Positions 1 to 58,073 of a stretch of 58,073 nucleotides of DNA are shown in pieces (the stretch's first letter is position 1; each line of letters begins with the position of its first letter). Under the pieces are notes generated by a model, which saw only the letters and a program-made list of their open reading frames with translations, was not told the DNA's origin and did not search any database. The translations under genes were made by a program, and so were the position numbers. This stretch comes from Streptomyces roseochromogenus subsp. oscitans DS 12.976 (lineage in GTDB: Bacteria > Actinomycetota > Actinomycetes > Streptomycetales > Streptomycetaceae), in the NCBI RefSeq assembly GCF_000497445.1, contig NZ_CM002285.1:8709659-8767731 (forward strand), written 5' to 3'.

Positions 1-311
1 CGGTAGAGATACACCAACTCCTCTTCGACATAGCGGTAGTTGACGTTGACCGGAACGATCCGCGCCTTCAGGCAGGCCAGCACCGTCTGCAGGTACTCGA
101 CGCCGTTGTACAGGTGGAGGCCCAGGTGCTCCCCGGGGTGTATCCCGCTGGCGAGGAGGTGATGGGCGACGCGGTTGGCGGCCGCGTCCAGCTCCGCGTA
201 CGTGAGGCGGCGTTCCGCGCCGGTGCCGGGATGGTCGACGTACACGAGCGCCTCGCGGTCCGGGACCACGTCGACGACCGACTCGAACAGGTCGGCAAGG
301 TTGTACTCCAC
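1..311 (-). CDS. Acyl-CoA synthetase (AMP-binding, FadD-like), N-terminal part
   Basis: The first 103 residues of an adenylate-forming enzyme run off the left edge of the window. The protein begins VEYNLADLFESVVDVVPDRE and continues through the typical N-terminal pattern of fatty-acyl-CoA ligases (RLTYAELDAAANRVAHHL, then GLHLYNGVEYLQTVLACLKA and NVNYRYVEEEL). A GTG start at 311 is chosen because AGGAGG lies four bases upstream. The P-loop and AMP signature would lie outside the window. It is divergent from the crotonase at 501 and probably activates the acid fed into that gene cluster as a CoA thioester. The substrate cannot be deduced. Confidence 0.85.
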   Translation of the reverse strand, partial: MEYNLADLFESVVDVVPDREALVYVDHPGTGAERRLTYAELDAAANRVAHHLLASGIHPGEHLGLHLYNGVEYLQTVLACLKARIVPVNVNYRYVEEELVYLY

Positions 312-417
312 CGCTCCTCCTGACCCCGGCAGCCCTGACGAAGAAAGGTGAGAACCATCGCTTCGCCGGTCATCAGAGCAAACGGCGCCGCAACTGTGAA
401 GGCCTCACGCCAATAAA

Positions 418-434
418 TCTGACTACCTGTCAGA
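418..434. promoter_or_regulatory. Palindromic operator, TCTGAC-N5-GTCAGA
   Basis: Perfect six-base arms TCTGAC and GTCAGA flank a five-base spacer (TACCT) in the gap between the divergent acyl-CoA synthetase and crotonase genes. The form and position fit a TetR-family operator controlling both directions, as is common for acyl-CoA catabolism genes in actinobacteria. No regulator gene is visible in the window, so the binding protein is unknown. Confidence 0.55.
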
Positions 435-500
435 AAACCCTTGAAGTGCCTCCCCGCCTACTGCAACCTGTTCTCGTTCTCACCGAGGGGAGACAAGTCC

Positions 501-1301
501 ATGGGCGGGACGGAACACCTCACCGTGCGGCGTGAGGGCGCCACACTGGTGCTCACGCTCAACAGGCCCGACGCCAGGAACGCGCTCTCGCTGCCGATGC
601 TCGTCGGCCTGTACGACGGCTGGTTCGAGGCCGACGAGGACGACGAGATCCGCTCGATCGTGCTCACCGGTGCAGGCGGCTCCTTCTGCGCCGGAATGGA
701 CCTGAAGGCGCTGGCCGGGAACGGTATGCAGGGCGAGCACTACCGCGACCGGCTCAAGTCCGATCCCGACCTGCACTGGAAGGCGATGCTGCGCCACCAT
801 CGCCCCCGCAAACCGGTGATCGCCGCCGTCGAGGGGTACTGCGTCGCGGGCGGCACCGAGATCCTCCAGGGCACCGACATCCGGGTCGCGGGCGAGTCCG
901 CGACCTTCGGCCTGTTCGAGGTCAGGCGCGGCCTGTTCCCGATCGGCGGCTCCACCGTCCGGCTGCAACGGCAGATCCCGCGCACCCACGCCCTGGAGAT
1001 GCTGCTCACCGGACGGCCCTACAGCGCCCGGGAGGCCGCGGACATCGGCCTGATCGGCCATGTCGTCCCCGACGGCGCCGCGCTCGGCAAAGCGCTGGAG
1101 ATCGCGGAGCAGATCAACGCCTGCGGCCCGCTCGCCGTCGAGGCCGTCAAGGCGTCGTTGTACGAGACCGCCGAGATGACGGAGACCGACGGCCTCGCGG
1201 CCGAACTCGCGCGCGGCTGGCCGATCTTCGACACCGCCGACGCCAAGGAAGGCGCCCGCGCCTTCGCGGAGAAACGGCCCCCCGTCTACAAGCGCGCGTA
1301 G
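501..1301 (+). CDS. Enoyl-CoA hydratase/isomerase (crotonase family)
   Basis: A 266-residue crotonase-fold protein, normal family length. The oxyanion-hole motif CAGMDLK is at residues 63-69. The two general acid/base glutamates of enoyl-CoA hydratases appear to be kept, one in AGGTEIL and one in FGLFEVRRG, so hydratase activity is plausible. The ATG at 501 is preferred over in-frame starts upstream because a purine-rich GAGGGGAGA precedes it and homology begins there. It is probably the first gene of an operon with the DUF35 and thiolase-fold genes downstream and would hydrate an enoyl-CoA made from the acid activated by the divergent synthetase. The exact substrate is unknown. Confidence 0.88.
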   Translation: MGGTEHLTVRREGATLVLTLNRPDARNALSLPMLVGLYDGWFEADEDDEIRSIVLTGAGGSFCAGMDLKALAGNGMQGEHYRDRLKSDPDLHWKAMLRHHRPRKPVIAAVEGYCVAGGTEILQGTDIRVAGESATFGLFEVRRGLFPIGGSTVRLQRQIPRTHALEMLLTGRPYSAREAADIGLIGHVVPDGAALGKALEIAEQINACGPLAVEAVKASLYETAEMTETDGLAAELARGWPIFDTADAKEGARAFAEKRPPVYKRA

Positions 1302-1387
1302 CGCTGCGCCGGCTCAGGCCGGTTTGGACACCGCGGGCCGTGTGTGGCTGGTCGCGCCCACCCGGCGGAGCCGCATGTGTCACCGCC

Positions 1388-1408
1388 CCGCGCCCCTTTT
1401 GGGCGCGG
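1388..1408 (+). terminator. Intercistronic hairpin
   Basis: CCGCGCCC and GGGCGCGG form a perfect 8-bp stem around a CTTTT loop between the crotonase and DUF35 genes. There is no T-tract after it, so it may be an mRNA-stability or attenuation element within the operon rather than a true terminator. Confidence 0.45.
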
Positions 1409-1440
1409 CCTCGCCGACCTTCCCAAGGAGGCAAGCCCCG

Positions 1441-2391
1441 ATGCCCGACGTCCTCAAAGCACCTCTCGTCGTCGAGTTCCCGTTCACCCGCTCCCTCGGC
1501 CCCGTCCAGAGCGCCTTCCTCACCGGCCTGCGCGAACGTGTCGTCCTCGGCGTGAAGACCGCCGACGGACGCACCCTCGTCCCGCCCGTCGAGTACGACC
1601 CCGCCACCGCCGAGGAGATCCGCGACCTGGTGGAGGTCGCGCCCACGGGCACGGTCACCACCTGGGCGTGGAACCACGAACCGCGCCGCGGCCAGCCTCT
1701 CGGCACCCCCTTCGCCTGGGTCCTGGTCCGGCTCGACGGCGCCGACACTGCCCTGCTGCACGCCCTCGACGCCCCCGGCGCCGACTCCGTGCACACCGGA
1801 ATGCGGGTCCGCATCCGCTGGGCCGCCGAACGCACCGGCGCCATCACCGACATCGCCTGCTTCGAGCCGTACGACGGAGAGCCCCACCGGCCGGGTGGCC
1901 ACACCGGCGAGTTCGAGGACCCGCTCACCGGAATCGTCGCCCCGGCCCGCCTGGACTACACCTACTCGCCCGGCCGCGCCCAGTCCGCCTACATCGACGC
2001 CCTCTCCGCACAGCGGACGGTCGGTGAACGCTGCCCCTCCTGCCGCAAGGTGTACGTCCCTCCGAGGGGTGCGTGCCCCACATGTGGTGTGGCCACAAAG
2101 GAACAGGTCGAAGTAGGTCCCCGCGGCACAGTCACCACCTTCTGCATCGTCAACATCAAGGCTGCGCATACGGCGAATCTCGACATCGAGGTGCCCTACG
2201 TCTACGCGCACATCGCTCTCGACGGCGCCGACCTCGCCCTGCACGCCCGGATCGGCGGCATCCCCTACGACCAGGTGCGCATGGGCCTGCGCGTCGAGCC
2301 CGTGTGGACGGAGGGCGCCCGCTACCCCGGCTACTACCGGCCCACCGGTGAGCCCGACGCGGACTACGAGACGTACAAGGAGCTGCTGTGA
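1441..2391 (+). CDS. Two-domain DUF35 OB-fold / zinc-ribbon protein
   Basis: 316 residues, about twice the usual DUF35 length, made of two similar halves. The C-terminal half has a rubredoxin-like zinc ribbon with cysteines at 198, 201, 212 and 215 followed by an OB-fold (VEVGPRGTVTTFCIV). The N-terminal half has the same layout (residues about 20-145) but its ribbon has lost all cysteines (VKTADGRTLVPPVEYDP). DUF35 proteins bind acyl-CoA and act as partners of thiolase-fold enzymes, for example the ChsH2 DUF35 domain with Ltp2 in steroid side-chain cleavage. The ATG at 1441 has AAGGAGG at 1425-1431. The stop overlaps the start of the following thiolase-fold gene, indicating coupled translation and probably a physical complex. 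Confidence 0.85.
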   Translation: MPDVLKAPLVVEFPFTRSLGPVQSAFLTGLRERVVLGVKTADGRTLVPPVEYDPATAEEIRDLVEVAPTGTVTTWAWNHEPRRGQPLGTPFAWVLVRLDGADTALLHALDAPGADSVHTGMRVRIRWAAERTGAITDIACFEPYDGEPHRPGGHTGEFEDPLTGIVAPARLDYTYSPGRAQSAYIDALSAQRTVGERCPSCRKVYVPPRGACPTCGVATKEQVEVGPRGTVTTFCIVNIKAAHTANLDIEVPYVYAHIALDGADLALHARIGGIPYDQVRMGLRVEPVWTEGARYPGYYRPTGEPDADYETYKELL

Positions 2392-3458
2392 CCAGCGAAG
2401 AAGCCCCCGCCGTCCGGGAGATCGCGGTCGTCGCCTTCGCCCAGACCGACCACCGGCGCTCCACCGAGGAGTCCTCCGAGGTCGAGATGCTCATGCCGGT
2501 CCTGCACGAAGTCCTCGCGCAGACCGGCTTGAAGACCGCCGACATCGGCTTCACCTGCTCCGGTTCCAGCGACTACCTCGCGGGCCGCGCCTTCTCCTTC
2601 ACCCTCGCCCTCGACGGTGTGGGCGCCTGGCCGCCGATCTCCGAATCGCACGTCGAGATGGACGGCGCATGGGCGCTGTACGAGGCCTGGACCAAGCTGC
2701 TCACCGGCGACGCCGACACCGCGCTCGTCTACTCCTACGGCAAGAGCTCACCCGGTTCGCTACGGGACGTGCTGACCCGCCAGCTCGATCCGTACTACGT
2801 AGCTCCCCTGTGGCCCGACTCCATAGCTCTGGCCGCCCTCCAGGCGCAGGCCCTCATAGATGCCGGCCACACCGACGAGCCCGCACTGGCGGCCGTCGGC
2901 GCCCGCAGCCGCGCCGACGCCACCGCCAACCCGCACGCCCAGCTCAAGGGCCAGATCCCGCACGGCGACCACGTCGTACGACCGCTGCGCACCGGCGACT
3001 GCCCGCCCGTCGGCGACGGCGCCGCCGCCGTGATCCTCGCGGCGGGGGAGCGGGCCCGGGACCTGTGCGCACGGCCCGCCTGGATCCGGGGCATCGACCA
3101 CCGGATCGAGGCACATGGCCTCGGCGTCCGCGACCTCACCGACTCACCGTCCACCCGGCTCGCCGCCGAGAAGGCGGGTGCCTTCGAACAGCCCGTGGAC
3201 ACCGCCGAGTTGCACGCACCGTTCACCGCCCAGGAGGTCATCCTGCGCAGGGCGCTCCGCCTCGGCGACGACGTACGCGTGAACCCCTCCGGCGGGGCGC
3301 TGGCCGCCAACCCCGTCATGGCCGCGGGACTCATTCGCATCGGCGAGGCCGCCGCCCGCATCCATCGCGGCGACTCCGACCGCGCCCTCGCCCACGCCAC
3401 CTCCGGCCCCTGCCTGCAGCAGAACCTGGTCGCCGTACTCGAAGGGGATCCACGATGA
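2388..3458 (+). CDS. Thiolase-fold protein 1 (lipid-transfer/Ltp-like)
   Basis: 356 residues with the SCP2/Ltp-type thiolase fold: REIAVVAFAQTDH at the N-terminus, a glycine-rich C-terminal VNPSGGALAANPVMAAGL. The segment that normally carries the nucleophilic cysteine reads SESHVEMDGAWAL, with no cysteine, so a classical Claisen thiolase reaction is unlikely. A structural or retro-aldolase role, as in Ltp2-type enzymes, is more plausible. The GTG start shares four bases (GTGA) with the DUF35 stop and the gene ends in an ATGA overlap with the second thiolase-fold gene, so the three are translated together. Confidence 0.82.
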   Translation: MTSEEAPAVREIAVVAFAQTDHRRSTEESSEVEMLMPVLHEVLAQTGLKTADIGFTCSGSSDYLAGRAFSFTLALDGVGAWPPISESHVEMDGAWALYEAWTKLLTGDADTALVYSYGKSSPGSLRDVLTRQLDPYYVAPLWPDSIALAALQAQALIDAGHTDEPALAAVGARSRADATANPHAQLKGQIPHGDHVVRPLRTGDCPPVGDGAAAVILAAGERARDLCARPAWIRGIDHRIEAHGLGVRDLTDSPSTRLAAEKAGAFEQPVDTAELHAPFTAQEVILRRALRLGDDVRVNPSGGALAANPVMAAGLIRIGEAAARIHRGDSDRALAHATSGPCLQQNLVAVLEGDPR

Positions 3459-4621
3459 GCAAGGAGCCCGTGGCCGTCATAGGCGTCGGCCAGACCAAGC
3501 ACGTGGCCGCCCGCCGGGACGTCTCGATCGCCGGACTCGTCCGCGAGGCGGCACAACGGGCCCTGGAGGACGCCGAGTTGACCTGGGCCGACATCGACGC
3601 CGTCGTCATCGGCAAGGCGCCCGACTTCTTCGAGGGCGTGATGATGCCCGAGCTGTACCTCGCCGACGCGCTCGGCGCCGTGGGCAAGCCCATGCTGCGG
3701 GTGCACACCGCCGGCTCGGTCGGCGGGTCCACCGCGCTGGTGGCCGCGAACCTGGTCGCCGCCCGCGTCCACGGCACCGTCCTCACCCTCGCCTTCGAGA
3801 AGCAGTCCGAGTCGAACGCCATGTGGGGCCTGTCCCTGCCGATCCCCTTCCAGCAGCCCCTCCTCGCCGGCGCGGGCGGCTTCTTCGCCCCCCATGTGCG
3901 CGCCTACATGCGGCGCAGCGGGGCCCCCGACACCATCGGCTCCCTCGTCGCCTACAAGGACCGGCGCAACGCCCTGAAGAACCCCTACGCCCATCTCCAC
4001 GAGCACGACATCACCTTGGAGAAGGTCCAGGCCTCACCCATGTTGTGGGACCCCATCCGCTACTCCGAGACCTGTCCGTCGTCCGACGGCGCCTGCGCCA
4101 TGATTCTCACCGACCGCGCCGGAGCCGCCCGCGCGCCCCGCCCGCCCGCCTGGATGCTGGGCGGTGCCATGCGCAGCGAACCGACCCTGTTCGCCGGCAA
4201 GGACTTCGTCTCCCCGCAGGCCGGGAAGGACTGCGCCGCCGACGTCTACCGCCAGGCCGGCATCGCCGACCCGCGCCGGGACATCGACGCCGTGGAGATG
4301 TACGTACCCTTCTCCTGGTACGAGCCCATGTGGCTGGAGAACCTGGGCTTCGCCGCCGAGGGCGAGGGCTGGAAGCTCACCGAGTCCGGGGTGACCGAAC
4401 TCGACGGGGACCTGCCCGTCAACATGTCGGGCGGGGTGCTGTCCACCAACCCCATCGGCGCGTCCGGCATGATCCGCTTCGCCGAGGCCGCCCTCCAGGT
4501 GCGCGGCCAGGCCGGAGAACACCAGGTGGACGGCGCCCGGAAGGTACTCGGACACGCCTACGGCGGCGGCTCCCAGTTCTTCTCCATGTGGCTCGTGGGA
4601 GCGCGGCCCCCGGACTCCTGA
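3455..4621 (+). CDS. Thiolase-fold protein 2 (lipid-transfer/Ltp-like)
   Basis: 388 residues, paralogous in fold to the preceding protein. It begins SKEPVAVIGVGQTKH and contains HTAGSVGGSTAL where condensing thiolases have the Cys-containing loop; the cysteine is absent here too. C-terminal VNMSGGVLSTNPIGASGM and HAYGGGSQFFSMWL follow the thiolase pattern. The ATG overlaps the previous stop (ATGA). Together with the DUF35 protein it probably forms a heteromeric acyl-CoA aldolase/thiolase-like complex that ends the pathway. It is the last gene of the operon. Substrate unknown; a branched, aromatic or steroid-like side chain is possible but unproven. Confidence 0.82.
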   Translation: MSKEPVAVIGVGQTKHVAARRDVSIAGLVREAAQRALEDAELTWADIDAVVIGKAPDFFEGVMMPELYLADALGAVGKPMLRVHTAGSVGGSTALVAANLVAARVHGTVLTLAFEKQSESNAMWGLSLPIPFQQPLLAGAGGFFAPHVRAYMRRSGAPDTIGSLVAYKDRRNALKNPYAHLHEHDITLEKVQASPMLWDPIRYSETCPSSDGACAMILTDRAGAARAPRPPAWMLGGAMRSEPTLFAGKDFVSPQAGKDCAADVYRQAGIADPRRDIDAVEMYVPFSWYEPMWLENLGFAAEGEGWKLTESGVTELDGDLPVNMSGGVLSTNPIGASGMIRFAEAALQVRGQAGEHQVDGARKVLGHAYGGGSQFFSMWLVGARPPDS

Positions 4622-4703
4622 AAGTCCTTCCCACGTGGCCTGTTGAGCATCGTGAGCGGTCGCTAGGCTGGCCCGCGGACGACGAACCGGGAGGAGCACG
4701 GAC

Positions 4704-4946
4704 GTGGCCGAGAGCACCATCCAGCAGCAGTCGCTCGCGGGCTGGGACAAGCCGGACCTCGACCTCAGCAACGCCGAATGGCAGTCCAGCAGCCGGGGGC
4801 TGGGCGATGTCCAGATCGCGTTTGTCGAGGGCTTCATCGCGATGCGCAACAGCGGCCGTGCGGAGAGCCCATCCCTGATCTTCACGCCGGCGGAATGGGG
4901 TGCCTTCGTCTCCGGAGCCCGGGAAGGGGAGTTCGACCTCACCTGA
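4704..4946 (+). CDS. DUF397 domain protein
   Basis: 80 residues with the DUF397 pattern: NAEWQSSSRG near the start, then FVEGFIAMRNS, and the C-terminal LIFTPAEWGAFVSGAREGEFDL. In Streptomyces these small proteins usually sit beside an XRE-family regulator and modulate it. No such partner is next to it here, so it is an orphan copy. The GTG at 4704 follows GGGAGGAGC. Role unknown beyond family association with development and signalling. Confidence 0.8.
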   Translation: MAESTIQQQSLAGWDKPDLDLSNAEWQSSSRGLGDVQIAFVEGFIAMRNSGRAESPSLIFTPAEWGAFVSGAREGEFDLT

Positions 4947-5107
4947 CCCTTCCCCGAGCGCCCGGCGCCGCACGGCCGACGGCAGCCGAACCGGGGGTGT
5001 TCCACGCCGATTTCCGGACACGCGACCAGCGGGGCTCCGCCGGGACCGACGCCTGCGTCAGGCTGGTTCCAGCAAGGGGAAGGTCGTGTTCCGAAAGGTG
5101 AGGAACG

Positions 5108-6010
5108 ATGAGCACTGCACCCGTCATCGCCGCGGTCGACGGTTCGGACGACAGCCTGCGCGCACTGGAGTGGGCCTTCGACGCCGCCCGCCGTCGCGCC
5201 GCACCGCTGCGGGTGGTGCACGTACGGCAGTACGCCGCCTGGGGCCAGGCCGACGTGCTGGTCGCCGGGCCGCCGGAGGCGGAGGGCGATCCGGTGCTGG
5301 ACGACGTGCACGCCCGGCTCGCGGACCGCGGCACGGAGCCCTCCGTGGAGTACGTCGCCCTGGAGGGCGTCCCGGGCGCCGTCCTGCCCGAACTCGGCAC
5401 GGACGCCCAGCTGTTGGTCCTCGGCTCCCGCGGCCGCGGGGGCTTCGCCAGCCTGCTGCTCGGCTCCAACGGCCTGGCCGCCGCCCGGGACGCCGAGTGC
5501 CCCGTGGTCGTCGTACCCCGGCCCGACCGGCAGGTGCACGGGGACTGGCCGGCCGAGCCCGGGCCCCGGGTGGTCGTGGGGCTGCACGTCGACAGCCCCG
5601 ACGACGGCGCCCTCGCCCTCGCCTTCGCCGAGGCCGCTGTGCGCAAGGCCCGGGTCCAGGTGATCGCCGCCTATCCGTGGCCGGTGCAGACCTGGTCCGC
5701 CCCCGGCCAGATCGTGCCGCCCCAGGTCGACCAGTACGTCGTCGCCAACGAGACCCGCACCCTCGCCGAGGGCTACCTCGCCCCGCACCGCAAGCGGCAC
5801 CCCGAGGTGCGCGCCGACGCCGAGGCGCTGCCCGGCGACGCGGCCGGCCATCTCGTCGCCGCCTCCAAGGACGCCGAACTGGTCGTGGTCGGCCGGCACC
5901 GGCGACGGCTGCTCGCCCCGGCCCGCATGATGGGCTCGGTCACCCAGGCCGTCCTGCTGCACGCGGCCAGCCCGATCGCGGTGGTGCCGCCGGAACCGCC
6001 GCAGGAGTGA
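5108..6010 (+). CDS. Universal stress protein, two UspA domains
   Basis: 300 residues with tandem Usp domains. Domain 1 starts VIAAVDGSDDSLRALEWAF and ends with the ATP-binding glycine motif GSRGRGGFASLLLGS followed by CPVVVVP. Domain 2 ends VGRHRRRLLAPARMMGS...SPIAVVPPE, a weaker version of the motif. Such proteins bind ATP and help cells survive stress or hypoxia. The ATG at 5108 has AGGTGAGG upstream. It stands alone. From memory, the S. coelicolor homologue near nsdB is also a Usp (SCO7247), which fits the synteny. Confidence 0.9.
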   Translation: MSTAPVIAAVDGSDDSLRALEWAFDAARRRAAPLRVVHVRQYAAWGQADVLVAGPPEAEGDPVLDDVHARLADRGTEPSVEYVALEGVPGAVLPELGTDAQLLVLGSRGRGGFASLLLGSNGLAAARDAECPVVVVPRPDRQVHGDWPAEPGPRVVVGLHVDSPDDGALALAFAEAAVRKARVQVIAAYPWPVQTWSAPGQIVPPQVDQYVVANETRTLAEGYLAPHRKRHPEVRADAEALPGDAAGHLVAASKDAELVVVGRHRRRLLAPARMMGSVTQAVLLHAASPIAVVPPEPPQE

Positions 6011-6066
6011 GGCGGGCAGGGGCCGTGGTCGTCTAGCAGACCGTACGGCGCCGCGCAATGCGTCCG

Positions 6067-6080
6067 GTGCCGAGCGGCAC
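6067..6080. terminator. Short hairpin after the stress-protein gene
   Basis: GTGCCG and CGGCAC pair around AG in the 200-bp gap between the stress protein and the esterase. Short and without a T-tract. A second five-base stem (GGCGC/GCGCC) lies at 6148-6162. Otherwise the gap shows only weak promoter-like sequence. Confidence 0.3.
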
Positions 6081-6210
6081 GGACCGGACTGTGGTGTCCC
6101 GCGCCATGGTGCCGGGCCATAGGGGTTCGTACGGTTCCGCCACGCCCGGCGCTCCAGGCGCCGACCCGCGCACGAGCGGCCGGGACACATGTCCGCCGAA
6201 GGAGCCGCTC

Positions 6211-7479
6211 ATGCCCCTGCCCATGTTCAGAAAGGCGCCCGGAGCGCCGCCCCCTGCGCGCCTGCTGCCCCGCTTGCTGCCCCGTCTCCTCGCCGTCGTA
6301 GCCGTCGTCCTCGGCACCGCGCTCGCCGGTCCGCTGCCCGCAGCCCGGGCGTCCGTGGGGCTCACCGAGGTGAGCGACTTCGGATCCAACCCGGGCAACC
6401 TCACCATGTATGTGTACCGGCCCGCGTCGCTGCCCGCGCATCCGCCGGTCGTGGTCGCCCTGCACGGCTGCACCCAGAGCGCACAGGTCTACGCCGACAA
6501 CTCCGGACTGCCCCAACTCGCCGACCGGGACGGCTTTCTGCTCGTGCTCGCGCAGACGACGACCGCCAACAACCCGAGCCAGTGCTTCAACTGGTTCCAG
6601 ACCACGGACAACCGGCGCGGACAGGGCGAGGCGCTCTCCGTCCGGCAGATGGCGGGCCAGGCCGTGACCGCCTACGGCGCCGACCCCCAGCGGGTCTACG
6701 TCACCGGTCTGTCCGCGGGCGGCGCCATGACCGCCGTCATGCTCGCCACCTACCCCGACGTCTTCGCCGCCGGCGCCGTGATCGCGGGCCTGCCCTACGA
6801 CTGCACCAGGGACAACAGCCCCTACACCTGCATGAACCCGGGCGTCGACCTCAGTCCCGACGCATGGGCCCAGCGGGTGCGGGACGCCGATCCGTCGTAC
6901 ACCGGGCCATGGCCGCGCGCGGCCGTCTGGTACGGCGACCAGGACACCACCGTCGTCCCGCGCAACGCCACGGAGCTGCGTGACCAGTGGACGGCCCTGC
7001 ACGGTCTCTCACAGACCCCGACCCGGACCACGACCATCGGCCCCGACGCCACCCGGCAGGAGCAGTACCTGGCCTCCGACGGCACGGTCGCCGTCGAGGT
7101 CGACAGGGTCCCCGGCATCGGCCACGGCACCCCGGTGGACCCGGGCACCGGCACCCAGCAGTGCGGCAGCACCGGCGCCCCCTACTTCCCGGCCTCGATC
7201 TGCTCCAGCTACTGGATCGCCCGGTTCTTCGGCCTGGACACGACCGATCCGGGCGGCGGAGGCAGTGGTGGCGGCACCGGCGGTGGTGGCAGCGGCGCTG
7301 CTTGCTGGACGGCGAGCAACTACGCCCAGGTACAGGCCGGACGGGCCACCACCAGCGGCGGCTTCACCTATGCCAAAGGGTCTCAGCAGAACATGGGCCT
7401 GTACAACACCTTCGTCACCCACACACTGAAGGAGTCACCCACGGGTTACTACACCATCGCCGACAACGGCTGCCCCTGA
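6211..7479 (+). CDS. Secreted PHB-depolymerase-type esterase
   Basis: 422 residues. An arginine-rich n-region and hydrophobic core to ARA at about residue 47 form a signal peptide. The alpha/beta-hydrolase core has the oxyanion segment LHGCTQ (84-89), nucleophile motif GLSAGG with Ser168, an acid in YGDQD and a His in GIGHG. This is the esterase/PHB depolymerase family, which includes feruloyl and acetylxylan esterases. After a Gly/Ser linker, a roughly 60-residue C-terminal domain (ACWTASNYAQVQAGRA...NMGLYNTF) matches the domain often fused to such depolymerases. The ATG at 6211 follows GAAGGAG; in-frame upstream codons lack a site. Extracellular polyester or hemicellulose side-chain hydrolysis is likely. 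Confidence 0.85.
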   Translation: MPLPMFRKAPGAPPPARLLPRLLPRLLAVVAVVLGTALAGPLPAARASVGLTEVSDFGSNPGNLTMYVYRPASLPAHPPVVVALHGCTQSAQVYADNSGLPQLADRDGFLLVLAQTTTANNPSQCFNWFQTTDNRRGQGEALSVRQMAGQAVTAYGADPQRVYVTGLSAGGAMTAVMLATYPDVFAAGAVIAGLPYDCTRDNSPYTCMNPGVDLSPDAWAQRVRDADPSYTGPWPRAAVWYGDQDTTVVPRNATELRDQWTALHGLSQTPTRTTTIGPDATRQEQYLASDGTVAVEVDRVPGIGHGTPVDPGTGTQQCGSTGAPYFPASICSSYWIARFFGLDTTDPGGGGSGGGTGGGGSGAACWTASNYAQVQAGRATTSGGFTYAKGSQQNMGLYNTFVTHTLKESPTGYYTIADNGCP

Positions 7480-7617
7480 CAGAAGGTCAGCCACACCCGG
7501 TCATGGTGTTGTCCGACACCGTTGCGGGGGCCGCCTTCCTAGCGGCCCCACACATGTTCCGCACACCTCCATCACCCCTAGCCTCCAGCGCGTCCACCCA
7601 CCGCCGGAGGAACCCGT

Positions 7618-9033
7618 ATGCCCACCACACCGCCCGGACGTCGCCCACGCCGAACCGCTCTCCACGCACTGGCGCTCACCGCCGCCAGTCTGCTCCTGAC
7701 CACCCCGGCCACCGCGGCCCCCACCGGCACACCGGACGAGCACTGCGCCGGCCGCACCCAGCTCCGGGTGCCCGGCGCTGCCCGTCAACAGGCCGACTGT
7801 CTGGACGAGCTGACCACCGCCGGCACCGTGGCCTCCGGCCACACCGACCCGGCCGACTACGCCGGTCTCACCCCCCAGGACCTGCCCACACCCAGCGGCG
7901 TCCCCGGCATCCAGATCGACGGCTACTTCCCGGACACCTCCACCACCAACACCGACCACGGCTGGCACCACGACGCCCAGTTCGTCATCCGGCTGCCCGA
8001 CCACTGGAACGGCGGCCTGGTCGTCGCCGGAACCCCCGGCAACCGGGAGCAGTACGCCAACGACCGGGCCATCGCCGACTGGGTGCTCGCCCGCGGCTAC
8101 GCCTACGCCGCCACCGACAAGGGCAACACCGGCACCGCGTTCTACCGCGACGGCCGGCGGCCCGGCGACGCCATCGCCGAATGGAACACCCGCCTCACCC
8201 AACTCACCCGCGCGGCCCGCGCCGTGGTCGCCCAGCGCTACCACCGGCCCCCGGCCCGCACCATCGCCACCGGTCTGTCCAACGGCGGCTACCTCGTCCG
8301 CTGGCAACTGGAGCACCACCCCGAACTGTACGACGGCGGAGTCGACTGGGAAGGCACCCTCTGGCGCACCGCCGGCCCCAACCCGCTCACCTTCCTGCCC
8401 ACCACGCTGCGCGATTACCCCACCTACGCCGCCGGCGGAGCAGGAGCCGCCCAGGCCCAGGCCGGCCTGCACCGGGCCGGCTTCCCGGCCGGCTCGGAGT
8501 TCCTGTGGCCGTACCACTACCAGGCCTACTGGGACCTCACCCAGCGCATATACCGCGAGGAACTCGACCCCGGCTACGACGGCACCACCGAGGCCGGCAC
8601 CCCGTTCTGCCGCTCCGGCACACCCGACTGCGACGCCGACTACGACTACGCGGCCCGCCCGGCGGCCGTCCACCGCGCGGTCGACCGGATCGCCCTCACC
8701 GGACGCATCGGCAAACCGCTGATCACCCTCCAGGGCACCCTCGACGTCCTGCTGCCGATCGGCGAGGACTCCGACGTCTACGCGCGCATGGTCCACACGG
8801 CCGGGCGTGGCGCCCTGCTGCGCTACTACCGCATCCAGGACGGCACACACACCGACTCCCTGGTCGACGCCTTCCCCGACCGGCTGCGCCCGATGGTGCC
8901 CTGCCACCGCTCGGCCTTCGAGGCACTGGAACGCTGGCTCTCCGGCACCGCCCTCCCGCCCGCCGACCACACCGTCCAGCGCCCGGCCGGCGCCACCCCG
9001 GCCACCCTGCTCACCAGCTGCCCGCTGGACTAG
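7618..9033 (+). CDS. Secreted alpha/beta hydrolase (3HB-oligomer hydrolase/tannase-like)
   Basis: 471 residues with an N-terminal signal peptide (RRPRRTALHALALTAASLLL, cleavage after ATAA at about 34). The nucleophile elbow is GLSNGG; NGGLVVAGTPGNREQYAND and a late DGTHTDSLVDAF supply the oxyanion and histidine regions. The layout resembles hydroxybutyrate-oligomer hydrolases and tannase/feruloyl-esterase-like enzymes, so a role next to the depolymerase-type esterase upstream (cleaving released oligomers) is attractive but inferred. The ATG at 7618 has CCGGAGGAACC upstream. The 138-bp gap to the esterase argues for a separate promoter. Confidence 0.75.
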   Translation: MPTTPPGRRPRRTALHALALTAASLLLTTPATAAPTGTPDEHCAGRTQLRVPGAARQQADCLDELTTAGTVASGHTDPADYAGLTPQDLPTPSGVPGIQIDGYFPDTSTTNTDHGWHHDAQFVIRLPDHWNGGLVVAGTPGNREQYANDRAIADWVLARGYAYAATDKGNTGTAFYRDGRRPGDAIAEWNTRLTQLTRAARAVVAQRYHRPPARTIATGLSNGGYLVRWQLEHHPELYDGGVDWEGTLWRTAGPNPLTFLPTTLRDYPTYAAGGAGAAQAQAGLHRAGFPAGSEFLWPYHYQAYWDLTQRIYREELDPGYDGTTEAGTPFCRSGTPDCDADYDYAARPAAVHRAVDRIALTGRIGKPLITLQGTLDVLLPIGEDSDVYARMVHTAGRGALLRYYRIQDGTHTDSLVDAFPDRLRPMVPCHRSAFEALERWLSGTALPPADHTVQRPAGATPATLLTSCPLD

Positions 9034-9102
9034 GCAGGGACCAGCGGATCGCCCGGGCGCCCACACGCCACCCACGGCAGCGTGGGCACGTACCATGGCC
9101 GC

Positions 9103-9600
9103 ATGTCGTTCCTCCGCCGCCGCAGCGCCACCCCCGCCGGACCCGACTTCGACGTGCTGGCCATGGACCCGGGCGACTGGCCGGGCAACCTCGGCGCGGG
9201 CCTGCTGCCCGCGCCCGACGGCACCTGCCAGGGTGTCTTCCTGCGCTACGACCTCTTCGGCGGCCGCGGCCCCGCCATGATCATCGGCAATCTTCCGGAG
9301 GGCTCCCCGGCCCGCGAGGTCGCCGAGGGCGAGATCCCCTTCGAGGTGGGCCAGCTGCTGCTGGCGCTGGAGAACGACGAGGAGGTCACCGTCGTCGGCG
9401 TCGAGGACACCCCGGTCCTCCAGGGCGACAACCTCCTCATCGTGCGGCGGCTGAAGCTCTCCGAGTCCCGGATCTCCTGCGTCCAGTTCGACCGCAGCGA
9501 CGGCGTCCTCGTCACCATCGCCGCCTGGGACCGCCCCATCACCGACGACCTGTACGCCCTGCTGAAGCCGCTCCCGGCGGAGCTTTTCCAGCAGGGCTGA
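9103..9600 (+). CDS. Conserved hypothetical protein
   Basis: 165 residues starting MSFLRRRSATPAGPDFDVLA. It is acidic, has no signal peptide or membrane segment, and shows a DUF-like mix of beta strands (EVTVVGVEDTPVLQGDNLLIVRRLKL). The ATG at 9103 is favoured over a GTG at 9082: TACCAT at 9091-9096 would be a -10 box only six bases before the ATG, implying a leaderless mRNA. I do not recognise a function. It converges on the amidase gene with a 15-bp gap holding a weak AGGGC/GCCCT hairpin. Confidence 0.7.
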   Translation: MSFLRRRSATPAGPDFDVLAMDPGDWPGNLGAGLLPAPDGTCQGVFLRYDLFGGRGPAMIIGNLPEGSPAREVAEGEIPFEVGQLLLALENDEEVTVVGVEDTPVLQGDNLLIVRRLKLSESRISCVQFDRSDGVLVTIAAWDRPITDDLYALLKPLPAELFQQG

Positions 9601-9615
9601 GGCCCTCCTGCGCGG

Positions 9616-11586
9616 CTAGCGGGCCGCGCCTTCGAGGGTCACGTCCGCGGCGCGGACGAAGCCGACCCGGTGGCCGTACTGGATCTCGTAGTACAGGTCC
9701 TTGCCCATCACGACCCGGTGCGAGTCGGTGGTGAAGGTGACCGAGTAGTCGTACTCGCCCGGCACCTCGTCACCGACCACGTACTTCTGCCCGGCCGGGA
9801 TCGTGTACGGCAGCGGTACGACCGACTGCACGGGGACTCCCTCCGGGTAGGCCTCCTTCTCCGGGTAGGCCCGGCCGTACACCGGGACGCTCGCCAGGCC
9901 CTCCTTCGGCGTGATCACCAGACCTCTGGCCGGCACCGCCGTCGGCGCCGTGCGCGGGTTCTGGAACCAGGCCTTCTGGCCCAGGTACCAGATCGCGGTC
10001 CAGTCGCCCCAGCGGTCCGCGACCGCGTACTGCTGACCGGTGGAGACGCGGGAGGACAGGTCGTTCACGTCGATGGTCGGGTCCGCCTTCATCCCGATGT
10101 CCTTGATCAGCGGCGCGTTCACATCGTGGTCCGAGTAGAGCCGCACCTCGCCGGAGCCGTGCGCCGGGCACGGCTCGCCCTTGGTGGCGCAGCCCGTGTA
10201 CACGGGCTGGTTCGAGGCGTAGTCCGGCAGGATCGTCACCAGCCCGGACCGCTTGCCGGCGGTCCGCCTGAACGGGTGCCCCAGCAGCTGGAAGTAGTGC
10301 CGCCAGTCCCAGTACGGGCCCGGGTCCGTGTGCATGCCGGGGATCGTGGACGCGGTCGGACCGGGCACGTTCTCGTGGCCGAGGATGTGCTGCCGGTCCA
10401 GCGGGATGTCGTACTTCCGGCTCAGGTACTTCACCAGCCGGGCCGAGGACCGGTACATCGCCTCCGTGTACCAGGCGTCCGGGTTGGCGAGGAAGCCCTC
10501 GTGCTCGATGCCGATGGACCGGGCGTTGATGTCCCAGTTGCCCGCGTGCCAGGCCACGTCCTTCGCCTTGACGTGCTGGGCGATCAGACCGTCCGTGGAG
10601 CGCACGGTGTAGTTCCACGACACATAGGCCGGGTCCTGGATCAGGTTCAGCACCCCGTCCCAGGTGCCCTCCGTGTCATGGATGACGATGTACTTGATGG
10701 GCTGCGACACGGGGCGGTCGCCGAGGTCGTGGTTGCCGTAGTCGTTGTTCCCGAACTGCGCGTACGGCGCCCACACCGCCTCGCACGACACCGAGCCGGG
10801 GCACTCGACGCCGTCCGTCGGCAGTGTGCCCAGGCCCGCTCGCCGCAACTGGGCGGTGTCGGCGGTCAGCCGCGGCTGGGCCGCGAGCGCGACCAGCTGG
10901 CCGTCGTCCGTGGTGCGCTCCTCACCCGTGCGCAGGACGTCGTACACGTCGTTGGCGTACGCCGCCGCAGTCGCCGTGTCGTCTGCGCCGGAGAAGCGGG
11001 CCACCGCCGCGTACCAGTCGTCCGGGTCCGCGCTCAGTGGCTCGCCCAGCTGCTTCTGCGCGGCAGCGAGCAGGGCGGCGCCGCCGGCCACGTTCGCCGC
11101 CGGGTCGGTGCGCAGGTCCGCGGCCGGCCGGCCGATCAGCCGTGCGGCCTTCGCCAGCGTCTTCAGCCGGGCGGGGAGCGCGGACCCGGCCGGCACCTTG
11201 ACGTCCGGGTGCAGAGCGGCGCGGGAGCCGTCACCGCGGGGGTCCTCCGCGCCCTCGGTGAGATGCTCCGTGGCGGCGATCGCGGTCCGGGCGTCCGTGA
11301 GATGCATCGGGCCGTAGCCGCCGCTCACGCTCGGCGCGCCCGCGTGCCAGTCCCAGCGGGACTGCAGGTAGGAGACGGCCAGCAGAACGCTCTGCGGCAC
11401 GTGGTACTCGGCCGCGGCGGAGGCGAACGCCTGCTGCAGCCGGTGCGCGGAGGAGTCCGGGGCGCCCTGGGCGGGGGCGGCGCCGAGCAGCGGCAGCAGC
11501 AGGGCCGCGGACGCCAACGGGCCGACGGCCCGCCGCAGTTGTCTGTGGCCGTGGATGGACGGGGAGTGCGTGGCGGAACCTCGCAA
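9616..11586 (-). CDS. Secreted N-acetylmuramoyl-L-alanine amidase (Amidase_2/PGRP)
   Basis: 656 residues. A signal peptide (VGPLASAALLLPLLGAAPAQ) is followed by a helical, lysozyme-like region (FASAAAEYHVPQSVLLAVSY) that may bind or cleave glycan, then a zinc amidase core: YIVIHDTEGTWDG, WHAGNWDINARSIGIEHEG, HILGHENVPGP and MHTDPGPYWDW supply the expected zinc ligands. The C-terminus holds SH3-like beta repeats with TGCATKGEPCPAHGSG. A TTG start at 11586 is selected because AGGAGG is five bases upstream and the signal peptide begins there. It would hydrolyse the peptide-sugar amide bond in peptidoglycan, in wall turnover or predation. It ends convergently with the preceding gene. Confidence 0.87.
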   Translation of the reverse strand: MRGSATHSPSIHGHRQLRRAVGPLASAALLLPLLGAAPAQGAPDSSAHRLQQAFASAAAEYHVPQSVLLAVSYLQSRWDWHAGAPSVSGGYGPMHLTDARTAIAATEHLTEGAEDPRGDGSRAALHPDVKVPAGSALPARLKTLAKAARLIGRPAADLRTDPAANVAGGAALLAAAQKQLGEPLSADPDDWYAAVARFSGADDTATAAAYANDVYDVLRTGEERTTDDGQLVALAAQPRLTADTAQLRRAGLGTLPTDGVECPGSVSCEAVWAPYAQFGNNDYGNHDLGDRPVSQPIKYIVIHDTEGTWDGVLNLIQDPAYVSWNYTVRSTDGLIAQHVKAKDVAWHAGNWDINARSIGIEHEGFLANPDAWYTEAMYRSSARLVKYLSRKYDIPLDRQHILGHENVPGPTASTIPGMHTDPGPYWDWRHYFQLLGHPFRRTAGKRSGLVTILPDYASNQPVYTGCATKGEPCPAHGSGEVRLYSDHDVNAPLIKDIGMKADPTIDVNDLSSRVSTGQQYAVADRWGDWTAIWYLGQKAWFQNPRTAPTAVPARGLVITPKEGLASVPVYGRAYPEKEAYPEGVPVQSVVPLPYTIPAGQKYVVGDEVPGEYDYSVTFTTDSHRVVMGKDLYYEIQYGHRVGFVRAADVTLEGAAR

Positions 11587-11803
11587 AGCGGCCTCCTGTG
11601 ACGGACGGGCGTGGCGGGGCGTGCGGCGCCGAGCTGGGTCAGTGGTACCGGCTGGCCGACGATCCGTCAATGATGCCTTCAAGACGGCGATTTCCCACGT
11701 CACGGAGGGGTTTCGGCGAGTTTCGCGACGGCGGTGCGCGGGCCTGCGCGGCGTCACTGGCGTACACCAGTGGCCACTTCGCGCGCATGTGCGCAACACG
11801 CCT

Positions 11804-11904
11804 GGACAGCGGAGGTGCGCAGCGCGTCCGCAGAACGGGTGTGCCGCGTCCGGACAGCGGGTGTGCGCGACCGTGCCTGGACATACGAAGGTCCGCGGTG
11901 CGCC
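11804..11904. repeat. Degenerate direct repeat, about 22-27 bp, four units
   Basis: Units begin near 11804, 11830, 11852 and 11879. GGACAGCGG recurs at 11804 and 11852, CGGGTGTG recurs in units 2 and 3, and GCGTCC ends units 1 and 2. The last unit runs into the strong hairpin. Copy similarity is modest, so this may be an old tandem array. Confidence 0.4.
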
Positions 11905-11931
11905 GCCGCTCTGGCGCACCGCGGACCTTCG
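11886..11931. terminator. Strong 19-bp stem-loop terminator
   Basis: A perfect 19-bp stem (left arm 11886-11904 starting CGAAGGTCCGCGG, right arm 11913-11931) with an 8-base loop lies seven bases past the stop of the leftward phosphotransferase. It is symmetric and so could end transcription from both sides. Confidence 0.8.
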
Positions 11932-11937
11932 TCCCCG

Positions 11938-13083
11938 TCAGCGAGTCCCGACCGCAGCGCGGACGGCTTTGCGGGCCATCTGGCAGTCGTCGTGCAGCCG
12001 CCTGAGCAGCAGCCGCTGTTCCTCGCCGGACGGCGCGGCACCCGGGTGGGCCAGGCCCGGTGCCGCCGGGGCCGTATCGTGCATCGAACGCTGCACGGCC
12101 GTCTCGTACCTCCGGATCTCCCGGGTCAGCAGCAGCATCAGATTGACCAGGAAGGCGTCCCGGGAGGCCGGGCCCGCCGACTGGGCGATCTGGCTGATCT
12201 GCCGCCGGGCCACCGGCGCGTCCCCGAGCACCAGCCACAGCGTCGCCAGGTCGTACCCCGGCAGATACCAGCCCGCGTGCTCCCAGTCCACCAGCACTGG
12301 ACCGGCCGGTGACAGCAGGATGTTCGACAGCAGGGCGTCGCCGTGGCAGAACTGCAGCATGCCCTGGCGGCCGACCTCGTGGGCGATGCCGTGCAGCAGT
12401 TTCTGCAGGTCGCCGAGGTCGCGGTCGGTGAGCAGGCCCAGCTCGTGATACCGGGTGATCCGGGCGCCGTAGTCCAGAGGCATCTCAAAGATGCCCGCCG
12501 GGGGCCGCCAGGAGTTCAGCCGGCACAGTGCGCCGAGCGCGGCCCGGATGTCGGCGCGCGGCGGCGCCTCCACCGGATGCCGCTGCAGCGCCGCCACGCG
12601 GCCCGGCGCCCGCTCGATCACCAGGGTGCAGTTGTCCGGGTCCGCCGCGATCAGCCGGGGCACGCGGACCGGAGGCCGGTGCCGGACGAACGAGCGGTAT
12701 GCGGCTATTTCGTGCCGGCTCCGTTCGGCCCAGGCGGGCGAGTGGTCCAGCAGACACTTGGCGACTGCCGTGCTCCGCCCTGTCGTCCCGACCAGAAGGA
12801 CGGACCGTCCGCTGCGCCGCAGCACCTGCACCGGAGAGAACTCCGGACAGATCCGGTGCACCGAGGCGATGGCGGTGCGCAACTGCGCGCCCTGGGGACC
12901 GGACAAGTCGAGTCTCCCGCTGAGCGGTTGGGTACCGGGCTGCCCAGGAACCCGCCGCGGCCGGCCCGCGACCGGTACCGGTCCGCCCGGACGCGCCACC
13001 GGGTCGAGGTACGGCCCGCCGCTGGTGGGGCGGGGACGCAGCGGCCGGGGCGGGGCGGACACGGAGGACGATGCTGCGTACAT
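11938..13083 (-). CDS. Aminoglycoside-phosphotransferase-family kinase
   Basis: 381 residues. The kinase fold is shown by [10 protein letters not shown] (ATP-binding lysine), the catalytic loop [12 protein letters not shown] (HGDxxxxN) and the metal-binding segment [18 protein letters not shown]. The family phosphorylates hydroxyls of small molecules; substrate here unknown, and aminoglycoside resistance should not be assumed. The ATG at 13083 gives a start just before a Pro/Arg-rich, probably disordered N-terminus of about 75 residues. Divergent from the NsdB-type gene and followed by a very strong terminator. Confidence 0.8.
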
Positions 13084-13409
13084 GGGAGATACAGATCCCT
13101 TCGTGTGCCTGCGGTGCCTGCCTGTGGTTCCGTGCGCGGCGCAGCTGCGTGAGGACGGTGCTCGGGGGAGCGCGTACTCCGATCGCATGCACTGCGGGCG
13201 CGCGCCTGCCCGGCCCGGCCGCCGGGGTGCACCCTGGGGAATGCACCTGTCGTACCGAGTTGGCGACCGGGTCGGGGTGGCGCGTTCCTACTCGACACCC
13301 GATGCCCCGTGGCACACCATCTGGCGGACCCTGGCGAACCCTGGCGAATAGTCGCCCGGCAACCTCCACCGGGCTACTGTCAACTCAGCCGAGAACCTGG
13401 GGGCTTGAC
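13084..13409. other. Divergent promoter region of phosphotransferase and nsdB-type genes
   Basis: 326 bp without a gene. It contains a threefold 10-bp direct repeat at 13321-13350 upstream of the rightward gene and a possible -10 TACTGT at 13375-13380. No other organised sequence was seen. Confidence 0.6.
13321..13350. repeat. Three head-to-tail 10-bp repeats, CTGGCGRAYC-like
   Basis: CTGGCGGACC, CTGGCGAACC and CTGGCGAATA follow each other without gaps, exactly one helical turn apart, 60 to 90 bp before the GTG of the NsdB-type gene. The spacing is suited to cooperative protein binding on one DNA face. Confidence 0.6.
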
Positions 13410-14903
13410 GTGAGCGGACAACCCAACACCCGCCTGGCGGACCTGTTCGGCCTGGCCGGCTGGTCCAAGGGCGAACTCGCGAGGCTGGTCAACAAGCAGG
13501 CGGCGGCCATGGGTCACCCCCAGTTGTCGACCGACACCTCCCGGGTGCGGCGGTGGATCGACATGGGAGAGATCCCGCGCGATCCGGTGCCGCGGGTGCT
13601 GGCGGCCCTGTTCACCGAGCGTCTCGGCCGTGTCGTGACCATCGAGGACCTCGGTCTGGTGCGGCACGGGCGTGCGGGAAAACGGCAGGGCGACGGGATC
13701 GAGGAACATCCCGACGGCGTGCCGTGGGCGCCCGAACGTACCGCTGCGGTCCTCACCGAATTCACGGGAATGGACCTCATGCTCAACCGACGCGGCTTGG
13801 TGGGCGCGGGTGCCGCGCTCGCCGCGGGATCCGCACTCAGCAGCGCCATGTACGACTGGTTGCACACCGACCCGGCCCTGAAGGCCGACGCCCCCGTCCT
13901 CGACGACCCCCTGCACGCCGACCCCGCTGGGTTCGACCGCTATGAGGCCGCCCCCATCGGGTCGCAGGAGATCGAGGAACTGGAGCGCTCGGTCGAGGTG
14001 TTCCGCGCCTGGGACGCGGCCCGTGGCGGCGGGCTTCAGCGCAAGGCGGTCGTGGGCCAGCTCAACGAGGTGGGCGGCATGCTCGCCTACCACCATCCAC
14101 CCCATCTCCAGCGTCGCCTGTGGGGCGTCGCCGCCAACCTCGCCGTCCTCGCGGGCTGGATGTCGCACGACGTCGGCCTGGAGCCCACGGCTCAGAAGTA
14201 CTTCGTCATCGCCGCTCATGCCGCCCGCGAGGGCGGAGACCGGCCGCGCGCCGGCGAGGCCCTGTCCCGGGCGGCCCGGCAGATGGTGCACCTCGGCCGG
14301 CCCGACGACGCGCTGGACCTGATGAAGCTCGCCCAGTCCGGCGCGGGTGACGGTCTGCAGCCGCGCACCAGGGCGATGTTCCACACCATCGAGGCCTGGG
14401 CGCAGGCGTCGATGGGCAAGGGGCAGGCCATGCGCCGCACCCTCGGGCAGGCGGAGGACATGTTCGTCGCCGGCCGCGGCGAGGCCGAACCACTGGACTG
14501 GATGCAGACCTTCAAGGACGAGGACCTGTACGGCATGCAGGCCCTCGCCTACCGCACGCTGGCGGAGTTCGACCCGAGCGAGGCCGTGCACGCCCAGCAC
14601 TACGCGGAGAAGGCGCTCGCGCTGCGCGTCGACGGACGGGAGCGGTCGAAGATCTTCGACCATCTGTCCATGGCGTCGGCCTGCTTCATCGCCGACGACC
14701 CCGAACAGGCCGACAGCTATGCCCGGCTGGCCCTGATGTCGATGGGGTCGAACTCCTCCCGTCGCACCTGGGACCGGCTGCGGCAGATGTACCGGCTGAC
14801 CGCGGAGTACGCCGGCTATCCGAGGATCCACGAACTGCGGGAGGAGATCCGGCTCGCCCTGCCCAAGCCGAGGGCCAAGGGCGCGGGCACCGCACAGGCG
14901 TGA
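13410..14903 (+). CDS. nsdB: NsdA/NsdB-type TPR regulator of antibiotic production and development
   Basis: 497 residues. The N-terminus (QPNTRLADLFGLAGWSKGEL, RRWIDMGEIPRDPVP) is a DNA-binding-like domain, then LMLNRRGLVGAGAALAAGSA, followed by TPR-like helices (YFVIAAHAAREGGDRPRAGE, LALRVDGRERSKIFDHLSMA). This matches the Streptomyces NsdA/NsdB proteins, negative regulators of antibiotic synthesis. NsdB is favoured over NsdA because of the nearby chaplin and stress-protein genes, as in the S. coelicolor chpB/nsdB region; the paralogues are similar, so the letter is uncertain. The GTG at 13410 follows CTGGGGG. Cytoplasmic. Confidence 0.75.
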   Translation: MSGQPNTRLADLFGLAGWSKGELARLVNKQAAAMGHPQLSTDTSRVRRWIDMGEIPRDPVPRVLAALFTERLGRVVTIEDLGLVRHGRAGKRQGDGIEEHPDGVPWAPERTAAVLTEFTGMDLMLNRRGLVGAGAALAAGSALSSAMYDWLHTDPALKADAPVLDDPLHADPAGFDRYEAAPIGSQEIEELERSVEVFRAWDAARGGGLQRKAVVGQLNEVGGMLAYHHPPHLQRRLWGVAANLAVLAGWMSHDVGLEPTAQKYFVIAAHAAREGGDRPRAGEALSRAARQMVHLGRPDDALDLMKLAQSGAGDGLQPRTRAMFHTIEAWAQASMGKGQAMRRTLGQAEDMFVAGRGEAEPLDWMQTFKDEDLYGMQALAYRTLAEFDPSEAVHAQHYAEKALALRVDGRERSKIFDHLSMASACFIADDPEQADSYARLALMSMGSNSSRRTWDRLRQMYRLTAEYAGYPRIHELREEIRLALPKPRAKGAGTAQA

Positions 14904-14928
14904 GCGCACAGGCACGGGGCCTGTGCGC
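14904..14928. terminator. Terminator hairpin after nsdB-type gene
   Basis: GCGCACAGGC (14904-14913) and GCCTGTGCGC (14919-14928) form a perfect 10-bp stem with loop ACGGG, directly after the stop at 14903. It lies between convergent genes and can serve both. Confidence 0.8.
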
Positions 14929-14993
14929 CGGCTGACTTCAACAGCTCTTGCTACTTCGACACCATCGCCAACCTCTACAACTCATGGTCCGGC

Positions 14994-16433
14994 TCACGCG
15001 GTGACCTTGGCGACGAGCACGCACGCGTCGTCCTCGCGTCCGGCTCCGCCGAACTCCTCGACCAACGTCCGTACGCTGTCCCGCGCCGTGCGCGCGGCGT
15101 GGAACCGTGGGGCGAGGCCGAGCAGGCGGTCGGCGGCCGCGGTCGGGCTGTGCCCCGGCACCAGTCCGTCGGTGTACAGCACAAGCAGGTCACCGGGTTC
15201 GAGGGTCACCTCGGCCTGCCCGTAGACGGCGCCCGAGGTGGCGCCGAGCAGGACGCCGCCGGGCGCGTGCAGCAGGCGCCCCGTTCCGTCGCGGTACAGC
15301 AGCGGGGCGGGGTGTCCTGCCTGCGCCCAGACCAGGGTGCGTGTCGCGGGCCGGTAACGGCAGCAGACGGCGCTGCCGAGGGCGGGCTGCACGGTGGCGT
15401 CCAGTAACTGGTTGAGCATGCCCAGCAGTTCACCGGGCCGGGTGCCGGCCAGCGCCATGCCGCGTACGGCACCGAGCAGCATCGCCATACCGGAGGCGAC
15501 GGACACGCCGTGCCCGGTGAGATCGCCGACGCTGAGCAGGGTCTCGCCGTCGGAGAGTTCCAGCGCGTCGTACCAGTCGCCGCCGATCAGCGTGTCCGTG
15601 GCCGCGGGGAGGCGGTGGGCGGCCAGGTCGAGGGTGCATGGGCCCTGGTGCGGGAGCCGCAGGGAGCCGCGCCATGGCGGTAGCACGGCTTCCTGCAGCT
15701 CGGCCGCGATCCGGTGCTCGGTCTGCTCCTGCCGGCGCTCACGCTGCAGCGAGTCACGGGTCTCGTGCACCGTCCGCCGGCAGCGGCGCAGTTCGCTGAC
15801 GTCGCGCAGCACGGCCCACATCGAGGCGGTGCCGCCGTCGGCGCCGAGCACGGGTTCGCCCATCATGTGCACGGCCCGGACGGAGCCCTCGGGCCGTACG
15901 ACACGGAACTCGCCGTCGATGGGTTTGCCGTCGACCAGACAGTCCGTCACCATCGCGGTCAGTTTCGGCCGGTCCTCGTCCAGGACCAGCGAGGGCAGTT
16001 CGTCCAGGGTGAGGGCGGGCCCGTCCGGGTCGAGGCCGAGGATCTGGTACAGCTCCCCGGACCAGGTCGCCGCGTCCGTCAGCAGGTCCCACTCCGCGCT
16101 GCCGACGCGGCTGAGCAGCGAGCCGCTCGGGGCGGGGGCCGGCGCGGGCCGGACGGCGAGCGTCCCGGCGGGTTCGGCCGGAGCGGCCGGCTCGGTGTGC
16201 GGGCCGTCCCGGAGCTGGGCCAAGTGGGCGTCCAGATCGTCCAGTTGGTGCAGCGCGAGGTCGTACAGAGCGCGCTGCCAGCGTTCCTCCGGGTCCGAAC
16301 CGTCGCTCCGGGTGTCCCGCCGTACGGCGTCCACATCGCCTTTGAGCCGCCGCGTCTGCGTGATCAGCGCCTCGACCGAGCCGCGTCCGGGTGGCTGGGC
16401 GGCTGAGCGGTCCGCGGAGACTGGGGACGGCAT
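14994..16433 (-). CDS. PAS-domain SpoIIE-type (PP2C) serine phosphatase
   Basis: 479 residues. After a flexible N-terminus comes a PAS-like domain (about 110-230, including YQILGLDPDGPALTLDELPS and GEFRVVRPEGSVRAVHMMGE), then a short coiled segment (ETRDSLQRERRQEQTEHRIA) and a C-terminal SpoIIE phosphatase domain. Metal-binding acidic motifs are GGDWYDAL, GDLTGHG and REDDACVLV. Such proteins dephosphorylate anti-anti-sigma factors in partner-switching pathways. The ATG at 16433 has GGAG eight bases upstream. Divergent from an SsgA-like sporulation gene, with palindromes in the shared gap, which suggests joint developmental control. Confidence 0.87.
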   Translation of the reverse strand: MPSPVSADRSAAQPPGRGSVEALITQTRRLKGDVDAVRRDTRSDGSDPEERWQRALYDLALHQLDDLDAHLAQLRDGPHTEPAAPAEPAGTLAVRPAPAPAPSGSLLSRVGSAEWDLLTDAATWSGELYQILGLDPDGPALTLDELPSLVLDEDRPKLTAMVTDCLVDGKPIDGEFRVVRPEGSVRAVHMMGEPVLGADGGTASMWAVLRDVSELRRCRRTVHETRDSLQRERRQEQTEHRIAAELQEAVLPPWRGSLRLPHQGPCTLDLAAHRLPAATDTLIGGDWYDALELSDGETLLSVGDLTGHGVSVASGMAMLLGAVRGMALAGTRPGELLGMLNQLLDATVQPALGSAVCCRYRPATRTLVWAQAGHPAPLLYRDGTGRLLHAPGGVLLGATSGAVYGQAEVTLEPGDLLVLYTDGLVPGHSPTAAADRLLGLAPRFHAARTARDSVRTLVEEFGGAGREDDACVLVAKVTA

Positions 16434-16548
16434 GACGCACTCCGAAGGGGGACGATACGGCCAGGGGGACGGGGGACCGGTTACGACTGTTGCACAGCCC
16501 GCGACGCCCCGTAAGTGATTTGGCAACACACGATACGGTGGTGCTTCC

Positions 16549-16558
16549 GGCATATGCC
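16549..16558. promoter_or_regulatory. Palindrome GGCATATGCC
   Basis: A perfect 10-bp palindrome, the leftmost of three in the divergent gap. Binding protein unknown. Confidence 0.4.
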
Positions 16559-16580
16559 AGAGTCTCGCCGGAGTGATCCC

Positions 16581-16599
16581 CGTACGTGCATGACGTACG
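16581..16599. promoter_or_regulatory. Palindrome CGTACGT-N5-ACGTACG
   Basis: Perfect 7-base arms around GCATG. The size and symmetry fit an operator for a dimeric regulator. About 32 bp (three helical turns) separate its centre from that of the next palindrome (16624) and about 36 bp from the previous one. Confidence 0.5.
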
Positions 16600-16616
16600 C
16601 GCATCGCGGACCAAGT

Positions 16617-16631
16617 CGTAGAACTTCTACG
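16617..16631. promoter_or_regulatory. Palindrome CGTAGAA-C-TTCTACG
   Basis: Perfect 7-base arms around a single central C. Third palindrome of the gap, nearest to the SsgA-like gene. Confidence 0.5.
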
Positions 16632-16779
16632 GGAGTTGCATAAAGCCGGCCGCGCGCTCGGGACGCTCATCCGTATGTTCGTCGCTCCTGTGTTCCCGTG
16701 TGCCGCGACCGACTTGTACCTGTCGAACTCTGACCGGATTTGGCGGCATGTGGAGCGCCTTTGCGGAGTCCATAAAGAC

Positions 16780-17196
16780 ATGGATGCCATCACTGTCGCA
16801 CAGTCCGCCCAGGCCCGGCTGATCACCGCCGAGGACCAGGAGATTCCCGTGTCCGCCACGCTGCGCTACTCCACGGACGATCCGCTGGCCGTCTTCGTGG
16901 ACTTCCCCGCCGAGGCCGCCCTGGAGGGTGAGGAGGTCAGCTGGGTCTTCGCGCGCTCCCTGCTCGACCAGGGGCTGCGGGCCCCGGCCGGCCACGGGGA
17001 CGTGCAGATCTGGCCGTACGGCCGTACGCGCACGGTGCTGGAGTTCCACTCGCCGCACGGACTGGCCCTGCTCCAGTTCCCCGCGTCCGCGCTGCGCCGC
17101 TTCCTGCTGCGCACCTACGCGGTGGTGCCGGCCGGGCGGGAGGATCTGTCCGGGGTGGTGGAGCGCGGGCTGAGCGCCCTGTTCGGCGGGGTGTGA
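16780..17196 (+). CDS. SsgA-like sporulation/cell-division protein (SALP)
   Basis: 138 residues, the family length. The core VSATLRYSTDDPLAVFVDFP, VSWVFARSLLDQGL, GDVQIWPYGRTRTVLEFHSP and ALRRFLLRTYAVVPAG is typical of SsgA-like proteins, which are restricted to morphologically complex actinobacteria and guide septation or spore-wall formation. Which of SsgA-SsgG it corresponds to cannot be decided. The ATG at 16780 (GGAG ten bases upstream) gives a family-length protein; longer in-frame starts add unrelated residues. It faces a SpoIIE-type phosphatase across the palindrome-rich gap. Confidence 0.88.
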   Translation: MDAITVAQSAQARLITAEDQEIPVSATLRYSTDDPLAVFVDFPAEAALEGEEVSWVFARSLLDQGLRAPAGHGDVQIWPYGRTRTVLEFHSPHGLALLQFPASALRRFLLRTYAVVPAGREDLSGVVERGLSALFGGV

Positions 17197-17224
17197 GGCA
17201 ACCCCGGGGACGACTTTGACTTAT

Positions 17225-17246
17225 GTTCACCTTCGCCTCACCGCAT
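17225..17246 (+). promoter_or_regulatory. PHO box (PhoP direct repeats) upstream of phospholipase C
   Basis: GTTCACC-TTCG then CCTCACC-GCAT gives two 11-bp direct-repeat units, the first identical to the Streptomyces PhoP core GTTCACC and the second matching five of seven bases. It lies 82-103 bp before the start of a secreted phospholipase C, a plausible phosphate-starvation gene. Confidence 0.6.
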
Positions 17247-17327
17247 CGGTCTGGACCCTGACCATCACCGCGGGCACCCTGGCGCGCGGTGTGCCGCAGG
17301 GGCACTCCGGTGACGAGGACGGGGCGA

Positions 17328-19352
17328 ATGACACCGATCAGCCGAAGAGGCTTCGTGGGACTCGGCGCATCCGTGGCGGCGGGTGTGGCGCTGGGCGCCG
17401 GCACCCGCACCGACGCGGCCGCGGCCACCACGGCGACCGGCACGATCAAGGACGTACAGCACGTGGTGATCCTCATGCAGGAGAACCGCAGCTTCGACCA
17501 CTACTTCGGCCGGCTGAAGGGTGTGCGCGGTTTCGACGACCGCAGCGGCATCACCCTGAGCGGCGGCTTCCCGGTCTTCAACCAGCCGAACGGGCTGGGC
17601 CGCCAGTACCCCTGGAAGCTCAGCGCGACCCCGGACGCGGGCGGGAAGGACGGCGAGACCCTCGCCCAGTGCAACGGCGACCTGCCGCACTCGTGGTCCT
17701 CACAGCACTCCGCCTGGAACAAGGGCCGGATGGACAACTGGGTCTCCGGCGTCGGCAACGTCCGCTCGCTCGGCTACCTGGACCGCTCCGACATCCCCTT
17801 CCACTACGCGCTCGCCGACAACTACACCATCTGCGACGCCTACTTCTGCTCCACGCTCAGTGCGACCGGTCCCAACCGCACCTTCCTGTGGAGCGGCAAG
17901 GTCGACTCCTCCAGCTACGACGGCGGCGACGAGTCCGGCCTGACCTGGCAGACCTACGCCGAGGCGCTGCAGGCCGCCGGGGTGACCTGGAAGGTCTACC
18001 AGAACGCGGCCGACAACTACGGTGACAACGGCTGCGCGTACTTCAAGAACTTCGCGAACGCCAAGGCGGGCGACCCGCTGTACGAGCGCGGTATGTCCTC
18101 GGTACCGAAGGTGACCGGATCGACCCCCGACGACATCGCCGCCGCGATCAAGGCCGACGTGCTCGCGGGCACCCTCCCGCAGGTCTCCTGGGTGGTCCCC
18201 AACCAGGCCTTCTCCGAGCACCCGTACGCCCCGCCCGGCGACGGCGCCCACTTCGTCAACCTCGTCTACCAGGCCCTCGCCGCCGACCAGGACGTCTTCG
18301 ACTCGACCGTCCTGTTCCTCAACTATGACGAGAACGACGGCTACTTCGACCACGTGCCCCCGCCGGCGCCGCCCGCCGGCACGGCAGGGGAGTTCCTCAA
18401 CGGGGTGCCGTACGGCTTCGGCTTCCGGGTCCCGATGCTCGTCATCTCGCCCTGGACGCGCGGCGGCTGGGTCTCCTCGGAGGTCTTCGAGCACACCTCG
18501 GTACTGCGCTTCCTGGAGACCTGGACGTCGGCCCTCGGCACGCCCGCCCAGTGCGCCAACATCAGCGACTGGCGACGCAAGGTCAGCGGCGACCTCACCG
18601 GGGTCTTCGACTTCGCCAACCCGGTCTACGGCTCGGTCTCCCTGCCCGCGACCAGCGTCATCGGCATCGACACCTGCGGCCCGCTGCCCAACCCGGTGCC
18701 GACGGACAACGCCCTGCCCGCCCAGGAGCCCGGCACCCGTCCGTCCCGCGCGCTGCCGTACCAGCCGGGCGGCTATCTGGACCACCTGGAGTTCGACGCG
18801 GCGGGCAAGATCCTCGCCTGGTTCACCATGACCAACCAGGGCGCGCCGGCCTCCCGGGCGGCCCACTTCTCCATCCACCCGAACGCCTACCGCGACACCA
18901 CGCCGTTCCAGTACACGGTCGACCCGGGCGGCACCGCCTCCGACTTCTTCAACATCGGCACGGGCTTCGGCGGCGGCAAGTACGACCTGACCATGGTCGG
19001 ACCCAACCGCTTCCTGCGCCGCTTCCAGGGCGACGCGACCAAGCCGGGCAAGTCGGCGGAGGTGAGCACCCGGTACGCGGTCGAGCCGGGCACGGGCAAG
19101 CTCGCGATCTACTTCAAGATGACCAACTCGGGCTCCGCGCCGGTGAAGTTCACCATCACCTCGAACCACTACCGCGGTGACGGCCCCTGGACCTACACCG
19201 TGGCCGCGGGCGGCTCGACGGAGGACTACTTCAACGCCGTCGCCTACCAGAACGGCTGGTACGACTTCACGGTGACCGTCGACTCCGACGCGACCTGGTC
19301 GCGTCGGTTCACCGGGCGCCTGGAGACGGGCGCCGCCGGCGTCAGCGGCTGA
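17328..19352 (+). CDS. Tat-exported phosphocholine-specific-type phospholipase C
   Basis: 674 residues. The N-terminus [13 protein letters not shown] carries a twin-arginine motif and a hydrophobic stretch ending [10 protein letters not shown], indicating Tat export. The catalytic domain has [16 protein letters not shown] (nucleophile region), [18 protein letters not shown] and VPMLVISPW, typical of the bacterial phospholipase C/acid-phosphatase family. Two C-terminal domains (about residues 470-565 and 580-670) are DUF756-like repeats, each with NxYR and an FYxxTV-like core. It probably releases phosphate from phospholipid or other phosphodiesters outside the cell. A PHO box lies upstream. 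The 3' end overlaps the convergent dehydrogenase gene by 11 bp. Confidence 0.88.
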
Positions 19353-20367
19353 GACCGGCGTACAGGTCCGGGCGCGGAGCCAGGTCGACGGCCACGCGGC
19401 CGCCGCTCTCCAGCGCCCGGACCCCCGCCTCGGCGACGACGGACGCCGCGTACCCGTCCCAGACGCCCGGACCGGTGACCTCGCCGCGCCGGGCGGCGTC
19501 GGCCCAGGCCTGCACCTCGCGGTCGTAGGCGTCGGCGAAGCGGACGAGGTAGTCCTGTGCCACCTCCTCACGGGCGCCGCCCGCCGTGGTGACCACCATG
19601 GTGTGCTCGGCGCCGATCCGGGCGCTGCCCCGCTCGCACACGGCCTCGCAGCGCACCTGGTAGCCGAAGCCGCAGTTCACGAAGACCTCGACGTCGACGA
19701 GCGCGCCCGCTTCGGTCTCGAACAGCGCGAACTGCGGATCGAGCAGGCCCTCGGGGGCGTCCGCGGACGGCGTGGGACGCAGTACGGTCACCGCCGTCAG
19801 CTCCTGCCCCAGCAGCCAGCGGGCGGCGTCGATCTCGTGCGAGACCGAGCTGTTGATCAGCATCGCGCTGGTGAAGTGGCCGGGCGAGGAGACATTGCGG
19901 TGGGTGCAGTGCAGCATCAGCGGCCGGCCCAGACTGCCGCCGTCCAGCAGCGACTTCAGCCGGCGGTACTCGGCGTCGTAGCGGCGCATGAAGCCGATCT
20001 GGGCCAGCCGGCGGCCCAGCCGTGCCTCGGCCTCCACGACCCGCAGCGCACCGGTGGAGTCCGGCACCATGGGCTTCTCGCACAGCACCGGCAGCCCGCG
20101 GACGAAGGCGGCGAGCAGGGCCTCCTCATGGGCCGGACCGGGGGAGGCGATCAGCACGGCCGCGACACCGGGCGCGTCGAGCGCGGCGACCGGGTCCTGA
20201 TGCACGGTGACGGAATCGATGCCGGCCACGGCCTCCTTCGCCCGCTCGACATCGGGGTCGGCCACCGCCACGACCCTGGCTCCGCTGACTACTTGATCGA
20301 GACGTCGTATGTGGTCGGCCCCCATGTGTCCGGCACCCAGTACCGCCACTCCCAGCGGGTCACCCAT
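19342..20367 (-). CDS. Gfo/Idh/MocA-family dehydrogenase (inositol dehydrogenase-like)
   Basis: 341 residues. The Rossmann motif [17 protein letters not shown] is near the N-terminus, the catalytic lysine is in LCEKPM and the conserved acidic/histidine pair in [14 protein letters not shown]. This pattern resembles myo-inositol 2-dehydrogenases and related sugar-polyol dehydrogenases using NAD(P). No other inositol genes are close, so the substrate remains open. The ATG at 20367 has GGAG eight bases upstream. The promoter side holds an unusual 10-bp tandem repeat. Convergent overlap with phospholipase C. Confidence 0.82.
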
Positions 20368-20430
20368 GTGCGCGCTCCCTTACGCCGACGATCACGCCGT
20401 AGCGTACGCCGCGCAGGGAGCGCTGCCTCG

Positions 20431-20479
20431 GGATCGCTGGGGATCGCCGGGGATTGCTGGGGGTACTGGGGATCGCCGC
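20431..20479. repeat. Five tandem 9-10-bp repeats, GGATCGCYGG
   Basis: GGATCGCTGG, GGATCGCCGG, GGATTGCTGG, GGGTACTGG and GGATCGCCGC follow without gaps between the dehydrogenase start and the preceding gene's stop. They are spaced about one helical turn and sit 64-112 bp before the dehydrogenase ATG on the coding side. Confidence 0.65.
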
Positions 20480-20490
20480 CCCGGGGGGCC

Positions 20491-21585
20491 TCAGTAGCGC
20501 AGAACCCCCGCGATCCCGTTCGCGTCGCCCAGCGAGCCGTCGGGGACGAAGCGGACCTCGGCACTGGTCTCGAGGCACTGCTCGACGATCTCGTCCACGA
20601 TGTCGTCGCGGGCGTCCGGATCGCCGGGTTCGGCCGGCACGAGGTGGGCGCCGTCGTCGCGGACGGTCGTGCGGTAGTTCTCCTCGACCGCGAGCAGCCG
20701 GACCCGGCCTTCCCGGGCGTTCTGCCACAGCTCGTCCACCCCGGCCGCGAAGCTCTTGTGTCCGCGTGCCGAGGTCAGTTCGTCGATGACGGAGGTGGTG
20801 TCCTTGCGGGCCTCGTCCTCGAGGACCGGCCGCAGGGCCTGCCACACGGCGTTGGGGTCGGCGTGGGCCAGGCCCCCGCGCGGGACGTGGACGGCGGACC
20901 TGGCGACACTGCCCGCCTCGTCCAGCAGGGACAGTGCGGCCTGGTCGCCGGTGACGTAGAGCGGGCGGGGCTGCTCGCGCAGAACCGCCTCCAGCGAGGT
21001 GTCCGCCTCGCGCAGGAACCGGCGTGTGGCCTCGTCGCTGAAGGTGCTCGGCTGGTCGCCGATCTGCATCTGCCGCTCGGCGTCGAAGTTCTCCTGGCTG
21101 CGGATCAGCGGGAAGCCGCCGAAGTGCTCCTCGACGACCCGGTCGGGGCCACCGCTCCACAGGGTGGCGCGGTCGGCGGAGACCGACAGCACCCAGAAGG
21201 GCCGTTCGGCGGCCTGCGCGGAGACCAGATTGCGGGTGAGGAAGGTGTCGGAGAAGACCACCCGCTCGGGGACGGTGCGGGCCAGCGACCAGACCTGGTG
21301 CTCACCGGGGGCGGCGAAGATCACCAAGCCGTCCTCGGCGTGCGCCAGATCCACTTCCGCCAGCGCGCGGTCCAGCTGTTTCTCGATCTCGGCGCGCCGT
21401 TCACGGGTGACGGCGGGGTCGGCCTCCAGGCGTTTGCGTGCCTCGGTGACGACATTGCGCAGCCGGACGGGGTCCTGCCCGTTCTCCGGTTCGCGGCGGT
21501 GCGTCGGGGTCAGCACGGACACCGCCGGGTAGGGCCGCGGGCGCCGCAGTTCGGCCAGGGTCGCGGGACTCAGTGCGTGCTCCAT
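20491..21585 (-). CDS. baeRF-family (bacterial eRF1-like) protein, possible ribosome-associated factor
   Basis: 364 residues from the ATG at 21585. The sequence (PYPAVSVLTPTHRREPENGQ, GLVIFAAPGEHQVWSLARTV, LYVTGDQAALSLLDEAGSVA, ARGHKSFAAGVDELWQNARE) resembles the bacterial archaeo-eukaryotic release-factor-like families found near stress genes, proposed to act on stalled or hibernating ribosomes. No GGQ motif is evident. TATCGT six bases before the ATG could be a -10 box of a leaderless transcript; a GTG at 21609 is an alternative start. Function inferred from family only. Confidence 0.7.
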   Translation of the reverse strand: MEHALSPATLAELRRPRPYPAVSVLTPTHRREPENGQDPVRLRNVVTEARKRLEADPAVTRERRAEIEKQLDRALAEVDLAHAEDGLVIFAAPGEHQVWSLARTVPERVVFSDTFLTRNLVSAQAAERPFWVLSVSADRATLWSGGPDRVVEEHFGGFPLIRSQENFDAERQMQIGDQPSTFSDEATRRFLREADTSLEAVLREQPRPLYVTGDQAALSLLDEAGSVARSAVHVPRGGLAHADPNAVWQALRPVLEDEARKDTTSVIDELTSARGHKSFAAGVDELWQNAREGRVRLLAVEENYRTTVRDDGAHLVPAEPGDPDARDDIVDEIVEQCLETSAEVRFVPDGSLGDANGIAGVLRY

Positions 21586-21743
21586 GACAGCACGATAGGG
21601 CGGATTCACGCGTACGGCATTCGGGGTGTCCCGGACCCCGCCCGCCGCGTGAATTCCCCGGTCCGAGCCGGTGACGCGGCGCCGTGCCGCCGGTTACCGT
21701 ACCCGTCGGTAACCGGACCGCGACGCACCCCCAGGAGGCCCCC

Positions 21744-22523
21744 ATGCCGCAGCTCGAAGTCGACGGAGCGGCCCTGACGTACGACGACGAGGGCCCCCGT
21801 GACGCACCTGAGGTGCCCCTGGTCTTCGTCCATGGCTGGACCGCGAACCGCCACCGCTGGGACCACCAGATCGCGCACTTCGCCGAAAGACGCCGGGTGA
21901 TCCGGCTGGACCTGCGCGGGCACGGCGAGAGCACCGGCGCGGGGGTGCGCACGATCGCGGAGCTGGCGCGGGACGTGCTCGCCCTGCTCGACCATCTGAA
22001 GGCCGAACGGTTCGTGCTGGTCGGCCACTCGATGGGCGGGATGATCGCGCAGACCATCGCGCTGGCCCACCCCGAGCGGGTGGAGCGGATGGTGCTGGTG
22101 GGCTCCATCGCCCGGATGACGTACAGCCGTGCCCGGGGCCTGCTCATGGCCGTCTCGACCCTGGTGCCGTACCGGCTGTTCGTGGCCGCCAACATCCAGC
22201 GTGCCTTCGCGCCCGGCCATCCGCGCGACGAGATCCGTGCGCACATCCGGGCTTCCGCCGCGACCCCGCGCGAGGTCGTGATGACGCTGTACGGCGCGAT
22301 GCGCGCCTTCGACGTCCTCGACCGGGCCGGTGAGATCGGCACGCCCACGCTGATGGTGCACGGGTACCACGACGTCCAGCTGCCCGTGCGGCAGATGCTG
22401 CGGATGGCCAAGGCCTATCCGGACGCGGTCGTGCGCATCCTCGACGCGGGCCATGAACTGCCGCTGGAGAAGCCGGCCGAGCTGACAGCCGTGCTGGACC
22501 GGTTTGTGAGTGAAAAGGCCTGA
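21744..22523 (+). CDS. Alpha/beta hydrolase
   Basis: 259 residues. VFVHGWTANRHRW (oxyanion), GHSMGG (nucleophile serine), HGYHDVQLPV (acid) and AGHELPLEKP (histidine) make a complete catalytic triad of the soluble hydrolase/esterase/epoxide-hydrolase superfamily. No signal peptide. The ATG at 21744 follows AGGAGG with ideal spacing. Substrate unknown. It is divergent from the release-factor-like gene and separated from asnB by a 279-bp leader. Confidence 0.85.
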   Translation: MPQLEVDGAALTYDDEGPRDAPEVPLVFVHGWTANRHRWDHQIAHFAERRRVIRLDLRGHGESTGAGVRTIAELARDVLALLDHLKAERFVLVGHSMGGMIAQTIALAHPERVERMVLVGSIARMTYSRARGLLMAVSTLVPYRLFVAANIQRAFAPGHPRDEIRAHIRASAATPREVVMTLYGAMRAFDVLDRAGEIGTPTLMVHGYHDVQLPVRQMLRMAKAYPDAVVRILDAGHELPLEKPAELTAVLDRFVSEKA

Positions 22524-22664
22524 ACCATGTGCCGCTTGGTGAAGTTTTTGCTTCTGGCCGGTTCGCGACGGCGCGGGCCCGGTGGGCGGGCTTCACGGGA
22601 TGTCGCGTAAGCAAAACACGGCCGAAACCATGGGGGTGGATGGGGCGCAGGTGTTACGGCCGAG

Positions 22665-22693
22665 TTGACTGCCTGGGGCAACCGACGGAGGCT
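22665..22693 (+). promoter_or_regulatory. Predicted housekeeping promoter of asnB
   Basis: TTGACT (22665-22670), a 17-bp spacer and GAGGCT (22688-22693) fit a HrdB-type promoter with a one-base deviation at the first -10 position. It would leave a leader of about 100 nt before the asnB start. Confidence 0.45.
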
Positions 22694-22738
22694 GGTCGTA
22701 TAGGTGCTAGTTACAACTGGTTCGCCGGCCGGTCCATG

Positions 22739-22776
22739 GCTCACCCGGGAAAGCCTAGGTGAGCGCCGGATCCGGC
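22739..22776 (+). promoter_or_regulatory. Structured asnB leader segment
   Basis: A 7-bp stem GCTCACC/GGTGAGC (22739-22745 with 22758-22764) is followed at once by the perfect palindrome GCCGGATCCGGC (22765-22776), just upstream of the AGGAGG of asnB. The arrangement could modulate translation. I could not match it to a known riboswitch class. Confidence 0.35.
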
Positions 22777-22802
22777 CGCCAGCCGGAGGCAGGAGGCAGC
22801 GC

Positions 22803-24644
22803 ATGTGCGGCATCACCGGATGGGTCTCCTTCGACCGTGACCTGACAACCGAGGCCACGACATTGCATGCGATGACCGAGACGATGGCCTGCCGCGGTCC
22901 GGACGACCGCGGCACCTGGACACAGGGCCCGGCCGCTCTGGGCCACCGCCGACTCGCGATCATCGACCTCCCCGGCGGCCGTCAGCCGATGACCCTCGAC
23001 ACCCCTGAGGGAACCTTGGCGATGGTGTACTCCGGGGAGGCGTACAACTTCACCGAACTGCGCCGCGAACTCGAGGGCCGCGGCCACCGGTTCACCACCG
23101 ACTCCGACACCGAGGTCGTCCTGCACGGCTATCTCGAATGGGGGGACGCGGTCGCCGAACGGCTCAACGGGATGTATGCGTTCGCCGTGTGGGACGGCCG
23201 CCGCGATCAGCTCGTGATGATCCGCGACCGCATGGGCATCAAGCCCTTCTACTACTACCCCACCGCCGATGGCGTCCTGTTCGGCTCCGAGCCCAAGGCG
23301 ATCCTCGCCAACCCGCTGGCCCGCCGCCGGGTCACGCTGGACGGGCTGCGGGAACTGCTCGTCATGATCAAGACGCCCGGACACGGGATCTGGGACGGCA
23401 TGCGCGAGGTCGAACCCGGCACGGTCGTCACCGTCGACCGCTCGGGCCTGTCGACGCGCGTCTACTGGCGCCTCGAGACCCGTGCGCACACCGACGACCG
23501 CGACACCACCATCACCACCGTGCGCTCGCTGCTCGACGACATCGTGCGCCGCCAGCTGGTCGCCGACGTCCCGCGCTGCACCCTGCTCTCGGGCGGCCTG
23601 GACTCCTCCGCGATGACGGCGATCGCCGCCCGGCAACTCGCCGCGCAGGGCGAGCGGGTACGCAGCTTCGCCGTCGACTTCGTCGGCCGGACCGAAAACT
23701 TCATAGCCGATGAGCTGCGCGGCACCCCCGACACGCCCTTCGTGCACGACGTGGCCAAGCTCGCCGACACCGACCACCAGGACATCGTGCTCGACCCGCA
23801 GTCCCTCGCCGACCCCGCCGTGCGCGAGCGGGTGATCCGCGCCCGCGACCTGCCGGTCGGCTTCGGCGACATGGACGCCTCGCTGCTGCTGCTCTTCCGT
23901 GCCATCCGGGAGAAGTCCACGGTGGCCCTGTCCGGTGAGTCGGCCGACGAGGTCTTCGGTGGCTATCTGCAGTTCTTCGACGAGGAGGCGCGGCGCGCCG
24001 ACACCTTCCCCTGGCTGGTGCGCTTCGGCCGCGACTTCGGCGACGACTCCGACGTGCTGCGCTCCGACGTCACCAAGTCCCTGGACCTGGAGGGCTATAT
24101 CGCCGACGGCTACCGCACCGCCGTCGCCGCCGTCGACCGGCTCGACGGCGAGAGCGACTTCGAGTACCGGATGCGGCAGATCAGCCATATGCACCTGACC
24201 CGGTTCGTCCGCATCCTGCTCGACCGCAAGGACCGGATGAGCATGGCCGTCGGCCTGGAGGTCCGGGTGCCGTTCTGCGACCACCGGCTCGTCGAGTACG
24301 TCTACAACGCCCCGTGGGCGCTGAAGTCCTTCGACGGCCGCGAGAAGAGCCTGCTGCGCGAGGCGGCAGCGGACGTCCTGCCGCGCTCGGTGTACGACCG
24401 GGTCAAGAGCCCGTACCCGTCCACCCAGGACCCGCAGTACGCCCGCGCCCTCCAGGACCAGGTCAAGGACCTGCTCTCGCGGCCCTCCCACCGGGTCTTC
24501 GACCTCATCGACCGCGACCGGCTCCGCACGGCCGCCGAACGCGAGGCGCCGATCAGCAGCCAGGCGGAGCGGCGCGGGCTGGAGCGCGCCCTGGACCTCG
24601 CGCAGTGGCTGGACGCCTACGCGCCCGAGGTGAACCTCAGCTGA
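22803..24644 (+). CDS. asnB: Asparagine synthetase (glutamine-hydrolysing)
   Basis: 613 residues. The start MCGITGWVSF places the Ntn nucleophile Cys2, exposed after Met removal, and CRGPDDRGTW and GHRRLAIIDL complete the glutaminase domain (1 to about 210). The synthetase domain carries the PP-loop LLSGGLDSSAMTA, SGESADEVFGGYLQF and DRMSMAVGLEVRVPF. It transfers glutamine amide nitrogen to aspartate with ATP. The ATG at 22803 has AGGAGG upstream. Some Streptomyces AsnB-like proteins act in secondary metabolism, but no cluster is near, so primary asparagine synthesis is most likely. It overlaps the convergent DUF4232 gene by 8 bp. Confidence 0.93.
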   Translation: MCGITGWVSFDRDLTTEATTLHAMTETMACRGPDDRGTWTQGPAALGHRRLAIIDLPGGRQPMTLDTPEGTLAMVYSGEAYNFTELRRELEGRGHRFTTDSDTEVVLHGYLEWGDAVAERLNGMYAFAVWDGRRDQLVMIRDRMGIKPFYYYPTADGVLFGSEPKAILANPLARRRVTLDGLRELLVMIKTPGHGIWDGMREVEPGTVVTVDRSGLSTRVYWRLETRAHTDDRDTTITTVRSLLDDIVRRQLVADVPRCTLLSGGLDSSAMTAIAARQLAAQGERVRSFAVDFVGRTENFIADELRGTPDTPFVHDVAKLADTDHQDIVLDPQSLADPAVRERVIRARDLPVGFGDMDASLLLLFRAIREKSTVALSGESADEVFGGYLQFFDEEARRADTFPWLVRFGRDFGDDSDVLRSDVTKSLDLEGYIADGYRTAVAAVDRLDGESDFEYRMRQISHMHLTRFVRILLDRKDRMSMAVGLEVRVPFCDHRLVEYVYNAPWALKSFDGREKSLLREAAADVLPRSVYDRVKSPYPSTQDPQYARALQDQVKDLLSRPSHRVFDLIDRDRLRTAAEREAPISSQAERRGLERALDLAQWLDAYAPEVNLS

Positions 24645-25161
24645 GGCCGATGGCCCGGTCCGCGGCCGCCGCCGTGGGCTGCCACCACGTCGTCACCGGC
24701 TCCCACACCAGGACCTGCTTCCCGGTGCCGAGCCGGTCGGCGGTGAAGGAGCGGCCCCCGTGCGCGGCCGAGGCGGCCACGGTCACGGTGTGCACCCGGC
24801 GGGCCTCGGGGTCCGCCGGGTCGCCGATGGTCCCGACGTCGGCGTAGGCGGTCCGGCCCGGCGTGAGCCGGTAGCCGCCGGTGCCGCCCGCCGGTGTCGG
24901 CAGCGCGGCGCCGTCCAGGTTCCCGAAGGTCACCGTGGGCACCCGGTCGACCAGGCAAGTGCGGGCGCCGCTGCTGGTGACGCTGACACGGACCACGGCC
25001 GGATCGCCGGCGGCGGCCTTCGCCCGCATCGTCAGGGCCTTCTCGGCACAGCGGACGGGCCGGCCCTGGCCCGTGGCGGCCTGGCTCTGCGGCGCGGCCA
25101 GCAGCAGGACCGCCGTGACGGCCGAGGCGGCGGGTACGGCGGTGGCGGCACGGATGCGCAT
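24637..25161 (-). CDS. Secreted DUF4232 protein
   Basis: 174 residues from the ATG at 25161, with a signal peptide (MRIRAATAVPAASAVTAVLL to QSQA). The mature part matches DUF4232: ALTMRAKAAAGDPAVVRVSV, SGARTCLVDRVPTVTFGNLD and a late VLVWEPVTTWWQP. Two cysteines could form a disulfide. Exported, function unknown; often a lipoprotein family, but no lipobox cysteine is present here. Upstream purines GGGGGAAC act as the ribosome site. Confidence 0.75.
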   Translation of the reverse strand: MRIRAATAVPAASAVTAVLLLAAPQSQAATGQGRPVRCAEKALTMRAKAAAGDPAVVRVSVTSSGARTCLVDRVPTVTFGNLDGAALPTPAGGTGGYRLTPGRTAYADVGTIGDPADPEARRVHTVTVAASAAHGGRSFTADRLGTGKQVLVWEPVTTWWQPTAAAADRAIGLS

Positions 25162-25288
25162 GGTGGTTCCCCCTGTCACGGGCACTGCGGATACGGTGGC
25201 AGAAGGGCGCCTGCCTGGTGTGACGGCCGGGAGAGGCGGGAGGTCGTGCCGGATTCGTGCCGGCCACCCGGTTGCGTCCGCGCAGTCA

Positions 25289-26893
25289 TCAGTCGGTGGA
25301 GCCGGTGACGCCGCTCCCCTCGGTGCCGTCCGCCGGGCAGGAACTGCCGCTCGGCGGCAGGGAGCCGTACAGCAGGAAGTCGTCGACCTTCCGGTGCACG
25401 CACTTGGAGGAGGTGTATCCGGTGTGGCCGTCACCCCTGTTGTCGAGTACCACGGCCGACTGGCCGAGCCGGGCGGCCGTCTCCACGGTCCACCGGTACG
25501 GCGTCGCCGGATCGCCACGCGTGCCCACGAGCAGCATCTTCGCCGAGTGGACGTCCTTCACCTCGTTGCGGATGAAGTCGGTGCCCTTGGGGCGGCCGTA
25601 GCACATGAGCAGCTGGGTCAGCCGATAGTGGCCGAAGACCGGCGAGGCCTGCTCATACGTGGCCCGCAGGTTCCTCAGGTCCTTGATGATCTGTGCAGCG
25701 TCGGGCCGGTCGGGGTCGTCGGCGCAGTTGATCGCCATCAGTGCGGCCGGCAGGTTGTCCGCCGGGACGTCCTGCGGATCGACCAGAGCGCCGTTCCCGC
25801 TCCGTGTCCCGCCGGCCGGGGCGGCACCCCCGGCGGCGATGTTCAGCACGCCTCGCGTGTCGCCGTCCTTGACCAGGGAGGCCAGGGCGCGCTCCAGCGG
25901 GGGCCACAGCTGCTTGCTGTAGAGGGCCTCCCCGATGGCGCCCACCAGGTCCTGTCCGGAGAACGAGCCGCCGGAGTCCGTCGGGACCGGGTTCGCGTCG
26001 AGCGACCGCACCAGCCGGGTCACCTGGTCCTCGGCGGCCCGCCGGTCCCGGCCGAACGGACAGGCGACGTCCGTCGTACACCAGTCCAGGAAATCGTCCA
26101 GCGCGGTCTGCTGCCCCTCGGCGCCGGCCACCCCCTGCTCGGACAGCGGCTCGGTCAGGGTGTCCACGCCGTCGAGGGCGAGCCGGCCGACCCTGTGCGG
26201 GAACTGCGCCGCGTACACCGCGCCGAGCCGAGTGCCGTAGGAGAAGCCGAGGTAGTTGAGCTTCTTGTCGCCGAGGGCCTGGCGGATGACGTCCAGGTCG
26301 CGGGAGGCGTTCACGGTGCCTATGTGCGGCAGTACGGGACCGGAGTGCCGGGCGCATTCGTCGGCGGCCTTGCGCAACTGCGCGAGCAGCGCCTGGGGAT
26401 GGCCGAGGTCTGCTGCGCTGTCCGTCGCCTGCGAGGCCTCGTCGCTGCCCTCGCCGCAGCTGACGGGGGAGGAGCGGCCGACGCCGCGCGGGTCGAAGGT
26501 GACCACGTCGTAGCCGTTCGTCAGGTCCATGAACTCCTTGCCGTCTGCGGCCAGTTCGGGGATGCCCGCGCCGCCGGGCCCGCCGAAGTTCAGCAGCACC
26601 GAGCCCTGCTTCTTCCCGGTGGCCTGATAGCGGGCCAGCGCCACGTCGAGGGTGCCGGTGCGGGGCCGGACGTAGTCGAGGGGGACGGTGACCTTCGCGC
26701 ACTGGAGGTCCTTCGGGACGTCCGAGCCCTTACAGGCCGTCCAGGTCACCTTCTGCCGGTAGAAGCGTGTCAGGTCGGGCTGCGGCCGGTCGGCCGCGGC
26801 GACGGGCAGCCCGGCTCCGAGCAGGGCCAGGGCGAGGGCTCCGGTACCTGCGGAGCGTCGCACGGCGGGCCGTGTGGACAGCTTGGCCAGCAT
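25289..26893 (-). CDS. Secreted tripeptidyl aminopeptidase (Tap/SlpD-type, alpha/beta hydrolase)
   Basis: 534 residues with a signal peptide (RRSAGTGALALALLGAGLPV to AAA, about residue 35). The hydrolase core has LLNFGGPGGAGIPEL (oxyanion), YDVVTFDPRGVGRS, nucleophile GFSYGT, acid GTRGDPATPY and histidine GDGHTGY, with a C-terminal TAP-like domain and paired cysteines. It resembles S. lividans Tap/SlpD/SlpE, which release tripeptides from secreted protein N-termini. The ATG at 26893 follows GGGAGG. Divergent from the chaplin gene. Confidence 0.87.
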   Translation of the reverse strand: MLAKLSTRPAVRRSAGTGALALALLGAGLPVAAADRPQPDLTRFYRQKVTWTACKGSDVPKDLQCAKVTVPLDYVRPRTGTLDVALARYQATGKKQGSVLLNFGGPGGAGIPELAADGKEFMDLTNGYDVVTFDPRGVGRSSPVSCGEGSDEASQATDSAADLGHPQALLAQLRKAADECARHSGPVLPHIGTVNASRDLDVIRQALGDKKLNYLGFSYGTRLGAVYAAQFPHRVGRLALDGVDTLTEPLSEQGVAGAEGQQTALDDFLDWCTTDVACPFGRDRRAAEDQVTRLVRSLDANPVPTDSGGSFSGQDLVGAIGEALYSKQLWPPLERALASLVKDGDTRGVLNIAAGGAAPAGGTRSGNGALVDPQDVPADNLPAALMAINCADDPDRPDAAQIIKDLRNLRATYEQASPVFGHYRLTQLLMCYGRPKGTDFIRNEVKDVHSAKMLLVGTRGDPATPYRWTVETAARLGQSAVVLDNRGDGHTGYTSSKCVHRKVDDFLLYGSLPPSGSSCPADGTEGSGVTGSTD

Positions 26894-27100
26894 CGTTCGC
26901 CTCCCGGGACGCCTGTCGCGGACCGGGGACGGCGCCCTTCGGATCACCATAAGCGGGGCCTGGACGGGCCGCCTCCGGACGAGCGCCATGGCACCCGGTG
27001 CCGTACCCTGCACCCGCTATATCCCGGTTAAGTGATCATTCAGTGGCTTTACATGCAGTTCGATAACAGTGTCGCTCGACGGGGTGAAAGACCGATTAGC

Positions 27101-27128
27101 CATAACTCCGATGGTTCGCGGGCGTTTT
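27101..27128 (+). promoter_or_regulatory. BldN-like promoter of the chaplin gene
   Basis: CATAAC (27101-27106), a 16-bp spacer and CGTTTT (27123-27128) match the BldN sigma-factor consensus CGTAAC-N16-CGTTGA, as I recall it, at five and four of six positions. Chaplin genes are known BldN targets. A GCGGGC/GCCCGC hairpin (27136-27151) would lie at the start of the mRNA. Confidence 0.5.
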
Positions 27129-27177
27129 ACGGGGTGCGGGCGAGTGCCCGCGACGATGTCTGGAAGGCAGGGAACCT

Positions 27178-27828
27178 ATGAGACGGGCTACCCGTAACGG
27201 CGTGTTCGCCGTCGCCGCAGCCACCGGGGCGCTGGCCGTGGTGCTGCCGGTGTCCGCCGCCTTCGCGGCCGACGGCGCGGCAGCCGACGGCTCCGCGGCC
27301 GGCTCGCCAGGGCTGATCTCCGGAAACGGCATCCAGCTCCCGGTGCACGTGCCGGTCAACGTGTGCGGCAACACCGTGAACGTGGTGGGGCTGCTCAACC
27401 CGGCCGTCGGCAACGCGTGCGCGAACGGTGACGCCGCAACCGCGAAGAGCCGGTCTTCCAGGTCCGGCGGTGCGTCCGCGCGGGGCACGGCGCAGGACTC
27501 GCCCGGCGTGCTCGCCGGAAACGGCGTCCAGCTCCCCGTCGAGGTGCCGGTGAACGTCAGCGGCAACAGCGTCAACGTGATCGGCTTGGGCAACCCGGCC
27601 GAAGGCAACCGGTCCGGCAACGGCGGCCTGCCCCGCACCCCCCGCCGCCCGGCCCCGAAGGCCCCGCCGCGGCATCACCCCGCCCCGCGCCCGGCTCCGC
27701 AGTCGACGGCATCGGCGCTGGCCCACACCGGTACGGACACCACCTTCCCCGCCGTCGCCGCCGGCGCCGCGCTGCTCCTCACGGGCACGGCCCTCTACCG
27801 CCGCTTCCGTTCCGGCGGCACCAGCTGA
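27178..27828 (+). CDS. chpB: Long chaplin, sortase-anchored
   Basis: 216 residues. Signal peptide to SAAFA (about 30). Two chaplin domains follow: SPGLISGNGIQLPVHVPVNV...NACANGD (with two cysteines) and SPGVLAGNGVQLPVEVPVNV...GNRSGNG (cysteines replaced by Ser and Arg). A Pro-rich spacer leads to the sorting signal LAHTG, a hydrophobic helix and a basic tail. Long chaplins are fixed to the wall by class E sortase and help coat aerial hyphae with amphipathic fibrils. The name chpB rather than chpA/chpC is inferred from the nsdB neighbourhood. ATG at 27178 with GGAAGGCAGGGA upstream. Confidence 0.85.
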   Translation: MRRATRNGVFAVAAATGALAVVLPVSAAFAADGAAADGSAAGSPGLISGNGIQLPVHVPVNVCGNTVNVVGLLNPAVGNACANGDAATAKSRSSRSGGASARGTAQDSPGVLAGNGVQLPVEVPVNVSGNSVNVIGLGNPAEGNRSGNGGLPRTPRRPAPKAPPRHHPAPRPAPQSTASALAHTGTDTTFPAVAAGAALLLTGTALYRRFRSGGTS

Positions 27829-27842
27829 CGCATCATCCCAAG

Positions 27843-27870
27843 GCCCCGCCGGACGCCGGCCCGGTGGGGC
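27843..27870 (+). terminator. Terminator of the chaplin gene
   Basis: GCCCCGCCGG and CCGGTGGGGC form a 10-bp stem with one G-U pair around an 8-base loop, 15 bases after the chaplin stop. Confidence 0.65.
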
Positions 27871-27907
27871 TTGGTTCGCCTGCCGTCAGGCGGTTCACCG
27901 GGTGCAG

Positions 27908-27913
27908 TAGGTT
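27908..27913 (+). promoter_or_regulatory. -10 box TAGGTT of a leaderless gene
   Basis: TAGGTT ends six bases before the GTG start at 27920, the usual spacing for a leaderless Streptomyces transcript. No good -35 box was seen. Confidence 0.45.
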
Positions 27914-27919
27914 GATCCG

Positions 27920-28441
27920 GTGACGGACGGCATACGCGGGCGATGGCGGGCGCTGCCGGCCTGGGCGCGCTGGACTCTCGTGGTGTACGCCGGCGGATTC
28001 CTGGAGGGGGCCGGCTCCCATGTCCTCGACCTGGTGCGCGGCGGGCTCCACGCCTACGCCGCCTTCGGCCCGGTCCCGTTGCAGGTGTTCTTCGTCGCCC
28101 TGGTCGTCCTCGACCCGCTGGTCGCCGTCCTGACGCTGTGGATGCGGCCCTCGGGCGTCCGGGCGGCCGGCGTCCTGATGACGCTGGACGTCCTCGCCAA
28201 CTGGTACGTCAACCGGTCCTGGGTGCAGGAGGATCCGGCGGCGCTGCTGCGCCCGGTCGGGCTGCTGCCCATCACGGTCTTCGGGGCGTTCGTCCTCGCG
28301 ACGCTGCGTCCCCTGCTCCACGCCCTGAACGGCCGGGACCCGCGTTGCGCAACGGCTGATCTCCCCGTGGCGCGGCCCCCGTTGATCCGGAAGGATGCGG
28401 GGCGACAGTCCGGCCCCCACGGAAATGGAGCGCATCGATGA
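27920..28441 (+). CDS. Small integral membrane protein
   Basis: 173 residues with about four hydrophobic helices (WTLVVYAGGFLEGAGSHVLD, VPLQVFFVALVVLDPLVAVL, AAGVLMTLDVLANWYV, VGLLPITVFGAFVLATL) and a basic, polar C-terminus. No ribosome site precedes the GTG; a -10 box does, so a leaderless transcript is likely. Function not recognised. It overlaps the downstream acetyltransferase start by ATGA, so the two are co-translated. Confidence 0.75.
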   Translation: MTDGIRGRWRALPAWARWTLVVYAGGFLEGAGSHVLDLVRGGLHAYAAFGPVPLQVFFVALVVLDPLVAVLTLWMRPSGVRAAGVLMTLDVLANWYVNRSWVQEDPAALLRPVGLLPITVFGAFVLATLRPLLHALNGRDPRCATADLPVARPPLIRKDAGRQSGPHGNGAHR

Positions 28442-29292
28442 CCCCTGCGGCCCCCCACGACCTCGTCGTCACCCAGGCCACCCTCGCCGACTGGCCGGTG
28501 ATCGCCGGATGGGCGGCGGCGGAGGGCTGGAATCCCGGACTGTCCGACGGGCCCGCGTTCTTCGCGCAGGATGCTGACGGGTTCTTCCTGGGCCGCATCG
28601 ACGGGGAGCCCGTGTCGGCGATCTCCGTGGTGAACTACGGCTCGGACTACGCCTTCCTGGGCTGCTATCTCGTCCGCCCCGACCTGCGCGGCCATGGCCA
28701 CGGCCTCACCACCTGGAAGACCGCCCTCGCACACGCCGGTGACCGCACCGTCGGCCTGGACGGCGTCGTCGCCCAGCAGGACAACTACCGCCAGTCCGGC
28801 TTCGAACTCGCCTACCGCACCATCCGGTTCACCGGTGCCGCCCCGCGGGCCGAGGTACCCGTGGGCGTCCGGCCGGCCGGTCCCGCCGACCTCGCCGCGA
28901 TAACCGCCTACGACAGCGCCTGCTACCCGGCCGACCGTCCGCGCTTCCTCGCCGAGTGGCTCACCGGTCCGGGCCACCGGGCCTTCGTCCGCCACGACGG
29001 CGCCCGCCTCACCGGTTACGGCGTCCTCCGCCCCGGCCGCGACACCCTGCGCATCGGCCCTCTCTTCGCCGACACCGCCGATGACGCCCACGCCCTGTTC
29101 GCCGCTCTCACGACCGAGGCCGCCGGAAGCGAGGTGGCCATCGACGTGCCCGAGCCGCACGCGGCCGGCGTCGCGCTCGCCGAAGAGGCCGGATTCCAGG
29201 CGTCGTTCGAGACCGCGCGTATGTACACGGGGCCGGTACGTGCGTACGCGCAGCACCGCGTCTTCGGCGTGACCACCCTCGAACTCGGCTGA
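28438..29292 (+). CDS. GNAT N-acetyltransferase, two domains
   Basis: 284 residues. The N-terminal GNAT domain (about 10-130) has the acetyl-CoA-binding stretch LVRPDLRGHGHGLTTW and the following helix; the C-terminal half (about 140-284) matches the YitH/HolE-type second acetyltransferase domain, including AYDSACYPADRPRFLAEWL and RIGPLFADTADDAHALFAAL. Substrate unknown. Start overlaps the membrane-protein stop (ATGA). Confidence 0.82.
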   Translation: MTPAAPHDLVVTQATLADWPVIAGWAAAEGWNPGLSDGPAFFAQDADGFFLGRIDGEPVSAISVVNYGSDYAFLGCYLVRPDLRGHGHGLTTWKTALAHAGDRTVGLDGVVAQQDNYRQSGFELAYRTIRFTGAAPRAEVPVGVRPAGPADLAAITAYDSACYPADRPRFLAEWLTGPGHRAFVRHDGARLTGYGVLRPGRDTLRIGPLFADTADDAHALFAALTTEAAGSEVAIDVPEPHAAGVALAEEAGFQASFETARMYTGPVRAYAQHRVFGVTTLELG

Positions 29293-29609
29293 GAGGCAGG
29301 GGAGTCCGGGCCTGTCCGGCGGGTCAGATCGCAGGAAATCGCATGCGGGCGTGGGGAAGTCGGGGACCGCGACAGCGCCGCGGATGCGCGTGCCGACCCC
29401 CGCGGCTGCGACAGGATCCGCCGGACAGGCCCCAAGATCGGAGGCGGCGCCGGTAAAGCCCCCGTGCCCCCGTGCCCCCGCCTCCGGTCCCGCTTCAGCC
29501 GCCGCCTTCCCCGCACCGGCGGGCCACAGTGCGGGGAAGGTGTACCGGCGGCCCCCGCGCCGCGGTAATCCCGTTGCGCGCACCGGAGCGTTCCTGTTGA
29601 GCTGGGCGC
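29293..29609. other. Gap between two acetyltransferase genes
   Basis: 317 bp without a gene. Its left part is the fold-back element at 29308-29432; the right part is GC-rich with short repeats (GTGCCCCC twice near 29463) and presumably the promoter of the next gene. Confidence 0.65.
29308..29432. repeat. Fold-back (MITE-like) intergenic element
   Basis: Terminal arms GGGCCTGTCCGGCGGGTC (29308-29325) and GATCCGCCGGACAGGCCC (29415-29432) are inverted copies with one mismatch (pairable as G-U in RNA). The interior is partly self-complementary. No coding capacity. Sequences of this kind recur, as I recall, between Streptomyces genes. Confidence 0.65.
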
Positions 29610-30386
29610 ATGGATCACACGGCGGTGCTCGCCCTCTACGACCGTGACATGCGCGAGAACGCGGCTCCCGACGGCCCCGGCGCCCGGATCGAACGGGCCG
29701 GCGCGGTGGTGCGTCAGGTCGCGGACGCGCAGGGCTGGAACTGCGTGCTCTGGTCCGGTCTGGACCCGGCGGGCGCGGACCGGGCGATCCGCGACCAGAT
29801 CGCCCGCTTCACCGGCCTCGGCCTCGCCTTCGAATGGAAGCTCTACGGCCACGACCGGCCGGCGGACCTCGGCGCCCGGCTCACCGCCGCCGGATTCCGG
29901 GCCGAGCCCGAGGAGACGCTGCTGATCGGCGAGACCGACCGGCTCGCCCTGGACACCGAACCGCCCGCCGGCATCCGCCTCGTACAGGCCACCGACCCGG
30001 CCGGCGTCGACCTCGTCGTGAAGGTGCACGAGAAGGCCTTCGGCACCGATGGCACCCGGCTGCGGCACCAGCTGCTCGCCCGGCTGGCCGCCGACCCCGG
30101 CACGGTCGTCGCCGTGGTGGCGCTCGCCGGGGACGAACCCGTCAGCGCCGCCCGGATGGAGCTGGTGCCCGGCACCGCGTTCGCCGGGCTGTGGGGCGGC
30201 GGCACCGTCGAGGGCTGGCGCGGCCGTGGCATCTACCGCGCCCTGGTCGCCCGCCGCGCCCGTGTCGCCGCCGCCCACGGCTACCGCTATCTCCAGGTCG
30301 ACGCCTCCCCCATGAGCCGCCCCATCCTGCAGCGCCTCGGCTTCCACGCACTGAGCACCACGACCCCCTACCTGTACGGGAGCTGA
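29610..30386 (+). CDS. GNAT N-acetyltransferase
   Basis: 258 residues. The C-terminal half has the acetyl-CoA loop in GTVEGWRGRGIYRALVARRA and the final ASPMSRPILQRLGFHALS, standard for GNAT enzymes; the N-terminal half (about 1-100) is a helical extension. Substrate unknown. The ATG at 29610 lacks a clear ribosome site; a leaderless or short-leader transcript is possible. Confidence 0.82.
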   Translation: MDHTAVLALYDRDMRENAAPDGPGARIERAGAVVRQVADAQGWNCVLWSGLDPAGADRAIRDQIARFTGLGLAFEWKLYGHDRPADLGARLTAAGFRAEPEETLLIGETDRLALDTEPPAGIRLVQATDPAGVDLVVKVHEKAFGTDGTRLRHQLLARLAADPGTVVAVVALAGDEPVSAARMELVPGTAFAGLWGGGTVEGWRGRGIYRALVARRARVAAAHGYRYLQVDASPMSRPILQRLGFHALSTTTPYLYGS

Positions 30387-30459
30387 ACCTCGTATCCGTG
30401 GGGGCGATGGTCCACGGGAGAGCGGGGGCAGTCCGTTCCGGTTATTGCCGGGACTTTCT

Positions 30460-30481
30460 GTTCACCGGACCTTCATGCCAT
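30460..30481 (+). promoter_or_regulatory. Candidate PHO box
   Basis: GTTCACC-GGAC then CTTCATG-CCAT gives two 11-bp units, the first identical to the PhoP core and the second matching four of seven. It lies about 105-125 bp before the secreted-protein gene at 30585. Confidence 0.35.
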
Positions 30482-30584
30482 GTACCTTTCAACAAAGTGA
30501 CGCGTGTAGAACCCTCAACCCGGCTCTACGCGCGCAGACTTGGCGCCGCACCGCCTCTCCCCACCCCTCATGGAGGTTCGTCGG

Positions 30585-32039
30585 ATGCTTGGATCCCGGA
30601 GATCCCGCCGCAGATTCACCACCGCCCTGGCCGGATTCGGACTGCTCCTCACCGGAGCCGCCGTCCAGATCGGCAGCGGCACCGCCGCACACGCGGCGAC
30701 CACGCACCGCGTCCTGTTCGACAACGCCCATGCAGAGACAGCCGGAAACGCCGACTGGATCATCTCCACCAGCCAGCCCGACCCGCTCGGCGAGAACGCC
30801 TCCCCGTCCGCCGAGACCGACTGGACCGGCGCCCTGTCCTCCTGGGGCGTGGCGCTGCAGAAGACCGGCGACTACAGCCTGAAGACGCTGCCGTCCGGCT
30901 CCAGCCTCAGCTACGGCGGCTCGTCCTCGACCGACCTGTCGAACTTCGACACGCTGGTCCTGCCGGAACCCAACACGCTGTTCACGAGCGCCGAGAAGAC
31001 GGCGATCATGAACTTCGTGAAGAACGGCGGCGGTCTGTTCATGATCTCCGACCACACGGGCTCGGACCGCAACAACGACGGGTACGACTCGGTCCAGATC
31101 CTCAACGATCTGATGACCAACAACAGCGTCGACTCGACGGACCCGTTCGGCTTCTCGATCGACTCGCTGAACATCTCCTCCGACCACCCGGCCGCGATCA
31201 ACGACAGCACCGACCCGGTGCTGCACGGCTCGTTCGGCACAGTCACCAAGAGCCTCATCGCCAACGGCACGACCGCCACCCTCAAGCCCGCCGACAACTC
31301 CTCCGTCAAGGGCCTGCTCTACCGCACCGGTTACTCCGGCAACACCGGCGCCTTCTTTCTGACCAGCGCCTTCGGTAGCGGCCGCGTCGCCTACTGGGGC
31401 GACAGCTCCCCGATCGACGACGGCACCGGTCAGGCGGGCAACACCCTGTACGACGGCTGGAACGACTCCAGTGCCACCAACGCGGCCCTCGCGCTCAACG
31501 CCACCGCCTGGCTGGCCGGTGCGGGCACCAGCAGCGGCGGGGGAGGCGGCGGTGGCGGCACCGGCACCTGCACCGCCGCCCAGCTCCTCGGCAACAACGG
31601 CTTCGAGTCCGGCAACACGGCGTGGAGCGCGTCCAGCGGGGTCATCACCAACTCGACCGGTGAGTCGGCTCATTCGGGCTCGTACTACGCCTGGCTCGAC
31701 GGCTACGGCACCGCCACCACCGACACCCTGTCCCAGGCGGTGACCATCCCGTCCGGCTGCTCGGCCACGCTGAACTTCTATCTGCACATCGACACGGCCG
31801 AGACCACCACCAGCACGGCCTACGACACCCTCAAGGTCCAGGTTCTCAACAGCTCGGGCTCGGTCCTCGGCACCCTGGCCACGTACTCGAACCTCAACGC
31901 GGCCTCCGGCTACACCCAGCGCAGCTTCGACCTCAGCGCTTACGCCGGGCAGACCGTCACGCTGAAGTTCACCGGCACCGAGGGCTCCCAGTACCAGACG
32001 TCGTTCGTCGTGGACGACACCGCGCTCAACGTGAGCTGA
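30585..32039 (+). CDS. Secreted protein with GATase-like N-domain and C-terminal jelly-roll domain
   Basis: 484 residues with a signal peptide ending AHAA (about 37). The N-terminal part (to about 310) looks like a DUF4350/GATase-like fold: [58 protein letters not shown]. After a Gly-rich linker (GGGGGGGGG) a C-terminal domain ([16 protein letters not shown]...[20 protein letters not shown]) resembles beta-sandwich modules found on Streptomyces secreted proteases. No catalytic residues are recognised. The ATG at 30585 follows GGAGG. A PHO-like box upstream hints at phosphate control. Confidence 0.7.
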
Positions 32040-32046
32040 ACCGGTC

Positions 32047-32073
32047 GGGGGCGGGCCGTACCGGTCCGCCCCC
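32047..32073. terminator. Bidirectional terminator
   Basis: GGGGGCGG (32047-32054) pairs with CCGCCCCC (32066-32073) between convergent genes; an inner ACCGGT sits in the loop. Confidence 0.65.
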
Positions 32074-32079
32074 CTTCCG

Positions 32080-34794
32080 TCAGGCCGCAGGCACCGTCCG
32101 CTCCGGGGTGTTCCAGCCGGAAACCCGCACACCCGGCACCGAGCCGTGCAGATCGGCGGTCCGGTAGGTGGCGGTGAGCGTCGCCGACTCGCCCGGCCAC
32201 AGGCTCACCTCGTTGTCCGACCAGCGCACCGGCAGCACCGGCTGCCCCTGCACGTCCACGAGGTGGACGTCCGTCAGCAGCGCCGGCGTCTTCCCGCTCC
32301 CGGTGTTCCGCAGGGTGACCGTCGTGGTCGACGTACCGTCCGACGCCTGTGTGGCCGCCGTCGCCGACACCGGCACCTGGGCCATCGAGGCCAGCCCCTT
32401 GAGATCGGCGTAGCTCGTCGTCGGCGTGTAGTACCAGGTGGTGCCCGACCAGTCGAGGGTGTCGGGCCGGGTGGAGAGCCAGTACACGTTCCGGCTCACC
32501 TCCTTGCCGGCCGCGTCCGTCAGGACCAGGCGGAGCAGATACGTCGACGACAGTCCGCTCACCGAGGACGGCAGGGTGAGGGCGGTGCCGTGCGCGCCGT
32601 CGCCGCCCACCGTCAGGCCGGTGACGGTCTTGTCGTACTTCTGTGTGCCGTCGGGGTTGAACAGCGTGGCCCGTGCGGTGAGTCCGGTCGCGGCGGTGTG
32701 CCGGTGGTTGAGCACGGCCACCGAGCGGTCGTCGTACCCATACTGGATGTGCAGCGGCTCGTTCGCCTTCTTCGCACCGAAGTAGGCGCCGCCCTCGTCG
32801 AGATAACGGTCCGTCAGCTGCCAGTGCAGGGACGTCCAGCCGCTGTTGAACATCCAGTGGATCACTCCGGTCGAGGGTCTCGAGGTGTCCGTGGCGCCCC
32901 GCTCGTACGCCTCGAACTGAGCGCGGACGTTCTCGTACTGGGCCAGCTGGGCCTTGCGCACATAGTCGGAGAGGCTCGTCGGGGCGCCGTAGCGGCCGGT
33001 GAGGGCGGCGTCGTAGATCTTGAGCGTGCCGAAGACCGGGGACGGCGAGCGGTGGTACTGCTTCGCCGCCGGGTCCTTCCAGAGGGTGTCCAGCTCGGCC
33101 GGGGTCAGCATGCGGCGCAGGGTGTCGAGGGTCGGGATGCTCGGGCCCGCGCTGGTCTCGGAGTTGAAGCCGGTGGCCCCGCCCTCGCGCTTGGCGTACC
33201 AGTAGTCCGGCGGCACCCAGTCGTACGGCCCGGTCATCTTCAGGCCCGAACTGCCGAGCTGAGGTGAGGACTTGTCGGAGGCTGCGGAGACGACCGGGTC
33301 GGGCCAGTCGGCGGCCTCCAGGGCGTCCAGATAGGTCTTCTCGATCTTCGCGTCGGGTGCGAAGTCGCTGCCGATCAGGAAGGAGATCACACTCGGGTGG
33401 TCGCGCAGCCGGGCGGCCTCGGCGGTCATGGACGCCTTCGCCACCGGATAGTCGGCGTCGGTCCACGGGTCCCCGGGCTCGTCGGCACCGTTGACGTCGC
33501 CCTCCCACTTGTCGCAGCACTCCCAGCCCGGCAGCGTGAGCACGCCATAGCGGTCGGCCAGGTCGAAGAACTCGTCCGGTTCCAGATGCCCTTCCAGCCG
33601 GATGGTGTTCAGCCCCAGATCGACGGCGTACCTCAGCCGGTCCTCGGCATAACGGCTGTCCCAGCGCAGGAAGTCGTCCGGTGACCAGCCGCCGCCCTTG
33701 ATCAGCAGCTTGCGGCCGTTGATCCGGTACTGGCGTGCGCCGTCCGTGTTCAGCGGGGCCTGGACGTCGCGGATGCCGAAGCTGTCGTGCGCGGTGTCGG
33801 ACGTCGTACCGGCGACGGACGCGGTGAGATCGAGGTCGTACAGCGGCTGTCCGCCCATCCCGGCCGGCCACCACACCTTGGGTGCGGTCAGATGCAGGCC
33901 GGGGGTGTCGGCGGGGGAGAAGGTGACGGTCTTCGACTCGTGGGCGGCGAGCGGGACTTGCCGGGTGAAGTTCGTCGCGCCCAGGGTGCCGGTGATCTCG
34001 GCTGTGACCGGCGCGTCGGTGTCGTTGCGGGCCTGCGCCTTCACCGTCAGCTCGGCGGAGGCGAGCGACGGCACGGCCAGCTGGGTGAGCACATGTGCGT
34101 CCCGCAGGGTCACCGGGCCGCCCCTGCGCACCAGGACGTCCCGGACGATCCCCATGTTCCGGTCGGGCGGCGGCTGGAGCCAGTCGATCCAGCCCATGGT
34201 GAGGTCCTTGTCCGGGTCGTTGGGCTGGATACGGAAGGCGACCGTGTTGGTGCCGGACCTGACCAGTGAGGTGATGTCCAGCTCGTGGTGGGTGTAGGCG
34301 CCGGTGACATCCTTGGCCGCCGCCACCTGGTGGCCGTCGACATAGACGTCGGCCGCCGAGATCACCCCGCTGAAGTCGAGGAAGGTGCGCCGCGTGGTGT
34401 CCTGGACCGTGAAGTCGGAGCGATACCACCAGGGGACCTGGAAGTCGGCCTTCGGGATCTGCTGCTGGTTGGTGGAGAAGAACGGGTCGGCGTAGACGCC
34501 GTCGGCGAGCAGCGCGGCCAGCACCGTGGAGCGGGGGCCCGCCGGATACCAGCCCTGCGCCGGATAGCCGGGGGAGGAGATCGTGGTGGCGGAGTCGGTC
34601 ACCTTCGCCGAGGACTGGATGGCGTAGCCGGTGAGCGGGGTGGTGGTCCCGGCGGCGGAGGGAACGCTTGTGACAGCGGCCGGTGACGTCCGATGCCGGG
34701 CGCCGGCCCAGGCGCCGCTGGTCAGGGCGGCGAGCAGGCCGATGACCAGCACGGTGACGGCGTACCGGTGGCCGAGGGCGGGGCGAGGGGGCAT
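32080..34794 (-). CDS. csxA: Exo-beta-D-glucosaminidase (GH2, CsxA-type)
   Basis: 904 residues. An N-terminal signal anchor (YAVTVLVIGLLAALTSGAWA) precedes a GH2 sugar-binding domain (VPWWYRSDFTVQ...), Ig-like domain and TIM barrel. The catalytic residues of CsxA-type enzymes are visible: the acid/base Asp in LIGSDFAPD and the nucleophile Glu in GFNSETSAG. WECCDKWEGD and HWMFNSGWTSLHWQL are also typical. C-terminal beta domains follow. The enzyme removes glucosamine from the non-reducing end of chitosan oligomers outside the cell. ATG at 34794 with CGGAG upstream. It has its own promoter with an overlapping palindromic operator and lies directly downstream of a ROK repressor. Confidence 0.9.
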   Translation of the reverse strand: MPPRPALGHRYAVTVLVIGLLAALTSGAWAGARHRTSPAAVTSVPSAAGTTTPLTGYAIQSSAKVTDSATTISSPGYPAQGWYPAGPRSTVLAALLADGVYADPFFSTNQQQIPKADFQVPWWYRSDFTVQDTTRRTFLDFSGVISAADVYVDGHQVAAAKDVTGAYTHHELDITSLVRSGTNTVAFRIQPNDPDKDLTMGWIDWLQPPPDRNMGIVRDVLVRRGGPVTLRDAHVLTQLAVPSLASAELTVKAQARNDTDAPVTAEITGTLGATNFTRQVPLAAHESKTVTFSPADTPGLHLTAPKVWWPAGMGGQPLYDLDLTASVAGTTSDTAHDSFGIRDVQAPLNTDGARQYRINGRKLLIKGGGWSPDDFLRWDSRYAEDRLRYAVDLGLNTIRLEGHLEPDEFFDLADRYGVLTLPGWECCDKWEGDVNGADEPGDPWTDADYPVAKASMTAEAARLRDHPSVISFLIGSDFAPDAKIEKTYLDALEAADWPDPVVSAASDKSSPQLGSSGLKMTGPYDWVPPDYWYAKREGGATGFNSETSAGPSIPTLDTLRRMLTPAELDTLWKDPAAKQYHRSPSPVFGTLKIYDAALTGRYGAPTSLSDYVRKAQLAQYENVRAQFEAYERGATDTSRPSTGVIHWMFNSGWTSLHWQLTDRYLDEGGAYFGAKKANEPLHIQYGYDDRSVAVLNHRHTAATGLTARATLFNPDGTQKYDKTVTGLTVGGDGAHGTALTLPSSVSGLSSTYLLRLVLTDAAGKEVSRNVYWLSTRPDTLDWSGTTWYYTPTTSYADLKGLASMAQVPVSATAATQASDGTSTTTVTLRNTGSGKTPALLTDVHLVDVQGQPVLPVRWSDNEVSLWPGESATLTATYRTADLHGSVPGVRVSGWNTPERTVPAA

Positions 34795-34811
34795 GGCAGA
34801 GCTCCGGCCTT

Positions 34812-34837
34812 GTAAAGTTAGGAAACTTTACTAACTT
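34812..34837. promoter_or_regulatory. CsnR-type interlaced palindrome (csxA operator)
   Basis: Two overlapping palindromes: GTAAAGTT-AGGA-AACTTTAC (34812-34831) and AAGTTAG...CTAACTT (34815-34837). ROK repressors of chitosan genes (CsnR of S. lividans) are known to bind an A/T-rich palindrome of this kind. It covers the predicted transcription start of csxA. Confidence 0.75.
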
Positions 34838-34842
34838 GGCTC

Positions 34843-34871
34843 ACGCTAGGGCGCCGTACGGGTCGTGTCAA
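34843..34871 (-). promoter_or_regulatory. csxA promoter
   Basis: Read on the minus strand: TTGACA (34871-34866), a 17-bp spacer and TAGCGT (34848-34843), an excellent housekeeping promoter. Transcription would begin near 34836, inside the edge of the operator, so bound repressor would block initiation. Confidence 0.75.
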
Positions 34872-34901
34872 TGACCGTGGGCGGCCGGGACCTTGGACCG
34901 G

Positions 34902-36104
34902 TCAGGTTCCGGCCGCCCTGCGCTCGAACACCAGGTCCCGGGCCGTGTCCAGGGCCGTGGCCACCGCACCGAGCAGGACCGCGTCCTCGCCGAGCCGGCT
35001 CGGCGCGATCCGGGGGCGCAGTGGGGTGAGCGTGCGCACATGCTCCTGGACCGGACGCAGCAGCAGGTCGACGCTGTGGCCGACACCGCCGCCGAGCACC
35101 ACCAGGTCCGGGTCGAGCACGGCGGCGGCCGCCGCCACGGTGTGCGCGATCCGCTCGCCCTCCAGCTCCACCGCCCGCAGGGCGGCCGGATGGCCCTGCC
35201 GGGCCGCGTCGAAAACCGCCTTCGCCGTGAGCTGCCCCCTCATCCCGAACTCCCGGGCGGCCTCCACCACGGCCACCCCGGACACCGCGTCCTCCAGCCG
35301 CTCCGGCTTCTGCCGCCCCGGCCAGGGCAGGAAGCCGATCTCGCCGGCCAGCCCGTGTGCCCCGGTGAACAGCCGGCCCTCGCTGACGACGCCCATGCCG
35401 AGTCCGGTGCCGATCAGGATGTACGCGAACAGCCGGCTGCCCGTGCCGACGCCGTAGGTGTACTCGCCGAGCGCGGCGAGGTTGGCGTCGTTGTGCACCT
35501 CCAGCGGCACGCCCAGCTCCTCGCGCATCCGGTCGACGAGCCCGGCGCGCCCCCAGCCCGGCAGATGCATCGCGTACCGCACCCGCCGCTGCTGCGCGTC
35601 GTACACACCGGGCGTGCCGACCACCCCGTGCACCACCTCGGCCGGGTCCACGTCCGAGGTGGCGATCACCTGCCTGGCGGTGCCCACGACCAGGTCGGCG
35701 AGCGCGGCGGAGGCGCGGGCGCGGTTGCGTACATCGGCCCGGGCGACGAGCGTGCCGTCCAGGTCGGCCACCGCCACCCGCAGCCAGCCGCGCCCGATGT
35801 CCACCCCGAGCGCGTACCCGGCGGCCGGGTCGGGGGCGTACAGCACGGCGGTGCGCCCGCGCTCCGGGGTGTGGGTGCCGACCTCGTGCACCAGACCGGC
35901 TGTCTCCAGTGAGGCCAGCGCGCTGGAGACCGTCGGCTTCGACAGGCCGGTCTCCCGGGCCAGTTGGGCGCGCGAGGCGGCGCCGAGGGTGCGCAGCCGG
36001 TCCAGCAGCAGCCGCTCATTGGTGCTGCGCAGCCGCCGGCGGCTCCAGGGCTGTTCCTGCTGCTCCATGACATCACTGGCGGCCATCGCACCATTCTCAC
36101 GCAT
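34902..36104 (-). CDS. ROK-family transcriptional repressor (CsnR-like)
   Basis: 400 residues. The winged-helix domain (ERLLLDRLRTLGAASRAQLA, TGLSKPTVSSALASLETAGL) is followed by a ROK sugar-binding domain: YALGVDIGRGWLRVAVADLD, HNDANLAALGEYTYG, GLAGEIGFLPW. The zinc-binding CxCGxxGC motif of many ROK proteins is absent. Given its neighbours it probably senses chitosan oligomers or glucosamine derivatives and represses csxA and the divergent permease through the two matching operators. ATG at 36104 (alternative 36086); neither has a strong ribosome site. Confidence 0.85.
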   Translation of the reverse strand: MRENGAMAASDVMEQQEQPWSRRRLRSTNERLLLDRLRTLGAASRAQLARETGLSKPTVSSALASLETAGLVHEVGTHTPERGRTAVLYAPDPAAGYALGVDIGRGWLRVAVADLDGTLVARADVRNRARASAALADLVVGTARQVIATSDVDPAEVVHGVVGTPGVYDAQQRRVRYAMHLPGWGRAGLVDRMREELGVPLEVHNDANLAALGEYTYGVGTGSRLFAYILIGTGLGMGVVSEGRLFTGAHGLAGEIGFLPWPGRQKPERLEDAVSGVAVVEAAREFGMRGQLTAKAVFDAARQGHPAALRAVELEGERIAHTVAAAAAVLDPDLVVLGGGVGHSVDLLLRPVQEHVRTLTPLRPRIAPSRLGEDAVLLGAVATALDTARDLVFERRAAGT

Positions 36105-36117
36105 TCTCTGCGCATAC

Positions 36118-36146
36118 TTGACGCGGCTAGTAAGGCTCCTTAACTT
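36118..36146 (+). promoter_or_regulatory. Permease promoter
   Basis: TTGACG (36118-36123), a 17-bp spacer and TAACTT (36141-36146) fit a housekeeping promoter pointing to the APC permease. The operator at 36126-36149 fills its spacer and -10 box. Confidence 0.65.
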
Positions 36147-36149
36147 TAT
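36126..36149. promoter_or_regulatory. Second CsnR-type operator (ROK/permease gap)
   Basis: This 24-bp segment matches the reverse complement of the csxA operator (34812-34835) at 18 of 24 positions, sharing TAGTAA at the left and TAACTTTA at the right. It contains the palindrome TAAGG-CT-CCTTA. Located between the ROK gene and the permease gene, it could control both. Confidence 0.7.
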
Positions 36150-36223
36150 CCGCCAGCAGCCCGGCCCGGGCATGTCGCCCCGCAGACACGCGGCCCGCGC
36201 CCCCGTCGCGTTCAGGAGTCCCC

Positions 36224-37657
36224 ATGTCCGGTAGCCCGCCGCCCACAGGTGGTTTCGTCCGCCGTGTCGGCCTGTTCCAGGCCACGGCCATCAACATGAG
36301 CCAGATGTGCGGCATCGGCCCGTTCGTCACGATCCCACTGATGGTCGCCGCGTTCGGCGGTCCGCAGGCGGTCATCGGCTTTGTCGCGGGCGCCGTCCTC
36401 GCGCTGTGCGACGGACTGGTCTGGGCCGAGCTGGGCGCCTCGATGCCCGGCTCCGGCGGCAGTTACCTCTATCTGCGCCAGGCCTTCCAGTACCGCACGG
36501 GCCGGCTGATGCCGTTCCTGTTCGTGTGGACGGCGATGCTCTTCATCCCGCTGATCATGTCCACAGGTGTGGTCGGCTTCGTCCAATACCTGGGCTATCT
36601 GGCCCCGCATCTCGGCCAGACGGCGGGCGATCTGATCGGCCTCGGCGTCATCGTCCTGGTCGTGCTCCTGCTGTGGCGCGGCGTCGAGCACATTGCGCGG
36701 ATCACCGCCGTGATGTGGGCCGTGATGATCGCCTCGGTGCTCCTGGTGATCGTCGCCGCGGCCGGTGACTTCAGTCCGCATCTGGCCTTCACCTACCCGG
36801 CCGGCGCCTTCGATCTGACGAGCAACCACTTCTGGCTCGGCTTCGCCGGGGGCCTGACCATCGGCATCTACGACTACCTCGGCTACAACACCACCGCGTA
36901 CATGGGCGCCGAGATGAAGGACCCGGGCCGTACGCTGCCGCGCTCGATCCTCTTCTCCATCCTCGGCATCATGGCGATCTACCTGCTGCTGCAGATCGGC
37001 ACCCTGGGCGTCGTCGACTGGCACCGGATGACCGACCCGCATGACATCGCCTCGACCTCGGTCGCCTCGGCGGTGCTGGAGAAGACCTGGGGCAAGGGCC
37101 CCGCCGACGTGGTGACCGTGTTCATCCTCGTCACCGCGTTCGCCTCGGTGTTCACCGGACTGCTGGGCGGCTCCCGCGTCCCCTACGACGCCGCCCGCGA
37201 CCGTGTCTTCTTCCGGCCGTACGAGAAGCTGCACCCCAGGCACCGCTTCCCGACGCTGGGCCTCGCGACCATGGGCGTGATCACCGCCGTAGGCTTCCTG
37301 ATCGGCCGGCACACCGACCTTGCGACTCTGATCCAGTTGCTCACCACGGTCATGGTGATCGTCCAGGCGCTCGCCCAGATCGTCGCCCTGAGCGTTCTGC
37401 GCAAGCGGCAGCCGGAGCTGCGCCGGCCGTACCGGATGTGGCTGCATCCGCTGCCGAGCATCCTCGCGTTCGCCGGCTGGTGCGTGATCTACGGCTACGC
37501 CGACGAGAACTCCCCGGGCCGCCACCCCATCGAGTGGTCCCTGGCCTGGCTGGCCCTCGGCTGCGTCGCCTTCGTCGTGTGGGCACGGCTGGAGAAGGTC
37601 TGGCCGTTCGGCCGGAAGGAGATCACCGAGGAGTACAAGGTCCTTGAGATGAGCTAG
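36224..37657 (+). CDS. APC-superfamily permease
   Basis: 477 residues with about 12 membrane helices. The first helix region (QATAINMSQMCGIGPFVTIP) has the unwound GIGPF motif of amino acid-polyamine-organocation transporters; GASMPGSGGSYLYLRQAF and GIYDYLGYNTTAYMGAEMKD are also typical. Family members usually carry amino acids or amines by proton symport. Its promoter carries the operator shared with csxA, so it may import glucosamine or an amino sugar released from chitosan; that is inference. The ATG at 36224 follows AGGAG. Confidence 0.87.
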   Translation: MSGSPPPTGGFVRRVGLFQATAINMSQMCGIGPFVTIPLMVAAFGGPQAVIGFVAGAVLALCDGLVWAELGASMPGSGGSYLYLRQAFQYRTGRLMPFLFVWTAMLFIPLIMSTGVVGFVQYLGYLAPHLGQTAGDLIGLGVIVLVVLLLWRGVEHIARITAVMWAVMIASVLLVIVAAAGDFSPHLAFTYPAGAFDLTSNHFWLGFAGGLTIGIYDYLGYNTTAYMGAEMKDPGRTLPRSILFSILGIMAIYLLLQIGTLGVVDWHRMTDPHDIASTSVASAVLEKTWGKGPADVVTVFILVTAFASVFTGLLGGSRVPYDAARDRVFFRPYEKLHPRHRFPTLGLATMGVITAVGFLIGRHTDLATLIQLLTTVMVIVQALAQIVALSVLRKRQPELRRPYRMWLHPLPSILAFAGWCVIYGYADENSPGRHPIEWSLAWLALGCVAFVVWARLEKVWPFGRKEITEEYKVLEMS

Positions 37658-37677
37658 AGTTACGGCACTCTTAGCGC

Positions 37678-37714
37678 GCCTCCCCGGACCGGACACCTTG
37701 TCCGCCGGGGAGGC
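37678..37714 (+). terminator. Terminator overlapping the next ribosome site
   Basis: GCCTCCCCGG (37678-37687) pairs with CCGGGGAGGC (37705-37714), with an inner CGGAC/GTCCG stem. The right arm contains GGGGAGG, the ribosome-binding sequence of the acetyltransferase that starts at 37723. Confidence 0.75.
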
Positions 37715-37722
37715 TGTGTTTC

Positions 37723-38235
37723 ATGACCGAAACTCACTCGGCGGACCTGACCGTCCGCCCCGCGACCCTGGAGGACCGGCCCGCCGTCGAACGGCTGTGG
37801 CTGATGTTCCACCACGACCTGTCCGAGTTCCGGGGCACCCTGCCCGGCCCGGACGGCACCTTCCGCAACGAACGCGTCGAGTACGCCTTCACCCGGCCGG
37901 ACTGGGCGCCGTACCTCTTCCTGTGCGACGGGCGCCCGGCCGGTTTCGCGTTCGTACGCGCGCTGGACCGGCCGGTGCGGGTGCTGAACAGCTTCTTCGT
38001 CGTGCGTGGTGCCCGGCGGCGCGGGATCGGGACGCGGGCCGTGCGGGACGTGCTGGGCCGGCATCCCGGGGCCTGGGAGATCGCGTTCCAGCACGACAAT
38101 GCGGCCGCCGTACGGTTCTGGCCCTACATCGCCCGGGATATGGCCGGCGACGCCTGGACGCGCGAGCTCCGGCCGGTACCGGACCGGCCGGAGCTGCCCC
38201 CGGATGTGTGGATCTCGTTCGCCGTGACCGGTTGA
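37723..38235 (+). CDS. GNAT N-acetyltransferase
   Basis: 170 residues, a single GNAT domain: LTVRPATLEDRPAVERLWLM, the acetyl-CoA-binding FVVRGARRRGIGTRAVRDVL and a C-terminal VRFWPYIARDMAGD. Substrate unknown. The only good ribosome site (GGGGAGG, 9 bases before the ATG) is buried in the preceding terminator hairpin, so read-through transcripts would be poorly translated. Confidence 0.82.
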   Translation: MTETHSADLTVRPATLEDRPAVERLWLMFHHDLSEFRGTLPGPDGTFRNERVEYAFTRPDWAPYLFLCDGRPAGFAFVRALDRPVRVLNSFFVVRGARRRGIGTRAVRDVLGRHPGAWEIAFQHDNAAAVRFWPYIARDMAGDAWTRELRPVPDRPELPPDVWISFAVTG

Positions 38236-38270
38236 ACGGAGCCGCGTCACCGCGCCTGCGCGGGCTCCGT
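38236..38270. terminator. Bidirectional terminator between convergent genes
   Basis: ACGGAGCC (38236-38243) pairs with GGCTCCGT (38263-38270), overlapping the 3' end of the leftward gene; an inner CGCG/CGCG stem extends it. Confidence 0.6.
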
Positions 38271-39017
38271 CGTGACCTGGGCGTCCGGCGTGGCCGGGAT
38301 CACGGGCGCGGGGGTGGCGGCCTTGTCGTTGGTGGCGTCGCCGTTGTCCGGCAGCGGGGTCGGCTTGGCGTCGGAGGTGTTCTTCTTCGGCTCGGGCTGC
38401 GGCGCGTCGTCGACCCAGGAGGTCAGTCGGCCGTCCGGCTTGAGGGCCACGTGCAGGCCGTTGTTCTCGCCGTAGGCGGCGTGGCCCTTGGCGACGAGGG
38501 TGTCGAGCTTGACGCCGTGGGCGTAGATGTCGGCCTCGTAGTGGTTGGCGCCGAGCTTGTAGACCTTGCCGGTCGAGACGTCGTCGGCCAGCGTCGTTAT
38601 GGAGACGAGGATGCGCTTGGCGACGGGCTGCGGCTTGGGCTCGGGCTTCGGCTTGGCCCGCTCGACCCAGGACGTCACCTTGCCGTTCGGGTGCAGCGTG
38701 ACATGCAGTCCGTTGTGCCGGCCGTGCACGGGCTTGCCCTTGCCCTTGGTGGCGAGGGTCCCGTACTTCTTGCCCTTCGCCCAGATCTCCGCCTCGAAGC
38801 GGTGCTTGCCGGTCTTGTAGACCTTGGCGACGGAGACCTTGTCCGCGAGTCGCACCGTCTTGACGAGAACACGCTTGTCCTTGCAGTGGGCCGGGGCGTG
38901 GGCGGCGGGCGCCGACTCGGGGGCGGTGGCCGCGAACGCGCCGCCCGCCGAGGCGGCCAGGACGGCGGTGGCGCCGGCGGCGACGAGGGTGGTGCGCAGG
39001 GTGCGAAGAGCACGCAT
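38247..39017 (-). CDS. Secreted protein with a duplicated 70-residue module
   Basis: 256 residues. Signal peptide RTLVAAGATAVLAASAGGAFA-like to FAA (about 30). Two similar modules of about 70 residues follow: KRVLVKTVRLADKVSVAKVY...GLHVTLHPNGKVTSWVE and KRILVSITTLADDVSTGKVY...GLHVALKPDGRLTSWVD, separated by a Lys-Pro-Glu linker; a Pro/Thr-rich tail ends the protein. I do not recognise the module; a surface or matrix-binding role is possible. ATG at 39017 with GAAGGAC upstream. Confidence 0.75.
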   Translation of the reverse strand: MRALRTLRTTLVAAGATAVLAASAGGAFAATAPESAPAAHAPAHCKDKRVLVKTVRLADKVSVAKVYKTGKHRFEAEIWAKGKKYGTLATKGKGKPVHGRHNGLHVTLHPNGKVTSWVERAKPKPEPKPQPVAKRILVSITTLADDVSTGKVYKLGANHYEADIYAHGVKLDTLVAKGHAAYGENNGLHVALKPDGRLTSWVDDAPQPEPKKNTSDAKPTPLPDNGDATNDKAATPAPVIPATPDAQVTTEPAQAR

Positions 39018-39197
39018 CGGTGAACTGTCCTTCGATCGGTTTTCGTTCGTCGGTGTGTCTTCGACGCTACGAACCGTCCATCAAGGTCATCCATACGTCA
39101 TGTAACAGATGTTTGTAGCGTTCTGCTCGAATCGGTACATAATCCACCGCTCAATCATTGAATCCGCAGGAGAAACCGCTTGAGGGCCTCGCTATCC

Positions 39198-39227
39198 TTG
39201 ACATGCAAGTGTTTGCCTGCATAACGT
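39198..39227 (+). promoter_or_regulatory. Promoter with internal operator for the ArsR-type gene
   Basis: TTGACA (39198-39203), an 18-bp spacer and TAACGT (39222-39227). The spacer holds GCAA-GTGT-TTGC inside an outer ATGCA/TGCAT pair, resembling ArsR-family operators, so the gene may repress itself. Confidence 0.6.
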
Positions 39228-39256
39228 TGAGTGTGCGATCAGAGGACGACAGCGAG

Positions 39257-40024
39257 ATGGACAAGGTCTTCAAGGCGCTGGCCGACGACACGCGCAGGCG
39301 CCTGCTGGACCGGCTCCACGAGAACAACGGCCAGACCCTGGGCGAGCTGTGCGAGCGCATCGCCATGACGCGCCAGTCGGTCACCCAGCATCTGGCCGTC
39401 CTGGAGGCGGCCAACCTGATCAGCACGGTGCGGCGGGGGCGGGAAAAGCTGCACTACCTCAACCCCGTGCCGCTCCATGAGATCCAGGAGCGGTGGATCG
39501 ACAAGTTCGAGCGCCCGCGCCTGAGCGCGCTCGGCGCCCTGAAGCGACGAGCCGAGGAAGCCATGACCGACAAACCCAGCTTCGTGTACGTCACCTACAT
39601 CGCGAGCACGCCCGAGAAGGTCTGGGAGGCGCTCACCGACGCCGACCTCACGGCCGCCTACTGGGGCCACCGCAACGAGTCCGACTGGCGGCCCGGCTCC
39701 CGCTGGGCGCATGTGCGCACCGACGGCTCCGGCATCGCCGACGTGGTCGGCAGGGTGGTGGCGAGCGAGCCGCCGACCCGGCTGGTCACCACCTGGGCCG
39801 CGCCCGGTGACGAGGACCGTGAGGACCGGCACTCCCGGGTCACCTACGAGATCCGGCCGCACGAGGACATCGTCCGGCTGACCGTCATCCACGAGGACCT
39901 CAACGACGAGGGTGAGCGCTCGGACGTGGCGGGGGGCTGGCCGGCCGTGCTGTCCAACCTCAAGTCGCTGCTGGAGACCGGCCGGACCCTGCCGCAGGAG
40001 CCCTGGCTGGTGCCGGGGCACTGA
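39257..40024 (+). CDS. ArsR-type HTH fused to SRPBCC (AHSA1-like) domain
   Basis: 255 residues. The N-terminal winged helix (DKVFKALADDTRRRLLDRLH, TRQSVTQHLAVLEAANLIST) is followed at about residue 105 by a START/SRPBCC domain (VTYIASTPEKVWEALTDADL, GHRNESDWRPGSRWAHV, HEDLNDEGERSDVAGGWPAV). The second half could bind a hydrophobic ligand that controls DNA binding; fusions of this type are known in actinobacteria. No cysteine metal site is evident. ATG at 39257 chosen because it opens the HTH; upstream starts fall inside the promoter. Confidence 0.85.
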   Translation: MDKVFKALADDTRRRLLDRLHENNGQTLGELCERIAMTRQSVTQHLAVLEAANLISTVRRGREKLHYLNPVPLHEIQERWIDKFERPRLSALGALKRRAEEAMTDKPSFVYVTYIASTPEKVWEALTDADLTAAYWGHRNESDWRPGSRWAHVRTDGSGIADVVGRVVASEPPTRLVTTWAAPGDEDREDRHSRVTYEIRPHEDIVRLTVIHEDLNDEGERSDVAGGWPAVLSNLKSLLETGRTLPQEPWLVPGH

Positions 40025-40028
40025 GCCG

Positions 40029-40066
40029 ACGCGAGGCCGGCCCGCCTGGGCGGACCGGCCTCGCGT
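40029..40066. terminator. Strong bidirectional terminator
   Basis: ACGCGAGGCCGG (40029-40040) and CCGGCCTCGCGT (40055-40066) form a perfect 12-bp stem between convergent genes, with an inner CCG/CGG pair. Confidence 0.8.
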
Positions 40067-40111
40067 ACCCCCGTTCCTCGTTCTCTGTTCTTCCTCTCCG
40101 CGCGTCTCCGG

Positions 40112-40549
40112 TCACGGCTTGGGGGTGCTCCGTGCTGCCGTACCGGCACAGACCAGTCCGAGTACGAGCGCCAGCGCGCCGATGACGACGTTGTTGATGA
40201 TCACGCCCTTGTCGGGGCCGCTGCCCACGATCCACGGAGCGATGATCAGCCAGATGCCCATCGCGCACATGGCCCCGCTGAGGCCGTACATCCGCTCGGG
40301 GGCCCGGGTGAATCCCAGTGCCAGCAGGCCTATCGCTATACCCATGATCAGGTTGTGGGTCATGAGCGCGGGTTGGCTCGTCGTGTAGTGCACTATCCAC
40401 GGAGATGCCGCGCAGTAGAGCCCGAGCAGGAAGACCGGCCCGTCCACGAGCGCCACATCGCGACCGCTGAGCATGCGGGCGTAGCGTTCCCGCATTTCGG
40501 AGACATCGGGGTGGGTCGACAGATCACCCCTGTGCGAGACGTCTGACAT
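40112..40549 (-). CDS. SPW-repeat membrane protein
   Basis: 145 residues with four helices and two copies of the SPW-type motif (AASPWIVHYT and IAPWIVGSGP). The N-terminal 35 residues are polar. SPW proteins are small membrane proteins of unknown function. The ATG at 40549 follows AAAGGAGA. Confidence 0.82.
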   Translation of the reverse strand: MSDVSHRGDLSTHPDVSEMRERYARMLSGRDVALVDGPVFLLGLYCAASPWIVHYTTSQPALMTHNLIMGIAIGLLALGFTRAPERMYGLSGAMCAMGIWLIIAPWIVGSGPDKGVIINNVVIGALALVLGLVCAGTAARSTPKP

Positions 40550-40783
40550 GACTCGTCTCCTTTGACTTTGCAGGCCAGACCGCGTCTGGTGCGGTATTCG
40601 GTTTCGTACCGCGTGTTCCCAGTCTGCTCTTATTTATTCTTTATGTGTAGACCCGTGCAGGCTGTGCCGGTCGTGCGGGCCGCATACGGCACTGGGTGAC
40701 ATGTCCGCACCGAATCCGGGCAGGCTGAGCAGTAACGGACGTACGCTGCGTCCGGCCGCCGGCCGTGGAGGTGACCGACCGTC
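40550..40783. promoter_or_regulatory. Divergent gap with two palindromes
   Basis: Palindrome CCAGAC-CGC-GTCTGG is at 40575-40589 and GCGGTA-N10-TACCGC at 40591-40612, both just upstream of the leftward SPW gene. A possible -10 TACGCT at 40742-40747 serves the small rightward gene. Confidence 0.45.
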
Positions 40784-40960
40784 ATGGGTGGGAAAGTGCT
40801 GGAGCGGTTCCCCGCCGGGGCCCCGCGAGGATCGTGGCCCGCGGAGGAGTACGCGGCCGCGCGCCGCGCCAAGGGCGAGCGGGTGACCGTGGTGATGGAT
40901 CTGAAGTCCGACGCTTTCCTCGTCGTGACCGAGGCGGGGGACGAGGACGGCCGCTGCTGA
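40784..40960 (+). CDS. Small conserved protein (58 aa)
   Basis: 58 residues: MGGKVLERFPAG, GSWPAEEYAAARRAKGERVT, then VVMDLKSDAFLVVTEAGDED. A near-perfect ribosome site GGAGGTGA (40767-40774) lies nine bases before the ATG and codon use is typical, so the gene is convincing despite its size. I recall similar small Streptomyces proteins but know no function. Confidence 0.72.
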   Translation: MGGKVLERFPAGAPRGSWPAEEYAAARRAKGERVTVVMDLKSDAFLVVTEAGDEDGRC

Positions 40961-41005
40961 GCCGGTGAACGGTGACTGGGTGACCGGGAATGTGACGGCC
41001 GCTCC

Positions 41006-41880
41006 TCAGGCCACCGTCAGTTCGGGTGCCCGGCGCACGAAGGCCGTGTTCAGGTCCCTGGCCGCCCGCCGCACCGACTCCGCGCGCCGGCGCTGGAGCA
41101 TCAGCGGCTCCCGGGTGGTGTCGTCGGCGATCGGCCGGTATGTGATCGTGCCGGCCCGCTCCAGCGGATCCCCGGCGACGCTGAAGTCCGGCAGCACGGT
41201 CGCCCCGAGCCCCTCGGCGACCGTCAGCCTGCCCATCTCCGCACCGTCGGTCGAGTACGAGAACACCGGGACCCGGCCCGACAGCAGCCGGTGCACATAC
41301 CGGTGCGTCACATACCGGGCGCGCATCGCGATCAGCGGCACACCGAGCAGGTACTCGGCGCCGACCATGGGCAGCGCGGCGAGCGGACTGTCCGCGCGCA
41401 GGCACACCACCGGCCGGCCGCGGAGGAGTTCCGTACCCTCCATGCCCGCGGGCACGTCGTCGCCGTCCGGGTGGTTGACCAGCCCAGGCCGAAGCCGCCT
41501 CGGTGCGGCCGCGCTGGATCTCCGTCCGCTGCGCGCCCACCACCTCGACCTGGGTGACCGGATGCGCGGCCCGGAACTCGCGCAGCACCGGAATCAGCAG
41601 CGGCACGGCCGCCGCGTTGACGGTGCCGACGCGCACCATGCGGCTGACGCGATGCTGCTCGCCGGCCGCGGCCCGCAACCGTTCCACCGCCTCCAGCACG
41701 CTCACGAGGTGTGGCAGCAGCTCCCGGCCCGCTCCGCTCATCACGGCGCCCGACCGCTTCCGCTCCAGCAGGTCGACTCCCGGTTCCCGTTCCCGATTGC
41801 GTACGGTCTCGCTCAACGCGGGCTGCGACACCCTGTCACACCTTCGTGAGATCCAATGGCCCGGGATGCAAGACCGGTCG
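41006..41880 (-). pseudogene. LysR-family regulator, frameshifted and N-terminally damaged
   Basis: The C-terminal effector-binding half is intact from about 41490 to the stop at 41006 (PAGMEGTELLRGRPVVCLRA, GAEMGRLTVAEGLGATVLPD). The upstream half (VSQPALSETVRNREREPGVD, LIPVLREFRAAHPVTQVEVV) is in another frame, so a frameshift lies near 41480-41500. The first part of the helix-turn-helix before VSQPALSE is not recognisable. It was probably a divergent activator of the neighbouring sulfur genes. Not functional as read, barring sequencing error. Confidence 0.75.
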
Positions 41881-41925
41881 GGTTCTCCTTGACGGCCCTC
41901 AGCGGCGGCTGCGACGATCGACCGC

Positions 41926-42009
41926 ATGACAATGCGACTGGACCTCACGCGGCGACGCCATGTCGACCTCGCGCGCGTCTCCAGCGCCTCCTGTCGCGCC
42001 GCGGCCTGA
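41926..42009 (+). CDS. RHVDL-type cysteine leader peptide
   Basis: A 27-residue ORF containing TRRRHVDLARVSSASCR, the conserved actinobacterial leader-peptide pattern (R-R-H-V-D-L near the middle, one Cys near the end) found before sulfur-assimilation genes and thought to sense cysteine by attenuation. TTGACG at 41889-41894 and GACGAT at 41913-41918 would start transcription at or near the ATG, so it may be leaderless. The gene it precedes, sfnG, is a wreck, with ssuD beyond it. Confidence 0.8.
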   Translation: MTMRLDLTRRRHVDLARVSSASCRAAA

Positions 42010-42485
42010 TCGTCCGGCTCCTCCGCCGCTCTCCGCTCCACTCCGGCACCGCCCGGATTCCCCCGCGCATTCCCGTGCGCCCGTGCGTGGAATTCGGCAT
42101 GCCCGGAAACTTCACCGAGCAATTCCGCACCAGGAGTTCCGCATGCCCGCGGCGCCAGTGAAATTCGCCTGCGGTCCCCAAAGCCAGCGGGGGACTCGTC
42201 ACCAGCCCGATCGAACAGCGCACCGACCGGGGAGTCGACTACAACCGCGAACTCGCCGTCCTCGCCGAGAACAACGGGTTCGAGTACGCCCTCAGCCCGG
42301 TCCGCCACATGGCCGGCTACGGCGCCGGGTACCAGCACGAGTCGACCAGCTTCAGCCTCGCCCTGCTGCTCGCCACCGAGCGCCCGAAGGCCATCGCCGT
42401 CGTCTCCGGCTGGTTCAAGGTCGAGTTCACCGCGCTCGGCGAGCCCTGGCTGGAGCACCACGAACTCACCCAGTTCTCGGCTTCG

Positions 42486-42520
42486 CTCGGAACGGGGGCA
42501 CCCCCATCCGCCGTTCCGAG
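42486..42520. repeat. Small palindromic insertion in sfnG
   Basis: CTCGGAAC (42486-42493) and GTTCCGAG (42513-42520) are perfect inverted arms enclosing GGGGG-CA-(N)-CCCCC. The segment sits where intact SfnG proteins continue directly, so it looks like an inserted dispersed palindrome. Confidence 0.55.
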
Positions 42521-42879
42521 GAGTTCATCCACGGCCTGCGGCAGATCTGGGCCGAGGACCACGCCGAACTCACCGGTGACTTCTACCGGTTGCGTGACTT
42601 CTCCCTCACGCCCAAGCCGCTCAGCACACCCGAGCGGCCGCACCCGGAGATCTTCCAGGGCGGCAACTCCACCGCCGCCCGGTGGATGGCCGGCCGGGTC
42701 TCCGACTGGTACTTCTCCAACGGCAAGGACTTCGACGGCGTCGTGGAGCAGATCGCGGACGTCCCCAAGTCCGCCCCGGAAGTGGGCCGCAGGGCGCCGA
42801 AAATCGGCCTCAACGGCTTCCTCATCGCGTACTTCGGCAGGCGGGTACTGCCGCCCGTACGCGAGCTGGAGGCACAACT

Positions 42880-42954
42880 CCCCGACGGCGAACGCCCCGA
42901 TGGCGAGCTCCACCACGGCGAACTCCCCGACGGTGAACTTCCGGACGGCGAGCC
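42880..42954. repeat. 15-bp tandem repeat, five units
   Basis: Five consecutive 15-bp units of the form CCCCGACGGCGAACT encode PDGER, PDGEL, HHGEL, PDGEL and PDGEP at the 3' end of the broken sfnG. Probably arose by slippage after the gene lost function. Confidence 0.7.
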
Positions 42955-43091
42955 CGAGTCCGCCCCGGCCCATGCCTGAGCCTCCCGAAAGAGGTCACCC
43001 CATAAGCAGCACCGCTGCGCACCCCGACTGCACCACCCGACCCGCCCCCGCCACCGCCGGATCCAACGGACACTCGCGATCGGAGACCCAC

Positions 43092-44234
43092 GTGTCCCTC
43101 ACCTTCCACTGGTTCCTGCCCACCAACGGCGACAGCCGCCATGTCGTCGGCGGCGGCCACGGCACCCCGGCCACCGCCTCCGGCCGGGACCGGCCCCCGA
43201 CGGTCGCCTATCTGAGCCAGATCGCCCGGGCCGCCGAGGACCTCGGCTTCGTGGGCGCGCTCACCCCGACCGGCGCCTGGTGCGAGGACGCGTGGCTGAC
43301 GACCGCCATGGTCAGCCAGAACTCCGAGCGGCTGAAGTTCCTCGTCGCCTTCCGGCCCGGCTTCGTCTCGCCGACGCTCGCCGCGCAGATGGCGTCCACC
43401 TTCCAGCGGCAGACCGGCGGACGGCTGCTGCTCAACGTGGTCACCGGCGGCGAGAGCCACGAGCAGCGGGCCTACGGCGACTTCCTCGACAAGGACTCCC
43501 GGTACCGTCGTACCGGCGAATTCCTGCACATCGTGCGGGACCTGTGGGACGGCAAGAGCGTCGACCTGCACGGGGAGCACCTCCAGGTCGCTGAGGCGAA
43601 GCTCAGCCGGGTGCCCGACCCGGTGCCCGAGGTGTACTTCGGCGGCTCCTCGCCCGCCGCCGGCGAGGTCGCGGCCCGGTATGCGGACGTGTACCTCACC
43701 TGGGGCGAGCCGCCCGCCCAGGTCGCCGAGAAGATCGCCTGGATCCGCAAGCTGGCCGCCGGGCACGGGCGCGGCCTCCGCTTCGGCATCCGGCTGCACG
43801 TCATCACGCGCGACACCGCCGCGCGGGCCTGGGCCGAGGCGGACCGGCTGCTCGACGGCTTCGACCCGGAGACGGTACGGGCCGTCCAGGCGGGCCTGGC
43901 CCGCAGCGAGTCCGCGGGCCAGCAACGCATGCTCGCCCTGCACGGCGGCAGCCGGGAGAGCCTGGAGATCCACCCCAACCTCTGGGCCGGCATCGGCCTG
44001 GTGCGCGGGGGCGCGGGCACCGCGCTGGTCGGCAGCCACGACGAGGTCGCCGAGCGGATCAAGGAGTACCACGCCCTCGGCATCGACGAGTTCGTCCTCT
44101 CCGGCTACCCGCACCTGGAAGAGGCGTACTGGTTCGGCGAGGGAGTGCTGCCCCGGCTCGCCGCCCAGGGACTGTGGACGCATCCCGACGTCAGGGCGGC
44201 CGCCCCCTCGGCCCAGGTGCCGTTCGCGAGCTGA
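43092..44234 (+). CDS. ssuD: FMNH2-dependent alkanesulfonate monooxygenase
   Basis: 380 residues, the SsuD length. LTFHWFLPTNGDSRHVVGGG at the start, then TPTGAWCEDAWLTTAMVSQN, FLVAFRPGFVSPTLAAQMAS and LLLNVVTGGESHEQRAYGDF are hallmarks of SsuD in the luciferase-like superfamily, with RYRRTGEFL and the late LSGYPHLEEAYWFGEGVLP. It releases sulfite from alkanesulfonates using reduced flavin. The GTG at 43092 has CGGAG eight bases upstream. It lies 112 bp after the sfnG relic and appears intact, so it may be the last working member of this sulfur-scavenging group. The flavin reductase and SsuABC transporter are not in the window. Confidence 0.92.
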   Translation: MSLTFHWFLPTNGDSRHVVGGGHGTPATASGRDRPPTVAYLSQIARAAEDLGFVGALTPTGAWCEDAWLTTAMVSQNSERLKFLVAFRPGFVSPTLAAQMASTFQRQTGGRLLLNVVTGGESHEQRAYGDFLDKDSRYRRTGEFLHIVRDLWDGKSVDLHGEHLQVAEAKLSRVPDPVPEVYFGGSSPAAGEVAARYADVYLTWGEPPAQVAEKIAWIRKLAAGHGRGLRFGIRLHVITRDTAARAWAEADRLLDGFDPETVRAVQAGLARSESAGQQRMLALHGGSRESLEIHPNLWAGIGLVRGGAGTALVGSHDEVAERIKEYHALGIDEFVLSGYPHLEEAYWFGEGVLPRLAAQGLWTHPDVRAAAPSAQVPFAS

Positions 44235-44262
44235 CCAACTCGCCGTGGCAGGCTGCCGGTTC

Positions 44263-44799
44263 ATGAAACGAGAACCGAACGGCACCGGCGCGGCTGTCAC
44301 CTGGGGTCTGCTGGCCGCGTGGGCCCTGCACGACACCGAGGAAGTGGTCATGGTGCCGCGCTGGGTGCGCACCCAGGTGCCGGAGCTGCGCAAGCGGTTC
44401 CCGCGGGTGCCGGAGACGGCCTGGCGGCGGCTGGAGTCCGTGGACGCGCGGGAGTTCGCCACCGCGGTCGCCGCGATGGCGGTGGTGGTGGCCGCCGCGG
44501 CCGCCGACGGCCACCGGACCGGGGGCCGGTCCGCCGTCTACCAGACCGCGCTCAACGCCTTCGGCCTGCACGGCCTGGTCCATCTGGCCCAGGCGGCGTC
44601 CCTGCGCGGCTTCACCCCGGGCTCCGCGACCACGCCCCTGGTCGTCCTGCCCTTCACCGTGTGGGCCCGCGGCCGGCTGCGCGGTTCCGGCGTGCTGCGC
44701 CCCACGCGGCCGCGGGACCTGGCCCAGGGCCTCGGCTTCGCCGCGGCGGCCACGGTCGCCACCCATGCGCTCGCGCAGGGAGTACCGCGCCGGCGGTGA
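44263..44799 (+). CDS. HXXEE-domain membrane protein
   Basis: 178 residues. The signature ALHDTEEVVMVPRW (H-D-T-E-E) is near the N-terminus, followed by several hydrophobic stretches (FATAVAAMAVVVAAAAA, TPLVVLPFTVWARG, LGFAAAATVATHALA) and a second histidine in LHGLVHLAQAA. HXXEE proteins are small membrane proteins of unknown function. CAGGCT upstream may be a -10 box; no ribosome site is evident. Confidence 0.75.
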   Translation: MKREPNGTGAAVTWGLLAAWALHDTEEVVMVPRWVRTQVPELRKRFPRVPETAWRRLESVDAREFATAVAAMAVVVAAAAADGHRTGGRSAVYQTALNAFGLHGLVHLAQAASLRGFTPGSATTPLVVLPFTVWARGRLRGSGVLRPTRPRDLAQGLGFAAAATVATHALAQGVPRRR

Positions 44800-44870
44800 C
44801 GCCAGGGGCCTGCATCAGGCGCCCACGAGCGCACACACCTGTGTCCGCGGCGACCGGCCGGGGCGTCGGC

Positions 44871-45100
44871 TCAGCCACCTCCGAGCGCCCGCAGCTGTGC
44901 CTCCCGGGTCTCTGCCGTCTGCCCCTGCACCAGCAGGAACAGCGCCTCCCGCGCGAGGCGCTGGGCGCGGCTGGTCAGGGCCATCGAGTGGCCGCCGCCG
45001 GCCACCACCGCCGCCGTGGTGGCCGTACGCAGCACCTCGTACGCCTCCGCGCGCACCGCCAGCCGCTCCGCGACCCGCTCCAGCGGTGTGGATCCGCTCC
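44871..45100 (-). pseudogene. Acyl-CoA-dehydrogenase C-terminal relic
   Basis: On the minus strand about 75 codons read PLERVAERLAVRAEAYEVLR, TATTAAVVAGGGHSM and SRAQRLAREALFLLVQGQTA before the stop at 44871. This is the end of an acyl-CoA dehydrogenase-fold flavoprotein (SfnB/DszC-like forms occur in sulfur loci). The other 80 percent of the gene is missing; the fragment abuts phage-like sequence. Confidence 0.6.
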
Positions 45101-45271
45101 TGACGCGCGTACAAGCCGCCCTTGCCCTCGTAGACGATCAATGGCCGCGTCGGGTACCAGGTCGCCGGTCTTCGGGTCCAGCATGTCCTCGCCGTTTCCA
45201 CGACTGACCTGGACGCGGTCCGGCATCAGATGACGCTCGGCGAACCTTGCTATCGCTGACTGGTCAAGCAC
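45100..45271 (-). pseudogene. Phage-like head/tail protein fragment (DUF6093-like)
   Basis: Starts GTG at 45271 inside the preceding ORF (shared GTGCTTGA). It reads LDQSAIARFAERHLMPDRVQ, GEDMLDPKTGDLVP and then, after a frameshift near 45146, PLIVYEGKGGLYARQE, a pattern I associate with small phage structural proteins. It is cut at about 45100 by the dehydrogenase relic. Confidence 0.5.
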
Positions 45272-45641
45272 TCGCGGCCCACTCCCTCAGCTGCTCGAGC
45301 ATGCCTCGGGTCAGCTCGCCAGGCCGGCCGTCGAGGTCGTCTCGAGCCAGAACGGCCTCGTTGAGTCTCCGCCAGTCGACGGCATCCAGGAATCCGATCA
45401 CCACCTGCCGGACGTCAGCGGGCTCCACCACGACCTCGGCCAACCCGTCGAACTCCGGGCCGCGCCAACCCTGCTGGACGTACAGCGTGACATCGGGGCC
45501 CTCGTCGACGGTCTGCGTGATCCGGTAGGCCTCGACAGCGGAGGCGACATCGTCACCGTCAATCTCGATGAGCGCCCCGTCGTTCGGGGCTGCCGTGATA
45601 CGCATACGGCGGTGCTCGTGGTCGGTGCTGCCCATAGCCAC
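45264..45641 (-). CDS. Hypothetical, probably phage-derived protein
   Basis: 125 residues, acidic: MRITAAPNDGALIEIDGDDV, DVTLYVQQGWRGPEFDG, VVVEPADVRQVVIGFLDAVD. No known domain recognised. It overlaps the start of the phage-like fragment downstream by 8 bp, suggesting they were adjacent in a prophage. Start uncertain: GTG 45641, ATG 45635 or ATG 45605 (no clear ribosome site). Possibly no longer expressed. Confidence 0.5.
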   Translation of the reverse strand: MAMGSTDHEHRRMRITAAPNDGALIEIDGDDVASAVEAYRITQTVDEGPDVTLYVQQGWRGPEFDGLAEVVVEPADVRQVVIGFLDAVDWRRLNEAVLARDDLDGRPGELTRGMLEQLREWAASA

Positions 45642-46387
45642 GACACCAGGTGCGCCAAGAACGGCCCCCGCCCGCCCGGGGAGGGGCGCCCCGGTACTCG
45701 CGAGTCGTCTCCACCCGTCTCACGATCACGCCGGTTGCACGGACTGCGAAGCCTGTTGGCCGACGTCCCCATGCCCATGGCCACCGACGCTTGCTCGTCA
45801 GCGACTGATGTTCACTGCCGTATCGTGAAGCGAGTCCTATCCGAGCTGCTGGCTGCATCGCTCGAGGTTGCTCCGCCTCTGCACATGCGAGGGCGGAGCA
45901 ACGGGGGCGTACGCATGGTCAGCGCACTCTCCGGCTCAGTTGCTCAGAGCGCCCCGTTCACCACCCGAGCCGGACCCGACACCGTCTGCGTCCGCCCGTG
46001 ACACGGAACGGCTGACGGGCGTCATTCTCCGTCGATGTGGGGCCGGATCTCCACCATGAACGCCGCGGCCTCGGGGCCTGCGCCTTCCTCGCCCTCTCAG
46101 ACGGTCACGCGGACGTGCTGCCGGCCGGCCCCGCTCGCCGTCCACTCGGTCACCAGGTCGGTTATGACGAGGGCGGCACGTACTGAGCGTCCTCGGTGGG
46201 GTCGTCAGGAGAGTGCGGGCCGCGCCATGCGACACAGCCCGCATTGTCAGCTTGTCCGACCGCTGGCGCTTGTACGACGGGCCGCGATCCTGGTCAGGGG
46301 GCGTCGGCCCGGCGCGGTGGGGTGCTCGAGGGGCGGCCCGCCGAGGTGTTCCGGCGGGCCGCCTCCTCAAGAGCTGTGCCGAATCGG
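45642..46387. other. Degraded region without an intact gene
   Basis: 746 bp. On the minus strand near 46022-46185 a frame reads VRAALVITDLVTEW, a TGA, then EGEEGAGPEAAAFMVEIRPH to a stop, which may be a dead gene. The right edge holds the terminator of the leftward S1-fold gene. The rest shows no convincing coding pattern. Confidence 0.5.
46332..46363. terminator. Terminator of the S1-fold gene
   Basis: GGCGGCCCGCC (46332-46342) and GGCGGGCCGCC (46353-46363) form a perfect 11-bp stem with a 10-base loop, 25 bases past the stop of the leftward gene. Confidence 0.75.
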
Positions 46388-48001
46388 TCAGTTGGCCGGT
46401 GCGAGCCGGAATTCGTCGTGCAGGCCCTTGGCGTCCACGCCCGGGAAGAGGCTGACGTGGCCGTCACTCCAGCGGACGATGATGTCGTCGGCGGTGGTGT
46501 TGGCGGTGAAGGCGCCGGCGGCGACGACGGTGGCGTCGGCCCAGTTCGACTTGTCGGGCCTGGCGGGCCGGATCTTGAGCTCGCCGGGCAGGGACTTGCC
46601 GTTCATCCCGGGGTAGATGGTTGTCTCGCCGTCGGACCAGCGCACCAGCAGGTCATCGGTGGTCTTGCCGGTGAAGGAGCCACTGGTGAGCTGGGTGGCG
46701 TGGGGCCATGTGGTGTTCTTCGCAACGACCTGGGTCTGCTTCTTCAAGCCGTTGACCGCCACGTCGTTGAAGACGGAGACGTGGCCGTCCTTCCAGTCCA
46801 CCAGCAGGTCGTCGCGGTGACCGCCCGCGGTGAAGCGGCCGCCGACCAGCTGGAAGGCGTCGTCCCTCCAGGTTTCGTTCTTCGCCGGGGCGAGCTGCTT
46901 CTCGCCGTGGAACCCCTTGGCGTCGACGGTGGTGTACAGGGTCATCTCCCCGTCTATCCAGCGCACCACCACCCCGTCCGTGCCGCCGCCCGTGTTGACG
47001 CTGGTGACCGAGAGCGCCTTGATCCAGATGCTCTTCCGGGGCGCCAGCTGGTACTCGGCGGAGAAGGGGTGGGCGGGATCGTTGCCCTCGCCGCCCTGGT
47101 AGAGCGTGACCTCCCCGTCGTCCCAGACGACGATCAGGTCCATGTGACGGGTGCCGCCCGCCGAGCCGCCGGTGTAGTAGCCCGCGGTCATCTGCACGGC
47201 ATGGTCCCACGGGGCGCCCGCGAAGGCGGGGCCGTAGGCGACCTGCTTCACCCAGCCCGCCAGATCGTCGACCCGTGCGGCGCTCGCTCCCGTGCGGGTC
47301 TCCGCCGGGTCGGTTCCCAGGCAACCCCCCTGCCAGGACAGGCTGCTGACACCCACGATCGCAGTATGGCCGCCGGTGGTGCTCAGTACCGGACCGCCGG
47401 TGTCACCCTTGCAGATTGCCGCGTCCCCCGACGCGGCCAGCTGCACGCTGGTGCCGGTCAAGGTGCCGGCGGTGAAGGCAGCGGTGTGAGCGTGATCGGG
47501 CACCCACTCGTCGCGGGTGCGTCCGAACCCGGCGGACTGCAGGCTCTCACCCTCGGTGGGTGCGCTGGTGGTCACCGAGGCGGGGGTGACGCCGCTGACG
47601 GCGCTCGCGAGCCTGACCATGACCAGGTCACGGTCGGTGCGGGGCACCAGCTCGACGATGTCTCGTACGGCTCCGGCCGAGGTGTTGGACAGGTCGGAGC
47701 GGCCGACGGTGGCTGTGGCCTTCCCTTTTGGCGCCCCCGCCGGGACGGCCGCACCGGGGGTGTCGGCGAAGCAGCTGGCAGCGGTGAGCACCCAGCGGGG
47801 GTCGACGAGGGTGCCGGTGCAGGCGCGCTTGGCGTCGCCCATGGTGATGTCCAGCTTCACCAGGAACGGGTACGCGCCGTCCTGGGCCTGGTCGCCGACC
47901 ACGGCGTGGGCGGCCGTCGCCGTGAGCAGACCGGCCGCCATGGCGGCGGCGGTGGTGAGAAGTGCGCTGATCCTCGCGGTACGTGAACGTCCGGCGAACA
48001 T
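46388..48001 (-). CDS. Secreted S1-fold pseudoprotease with FG-GAP-like repeats
   Basis: 537 residues with a signal peptide to AHA (about 33). Residues 34-270 are trypsin-like: VVGDQAQDGAYPFLVKLDI, WVLTAASCFAD, DRDLVMVRL, ICKGDTGGPVLSTTGG. The catalytic His is replaced by Ser76 (AASC in place of AAHC) and the Ser by Thr201 (GDTGGP); Asp125 remains. Protease activity is therefore doubtful. The C-terminal half has repeated units of the type DDLLVDWKDGHVSVF / DDLLVRWSDGETTIY / DDIIVRWSDGHVSLF, probably a beta-propeller for binding. The ATG at 48001 follows GAAGGAC. Divergent, with the next gene, from the ALF-repeat toxin. Confidence 0.82.
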   Translation of the reverse strand: MFAGRSRTARISALLTTAAAMAAGLLTATAAHAVVGDQAQDGAYPFLVKLDITMGDAKRACTGTLVDPRWVLTAASCFADTPGAAVPAGAPKGKATATVGRSDLSNTSAGAVRDIVELVPRTDRDLVMVRLASAVSGVTPASVTTSAPTEGESLQSAGFGRTRDEWVPDHAHTAAFTAGTLTGTSVQLAASGDAAICKGDTGGPVLSTTGGHTAIVGVSSLSWQGGCLGTDPAETRTGASAARVDDLAGWVKQVAYGPAFAGAPWDHAVQMTAGYYTGGSAGGTRHMDLIVVWDDGEVTLYQGGEGNDPAHPFSAEYQLAPRKSIWIKALSVTSVNTGGGTDGVVVRWIDGEMTLYTTVDAKGFHGEKQLAPAKNETWRDDAFQLVGGRFTAGGHRDDLLVDWKDGHVSVFNDVAVNGLKKQTQVVAKNTTWPHATQLTSGSFTGKTTDDLLVRWSDGETTIYPGMNGKSLPGELKIRPARPDKSNWADATVVAAGAFTANTTADDIIVRWSDGHVSLFPGVDAKGLHDEFRLAPAN

Positions 48002-48060
48002 AGGTGTGTCCTTCAAGTGGTGGAGAGTGCCGAGGAGTCCGGTCGGTGAACGACCCGGGG

Positions 48061-48582
48061 TCAGCCGGTGACCCGGAGCTCGACGAGGACGGAGGGCTTG
48101 CCGCTGGCGCCCGCCTCACCGATGGGCTTGTAATCGTTCTTCGCAGCCTCGACGACGGTTTCCTTGTCGCCGTTCTTCACCTTGGCTTCGACCGGGTGGT
48201 CCTGGGTCCAGATGCCGTAGGCATCGGGCAGCTCCAGGGTCAGGTCGCCTTGCTTCCCGCTGACCGAGAAGCAGAACTGCTTCTGAGCGGTCCGCGACTC
48301 CACCATGATCGCGTACGTGGACTTGCAGTCGGTCAGCATGATGTGACCGTCGCCCTGCTTGAGGAGGATCTGCTTCTCCTGGAAGATCTTCGTCGCCCCC
48401 GGGTAGGCGAAGTCTTCGACGGCTGAGGGCATCGTGCCGTCACCCGGTGCCGGGGTGGCCGAGGCGGTGGGGGAGGGGTCCCCCGGAACGGCATGCGCGG
48501 TGGTCAGCGTCGCGACTCCGACGCAGAGCGCCAGACCCCCGCATACGCCCGCCATGATGACGTTTCGAACCTTGGATATCAA
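48061..48582 (-). CDS. Small secreted protein of unknown function
   Basis: 173 residues. A signal peptide (VIMAGVCGGLALCVGVATLT to AHA) is followed by a Pro/Thr/Ala linker and a compact domain with two cysteines (LTDCKSTYAIMV and KQFCFSVSGKQGDL), then VEAKVKNGDKETVVEAAKND. TTG at 48582 is the likely start, with AAGGAAAG upstream. It precedes the pseudoprotease on the same strand with a 59-bp gap, so the two may be co-transcribed. No function recognised. Confidence 0.7.
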   Translation of the reverse strand: MISKVRNVIMAGVCGGLALCVGVATLTTAHAVPGDPSPTASATPAPGDGTMPSAVEDFAYPGATKIFQEKQILLKQGDGHIMLTDCKSTYAIMVESRTAQKQFCFSVSGKQGDLTLELPDAYGIWTQDHPVEAKVKNGDKETVVEAAKNDYKPIGEAGASGKPSVLVELRVTG

Positions 48583-48861
48583 GGTGTCTTTCCTTCCCCC
48601 TTGCGGTGCGGCACAGCGGTGAAGTTCCTGTGAACCTCCCGTGCCTGGTCTGTGCGTAGGATGCTACTGGCAAGTAGTCAGAAGCCACACCACACAGCAC
48701 GGATGACGGGTGACCGGCCGGTCGGCGCGGACGCCATGACCAGGTCGCCCGGGTGTAGAAGCCACCGCTTGCCGCCAACGGACGCGGCCCTCGACCAGCC
48801 GCATCCGCACACGTGCGGACGCGTGACTGACATCACTCAATTCTCAGGGGGGAATGGGCCA

Positions 48862-51800
48862 GTGAAACGGCCTTCGCGCTCATCAGGGGCGCTATCGAAG
48901 AACACAACAGCGCCAACCCGGGGACACCGTCCCGCACTTCGCGACCTCTGCGCCGTTCTGCTGCCCGTCACGCTCGCCGCCGGGCTGCTCGGCGCCGGAC
49001 CGGCTAGCGCGGATGATGACTCAGACGACGGCGGATACCCTGTCTCCGACCGCCGCCTCGTCGTCGAAGCGTGGACCTGGGGCGGCCCGGGTGTGAAGGC
49101 GGGGGCGGAGAAGGCCCTGGTCGGCTCGGACGAGGACGTCAAGAAGTTCCTCGCCGACAAGGACGCCATCGGTAACGACGACGACCGCGTCGACATCAGT
49201 CGCATGGTCGCCGTGGGCGGCCCGGCTGTGCAGGAGGCGGCCAAGAACGCACTGAAGTCCACCGACCCAGGTGCCGTGCGTGCCTTCCTGAAGGACGGCT
49301 GGAAAGCGCCGCTGCAGGAGGACCAGCGGGTCGAGGCGTCCCGGGTCATCAACTTCGGCGGTCCGCAGGTCAAGCAGGCCGGGATGGCAGCCCTGAAAGG
49401 CACCCCGGAGGACGTCGCCCGGTTCCTGAAGTCGGGCCAGTATGAGGCGCAGGAGACCGACGACCGGGTCGAGGTCTCCAAGATCATCAATGACGGCGGC
49501 CAGGCAGTGAAGGCGGCCGGCAAACTCGCCTTGCAGGGCACACCCGACGACGTGGTGGAGTTCCTCGAGGTCGGGCAGTTCGTAGCCCGCAACAAGGACC
49601 AGGAACACGCCACCATCCAGCAGCTGCTGGACCAGGCGCAGAAGGCAGGAGTACGCGCGCAGGCGGCCACCGAGGCGGCCAAGGCGGCCTCCGCGCGAGC
49701 CAAGGCCGCCTCCGCTCTGGCCAAGGAAGACGCACAGCGGGCGGCCAAGGAGACGCAGGCGGCCAAGGGCGACTCCCAGACCGCCGCGGCCCGGGCCCGG
49801 CAGGCCGCCAGCGCCGCACGCGCCGCCGCCGGTGCGGCGCAGGAGGCGATCGGAGCGGCGAACGCGGCCAATGAGTCGGCCCGTATCGCCGCCGCCGCTG
49901 CCGCACAGACCGCCAGCGCCGCCGCCGCAGCAGCCGACGCCGCCTCCCGCGCTTACAACGCCGCCGCTGCCGCGGCTGGTAACGCGAGCAAGGCCGAGGA
50001 CGCCAAGAACGCTGCAGCCAACGCACGGGCCACCGCGCTGCTGGCGGCCAAGTCGGCCCAGGCCGCTCAGGCGGCCGGAGACGCCTCCCGGGCCGCCAAG
50101 GCCGCCGCGGCCGACTCGCTGGCCGCCGGTGCCGATGCCAACGCCGCAGCTGACGCCGCGGACGAGGCCAGCGCCGCCGCCGACGCTGCCGGGGTCCACT
50201 CGGAAGAGGCCGCACAGGCGGCGGCAGAGACCCGACGGCACGCCGCTGAGGCCAACCGCGCGGCCAACGCCGCCGAGGCGCTGGCCCAGGAGTCCGCGGA
50301 CGCTGCCTACGCCGCGCGTGACGCGGCCAAGGCTGCCGCCGACCACGCCAACAATGCAGCCGACGCCGCCGACGACGCGGCCAAGCACGCCGGCCAGGCG
50401 GCAGACGCGGCCAAGCAGGCCGACCGGCAAGCCGATGCCGCCAAGAAGGCCGCCGACACCGCCGGCCTGGCGGTGTCGACCGCCAAGAAGGTCTTCGACA
50501 TCGCCCGCAAGACCGAGGCCGAAGACCTCACCAGCCGCACCAACGCCGCCATCGAACGCGCCAGGAGCCGCAAGGACCAGGCTGACGCCCTCACTTCCCA
50601 GACCGCCGCCAACGTTCTTGAAGCACGCGGCCTGGACGACACCGCACAGGCCCTGGCCGCCGAAGCCGCCAAGCCCGACGCGGACACCACGGCACTGGCC
50701 GCCAAGGGACGCCGGCTCGCCCTGCAGGCGCTGAGGGACCTCGGCCCGCTCAGCCAGCAAGCGGCCACCCAGGCCCTGTCCGGCACCGACGCCGACGTCA
50801 TCGCCTACCTGCGCACCGGCTGGCAGACCGCCAAGACGCAAGAGACGCGCGAGCAGGTCTTCGAACTCACCACCGACAGCCCCTACCAGGCGGTGCGCAC
50901 CGCCGCCGCAGACGCGCTCAAGGGCAGCGACCAGCAGGTCGCCGACTTCTACACCACCGGCCAGTACACGGCTGCCAACGACGACCTGCGGGTGAAGGTC
51001 TCCCAGATCAACAACGCCGGCGGACCCGGAGTCAAGGAAGCCTCCAAGGCCGTCCTGGCCACCAACGACCCCAAGACACTGGCCGCCTTCATCGCCACAG
51101 GCCAGTACTCCGCCCGCAACGACGACGAACGCGTCACCGCCTCCAAACTCGTCAACGACGGTGGCCCGGAGGTCAAGGCGGCCGCCAAGATCGCCCTGGC
51201 CGGCCCCGCCGACCAGCTCGAAGCCTTCCTCAACGTCGGCCAGTACATGGCCGACCGCAAGGACAAGCTCGCCGACACCCACAACGCCCAGATGCAGCGC
51301 CTGATCGCTGAAGCCTCCGGCATCGCGGCCACAGCGCGCAAGAACAGCTGGCTCGCCGCCAAGGCAGCCGCCGATGCCCACAAGGCAACCACCGACGCCC
51401 AGAAGGCAGCCAATCAGGCAGCCAACTCCGCCCATGAGGCCCAGGGCTACGCCCACGACGCCGACGTGGCCGCCACCAGTGCGGAGAACTCCGCGGACCA
51501 GGCCCGCAAGTCCGTGGCCACCGCGCGTGCCGCTGCCGACGCCGCCGACCACGACGCCGCCGACGCCACTGAATCTGCCGCCCAGGCCGAGTTCAACGCC
51601 AACTACGCACGCACCTCCGCCACCCAGGCCGACCAGTCGGCCGCCGACGCCCACGACTCCGCGGTCGCGGCCGGCAAGAGTGCCAAGGAAGCCCAGGAAC
51701 AGGCTTCCCAGGCATGGCAGATCACGATGGACAAGCGCCGGGCCGAGGAAGCCGAAGCCCGCCGTCAGGCCGCAGAAGCACGCAAGGCACAGGCCGAGGC

Positions 51801-52413
51801 CAAGAAGAAGACTCAGCACTGCCATTACATCCCCCGCCTCGGCTACTACCCGGACTGCGTCAAGGACGGCGGTGTCATGGATCCGCCGATCAATGTGGAT
51901 CCGCAAGAGGCCGCCATGATCTACGGCGGACTGTGGACGCTCTCCGGCGGCAAGGACATCCAGGACTGCATCGAGAACCCCACCCTCGGAAAATGCGCCT
52001 TCGCCGCCATGGTCGTCATCCCCGGCGTCGGCGAACTCAAGGCCGCCAAGAAGGTCGAAGAGGGCGTCGAAGGCGTGGCCGAGGCCAGCCGGGTCAGCAG
52101 GACCGTCGACGGCTGGCTCCCCCAGGACGCCGTGGACAAGGTGCCGGACTCACTCAAGCCCTTCATGAAGGAGAACAAGAAGGGCGTCGGTTACCGCTGG
52201 AACGACGGCAAGGGGAACGGCGTCCGGATCGACCAGGGAAACCCCAACAATTCCCAGGTGTTCCAGCAGGTCGACCACGTCGTCATCAACTCCGGTGGTA
52301 AAATCATCGGCCGCGATGGAACGCCCATAGCTGGCTCGATCAAGGATCACGCAGAGGAGGCCCACATCCCGTTGGAGGAATGGCTGCGCTGGAAGGAATG
52401 GGACAAGCCATGA
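48862..52413 (+). CDS. ALF-repeat secreted polymorphic toxin
   Basis: 1183 residues. Signal peptide to PASA (about 51). First ALF-repeat block at about 60-235 (e.g. VKQAGMAALKGTPEDVARFL, followed by DDRVEVSKIINDGG), then a roughly 330-residue Ala-rich coiled coil, a second ALF block at about 615-800 (TRTGWQTAKTQETREQ-like unit to AFLNVGQYMADRKDK), another coiled coil, a Cys-containing pre-toxin segment (HCHYIPRLGYYPDCVKDGG, NPTLGKCAFAAMVVIPGVG) and a 76-residue C-terminal domain with VRIDQGNPNNSQ, QVDHVVI and EAHIPLEEW. Two conserved histidines (about 1139 and 1168) suggest a nuclease-type toxin. GTG at 48862 with AGGGGGGA upstream. The stop overlaps the immunity candidate. Confidence 0.82.
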   Translation: MKRPSRSSGALSKNTTAPTRGHRPALRDLCAVLLPVTLAAGLLGAGPASADDDSDDGGYPVSDRRLVVEAWTWGGPGVKAGAEKALVGSDEDVKKFLADKDAIGNDDDRVDISRMVAVGGPAVQEAAKNALKSTDPGAVRAFLKDGWKAPLQEDQRVEASRVINFGGPQVKQAGMAALKGTPEDVARFLKSGQYEAQETDDRVEVSKIINDGGQAVKAAGKLALQGTPDDVVEFLEVGQFVARNKDQEHATIQQLLDQAQKAGVRAQAATEAAKAASARAKAASALAKEDAQRAAKETQAAKGDSQTAAARARQAASAARAAAGAAQEAIGAANAANESARIAAAAAAQTASAAAAAADAASRAYNAAAAAAGNASKAEDAKNAAANARATALLAAKSAQAAQAAGDASRAAKAAAADSLAAGADANAAADAADEASAAADAAGVHSEEAAQAAAETRRHAAEANRAANAAEALAQESADAAYAARDAAKAAADHANNAADAADDAAKHAGQAADAAKQADRQADAAKKAADTAGLAVSTAKKVFDIARKTEAEDLTSRTNAAIERARSRKDQADALTSQTAANVLEARGLDDTAQALAAEAAKPDADTTALAAKGRRLALQALRDLGPLSQQAATQALSGTDADVIAYLRTGWQTAKTQETREQVFELTTDSPYQAVRTAAADALKGSDQQVADFYTTGQYTAANDDLRVKVSQINNAGGPGVKEASKAVLATNDPKTLAAFIATGQYSARNDDERVTASKLVNDGGPEVKAAAKIALAGPADQLEAFLNVGQYMADRKDKLADTHNAQMQRLIAEASGIAATARKNSWLAAKAAADAHKATTDAQKAANQAANSAHEAQGYAHDADVAATSAENSADQARKSVATARAAADAADHDAADATESAAQAEFNANYARTSATQADQSAADAHDSAVAAGKSAKEAQEQASQAWQITMDKRRAEEAEARRQAAEARKAQAEAKKKTQHCHYIPRLGYYPDCVKDGGVMDPPINVDPQEAAMIYGGLWTLSGGKDIQDCIENPTLGKCAFAAMVVIPGVGELKAAKKVEEGVEGVAEASRVSRTVDGWLPQDAVDKVPDSLKPFMKENKKGVGYRWNDGKGNGVRIDQGNPNNSQVFQQVDHVVINSGGKIIGRDGTPIAGSIKDHAEEAHIPLEEWLRWKEWDKP

Positions 52414-52790
52414 ATCAGACACCGCAGGTGCGACTGCCGCAGATGCGCGAGCAGATCATCGCAGCGGTACACGCGCTGTCCGACCCCGACCACCAGCGAC
52501 GCGTCTGGATCGAGCGCCAGTACCCCCACCCGGGCTATTTCGATGACCTCACGCTGAACGTCCACATCCTCTACGACGACACCGCCGTACTGGACAACCC
52601 ATCCGGGGCGATCGGCCACACACTCCGCGACGCCTCGGAGGCGCAGACCATGCAACGCCTCGCCGACCGCCTCAACGAGATCCTCGACGCCCTGGACCCC
52701 GAGGCAGATGACGCCGCCTACCTCGGACACCAACTGTGGCCAGGCGTCGTCGAAGCCGCGGCACAGGCCCACGCAAGCCTCACCCGGTGA
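52410..52790 (+). CDS. Immunity-protein candidate (SCO4402-like)
   Basis: 126 residues, acidic, no signal peptide: QVRLPQMREQIIAAVHALSD, YFDDLTLNVHILYDDTAVLD, then LADRLNEILDALDPEADDAA. It resembles small Streptomyces proteins of the SCO4402 family. The ATG overlaps the toxin stop (ATGA), the classic arrangement of a polymorphic toxin and its cognate immunity gene, and a strong terminator follows. Assignment as immunity rests on position, size and charge. Confidence 0.72.
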   Translation: MNQTPQVRLPQMREQIIAAVHALSDPDHQRRVWIERQYPHPGYFDDLTLNVHILYDDTAVLDNPSGAIGHTLRDASEAQTMQRLADRLNEILDALDPEADDAAYLGHQLWPGVVEAAAQAHASLTR

Positions 52791-52848
52791 CGCCCTGAGG
52801 CCACTGACAACCTCAGCGCCTCGGGGCTGACCACACCACATCTTGCCG

Positions 52849-52889
52849 CTCTTGTCGGCTCGGCCGGACCCCAGCCCGGCCGACAAGAG
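52849..52889 (+). terminator. Terminator of the toxin-immunity operon
   Basis: CTCTTGTCGGC (52849-52859) pairs perfectly with GCCGACAAGAG (52879-52889); inner GGCC segments extend the stem. Confidence 0.8.
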
Positions 52890-52993
52890 CCCGACCCTCC
52901 TCCAACCCAGGGCGGTTTCAAAGCCGGGGTGATCTTGTAGGTATGCCGGTCACGGCAGTGTGCCGATGTCCGGCGACCACGCGATGTACGCAA

Positions 52994-53049
52994 CGAAGCT
53001 CCGTTGTGCAGGTGACCTTCCCAAGTCGCCCTCGCCCAACGGAGCTTCG
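52994..53049. repeat. 13-bp inverted repeat with 30-nt loop
   Basis: CGAAGCTCCGTTG (52994-53006) and CAACGGAGCTTCG (53037-53049) are exact inverted copies. Could be the end of a lost insertion sequence or a stable RNA hairpin. Confidence 0.55.
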
Positions 53050-53421
53050 ATGTGCCGTCAGTCTGCCTGATCAAGTCGTCCTCGCGTCAGCACAAGGCAC
53101 CGCCCGGACGGGTGCCGCACTCGGCCTGGCTGATCACGCCCACCGCGAGCGCCGGCAGCACGGTCGACAGGCGCACCGAACGCGTCGGCCAGGAAACGGC
53201 GACCAAAACCAAGAGCGACGTGCTCGCAGCGGCAACGACAGTGAAGCTCCGCCATCTTGAAGTGGCTGATCAGCGGCGTGGCGTGACCTCGTTTGGGGGT
53301 GCTCGTGCTGGTCGTGGGCGCCAGTTTGTGATGTAGATCGTCCGGCGGGGCGGCTTTGTCGATGAGTTCACCGTCCTCAAACGGTCTACCCAGCGACACG
53401 ACCGTTCTCGACAGGAGTGCC

Positions 53422-53790
53422 ATGTCCACCATCCAGCCAGTGATCATTACCGCCGACCAGGACCTCCTGCTCGACTTCTATACGAAATTGTTCGGCGCCG
53501 AGGAGATCTTCCGGGTACCGGAGGCAGGCCCGGCCTTCTACCTCGGCTTGCGCATCGGCGACACCGACCTCGGGCTGGTGGCCAAGGCGAACCCGGGGAC
53601 CGTGGCGGCGCCGCGGATCCTGCTCAGCATCGGTGTCGACGACGTCGACGAGACGCTCGGCCGGGTGGCGGCGCTGGGCGGCTCGGTCCGCAGCGGCCCC
53701 AACGACATGCCGTGGGGACAGCGTGTCGCCCACATCCAGGACCCCGACGGCAACCCGGTGAACCTCACTCAGCCGATCCCGGCCCGGTGA
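53422..53790 (+). CDS. VOC-family (glyoxalase/bleomycin-resistance-like) protein
   Basis: 122 residues, one VOC domain: TIQPVIITADQDLLLDFYTK, YLGLRIGDTDLGLVA, RILLSIGVDDVDETLGRVAA, and the C-terminal HIQDPDGNPVNLTQP with the typical metal-site glutamate replaced by Asn (PVNL). Usually dimeric; substrate unknown. The ATG at 53422 follows ACAGGAG. Proteins of this sort often accompany ECF sigma factors; a sigma-factor relic lies just downstream. Confidence 0.85.
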   Translation: MSTIQPVIITADQDLLLDFYTKLFGAEEIFRVPEAGPAFYLGLRIGDTDLGLVAKANPGTVAAPRILLSIGVDDVDETLGRVAALGGSVRSGPNDMPWGQRVAHIQDPDGNPVNLTQPIPAR

Positions 53791-53838
53791 CGCTGTTCCG
53801 CGGTGCTTGAGCTGATCGTGACCTACCTGCGGTAGCAA

Positions 53839-54009
53839 TCAATTGCCAGCAGCAGCCTCGATGTTCGTCAGGACGAGCAGCGTGCGATACAGGTGGGTGG
53901 CGCGGACGGGGCCAGTACAGAGCTTGGCGAGGATCCGCCAGACGCCTCACCTCAGGTGGGCGAGCCCGTGCTCGACCAGTGCCTGCACTGCGGTAAGCAC
54001 CCGATGGGG
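53839..54009 (-). pseudogene. IS5-type transposase C-terminal relic
   Basis: The minus strand reads VLTAVQALVEHGLAHLR, an in-frame TGA, then VWRILAKLCTGPVRATHLYR and TLLVLTNIEAAAGN to a stop. This is the familiar C-terminus of IS5/DDE_Tnp_4 transposases (AHLKNWRILxKL...LLVLTNLE). Only about 55 codons remain. Confidence 0.7.
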
Positions 54010-54032
54010 CCTGCTATTGACATCGCGTCAGG

Positions 54033-54202
54033 GGCCGGTTGCCGGCGTCCTGCACGCCGTCCGCGCCGACCTGCTGCGCCGCCTGGACCGCCCCGCCGAG
54101 GCGGCGGCGGAGTACGCCCGGGCCGCCGGCCTGATGGCAAGCGAGGCCGAGCGGGCCTGCCTGGAGCGACGAAGGAGAGAGATCGGTCCGACGACGACGT
54201 GA
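54033..54202 (+). pseudogene. ECF sigma factor C-terminal relic (ECF42-like)
   Basis: The plus strand reads VAGVLHAVRADLLRRLDRPA, EAAAEYARAAGLMASEAERA and CLERRRREIGP to a stop at 54202. This matches the end of the TPR-like C-terminal extension of ECF42-type sigma factors, which usually sit next to DGPF/YCII or similar small proteins. The sigma-2 and sigma-4 regions are gone. Confidence 0.65.
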
Positions 54203-54353
54203 CCGGCGCCGAGTGCGTCGTCAGGACCGGCTGACCGGCGTCGAGACACCCGCGGCCGATGGACCCGCCCCGGGATCGCCCCTATGGCCGCGTGACCCGC
54301 GTCGGGACCGTCACGTGGCGACGTGACTCGCGTCACCATGAGCCCCCGGAATG
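54199..54353. repeat. Degenerate tandem repeat of about 31 bp, five units
   Basis: Cores of the form STGACYSGCGYC begin at 54199, 54231, 54292 and 54323, with a weaker one at 54261. Spacings are 32, 30, 31 and 31 bp. It ends just before the predicted aldehyde-dehydrogenase promoter. Confidence 0.5.
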
Positions 54354-54441
54354 AACTTGAGGACCTGAAAGGTTGGTGTATGCATCCACTGAGACCTAGG
54401 CCCGGGCCGAAACCAGCCCGTGCACCACCAGCGAGGCATCC

Positions 54442-55764
54442 GTGAACCACCCCGCCATCGAGCAGCCCGCCGACATCGTGGCCCGGCTGCGCGCCACCTT
54501 CGCCACCGGTCGCACCAAGCCCGTCGAGTGGCGTACCGGCCAGCTGCGCCGGCTGCGCGCGATGCTCACCGAGCGCGGCGCCGACCTCGCCGCCGCCCTC
54601 CACGCCGACCTCGGCAAGAGCGGCACCGAGGCCTACCGCACCGAGATCGACTTCACCATCCGCGAGATCGACCACACCCTCGACCACCTCGAGGAGTGGC
54701 TGCGCCCGGAGCCCGCACCGGTCCCCGCCCACCTCGGCGCCGACGCCACGGCCTGGACGCAGTACGACCCCCTCGGTGTCGTCCTCGTCATCGCCCCCTG
54801 GAACTACCCGGCGCAGCTGCTGCTCGCCCCGCTGGTCGGCGCCCTGGCCTCCGGCAACGCGGTGGTCGCCAAGCCGAGCGAGCTGGCCCCGGCCACCTCG
54901 GCAGCCTTGGCCGAGCTGATCCCGGCCTACCTGGACACCGACGCCGTCGCCGTGGTCGAGGGCGGCGTCCCGGAGACCACGGCCCTGCTGGCCGAGCGCT
55001 TCGACCACATCTTCTACACCGGCAACGGCACCGTCGGCCGCGTCGTGATGCGTGCCGCAGCCGAGCATCTGACCCCCGTCACCCTCGAACTCGGCGGCAA
55101 GTCCCCGGTGTTCGTGGACCAGGGCGCCGACCTCGACGTGGTCGCGAACCGGCTCGCCCGCGGCAAGTTCCTCAACGCCGGCCAGACCTGCGTCGCCCCC
55201 GACTACGTCCTGACCGACCCGGAGACCGCCGCCTCCCTGGAGGCCGCACTGGTCCGCGCGGTCCAGGCAGTCTTCGGCACCGACCCTGCCGAGTCGCCGG
55301 AGTACGGCCGGATCGTCAACGAGCGGCACTTCGACCGGCTCTCCGCCCTGCTCGGCTCCGGCCGGGTGGCGGTGGGCGGCGACAGCGACCGTACGGCCAA
55401 GTACATCGCGCCGACCGTCCTCGCGGACGTCGACCCGGAGTCGCCCGTCATGCGGGAGGAGATCTTCGGCCCGATCCTGCCCATCGTCACCGTGACCGGC
55501 CTGGACGAGGCGATCGGCTTCATCAACGACCGTGACAAGCCGCTCGCGCTGTACGTCTTCACCGAGTCCGACGCGACCCGTGCGCGCATCGCCGCCGAGA
55601 CCTCCTCCGGCGGCCTCGGCTACGGCCTGCCCCTCGCCCATCTCACTGTCTCCGACCTGCCGTTCGGCGGTGTGGGCGAGAGCGGCATGGGCAGCTACCA
55701 CGGCCGCTACTCCATCGAGACGTTCAGCCACCGCAAGGCGGTGCTGGACAAGCCGCTCGGCTGA
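54442..55764 (+). CDS. Aldehyde dehydrogenase (class 3-like)
   Basis: 440 residues, short as in class 3 ALDHs. [20 protein letters not shown] (cofactor/substrate channel), AKPSELAP (NAD site lysine), TLELGGKSP (general-base glutamate) and [10 protein letters not shown] (nucleophile cysteine) are all present, as is [10 protein letters not shown]. It oxidises aldehydes with NAD(P); substrate unknown, long-chain or aromatic aldehydes being common for this subgroup. No membrane-anchor tail. GTG at 54442 with GCGAGG upstream. Confidence 0.9.
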
Positions 55765-56060
55765 GTCCCCGTCGGCCGCCCGGCGGCGGAAACGCTACCG
55801 TGCAACGGAGTTGACACCATGCCGTGCGTGATGTGTGGCGGACCTGGTGGGTGTCCCGGCCGCTGTCCAGGCGGGGTCGAGCCGGGGCAGATCCGAACTG
55901 TGCGGCCACGGCCCCTTCTCGGGCCTCGTCGGCTGGGGGGACGACGAACAGGAGGCCACTGCGTCTCGCTGTTCGCCAGCCCGGCCGCGCTCAATGCGAT
56001 ATTCACCAGAGTCACCGGATTCAACGGCACGGGCTCCGGGGCTTGTGCGAGACTCCGCCG

Positions 56061-56966
56061 ATGACCGCTGAAACGATCACCGCGGATGCCTCGGGCACCT
56101 GGAAACTCGGCGACCTGCCCGTCCACCGCACAGGCTTCGGAGCCATGCGGCTGACGGGCAGCGCCGCCTTCCACCTCGGTACACCCAGCGACCGCGCACG
56201 CTCGATCGCCGTGCTGCGCCGGGCCGTCGAACTCGGCGTGAACCACATCGACACCGCCGCCTTCTACTTCTCCGCCACCCGCTCCGCCAACGAACTGATC
56301 AACACCGCCCTCGCCCCGTACCCCGACGACCTGGTCATCGCCGCCAAGGTGGGCCCGTTCCGCGACTATCACGGCGAGTGGGGCACCGCGGCCCGGCCCG
56401 ACCAACTGCGCGGTCACGTCGAGGAGAACCTGCGCCAGCTCGGCCGCGACCACCTCGACGTCGTCTATCTGCGCCGGATGGGCCAGGACTCCGTCGCCGA
56501 ACACTTCGGCGCGCTCGCCGAACTGCGCGAGGCCGGACTGATCCGGCACCTGGGCATCTCCGACGTCGCACCGCACCACCTCGCCGAGGCGCTGGAGATC
56601 GCCCCGGTGGTGTCCGTACAGAACCGGTACGCACTTGACCGCCCCGATCCCGTGGCCGACGAGGTGCTGCGCCTCTGCGGCGGACACGGCATCGCCTTCG
56701 TACCGTTCTTCGCCGTCGCCGGAGAGGCCGGGGCTCATGCGGCGGCCGACACCCACGACGACACCGTGCGCGACATCGCCCGTGCCCACGGCGTGAGCCC
56801 CGCGCAGATCCGTATCGCCTGGACCCTGCACCAGGGCCTGCACGTCCTCGCCATCCCCGGTACCGGCAACCCGGACCACCTCGCGGAGAACATCGCCGCG
56901 GGCGCCCTGCGGCTCACCGCGGACGAACTGGCACGGCTGGACGCCCTGCACGCCCCCGCAGGCTGA
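56061..56966 (+). CDS. Aldo/keto reductase
   Basis: 301 residues, TIM-barrel oxidoreductase. Of the catalytic tetrad Asp and Tyr are in NHIDTAAFYFSA and Lys in IAAKVGPF; the histidine position reads DVVYLRRMG, with Arg instead of His, as in some family branches. IRIAWTLHQGLHVLAIPGTG binds the NADPH phosphate region. ATG at 56061 without a clear ribosome site; GAGACT six bases upstream may be a -10 box of a leaderless mRNA. The 296-bp gap upstream shows no convincing gene. Confidence 0.87.
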   Translation: MTAETITADASGTWKLGDLPVHRTGFGAMRLTGSAAFHLGTPSDRARSIAVLRRAVELGVNHIDTAAFYFSATRSANELINTALAPYPDDLVIAAKVGPFRDYHGEWGTAARPDQLRGHVEENLRQLGRDHLDVVYLRRMGQDSVAEHFGALAELREAGLIRHLGISDVAPHHLAEALEIAPVVSVQNRYALDRPDPVADEVLRLCGGHGIAFVPFFAVAGEAGAHAAADTHDDTVRDIARAHGVSPAQIRIAWTLHQGLHVLAIPGTGNPDHLAENIAAGALRLTADELARLDALHAPAG

Positions 56967-57060
56967 GACGCCGGGGGTGCGTCTTCTGGGCGGCGGCCCC
57001 CGGACGAGCGGTCCTCCCATAATGGTGTGCGGGGGCACAGCCGTACGAAGGCCCCATTGA

Positions 57061-57074
57061 CTACCATCGTGTAG
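57061..57074. promoter_or_regulatory. BlaI-type operator CTAC-N6-GTAG
   Basis: CTAC-CATCGT-GTAG lies 45 bp before the BlaI-family gene, overlapping TTGACT (57057-57062). It resembles the TAC-N-GTA operators bound by BlaI/MecI repressors, so autoregulation is likely. Confidence 0.6.
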
Positions 57075-57118
57075 ACGGTCGCCCGGGCCGCAGACGAAGA
57101 CGGGGTGAGGAACGTTCC

Positions 57119-57499
57119 ATGACCGAGGCGAAGGACGAGCGCCGGCCGGCCGGCGAACTCGAAGCGAGTGTCATGGCCGCACTCTGGGCCGCCGCCGCGC
57201 CCCAGACACCCGGCCAGGTCCAGCGAAGCCTCGGCGCGGACCTGGCCCGCACGACGGTGACCACGATCCTCACCCGCCTCTACGACAAGGGGGTCGTCGA
57301 ACGGCACCGCCAGGGCCGGGGCTACGCCTACCTCCCGGTCCAGGAGGTCCAGGACGCCCACGGCCTCACCGCCCGCCGGATGCACAGCGAGCTGGACCGC
57401 GACGGCGACCGCGAGACCGTACTCGCCCGCTTCGTCGCCCAGCTCAGCCCCCGCGACGAACGCATCCTGCGCGACCTCCTCGAACCCGACGAACGATGA
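57119..57499 (+). CDS. BlaI/MecI/CopY-family repressor
   Basis: 126 residues. Winged-helix domain: GELEASVMAALWAAAAPQTP, RTTVTTILTRLYDKGVVERH, GRGYAYLPVQ, then a dimerisation helix region (LARFVAQLSPRDERILRDLL). The family is inactivated by proteolysis triggered by an M56 membrane sensor, and just such a gene follows with an ATGA overlap. ATG at 57119 with GGGGTGAGG upstream. Confidence 0.9.
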   Translation: MTEAKDERRPAGELEASVMAALWAAAAPQTPGQVQRSLGADLARTTVTTILTRLYDKGVVERHRQGRGYAYLPVQEVQDAHGLTARRMHSELDRDGDRETVLARFVAQLSPRDERILRDLLEPDER

Positions 57500-58073
57500 C
57501 CGCACTGCTTCTGCTGCCCCTGCTGCTGCCGATCGCCCTGCCGGCCCTGGCCCGCCGGGCCCTGGACCGGCTGGCCCCGGTCGCCGCGCTGTGGGCCGTC
57601 ACCGCGAGCGCGGTCGTCCTCGCCGGCTGCTCACTGGCCGCGCTCGGCTCGCTCGTCCTCGTCGGGCTGCTCAAGATCCCGCTCTTCGCCGCGGTCGGCC
57701 AGCTGGTCCACCCGCTGCGCACCGCCTCGGACCTCGTCGTCCTGCCCGCCGCCGCGACCTCCGTCGGTGCCCTCGCCGTCTGCGGCTGGACCCTCGTCCG
57801 CTCGGTGCTGCACCAGACCCGCGCCTTCCGCGCCGCCCGCACCCAGGCCGGGCGCGGGCCGTCGGCCGGCGACCTGTGCGTGGTGGACTCGCCCCGCCCC
57901 GATGCCTACGCGCTGCCCGGCCGCCCGCACCGCATCGTCGTCACGACCGCGATGCTGCGCAGCCTGGACGGCCCCGAGCGGGAGGCGCTCTTCGCGCACG
58001 AGCGGGCGCACAACGACGGCCACCACCACTACTTCCTCGCCGCCGCCGAACTCACCGCGCACTGCCACCCGGC
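57496..58073 (+). CDS. M56-family membrane metallopeptidase (BlaR1-like), partial
   Basis: About 192 codons before the window ends. N-terminal hydrophobic helices (TALLLLPLLLPIALPALA, LWAVTASAVVLAGCSLAALG, ASDLVVLPAAATSVGALAVC) and the zinc motif HERAH in LFAHERAHNDGHHH define an M56 peptidase. The start overlaps the BlaI stop (ATGA). The pair forms a sensor-repressor unit; the signal (cell-wall stress or other) is not evident, and no beta-lactamase is in view. Confidence 0.87.
   Translation, partial: MTALLLLPLLLPIALPALARRALDRLAPVAALWAVTASAVVLAGCSLAALGSLVLVGLLKIPLFAAVGQLVHPLRTASDLVVLPAAATSVGALAVCGWTLVRSVLHQTRAFRAARTQAGRGPSAGDLCVVDSPRPDAYALPGRPHRIVVTTAMLRSLDGPEREALFAHERAHNDGHHHYFLAAAELTAHCHP

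Follow-up and report, generated by a model that had tools for sequence, protein, structure and literature searches.

A conserved switch in many Streptomyces appears to turn on a chitosan-cutting enzyme and an amino-acid-type transporter together

Does one switch control a chitosan-cutting enzyme and an amino-acid-type transporter in Streptomyces? A locus of Streptomyces roseochromogenus subsp. oscitans DS 12.976 raises this question. We analyzed a window of 58,073 nucleotides (positions 8709659–8767731 of a contig of 9.66 Mb; the genome totals 9.78 Mb), in which a ROK repressor gene lies between a csxA gene and an APC-superfamily permease gene. A sequence-only reading of this window had proposed that one 24-bp operator made of two overlapping palindromes serves both csxA and the permease gene. 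A GH2 chitosan enzyme with a ROK-type box is already published. The passages of PMC6097792 that we draw on describe CsnR boxes in GH2 genes, give the consensus AGGAAANTTTCCT, state that binding is affected by chitosan oligomers, most of all by the dimer, and single out box positions 5 and 9 as those that matter most in their test. A passage of PMC3048496 describes a chitosanase gene whose start site is covered by a palindrome. A paralogous repressor, a hybrid site and an APC importer would be the new parts of this known kind of system. Neither an APC glucosamine importer nor a second chitosan ROK regulator was found in open-licence PubMed Central titles and abstract starts, which is weak evidence of absence.

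The mechanism that we propose is as follows. The local ROK protein, for which we propose the name CsxR, would repress csxA and the divergent permease gene, and perhaps its own gene. It would bind a dyad of the form TAGTAAAG-N8-CTTTACTA over the csxA start region and over the spacer and −10 box of the permease promoter. It would be released by a chitosan-derived amino-sugar signal, for which glucosamine or a short oligomer is the most likely candidate. Outside the cell, CsxA would cleave glucosamine from chitosan, and the free amino sugar would enter through the permease. CsnR would probably repress csxA too, and the permease would answer to the local ROK protein. Such a two-site chitosan/glucosamine regulon is the best explanation of the locus, and we consider it probable.

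Genes and paired sites at the locus

The features of the locus are listed in Table 1. The csxA product aligned with PDB 2VZS, the CsxA of Amycolatopsis orientalis, over residues 17–903 (E = 0). It has both features expected of a GH2 exo-β-D-glucosaminidase, the Ig_GlcNase domain and the two acidic residues at the positions of Asp469 and Glu541 of 2VZS. We take these two residues of 2VZS to be its catalytic pair. The Amycolatopsis enzyme is longer (1032 aa vs 904 aa), and the window protein lacks the stretch beyond 2VZS residue 898. The N-terminus of the window CsxA resembles a signal peptide by eye, and the enzyme is probably secreted. The ROK gene starts at 36104 or 36086, and those of its near relatives that carry names are from Streptomyces. 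Its product combines an N-terminal winged helix (MarR_2, 31.4 bits; cut-off 27) with a ROK domain, as a ROK-family repressor does. The permease belongs to the APC superfamily, with AA_permease_2 matching across the entire protein (165.8 bits; cut-off 27).

Table 1. Positions of genes, promoters and sites, in window coordinates
Feature	Position	Strand	Basis
csxA, GH2 exo-β-D-glucosaminidase, 904 aa	32080..34794	−	Pfam Ig_GlcNase 114.8 bits; PDB 2VZS match
csxA-side site TAGTAAAG-N8-CTTTACAA	34810..34833	−	sequence, conservation, shuffles
CsnR-box core AGGAAACTTTACT	34820..34832		1 mismatch to AGGAAANTTTCCT; within the 19-bp palindrome 34817–34835
csxA promoter TTGACA-N17-TAGCGT	34843..34871	−	sequence; TTGACA kept in 14/21 aligned rows
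ROK repressor, CsnR paralog	34902..36104	−	Pfam ROK 151 bits and winged helix
permease promoter TTGACG-N17-TAACTT	36118..36146	+	sequence, conservation
permease-side site TAGTAAGG-N8-CTTTATCC	36128..36151	+	sequence, conservation, shuffles
APC-superfamily permease, 477 aa, proposed glucosamine importer	36224..37657	+	Pfam AA_permease_2

Both promoters named by the sequence-only reading are present. The csxA promoter has its boxes at 34866–34871 (TTGACA, minus strand) and 34843–34848 (TAGCGT), and the permease promoter at 36118–36123 (TTGACG) and 36141–36146 (TAACTT). Both N17 spacers were counted by hand. No promoter was assigned to the ROK gene itself at the locus. Since the ROK gene shares the minus strand with csxA, the csxA site sits between them. 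The second site is between the divergent ROK and permease genes. A gene at 30540–32039, convergent with csxA, encodes a secreted-looking protein with a MAM-like domain and has no copy of the site. It may be part of the neighbourhood, because a relative was found in 63 of the 78 ROK loci described below. The GNAT gene behind the permease was found in 22 of these 78 loci and was dropped as an operon partner.

On the csxA strand, the proposed operator at 34812–34837 reads AAGTTAGTAAAGTTTCCTAACTTTAC. It spans 26 bp, so the earlier length of 24 bp did not stand, whereas the overlapping palindromes did. A 9-N1-9 dyad lies at 34817–34835 (8 of 9 pairs), interlaced with a perfect 7-N4-7 dyad at 34813–34830 that widens to an 8-N8-8 dyad at 34810–34833 (7 of 8 pairs). 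The interlaced pattern noticed earlier is a CsnR-type palindrome, GTTAGTAAAGTTTCCTAAC, overlaid on the longer dyad. The window holds 25, 13 and 70 instances of the 9-N1-9, 7-N4-7 and 8-N8-8 classes, respectively. Dyads of this kind are far from unique here, and the symmetry alone is little proof.

The likeness between the two sites is more telling. The reverse complement of the csxA site had been reported to recur at 36126–36149, and the match is exactly 18 of 24 bases, the best in the window apart from the csxA site itself. For comparison, the csxA site matches its own palindrome at 19 of 24 bases. When the whole window was dinucleotide-shuffled 200 times, the top identity was 16 (8 of the 200), and 18 of 24 was never reached. 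A joint pattern, TAGTAARGYTYCYTAACTTTA, was built from both sites and is hence fitted to them. At ≤3 mismatches it had exactly two matches in the 9.78-Mb genome, both in the window, and the reversed-pattern control had none. A genome scan for further copies, which had been suggested earlier, thus returned only these two sites.

The permease-side copy alone is a poor dyad. A perfect dyad, TAGTAAAG-N8-CTTTACTA, lies inside the permease promoter TTGACG-N17-TAACTT of three genomes from another family (G639, G905 and G777). Because it is perfect there and can be read in the window sites, we take the 8-N8-8 dyad as the putative operator of this ROK branch. The csxA site is then a CsnR box (one mismatch) over the longer dyad of the paralog, and the permease site keeps mainly the longer dyad. 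The proposal of one operator for both genes therefore holds as far as related sites go; the two are not identical, because the csxA copy also holds the CsnR box.

Conservation of the sites with their genes

Relatives of the ROK gene were collected from named genomes. They numbered 78, comprising 75 from Streptomyces and three distant ones (Kribbella, Nocardia). In 74 of the 75 Streptomyces loci, a permease match of >300 bits adjoins the ROK gene; the remaining one, L178, has a 43-residue piece. The permease-side site was found at ≤3 mismatches in all 75. Of the 75, 68 have csxA, whole or as a piece, and the csxA-side site (≤1 mismatch) occurs in the same 68. In the other seven, the ROK–permease pair stands without csxA, and none of them has the csxA-side site.

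In alignments, TTGACG and TTAACTTTATC were invariant in the 16 rows chosen for the permease side (the window and L027–L041; L042–L046 were omitted as more distant or cut off). On the csxA side, 14 of 21 aligned rows (the window and L027–L039) have the site with TTGACA. Among the remaining rows, L040 (as L103) has the site further upstream, L043 has a CsnR-like site in its place, and csxA was not seen within L041, L042 and L044–L046.

The genus was then searched with a shorter form of the joint pattern at ≤1 mismatch. It matched in 38 of 295 genomes, and the control gave one match in 295. In 37 of the 38, the site neighbours ROK, csxA or the permease (all 30 loci that were fetched and seven of the eight others); the exception is G159, whose site is an exact CsnR core. 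csxA itself was found in 48 of the 295 genomes, with the ROK gene adjacent in 27. The csxA-side site was present in 25 of these 27 at ≤2 mismatches in 21 bases; the two misses are G168 (four mismatches) and G045 (a CsnR-like site). In five of the 48, csxA lies beside the permease and there is no ROK gene. The last 16 have neither neighbour in the stretch that was read, which covers the upstream side and starts from csxA ends extrapolated from partial matches. None of these 16 has the site (≤2 mismatches) or the CsnR core (≤1 mismatch) there. By site and gene-order conservation, csxA, the ROK gene and the permease gene would thus act as one co-regulated unit, the compact regulon that had been proposed, and co-regulation by the local ROK protein is very likely.

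Several loci have decayed genes. In L131 and L157 (G182 / Streptomyces sp. CME 23), csxA is down to a piece matching residues 836–903, and the csxA-side site is intact. The best segment of the csxA match in L205 is limited to residues 166–379, and in L178 and L065 (G286) the permease is down to its 43-residue piece (residues 429–471 in L065); the sites persist in all three. G083, one of the 16 csxA genomes without these neighbours, has elsewhere a ROK-gene relative (75%) whose frame is interrupted by a stop (G083:C1:390818-392002, L042), and no csxA or permease match was found within 1.5 kb of it. Three of the seven loci without csxA (L171, L182 and L220) have a 1391-aa open frame behind the ROK gene. 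In L182 (7461–11633) it is of the GH35 β-galactosidase type by Pfam, and the L171 and L220 frames are alike at the N-terminus. This protein was rejected as a stand-in for csxA, because the L182 protein scored 83.7 bits against the exo-glucosaminidase cut-off of 1500.

The local ROK protein and CsnR

The local system resembles CsnR and its box (csnA and csnREFGHK of Streptomyces lividans/coelicolor), in which a ROK repressor also meets a palindromic, A/T-rich site over the start of a chitosan gene, and the same core occurs at the window csxA with one mismatch. It differs in that the window ROK protein is a paralog, only 39% identical, with a longer 8-N8-8 dyad, and sits beside csxA and an APC permease instead of an ABC transporter cluster. 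The CsnR-like gene of the same genome is at 6394028–6395212. Its box differs from the wider pattern by one mismatch, and the gene for a solute-binding protein lies downstream. With 39% identity to the window ROK protein and this better candidate at hand, we rejected the idea that the window protein is CsnR itself. Exact CsnR cores precede two chitosanase genes elsewhere in the genome, one of GH46 and one of GH75.

The two window sites relate to the CsnR consensus differently. At the csxA promoter, it is matched with one mismatch, and positions 5 and 9 are intact. At the permease promoter, 5 of the 12 specified positions differ by hand comparison, and the permease site was absent among the 11 listings (six places) returned by the genome scan at ≤2 mismatches to TAGGAAANTTTMCTA. 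It retains positions 5 and 9, so CsnR might also read the permease site. Given the CsnR box in the csxA copy and the separate CsnR-like gene, two repressors may act on csxA and one on the permease gene. This double control of csxA is the weakest part of the proposal, and we hold the chances for and against it to be about equal.

The recognition helices of the ROK proteins are consistent with two site types. The helix is SKPTVSSALA in the window, G639 and G905 and SKPTASQLLA in the CsnR-like protein. G615, with a CsnR-type site at its permease, has SKPTVGQALL. The agreement of helix and site type is a correlation across a few lineages.

The five genomes with csxA beside the permease and no ROK gene bear on the same point. 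Three of them (G003, G181 and G102) retain 21 of 21 bases of the csxA site, despite diverged flanks in G003 and in G181/G102. The site is decayed in G164 and G282. A permease-type site at ≤1 mismatch was found in none of the five. The nearest remaining ROK protein is CsnR in four of them, and G102 gave none at E 1e-45. This pattern is consistent with CsnR alone reading the csxA site. The split of roles between the repressors is not clean, because these genomes also keep the outer arm, which should be dispensable for CsnR. A quick, unrooted tree built from N-terminal parts of csxA has them at two separate positions, with G003 (support 91) at one and G282/G164/G181/G102 (support 84) at the other. 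It suggests two independent losses of the ROK gene, and no more than suggests them, because the starred branches force just one change.

The permease, its substrate and the competing explanations

The permease reaches none of the 16 listed NCBIfam cut-offs, and its substrate was approached through the neighbours of its relatives. A permease match at E 1e-100 or better was found in 11 of 394 genomes in a sample of the class and in 4 of 301 genomes of the other family, two of these being new. In G615, a ROK repressor (47%) followed by NagB is divergent from the permease, and this NagB is above both cut-offs (352.1 vs 326; 249.2 vs 236.9). In G639, G905 and G777, the genes for the permease, a ROK-family kinase and an SIS protein stand one after another, and a ROK repressor (62%) is divergent from them. 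G144 has the permease, a kinase (48% to the G639 kinase), an SIS protein and a ROK repressor (41%), and G045 has csxA, ROK, the permease and a kinase (47%). The kinases, that of G639 included, and the SIS proteins reach no NCBIfam cut-off; the top score is NagB-II for the G639 SIS protein (159.7; cut-off 430) and GlmS for that of G144 (220.9; cut-off 381), followed by NagB-II (204.6). Three further relatives (G634, G670 and G382) have no recognised amino-sugar gene nearby. These neighbours of distant permease–ROK pairs, NagB in one case and a ROK-family kinase, sometimes joined by a NagB-II/GlmS-related protein, in others, point to glucosamine. Through other lineages, they independently link the permease to amino-sugar catabolism, in support of the connection to chitosan use that the sequence-only reading had made. 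Among the subset of genes scanned in the permease loci, no NagA-type deacetylase was recognised, so glucosamine would be favoured over GlcNAc. Glucosamine transport by the permease is, in our estimate, reasonably likely.

The permease differs from known carriers of its superfamily. It aligned over its full length with 6f2g and 6f34, which we take to be BasC and GkApcT, respectively. In TM1, it lacks the GxGIF mark of APC amino-acid carriers, which is present in the four solved carriers, and has G[IV]GPF. The same motif was read in each of the 15 homolog loci that were checked and in 119 of 120 database matches, the database matches all being ≥86% identical to the query. A close permease (88–89%) is present in S. 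avermitilis assemblies. Unlike BasC and GkApcT, it has relatives that lie near amino-sugar catabolism genes. FrlA is also alike, as an APC carrier for a sugar amine; the Frl system includes kinase and SIS-domain partners, to which the neighbours above are analogous. We rejected the identification as FrlA, because the permease scored 101.9 bits against a cut-off of 800 and the SIS partners scored to NagB-II/GlmS, not FrlB.

If the proposal is true, a dedicated APC importer would bridge the gap from a probably secreted exo-glucosaminidase to the cell, a substrate could be given to permeases that now bear amino-acid labels, and glucosamine would gain a new uptake route. The hybrid site would be a natural case in which a duplicated repressor acquires a separate operator and the old operator continues to be read. 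Against the need for such an importer, a passage of PMC6520443 credits CsnEFG, an oligomer transporter, with uptake of monomeric glucosamine in actinobacteria at a lower scale. A broader picture, in which the actinobacterial APC branch marked by G[IV]GPF imports glucosamine, a CsnR-derived ROK protein has its own longer operator, and oligomer sensing (CsnR) and monomer sensing (the paralog) converge on the interlaced csxA site, is tentative, and we give it somewhat less than even chances.

Could the two sites be alike by chance or through a common promoter element? TAACTT in the common motif is the predicted −10 box of the permease promoter, and dyads of such sizes number 13 to 70 in the window. 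At csxA, however, TAACTT sits downstream of the promoter and is conserved all the same, the 18/24 match was unequalled in the shuffles, and the presence of the site tracks the genes (68/68 with csxA, 0/7 without). With conservation, genome scan and shuffles in agreement, we rejected this origin as extremely improbable. A more serious alternative is that the csxA site is a plain CsnR box, csxA belongs to the known CsnR regulon, and the local ROK protein has only the permease and itself as targets, the likeness of the sites reflecting shared ancestry of ROK operators. Its strength is that the csxA core is one position off the consensus, that GH2 genes carry CsnR boxes in the passages of PMC6097792, that the site is kept in three of five loci without the local ROK gene, where CsnR is the nearest ROK protein in four of five, and that the G045 csxA has a CsnR-like site although a local ROK gene is present. 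Yet the outer arm of the csxA site matches the permease site and is conserved together with the csxA site, and none of the 16 csxA genes without a ROK–permease neighbour upstream has a CsnR core at ≤1 mismatch. CsnR is nevertheless widespread: the search protein that picked out the CsnR-like gene matched at E 1e-70 or better in 40 of the 43 genomes tested (all but G102 with 1420 contigs, G168 with contamination 6 and G183 with 540 contigs), a set that overlaps the 16 only in G083. We consider the plain CsnR box unlikely.

Co-regulation could also be real and the cargo another one, an amino acid or a fructoselysine-type sugar-amine conjugate. The permease is an APC carrier, some of its database relatives are labelled 'fructoselysine transporter' or 'amino acid transporter', and the FrlA model does give 101.9 bits, but far below its cut-off of 800. 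The neighbours score far higher to NagB, NagB-II and GlmS than to fructoselysine deglycase (159.7 and 204.6 vs 30.4 and 36.2 bits), and TM1 departs from that of the four solved carriers in 15 of 15 loci. A different cargo is therefore doubtful, though less so than the plain CsnR box, and glucosamine remains the preferred substrate.

Exact CsnR cores were also met at two places apart from these genes. One, at L009:1501-1515 in the genome of the window, has no chitosan gene adjacent; the nearest likely reader is a secreted-looking frame at 423–1166 (minus strand), >300 bp off and with no Pfam match. The other is the site AAGTTAGGAAACTTTCCTAAC of G159 (L132, near 5523), which lies just upstream of a predicted secreted protein and is a candidate CsnR target.
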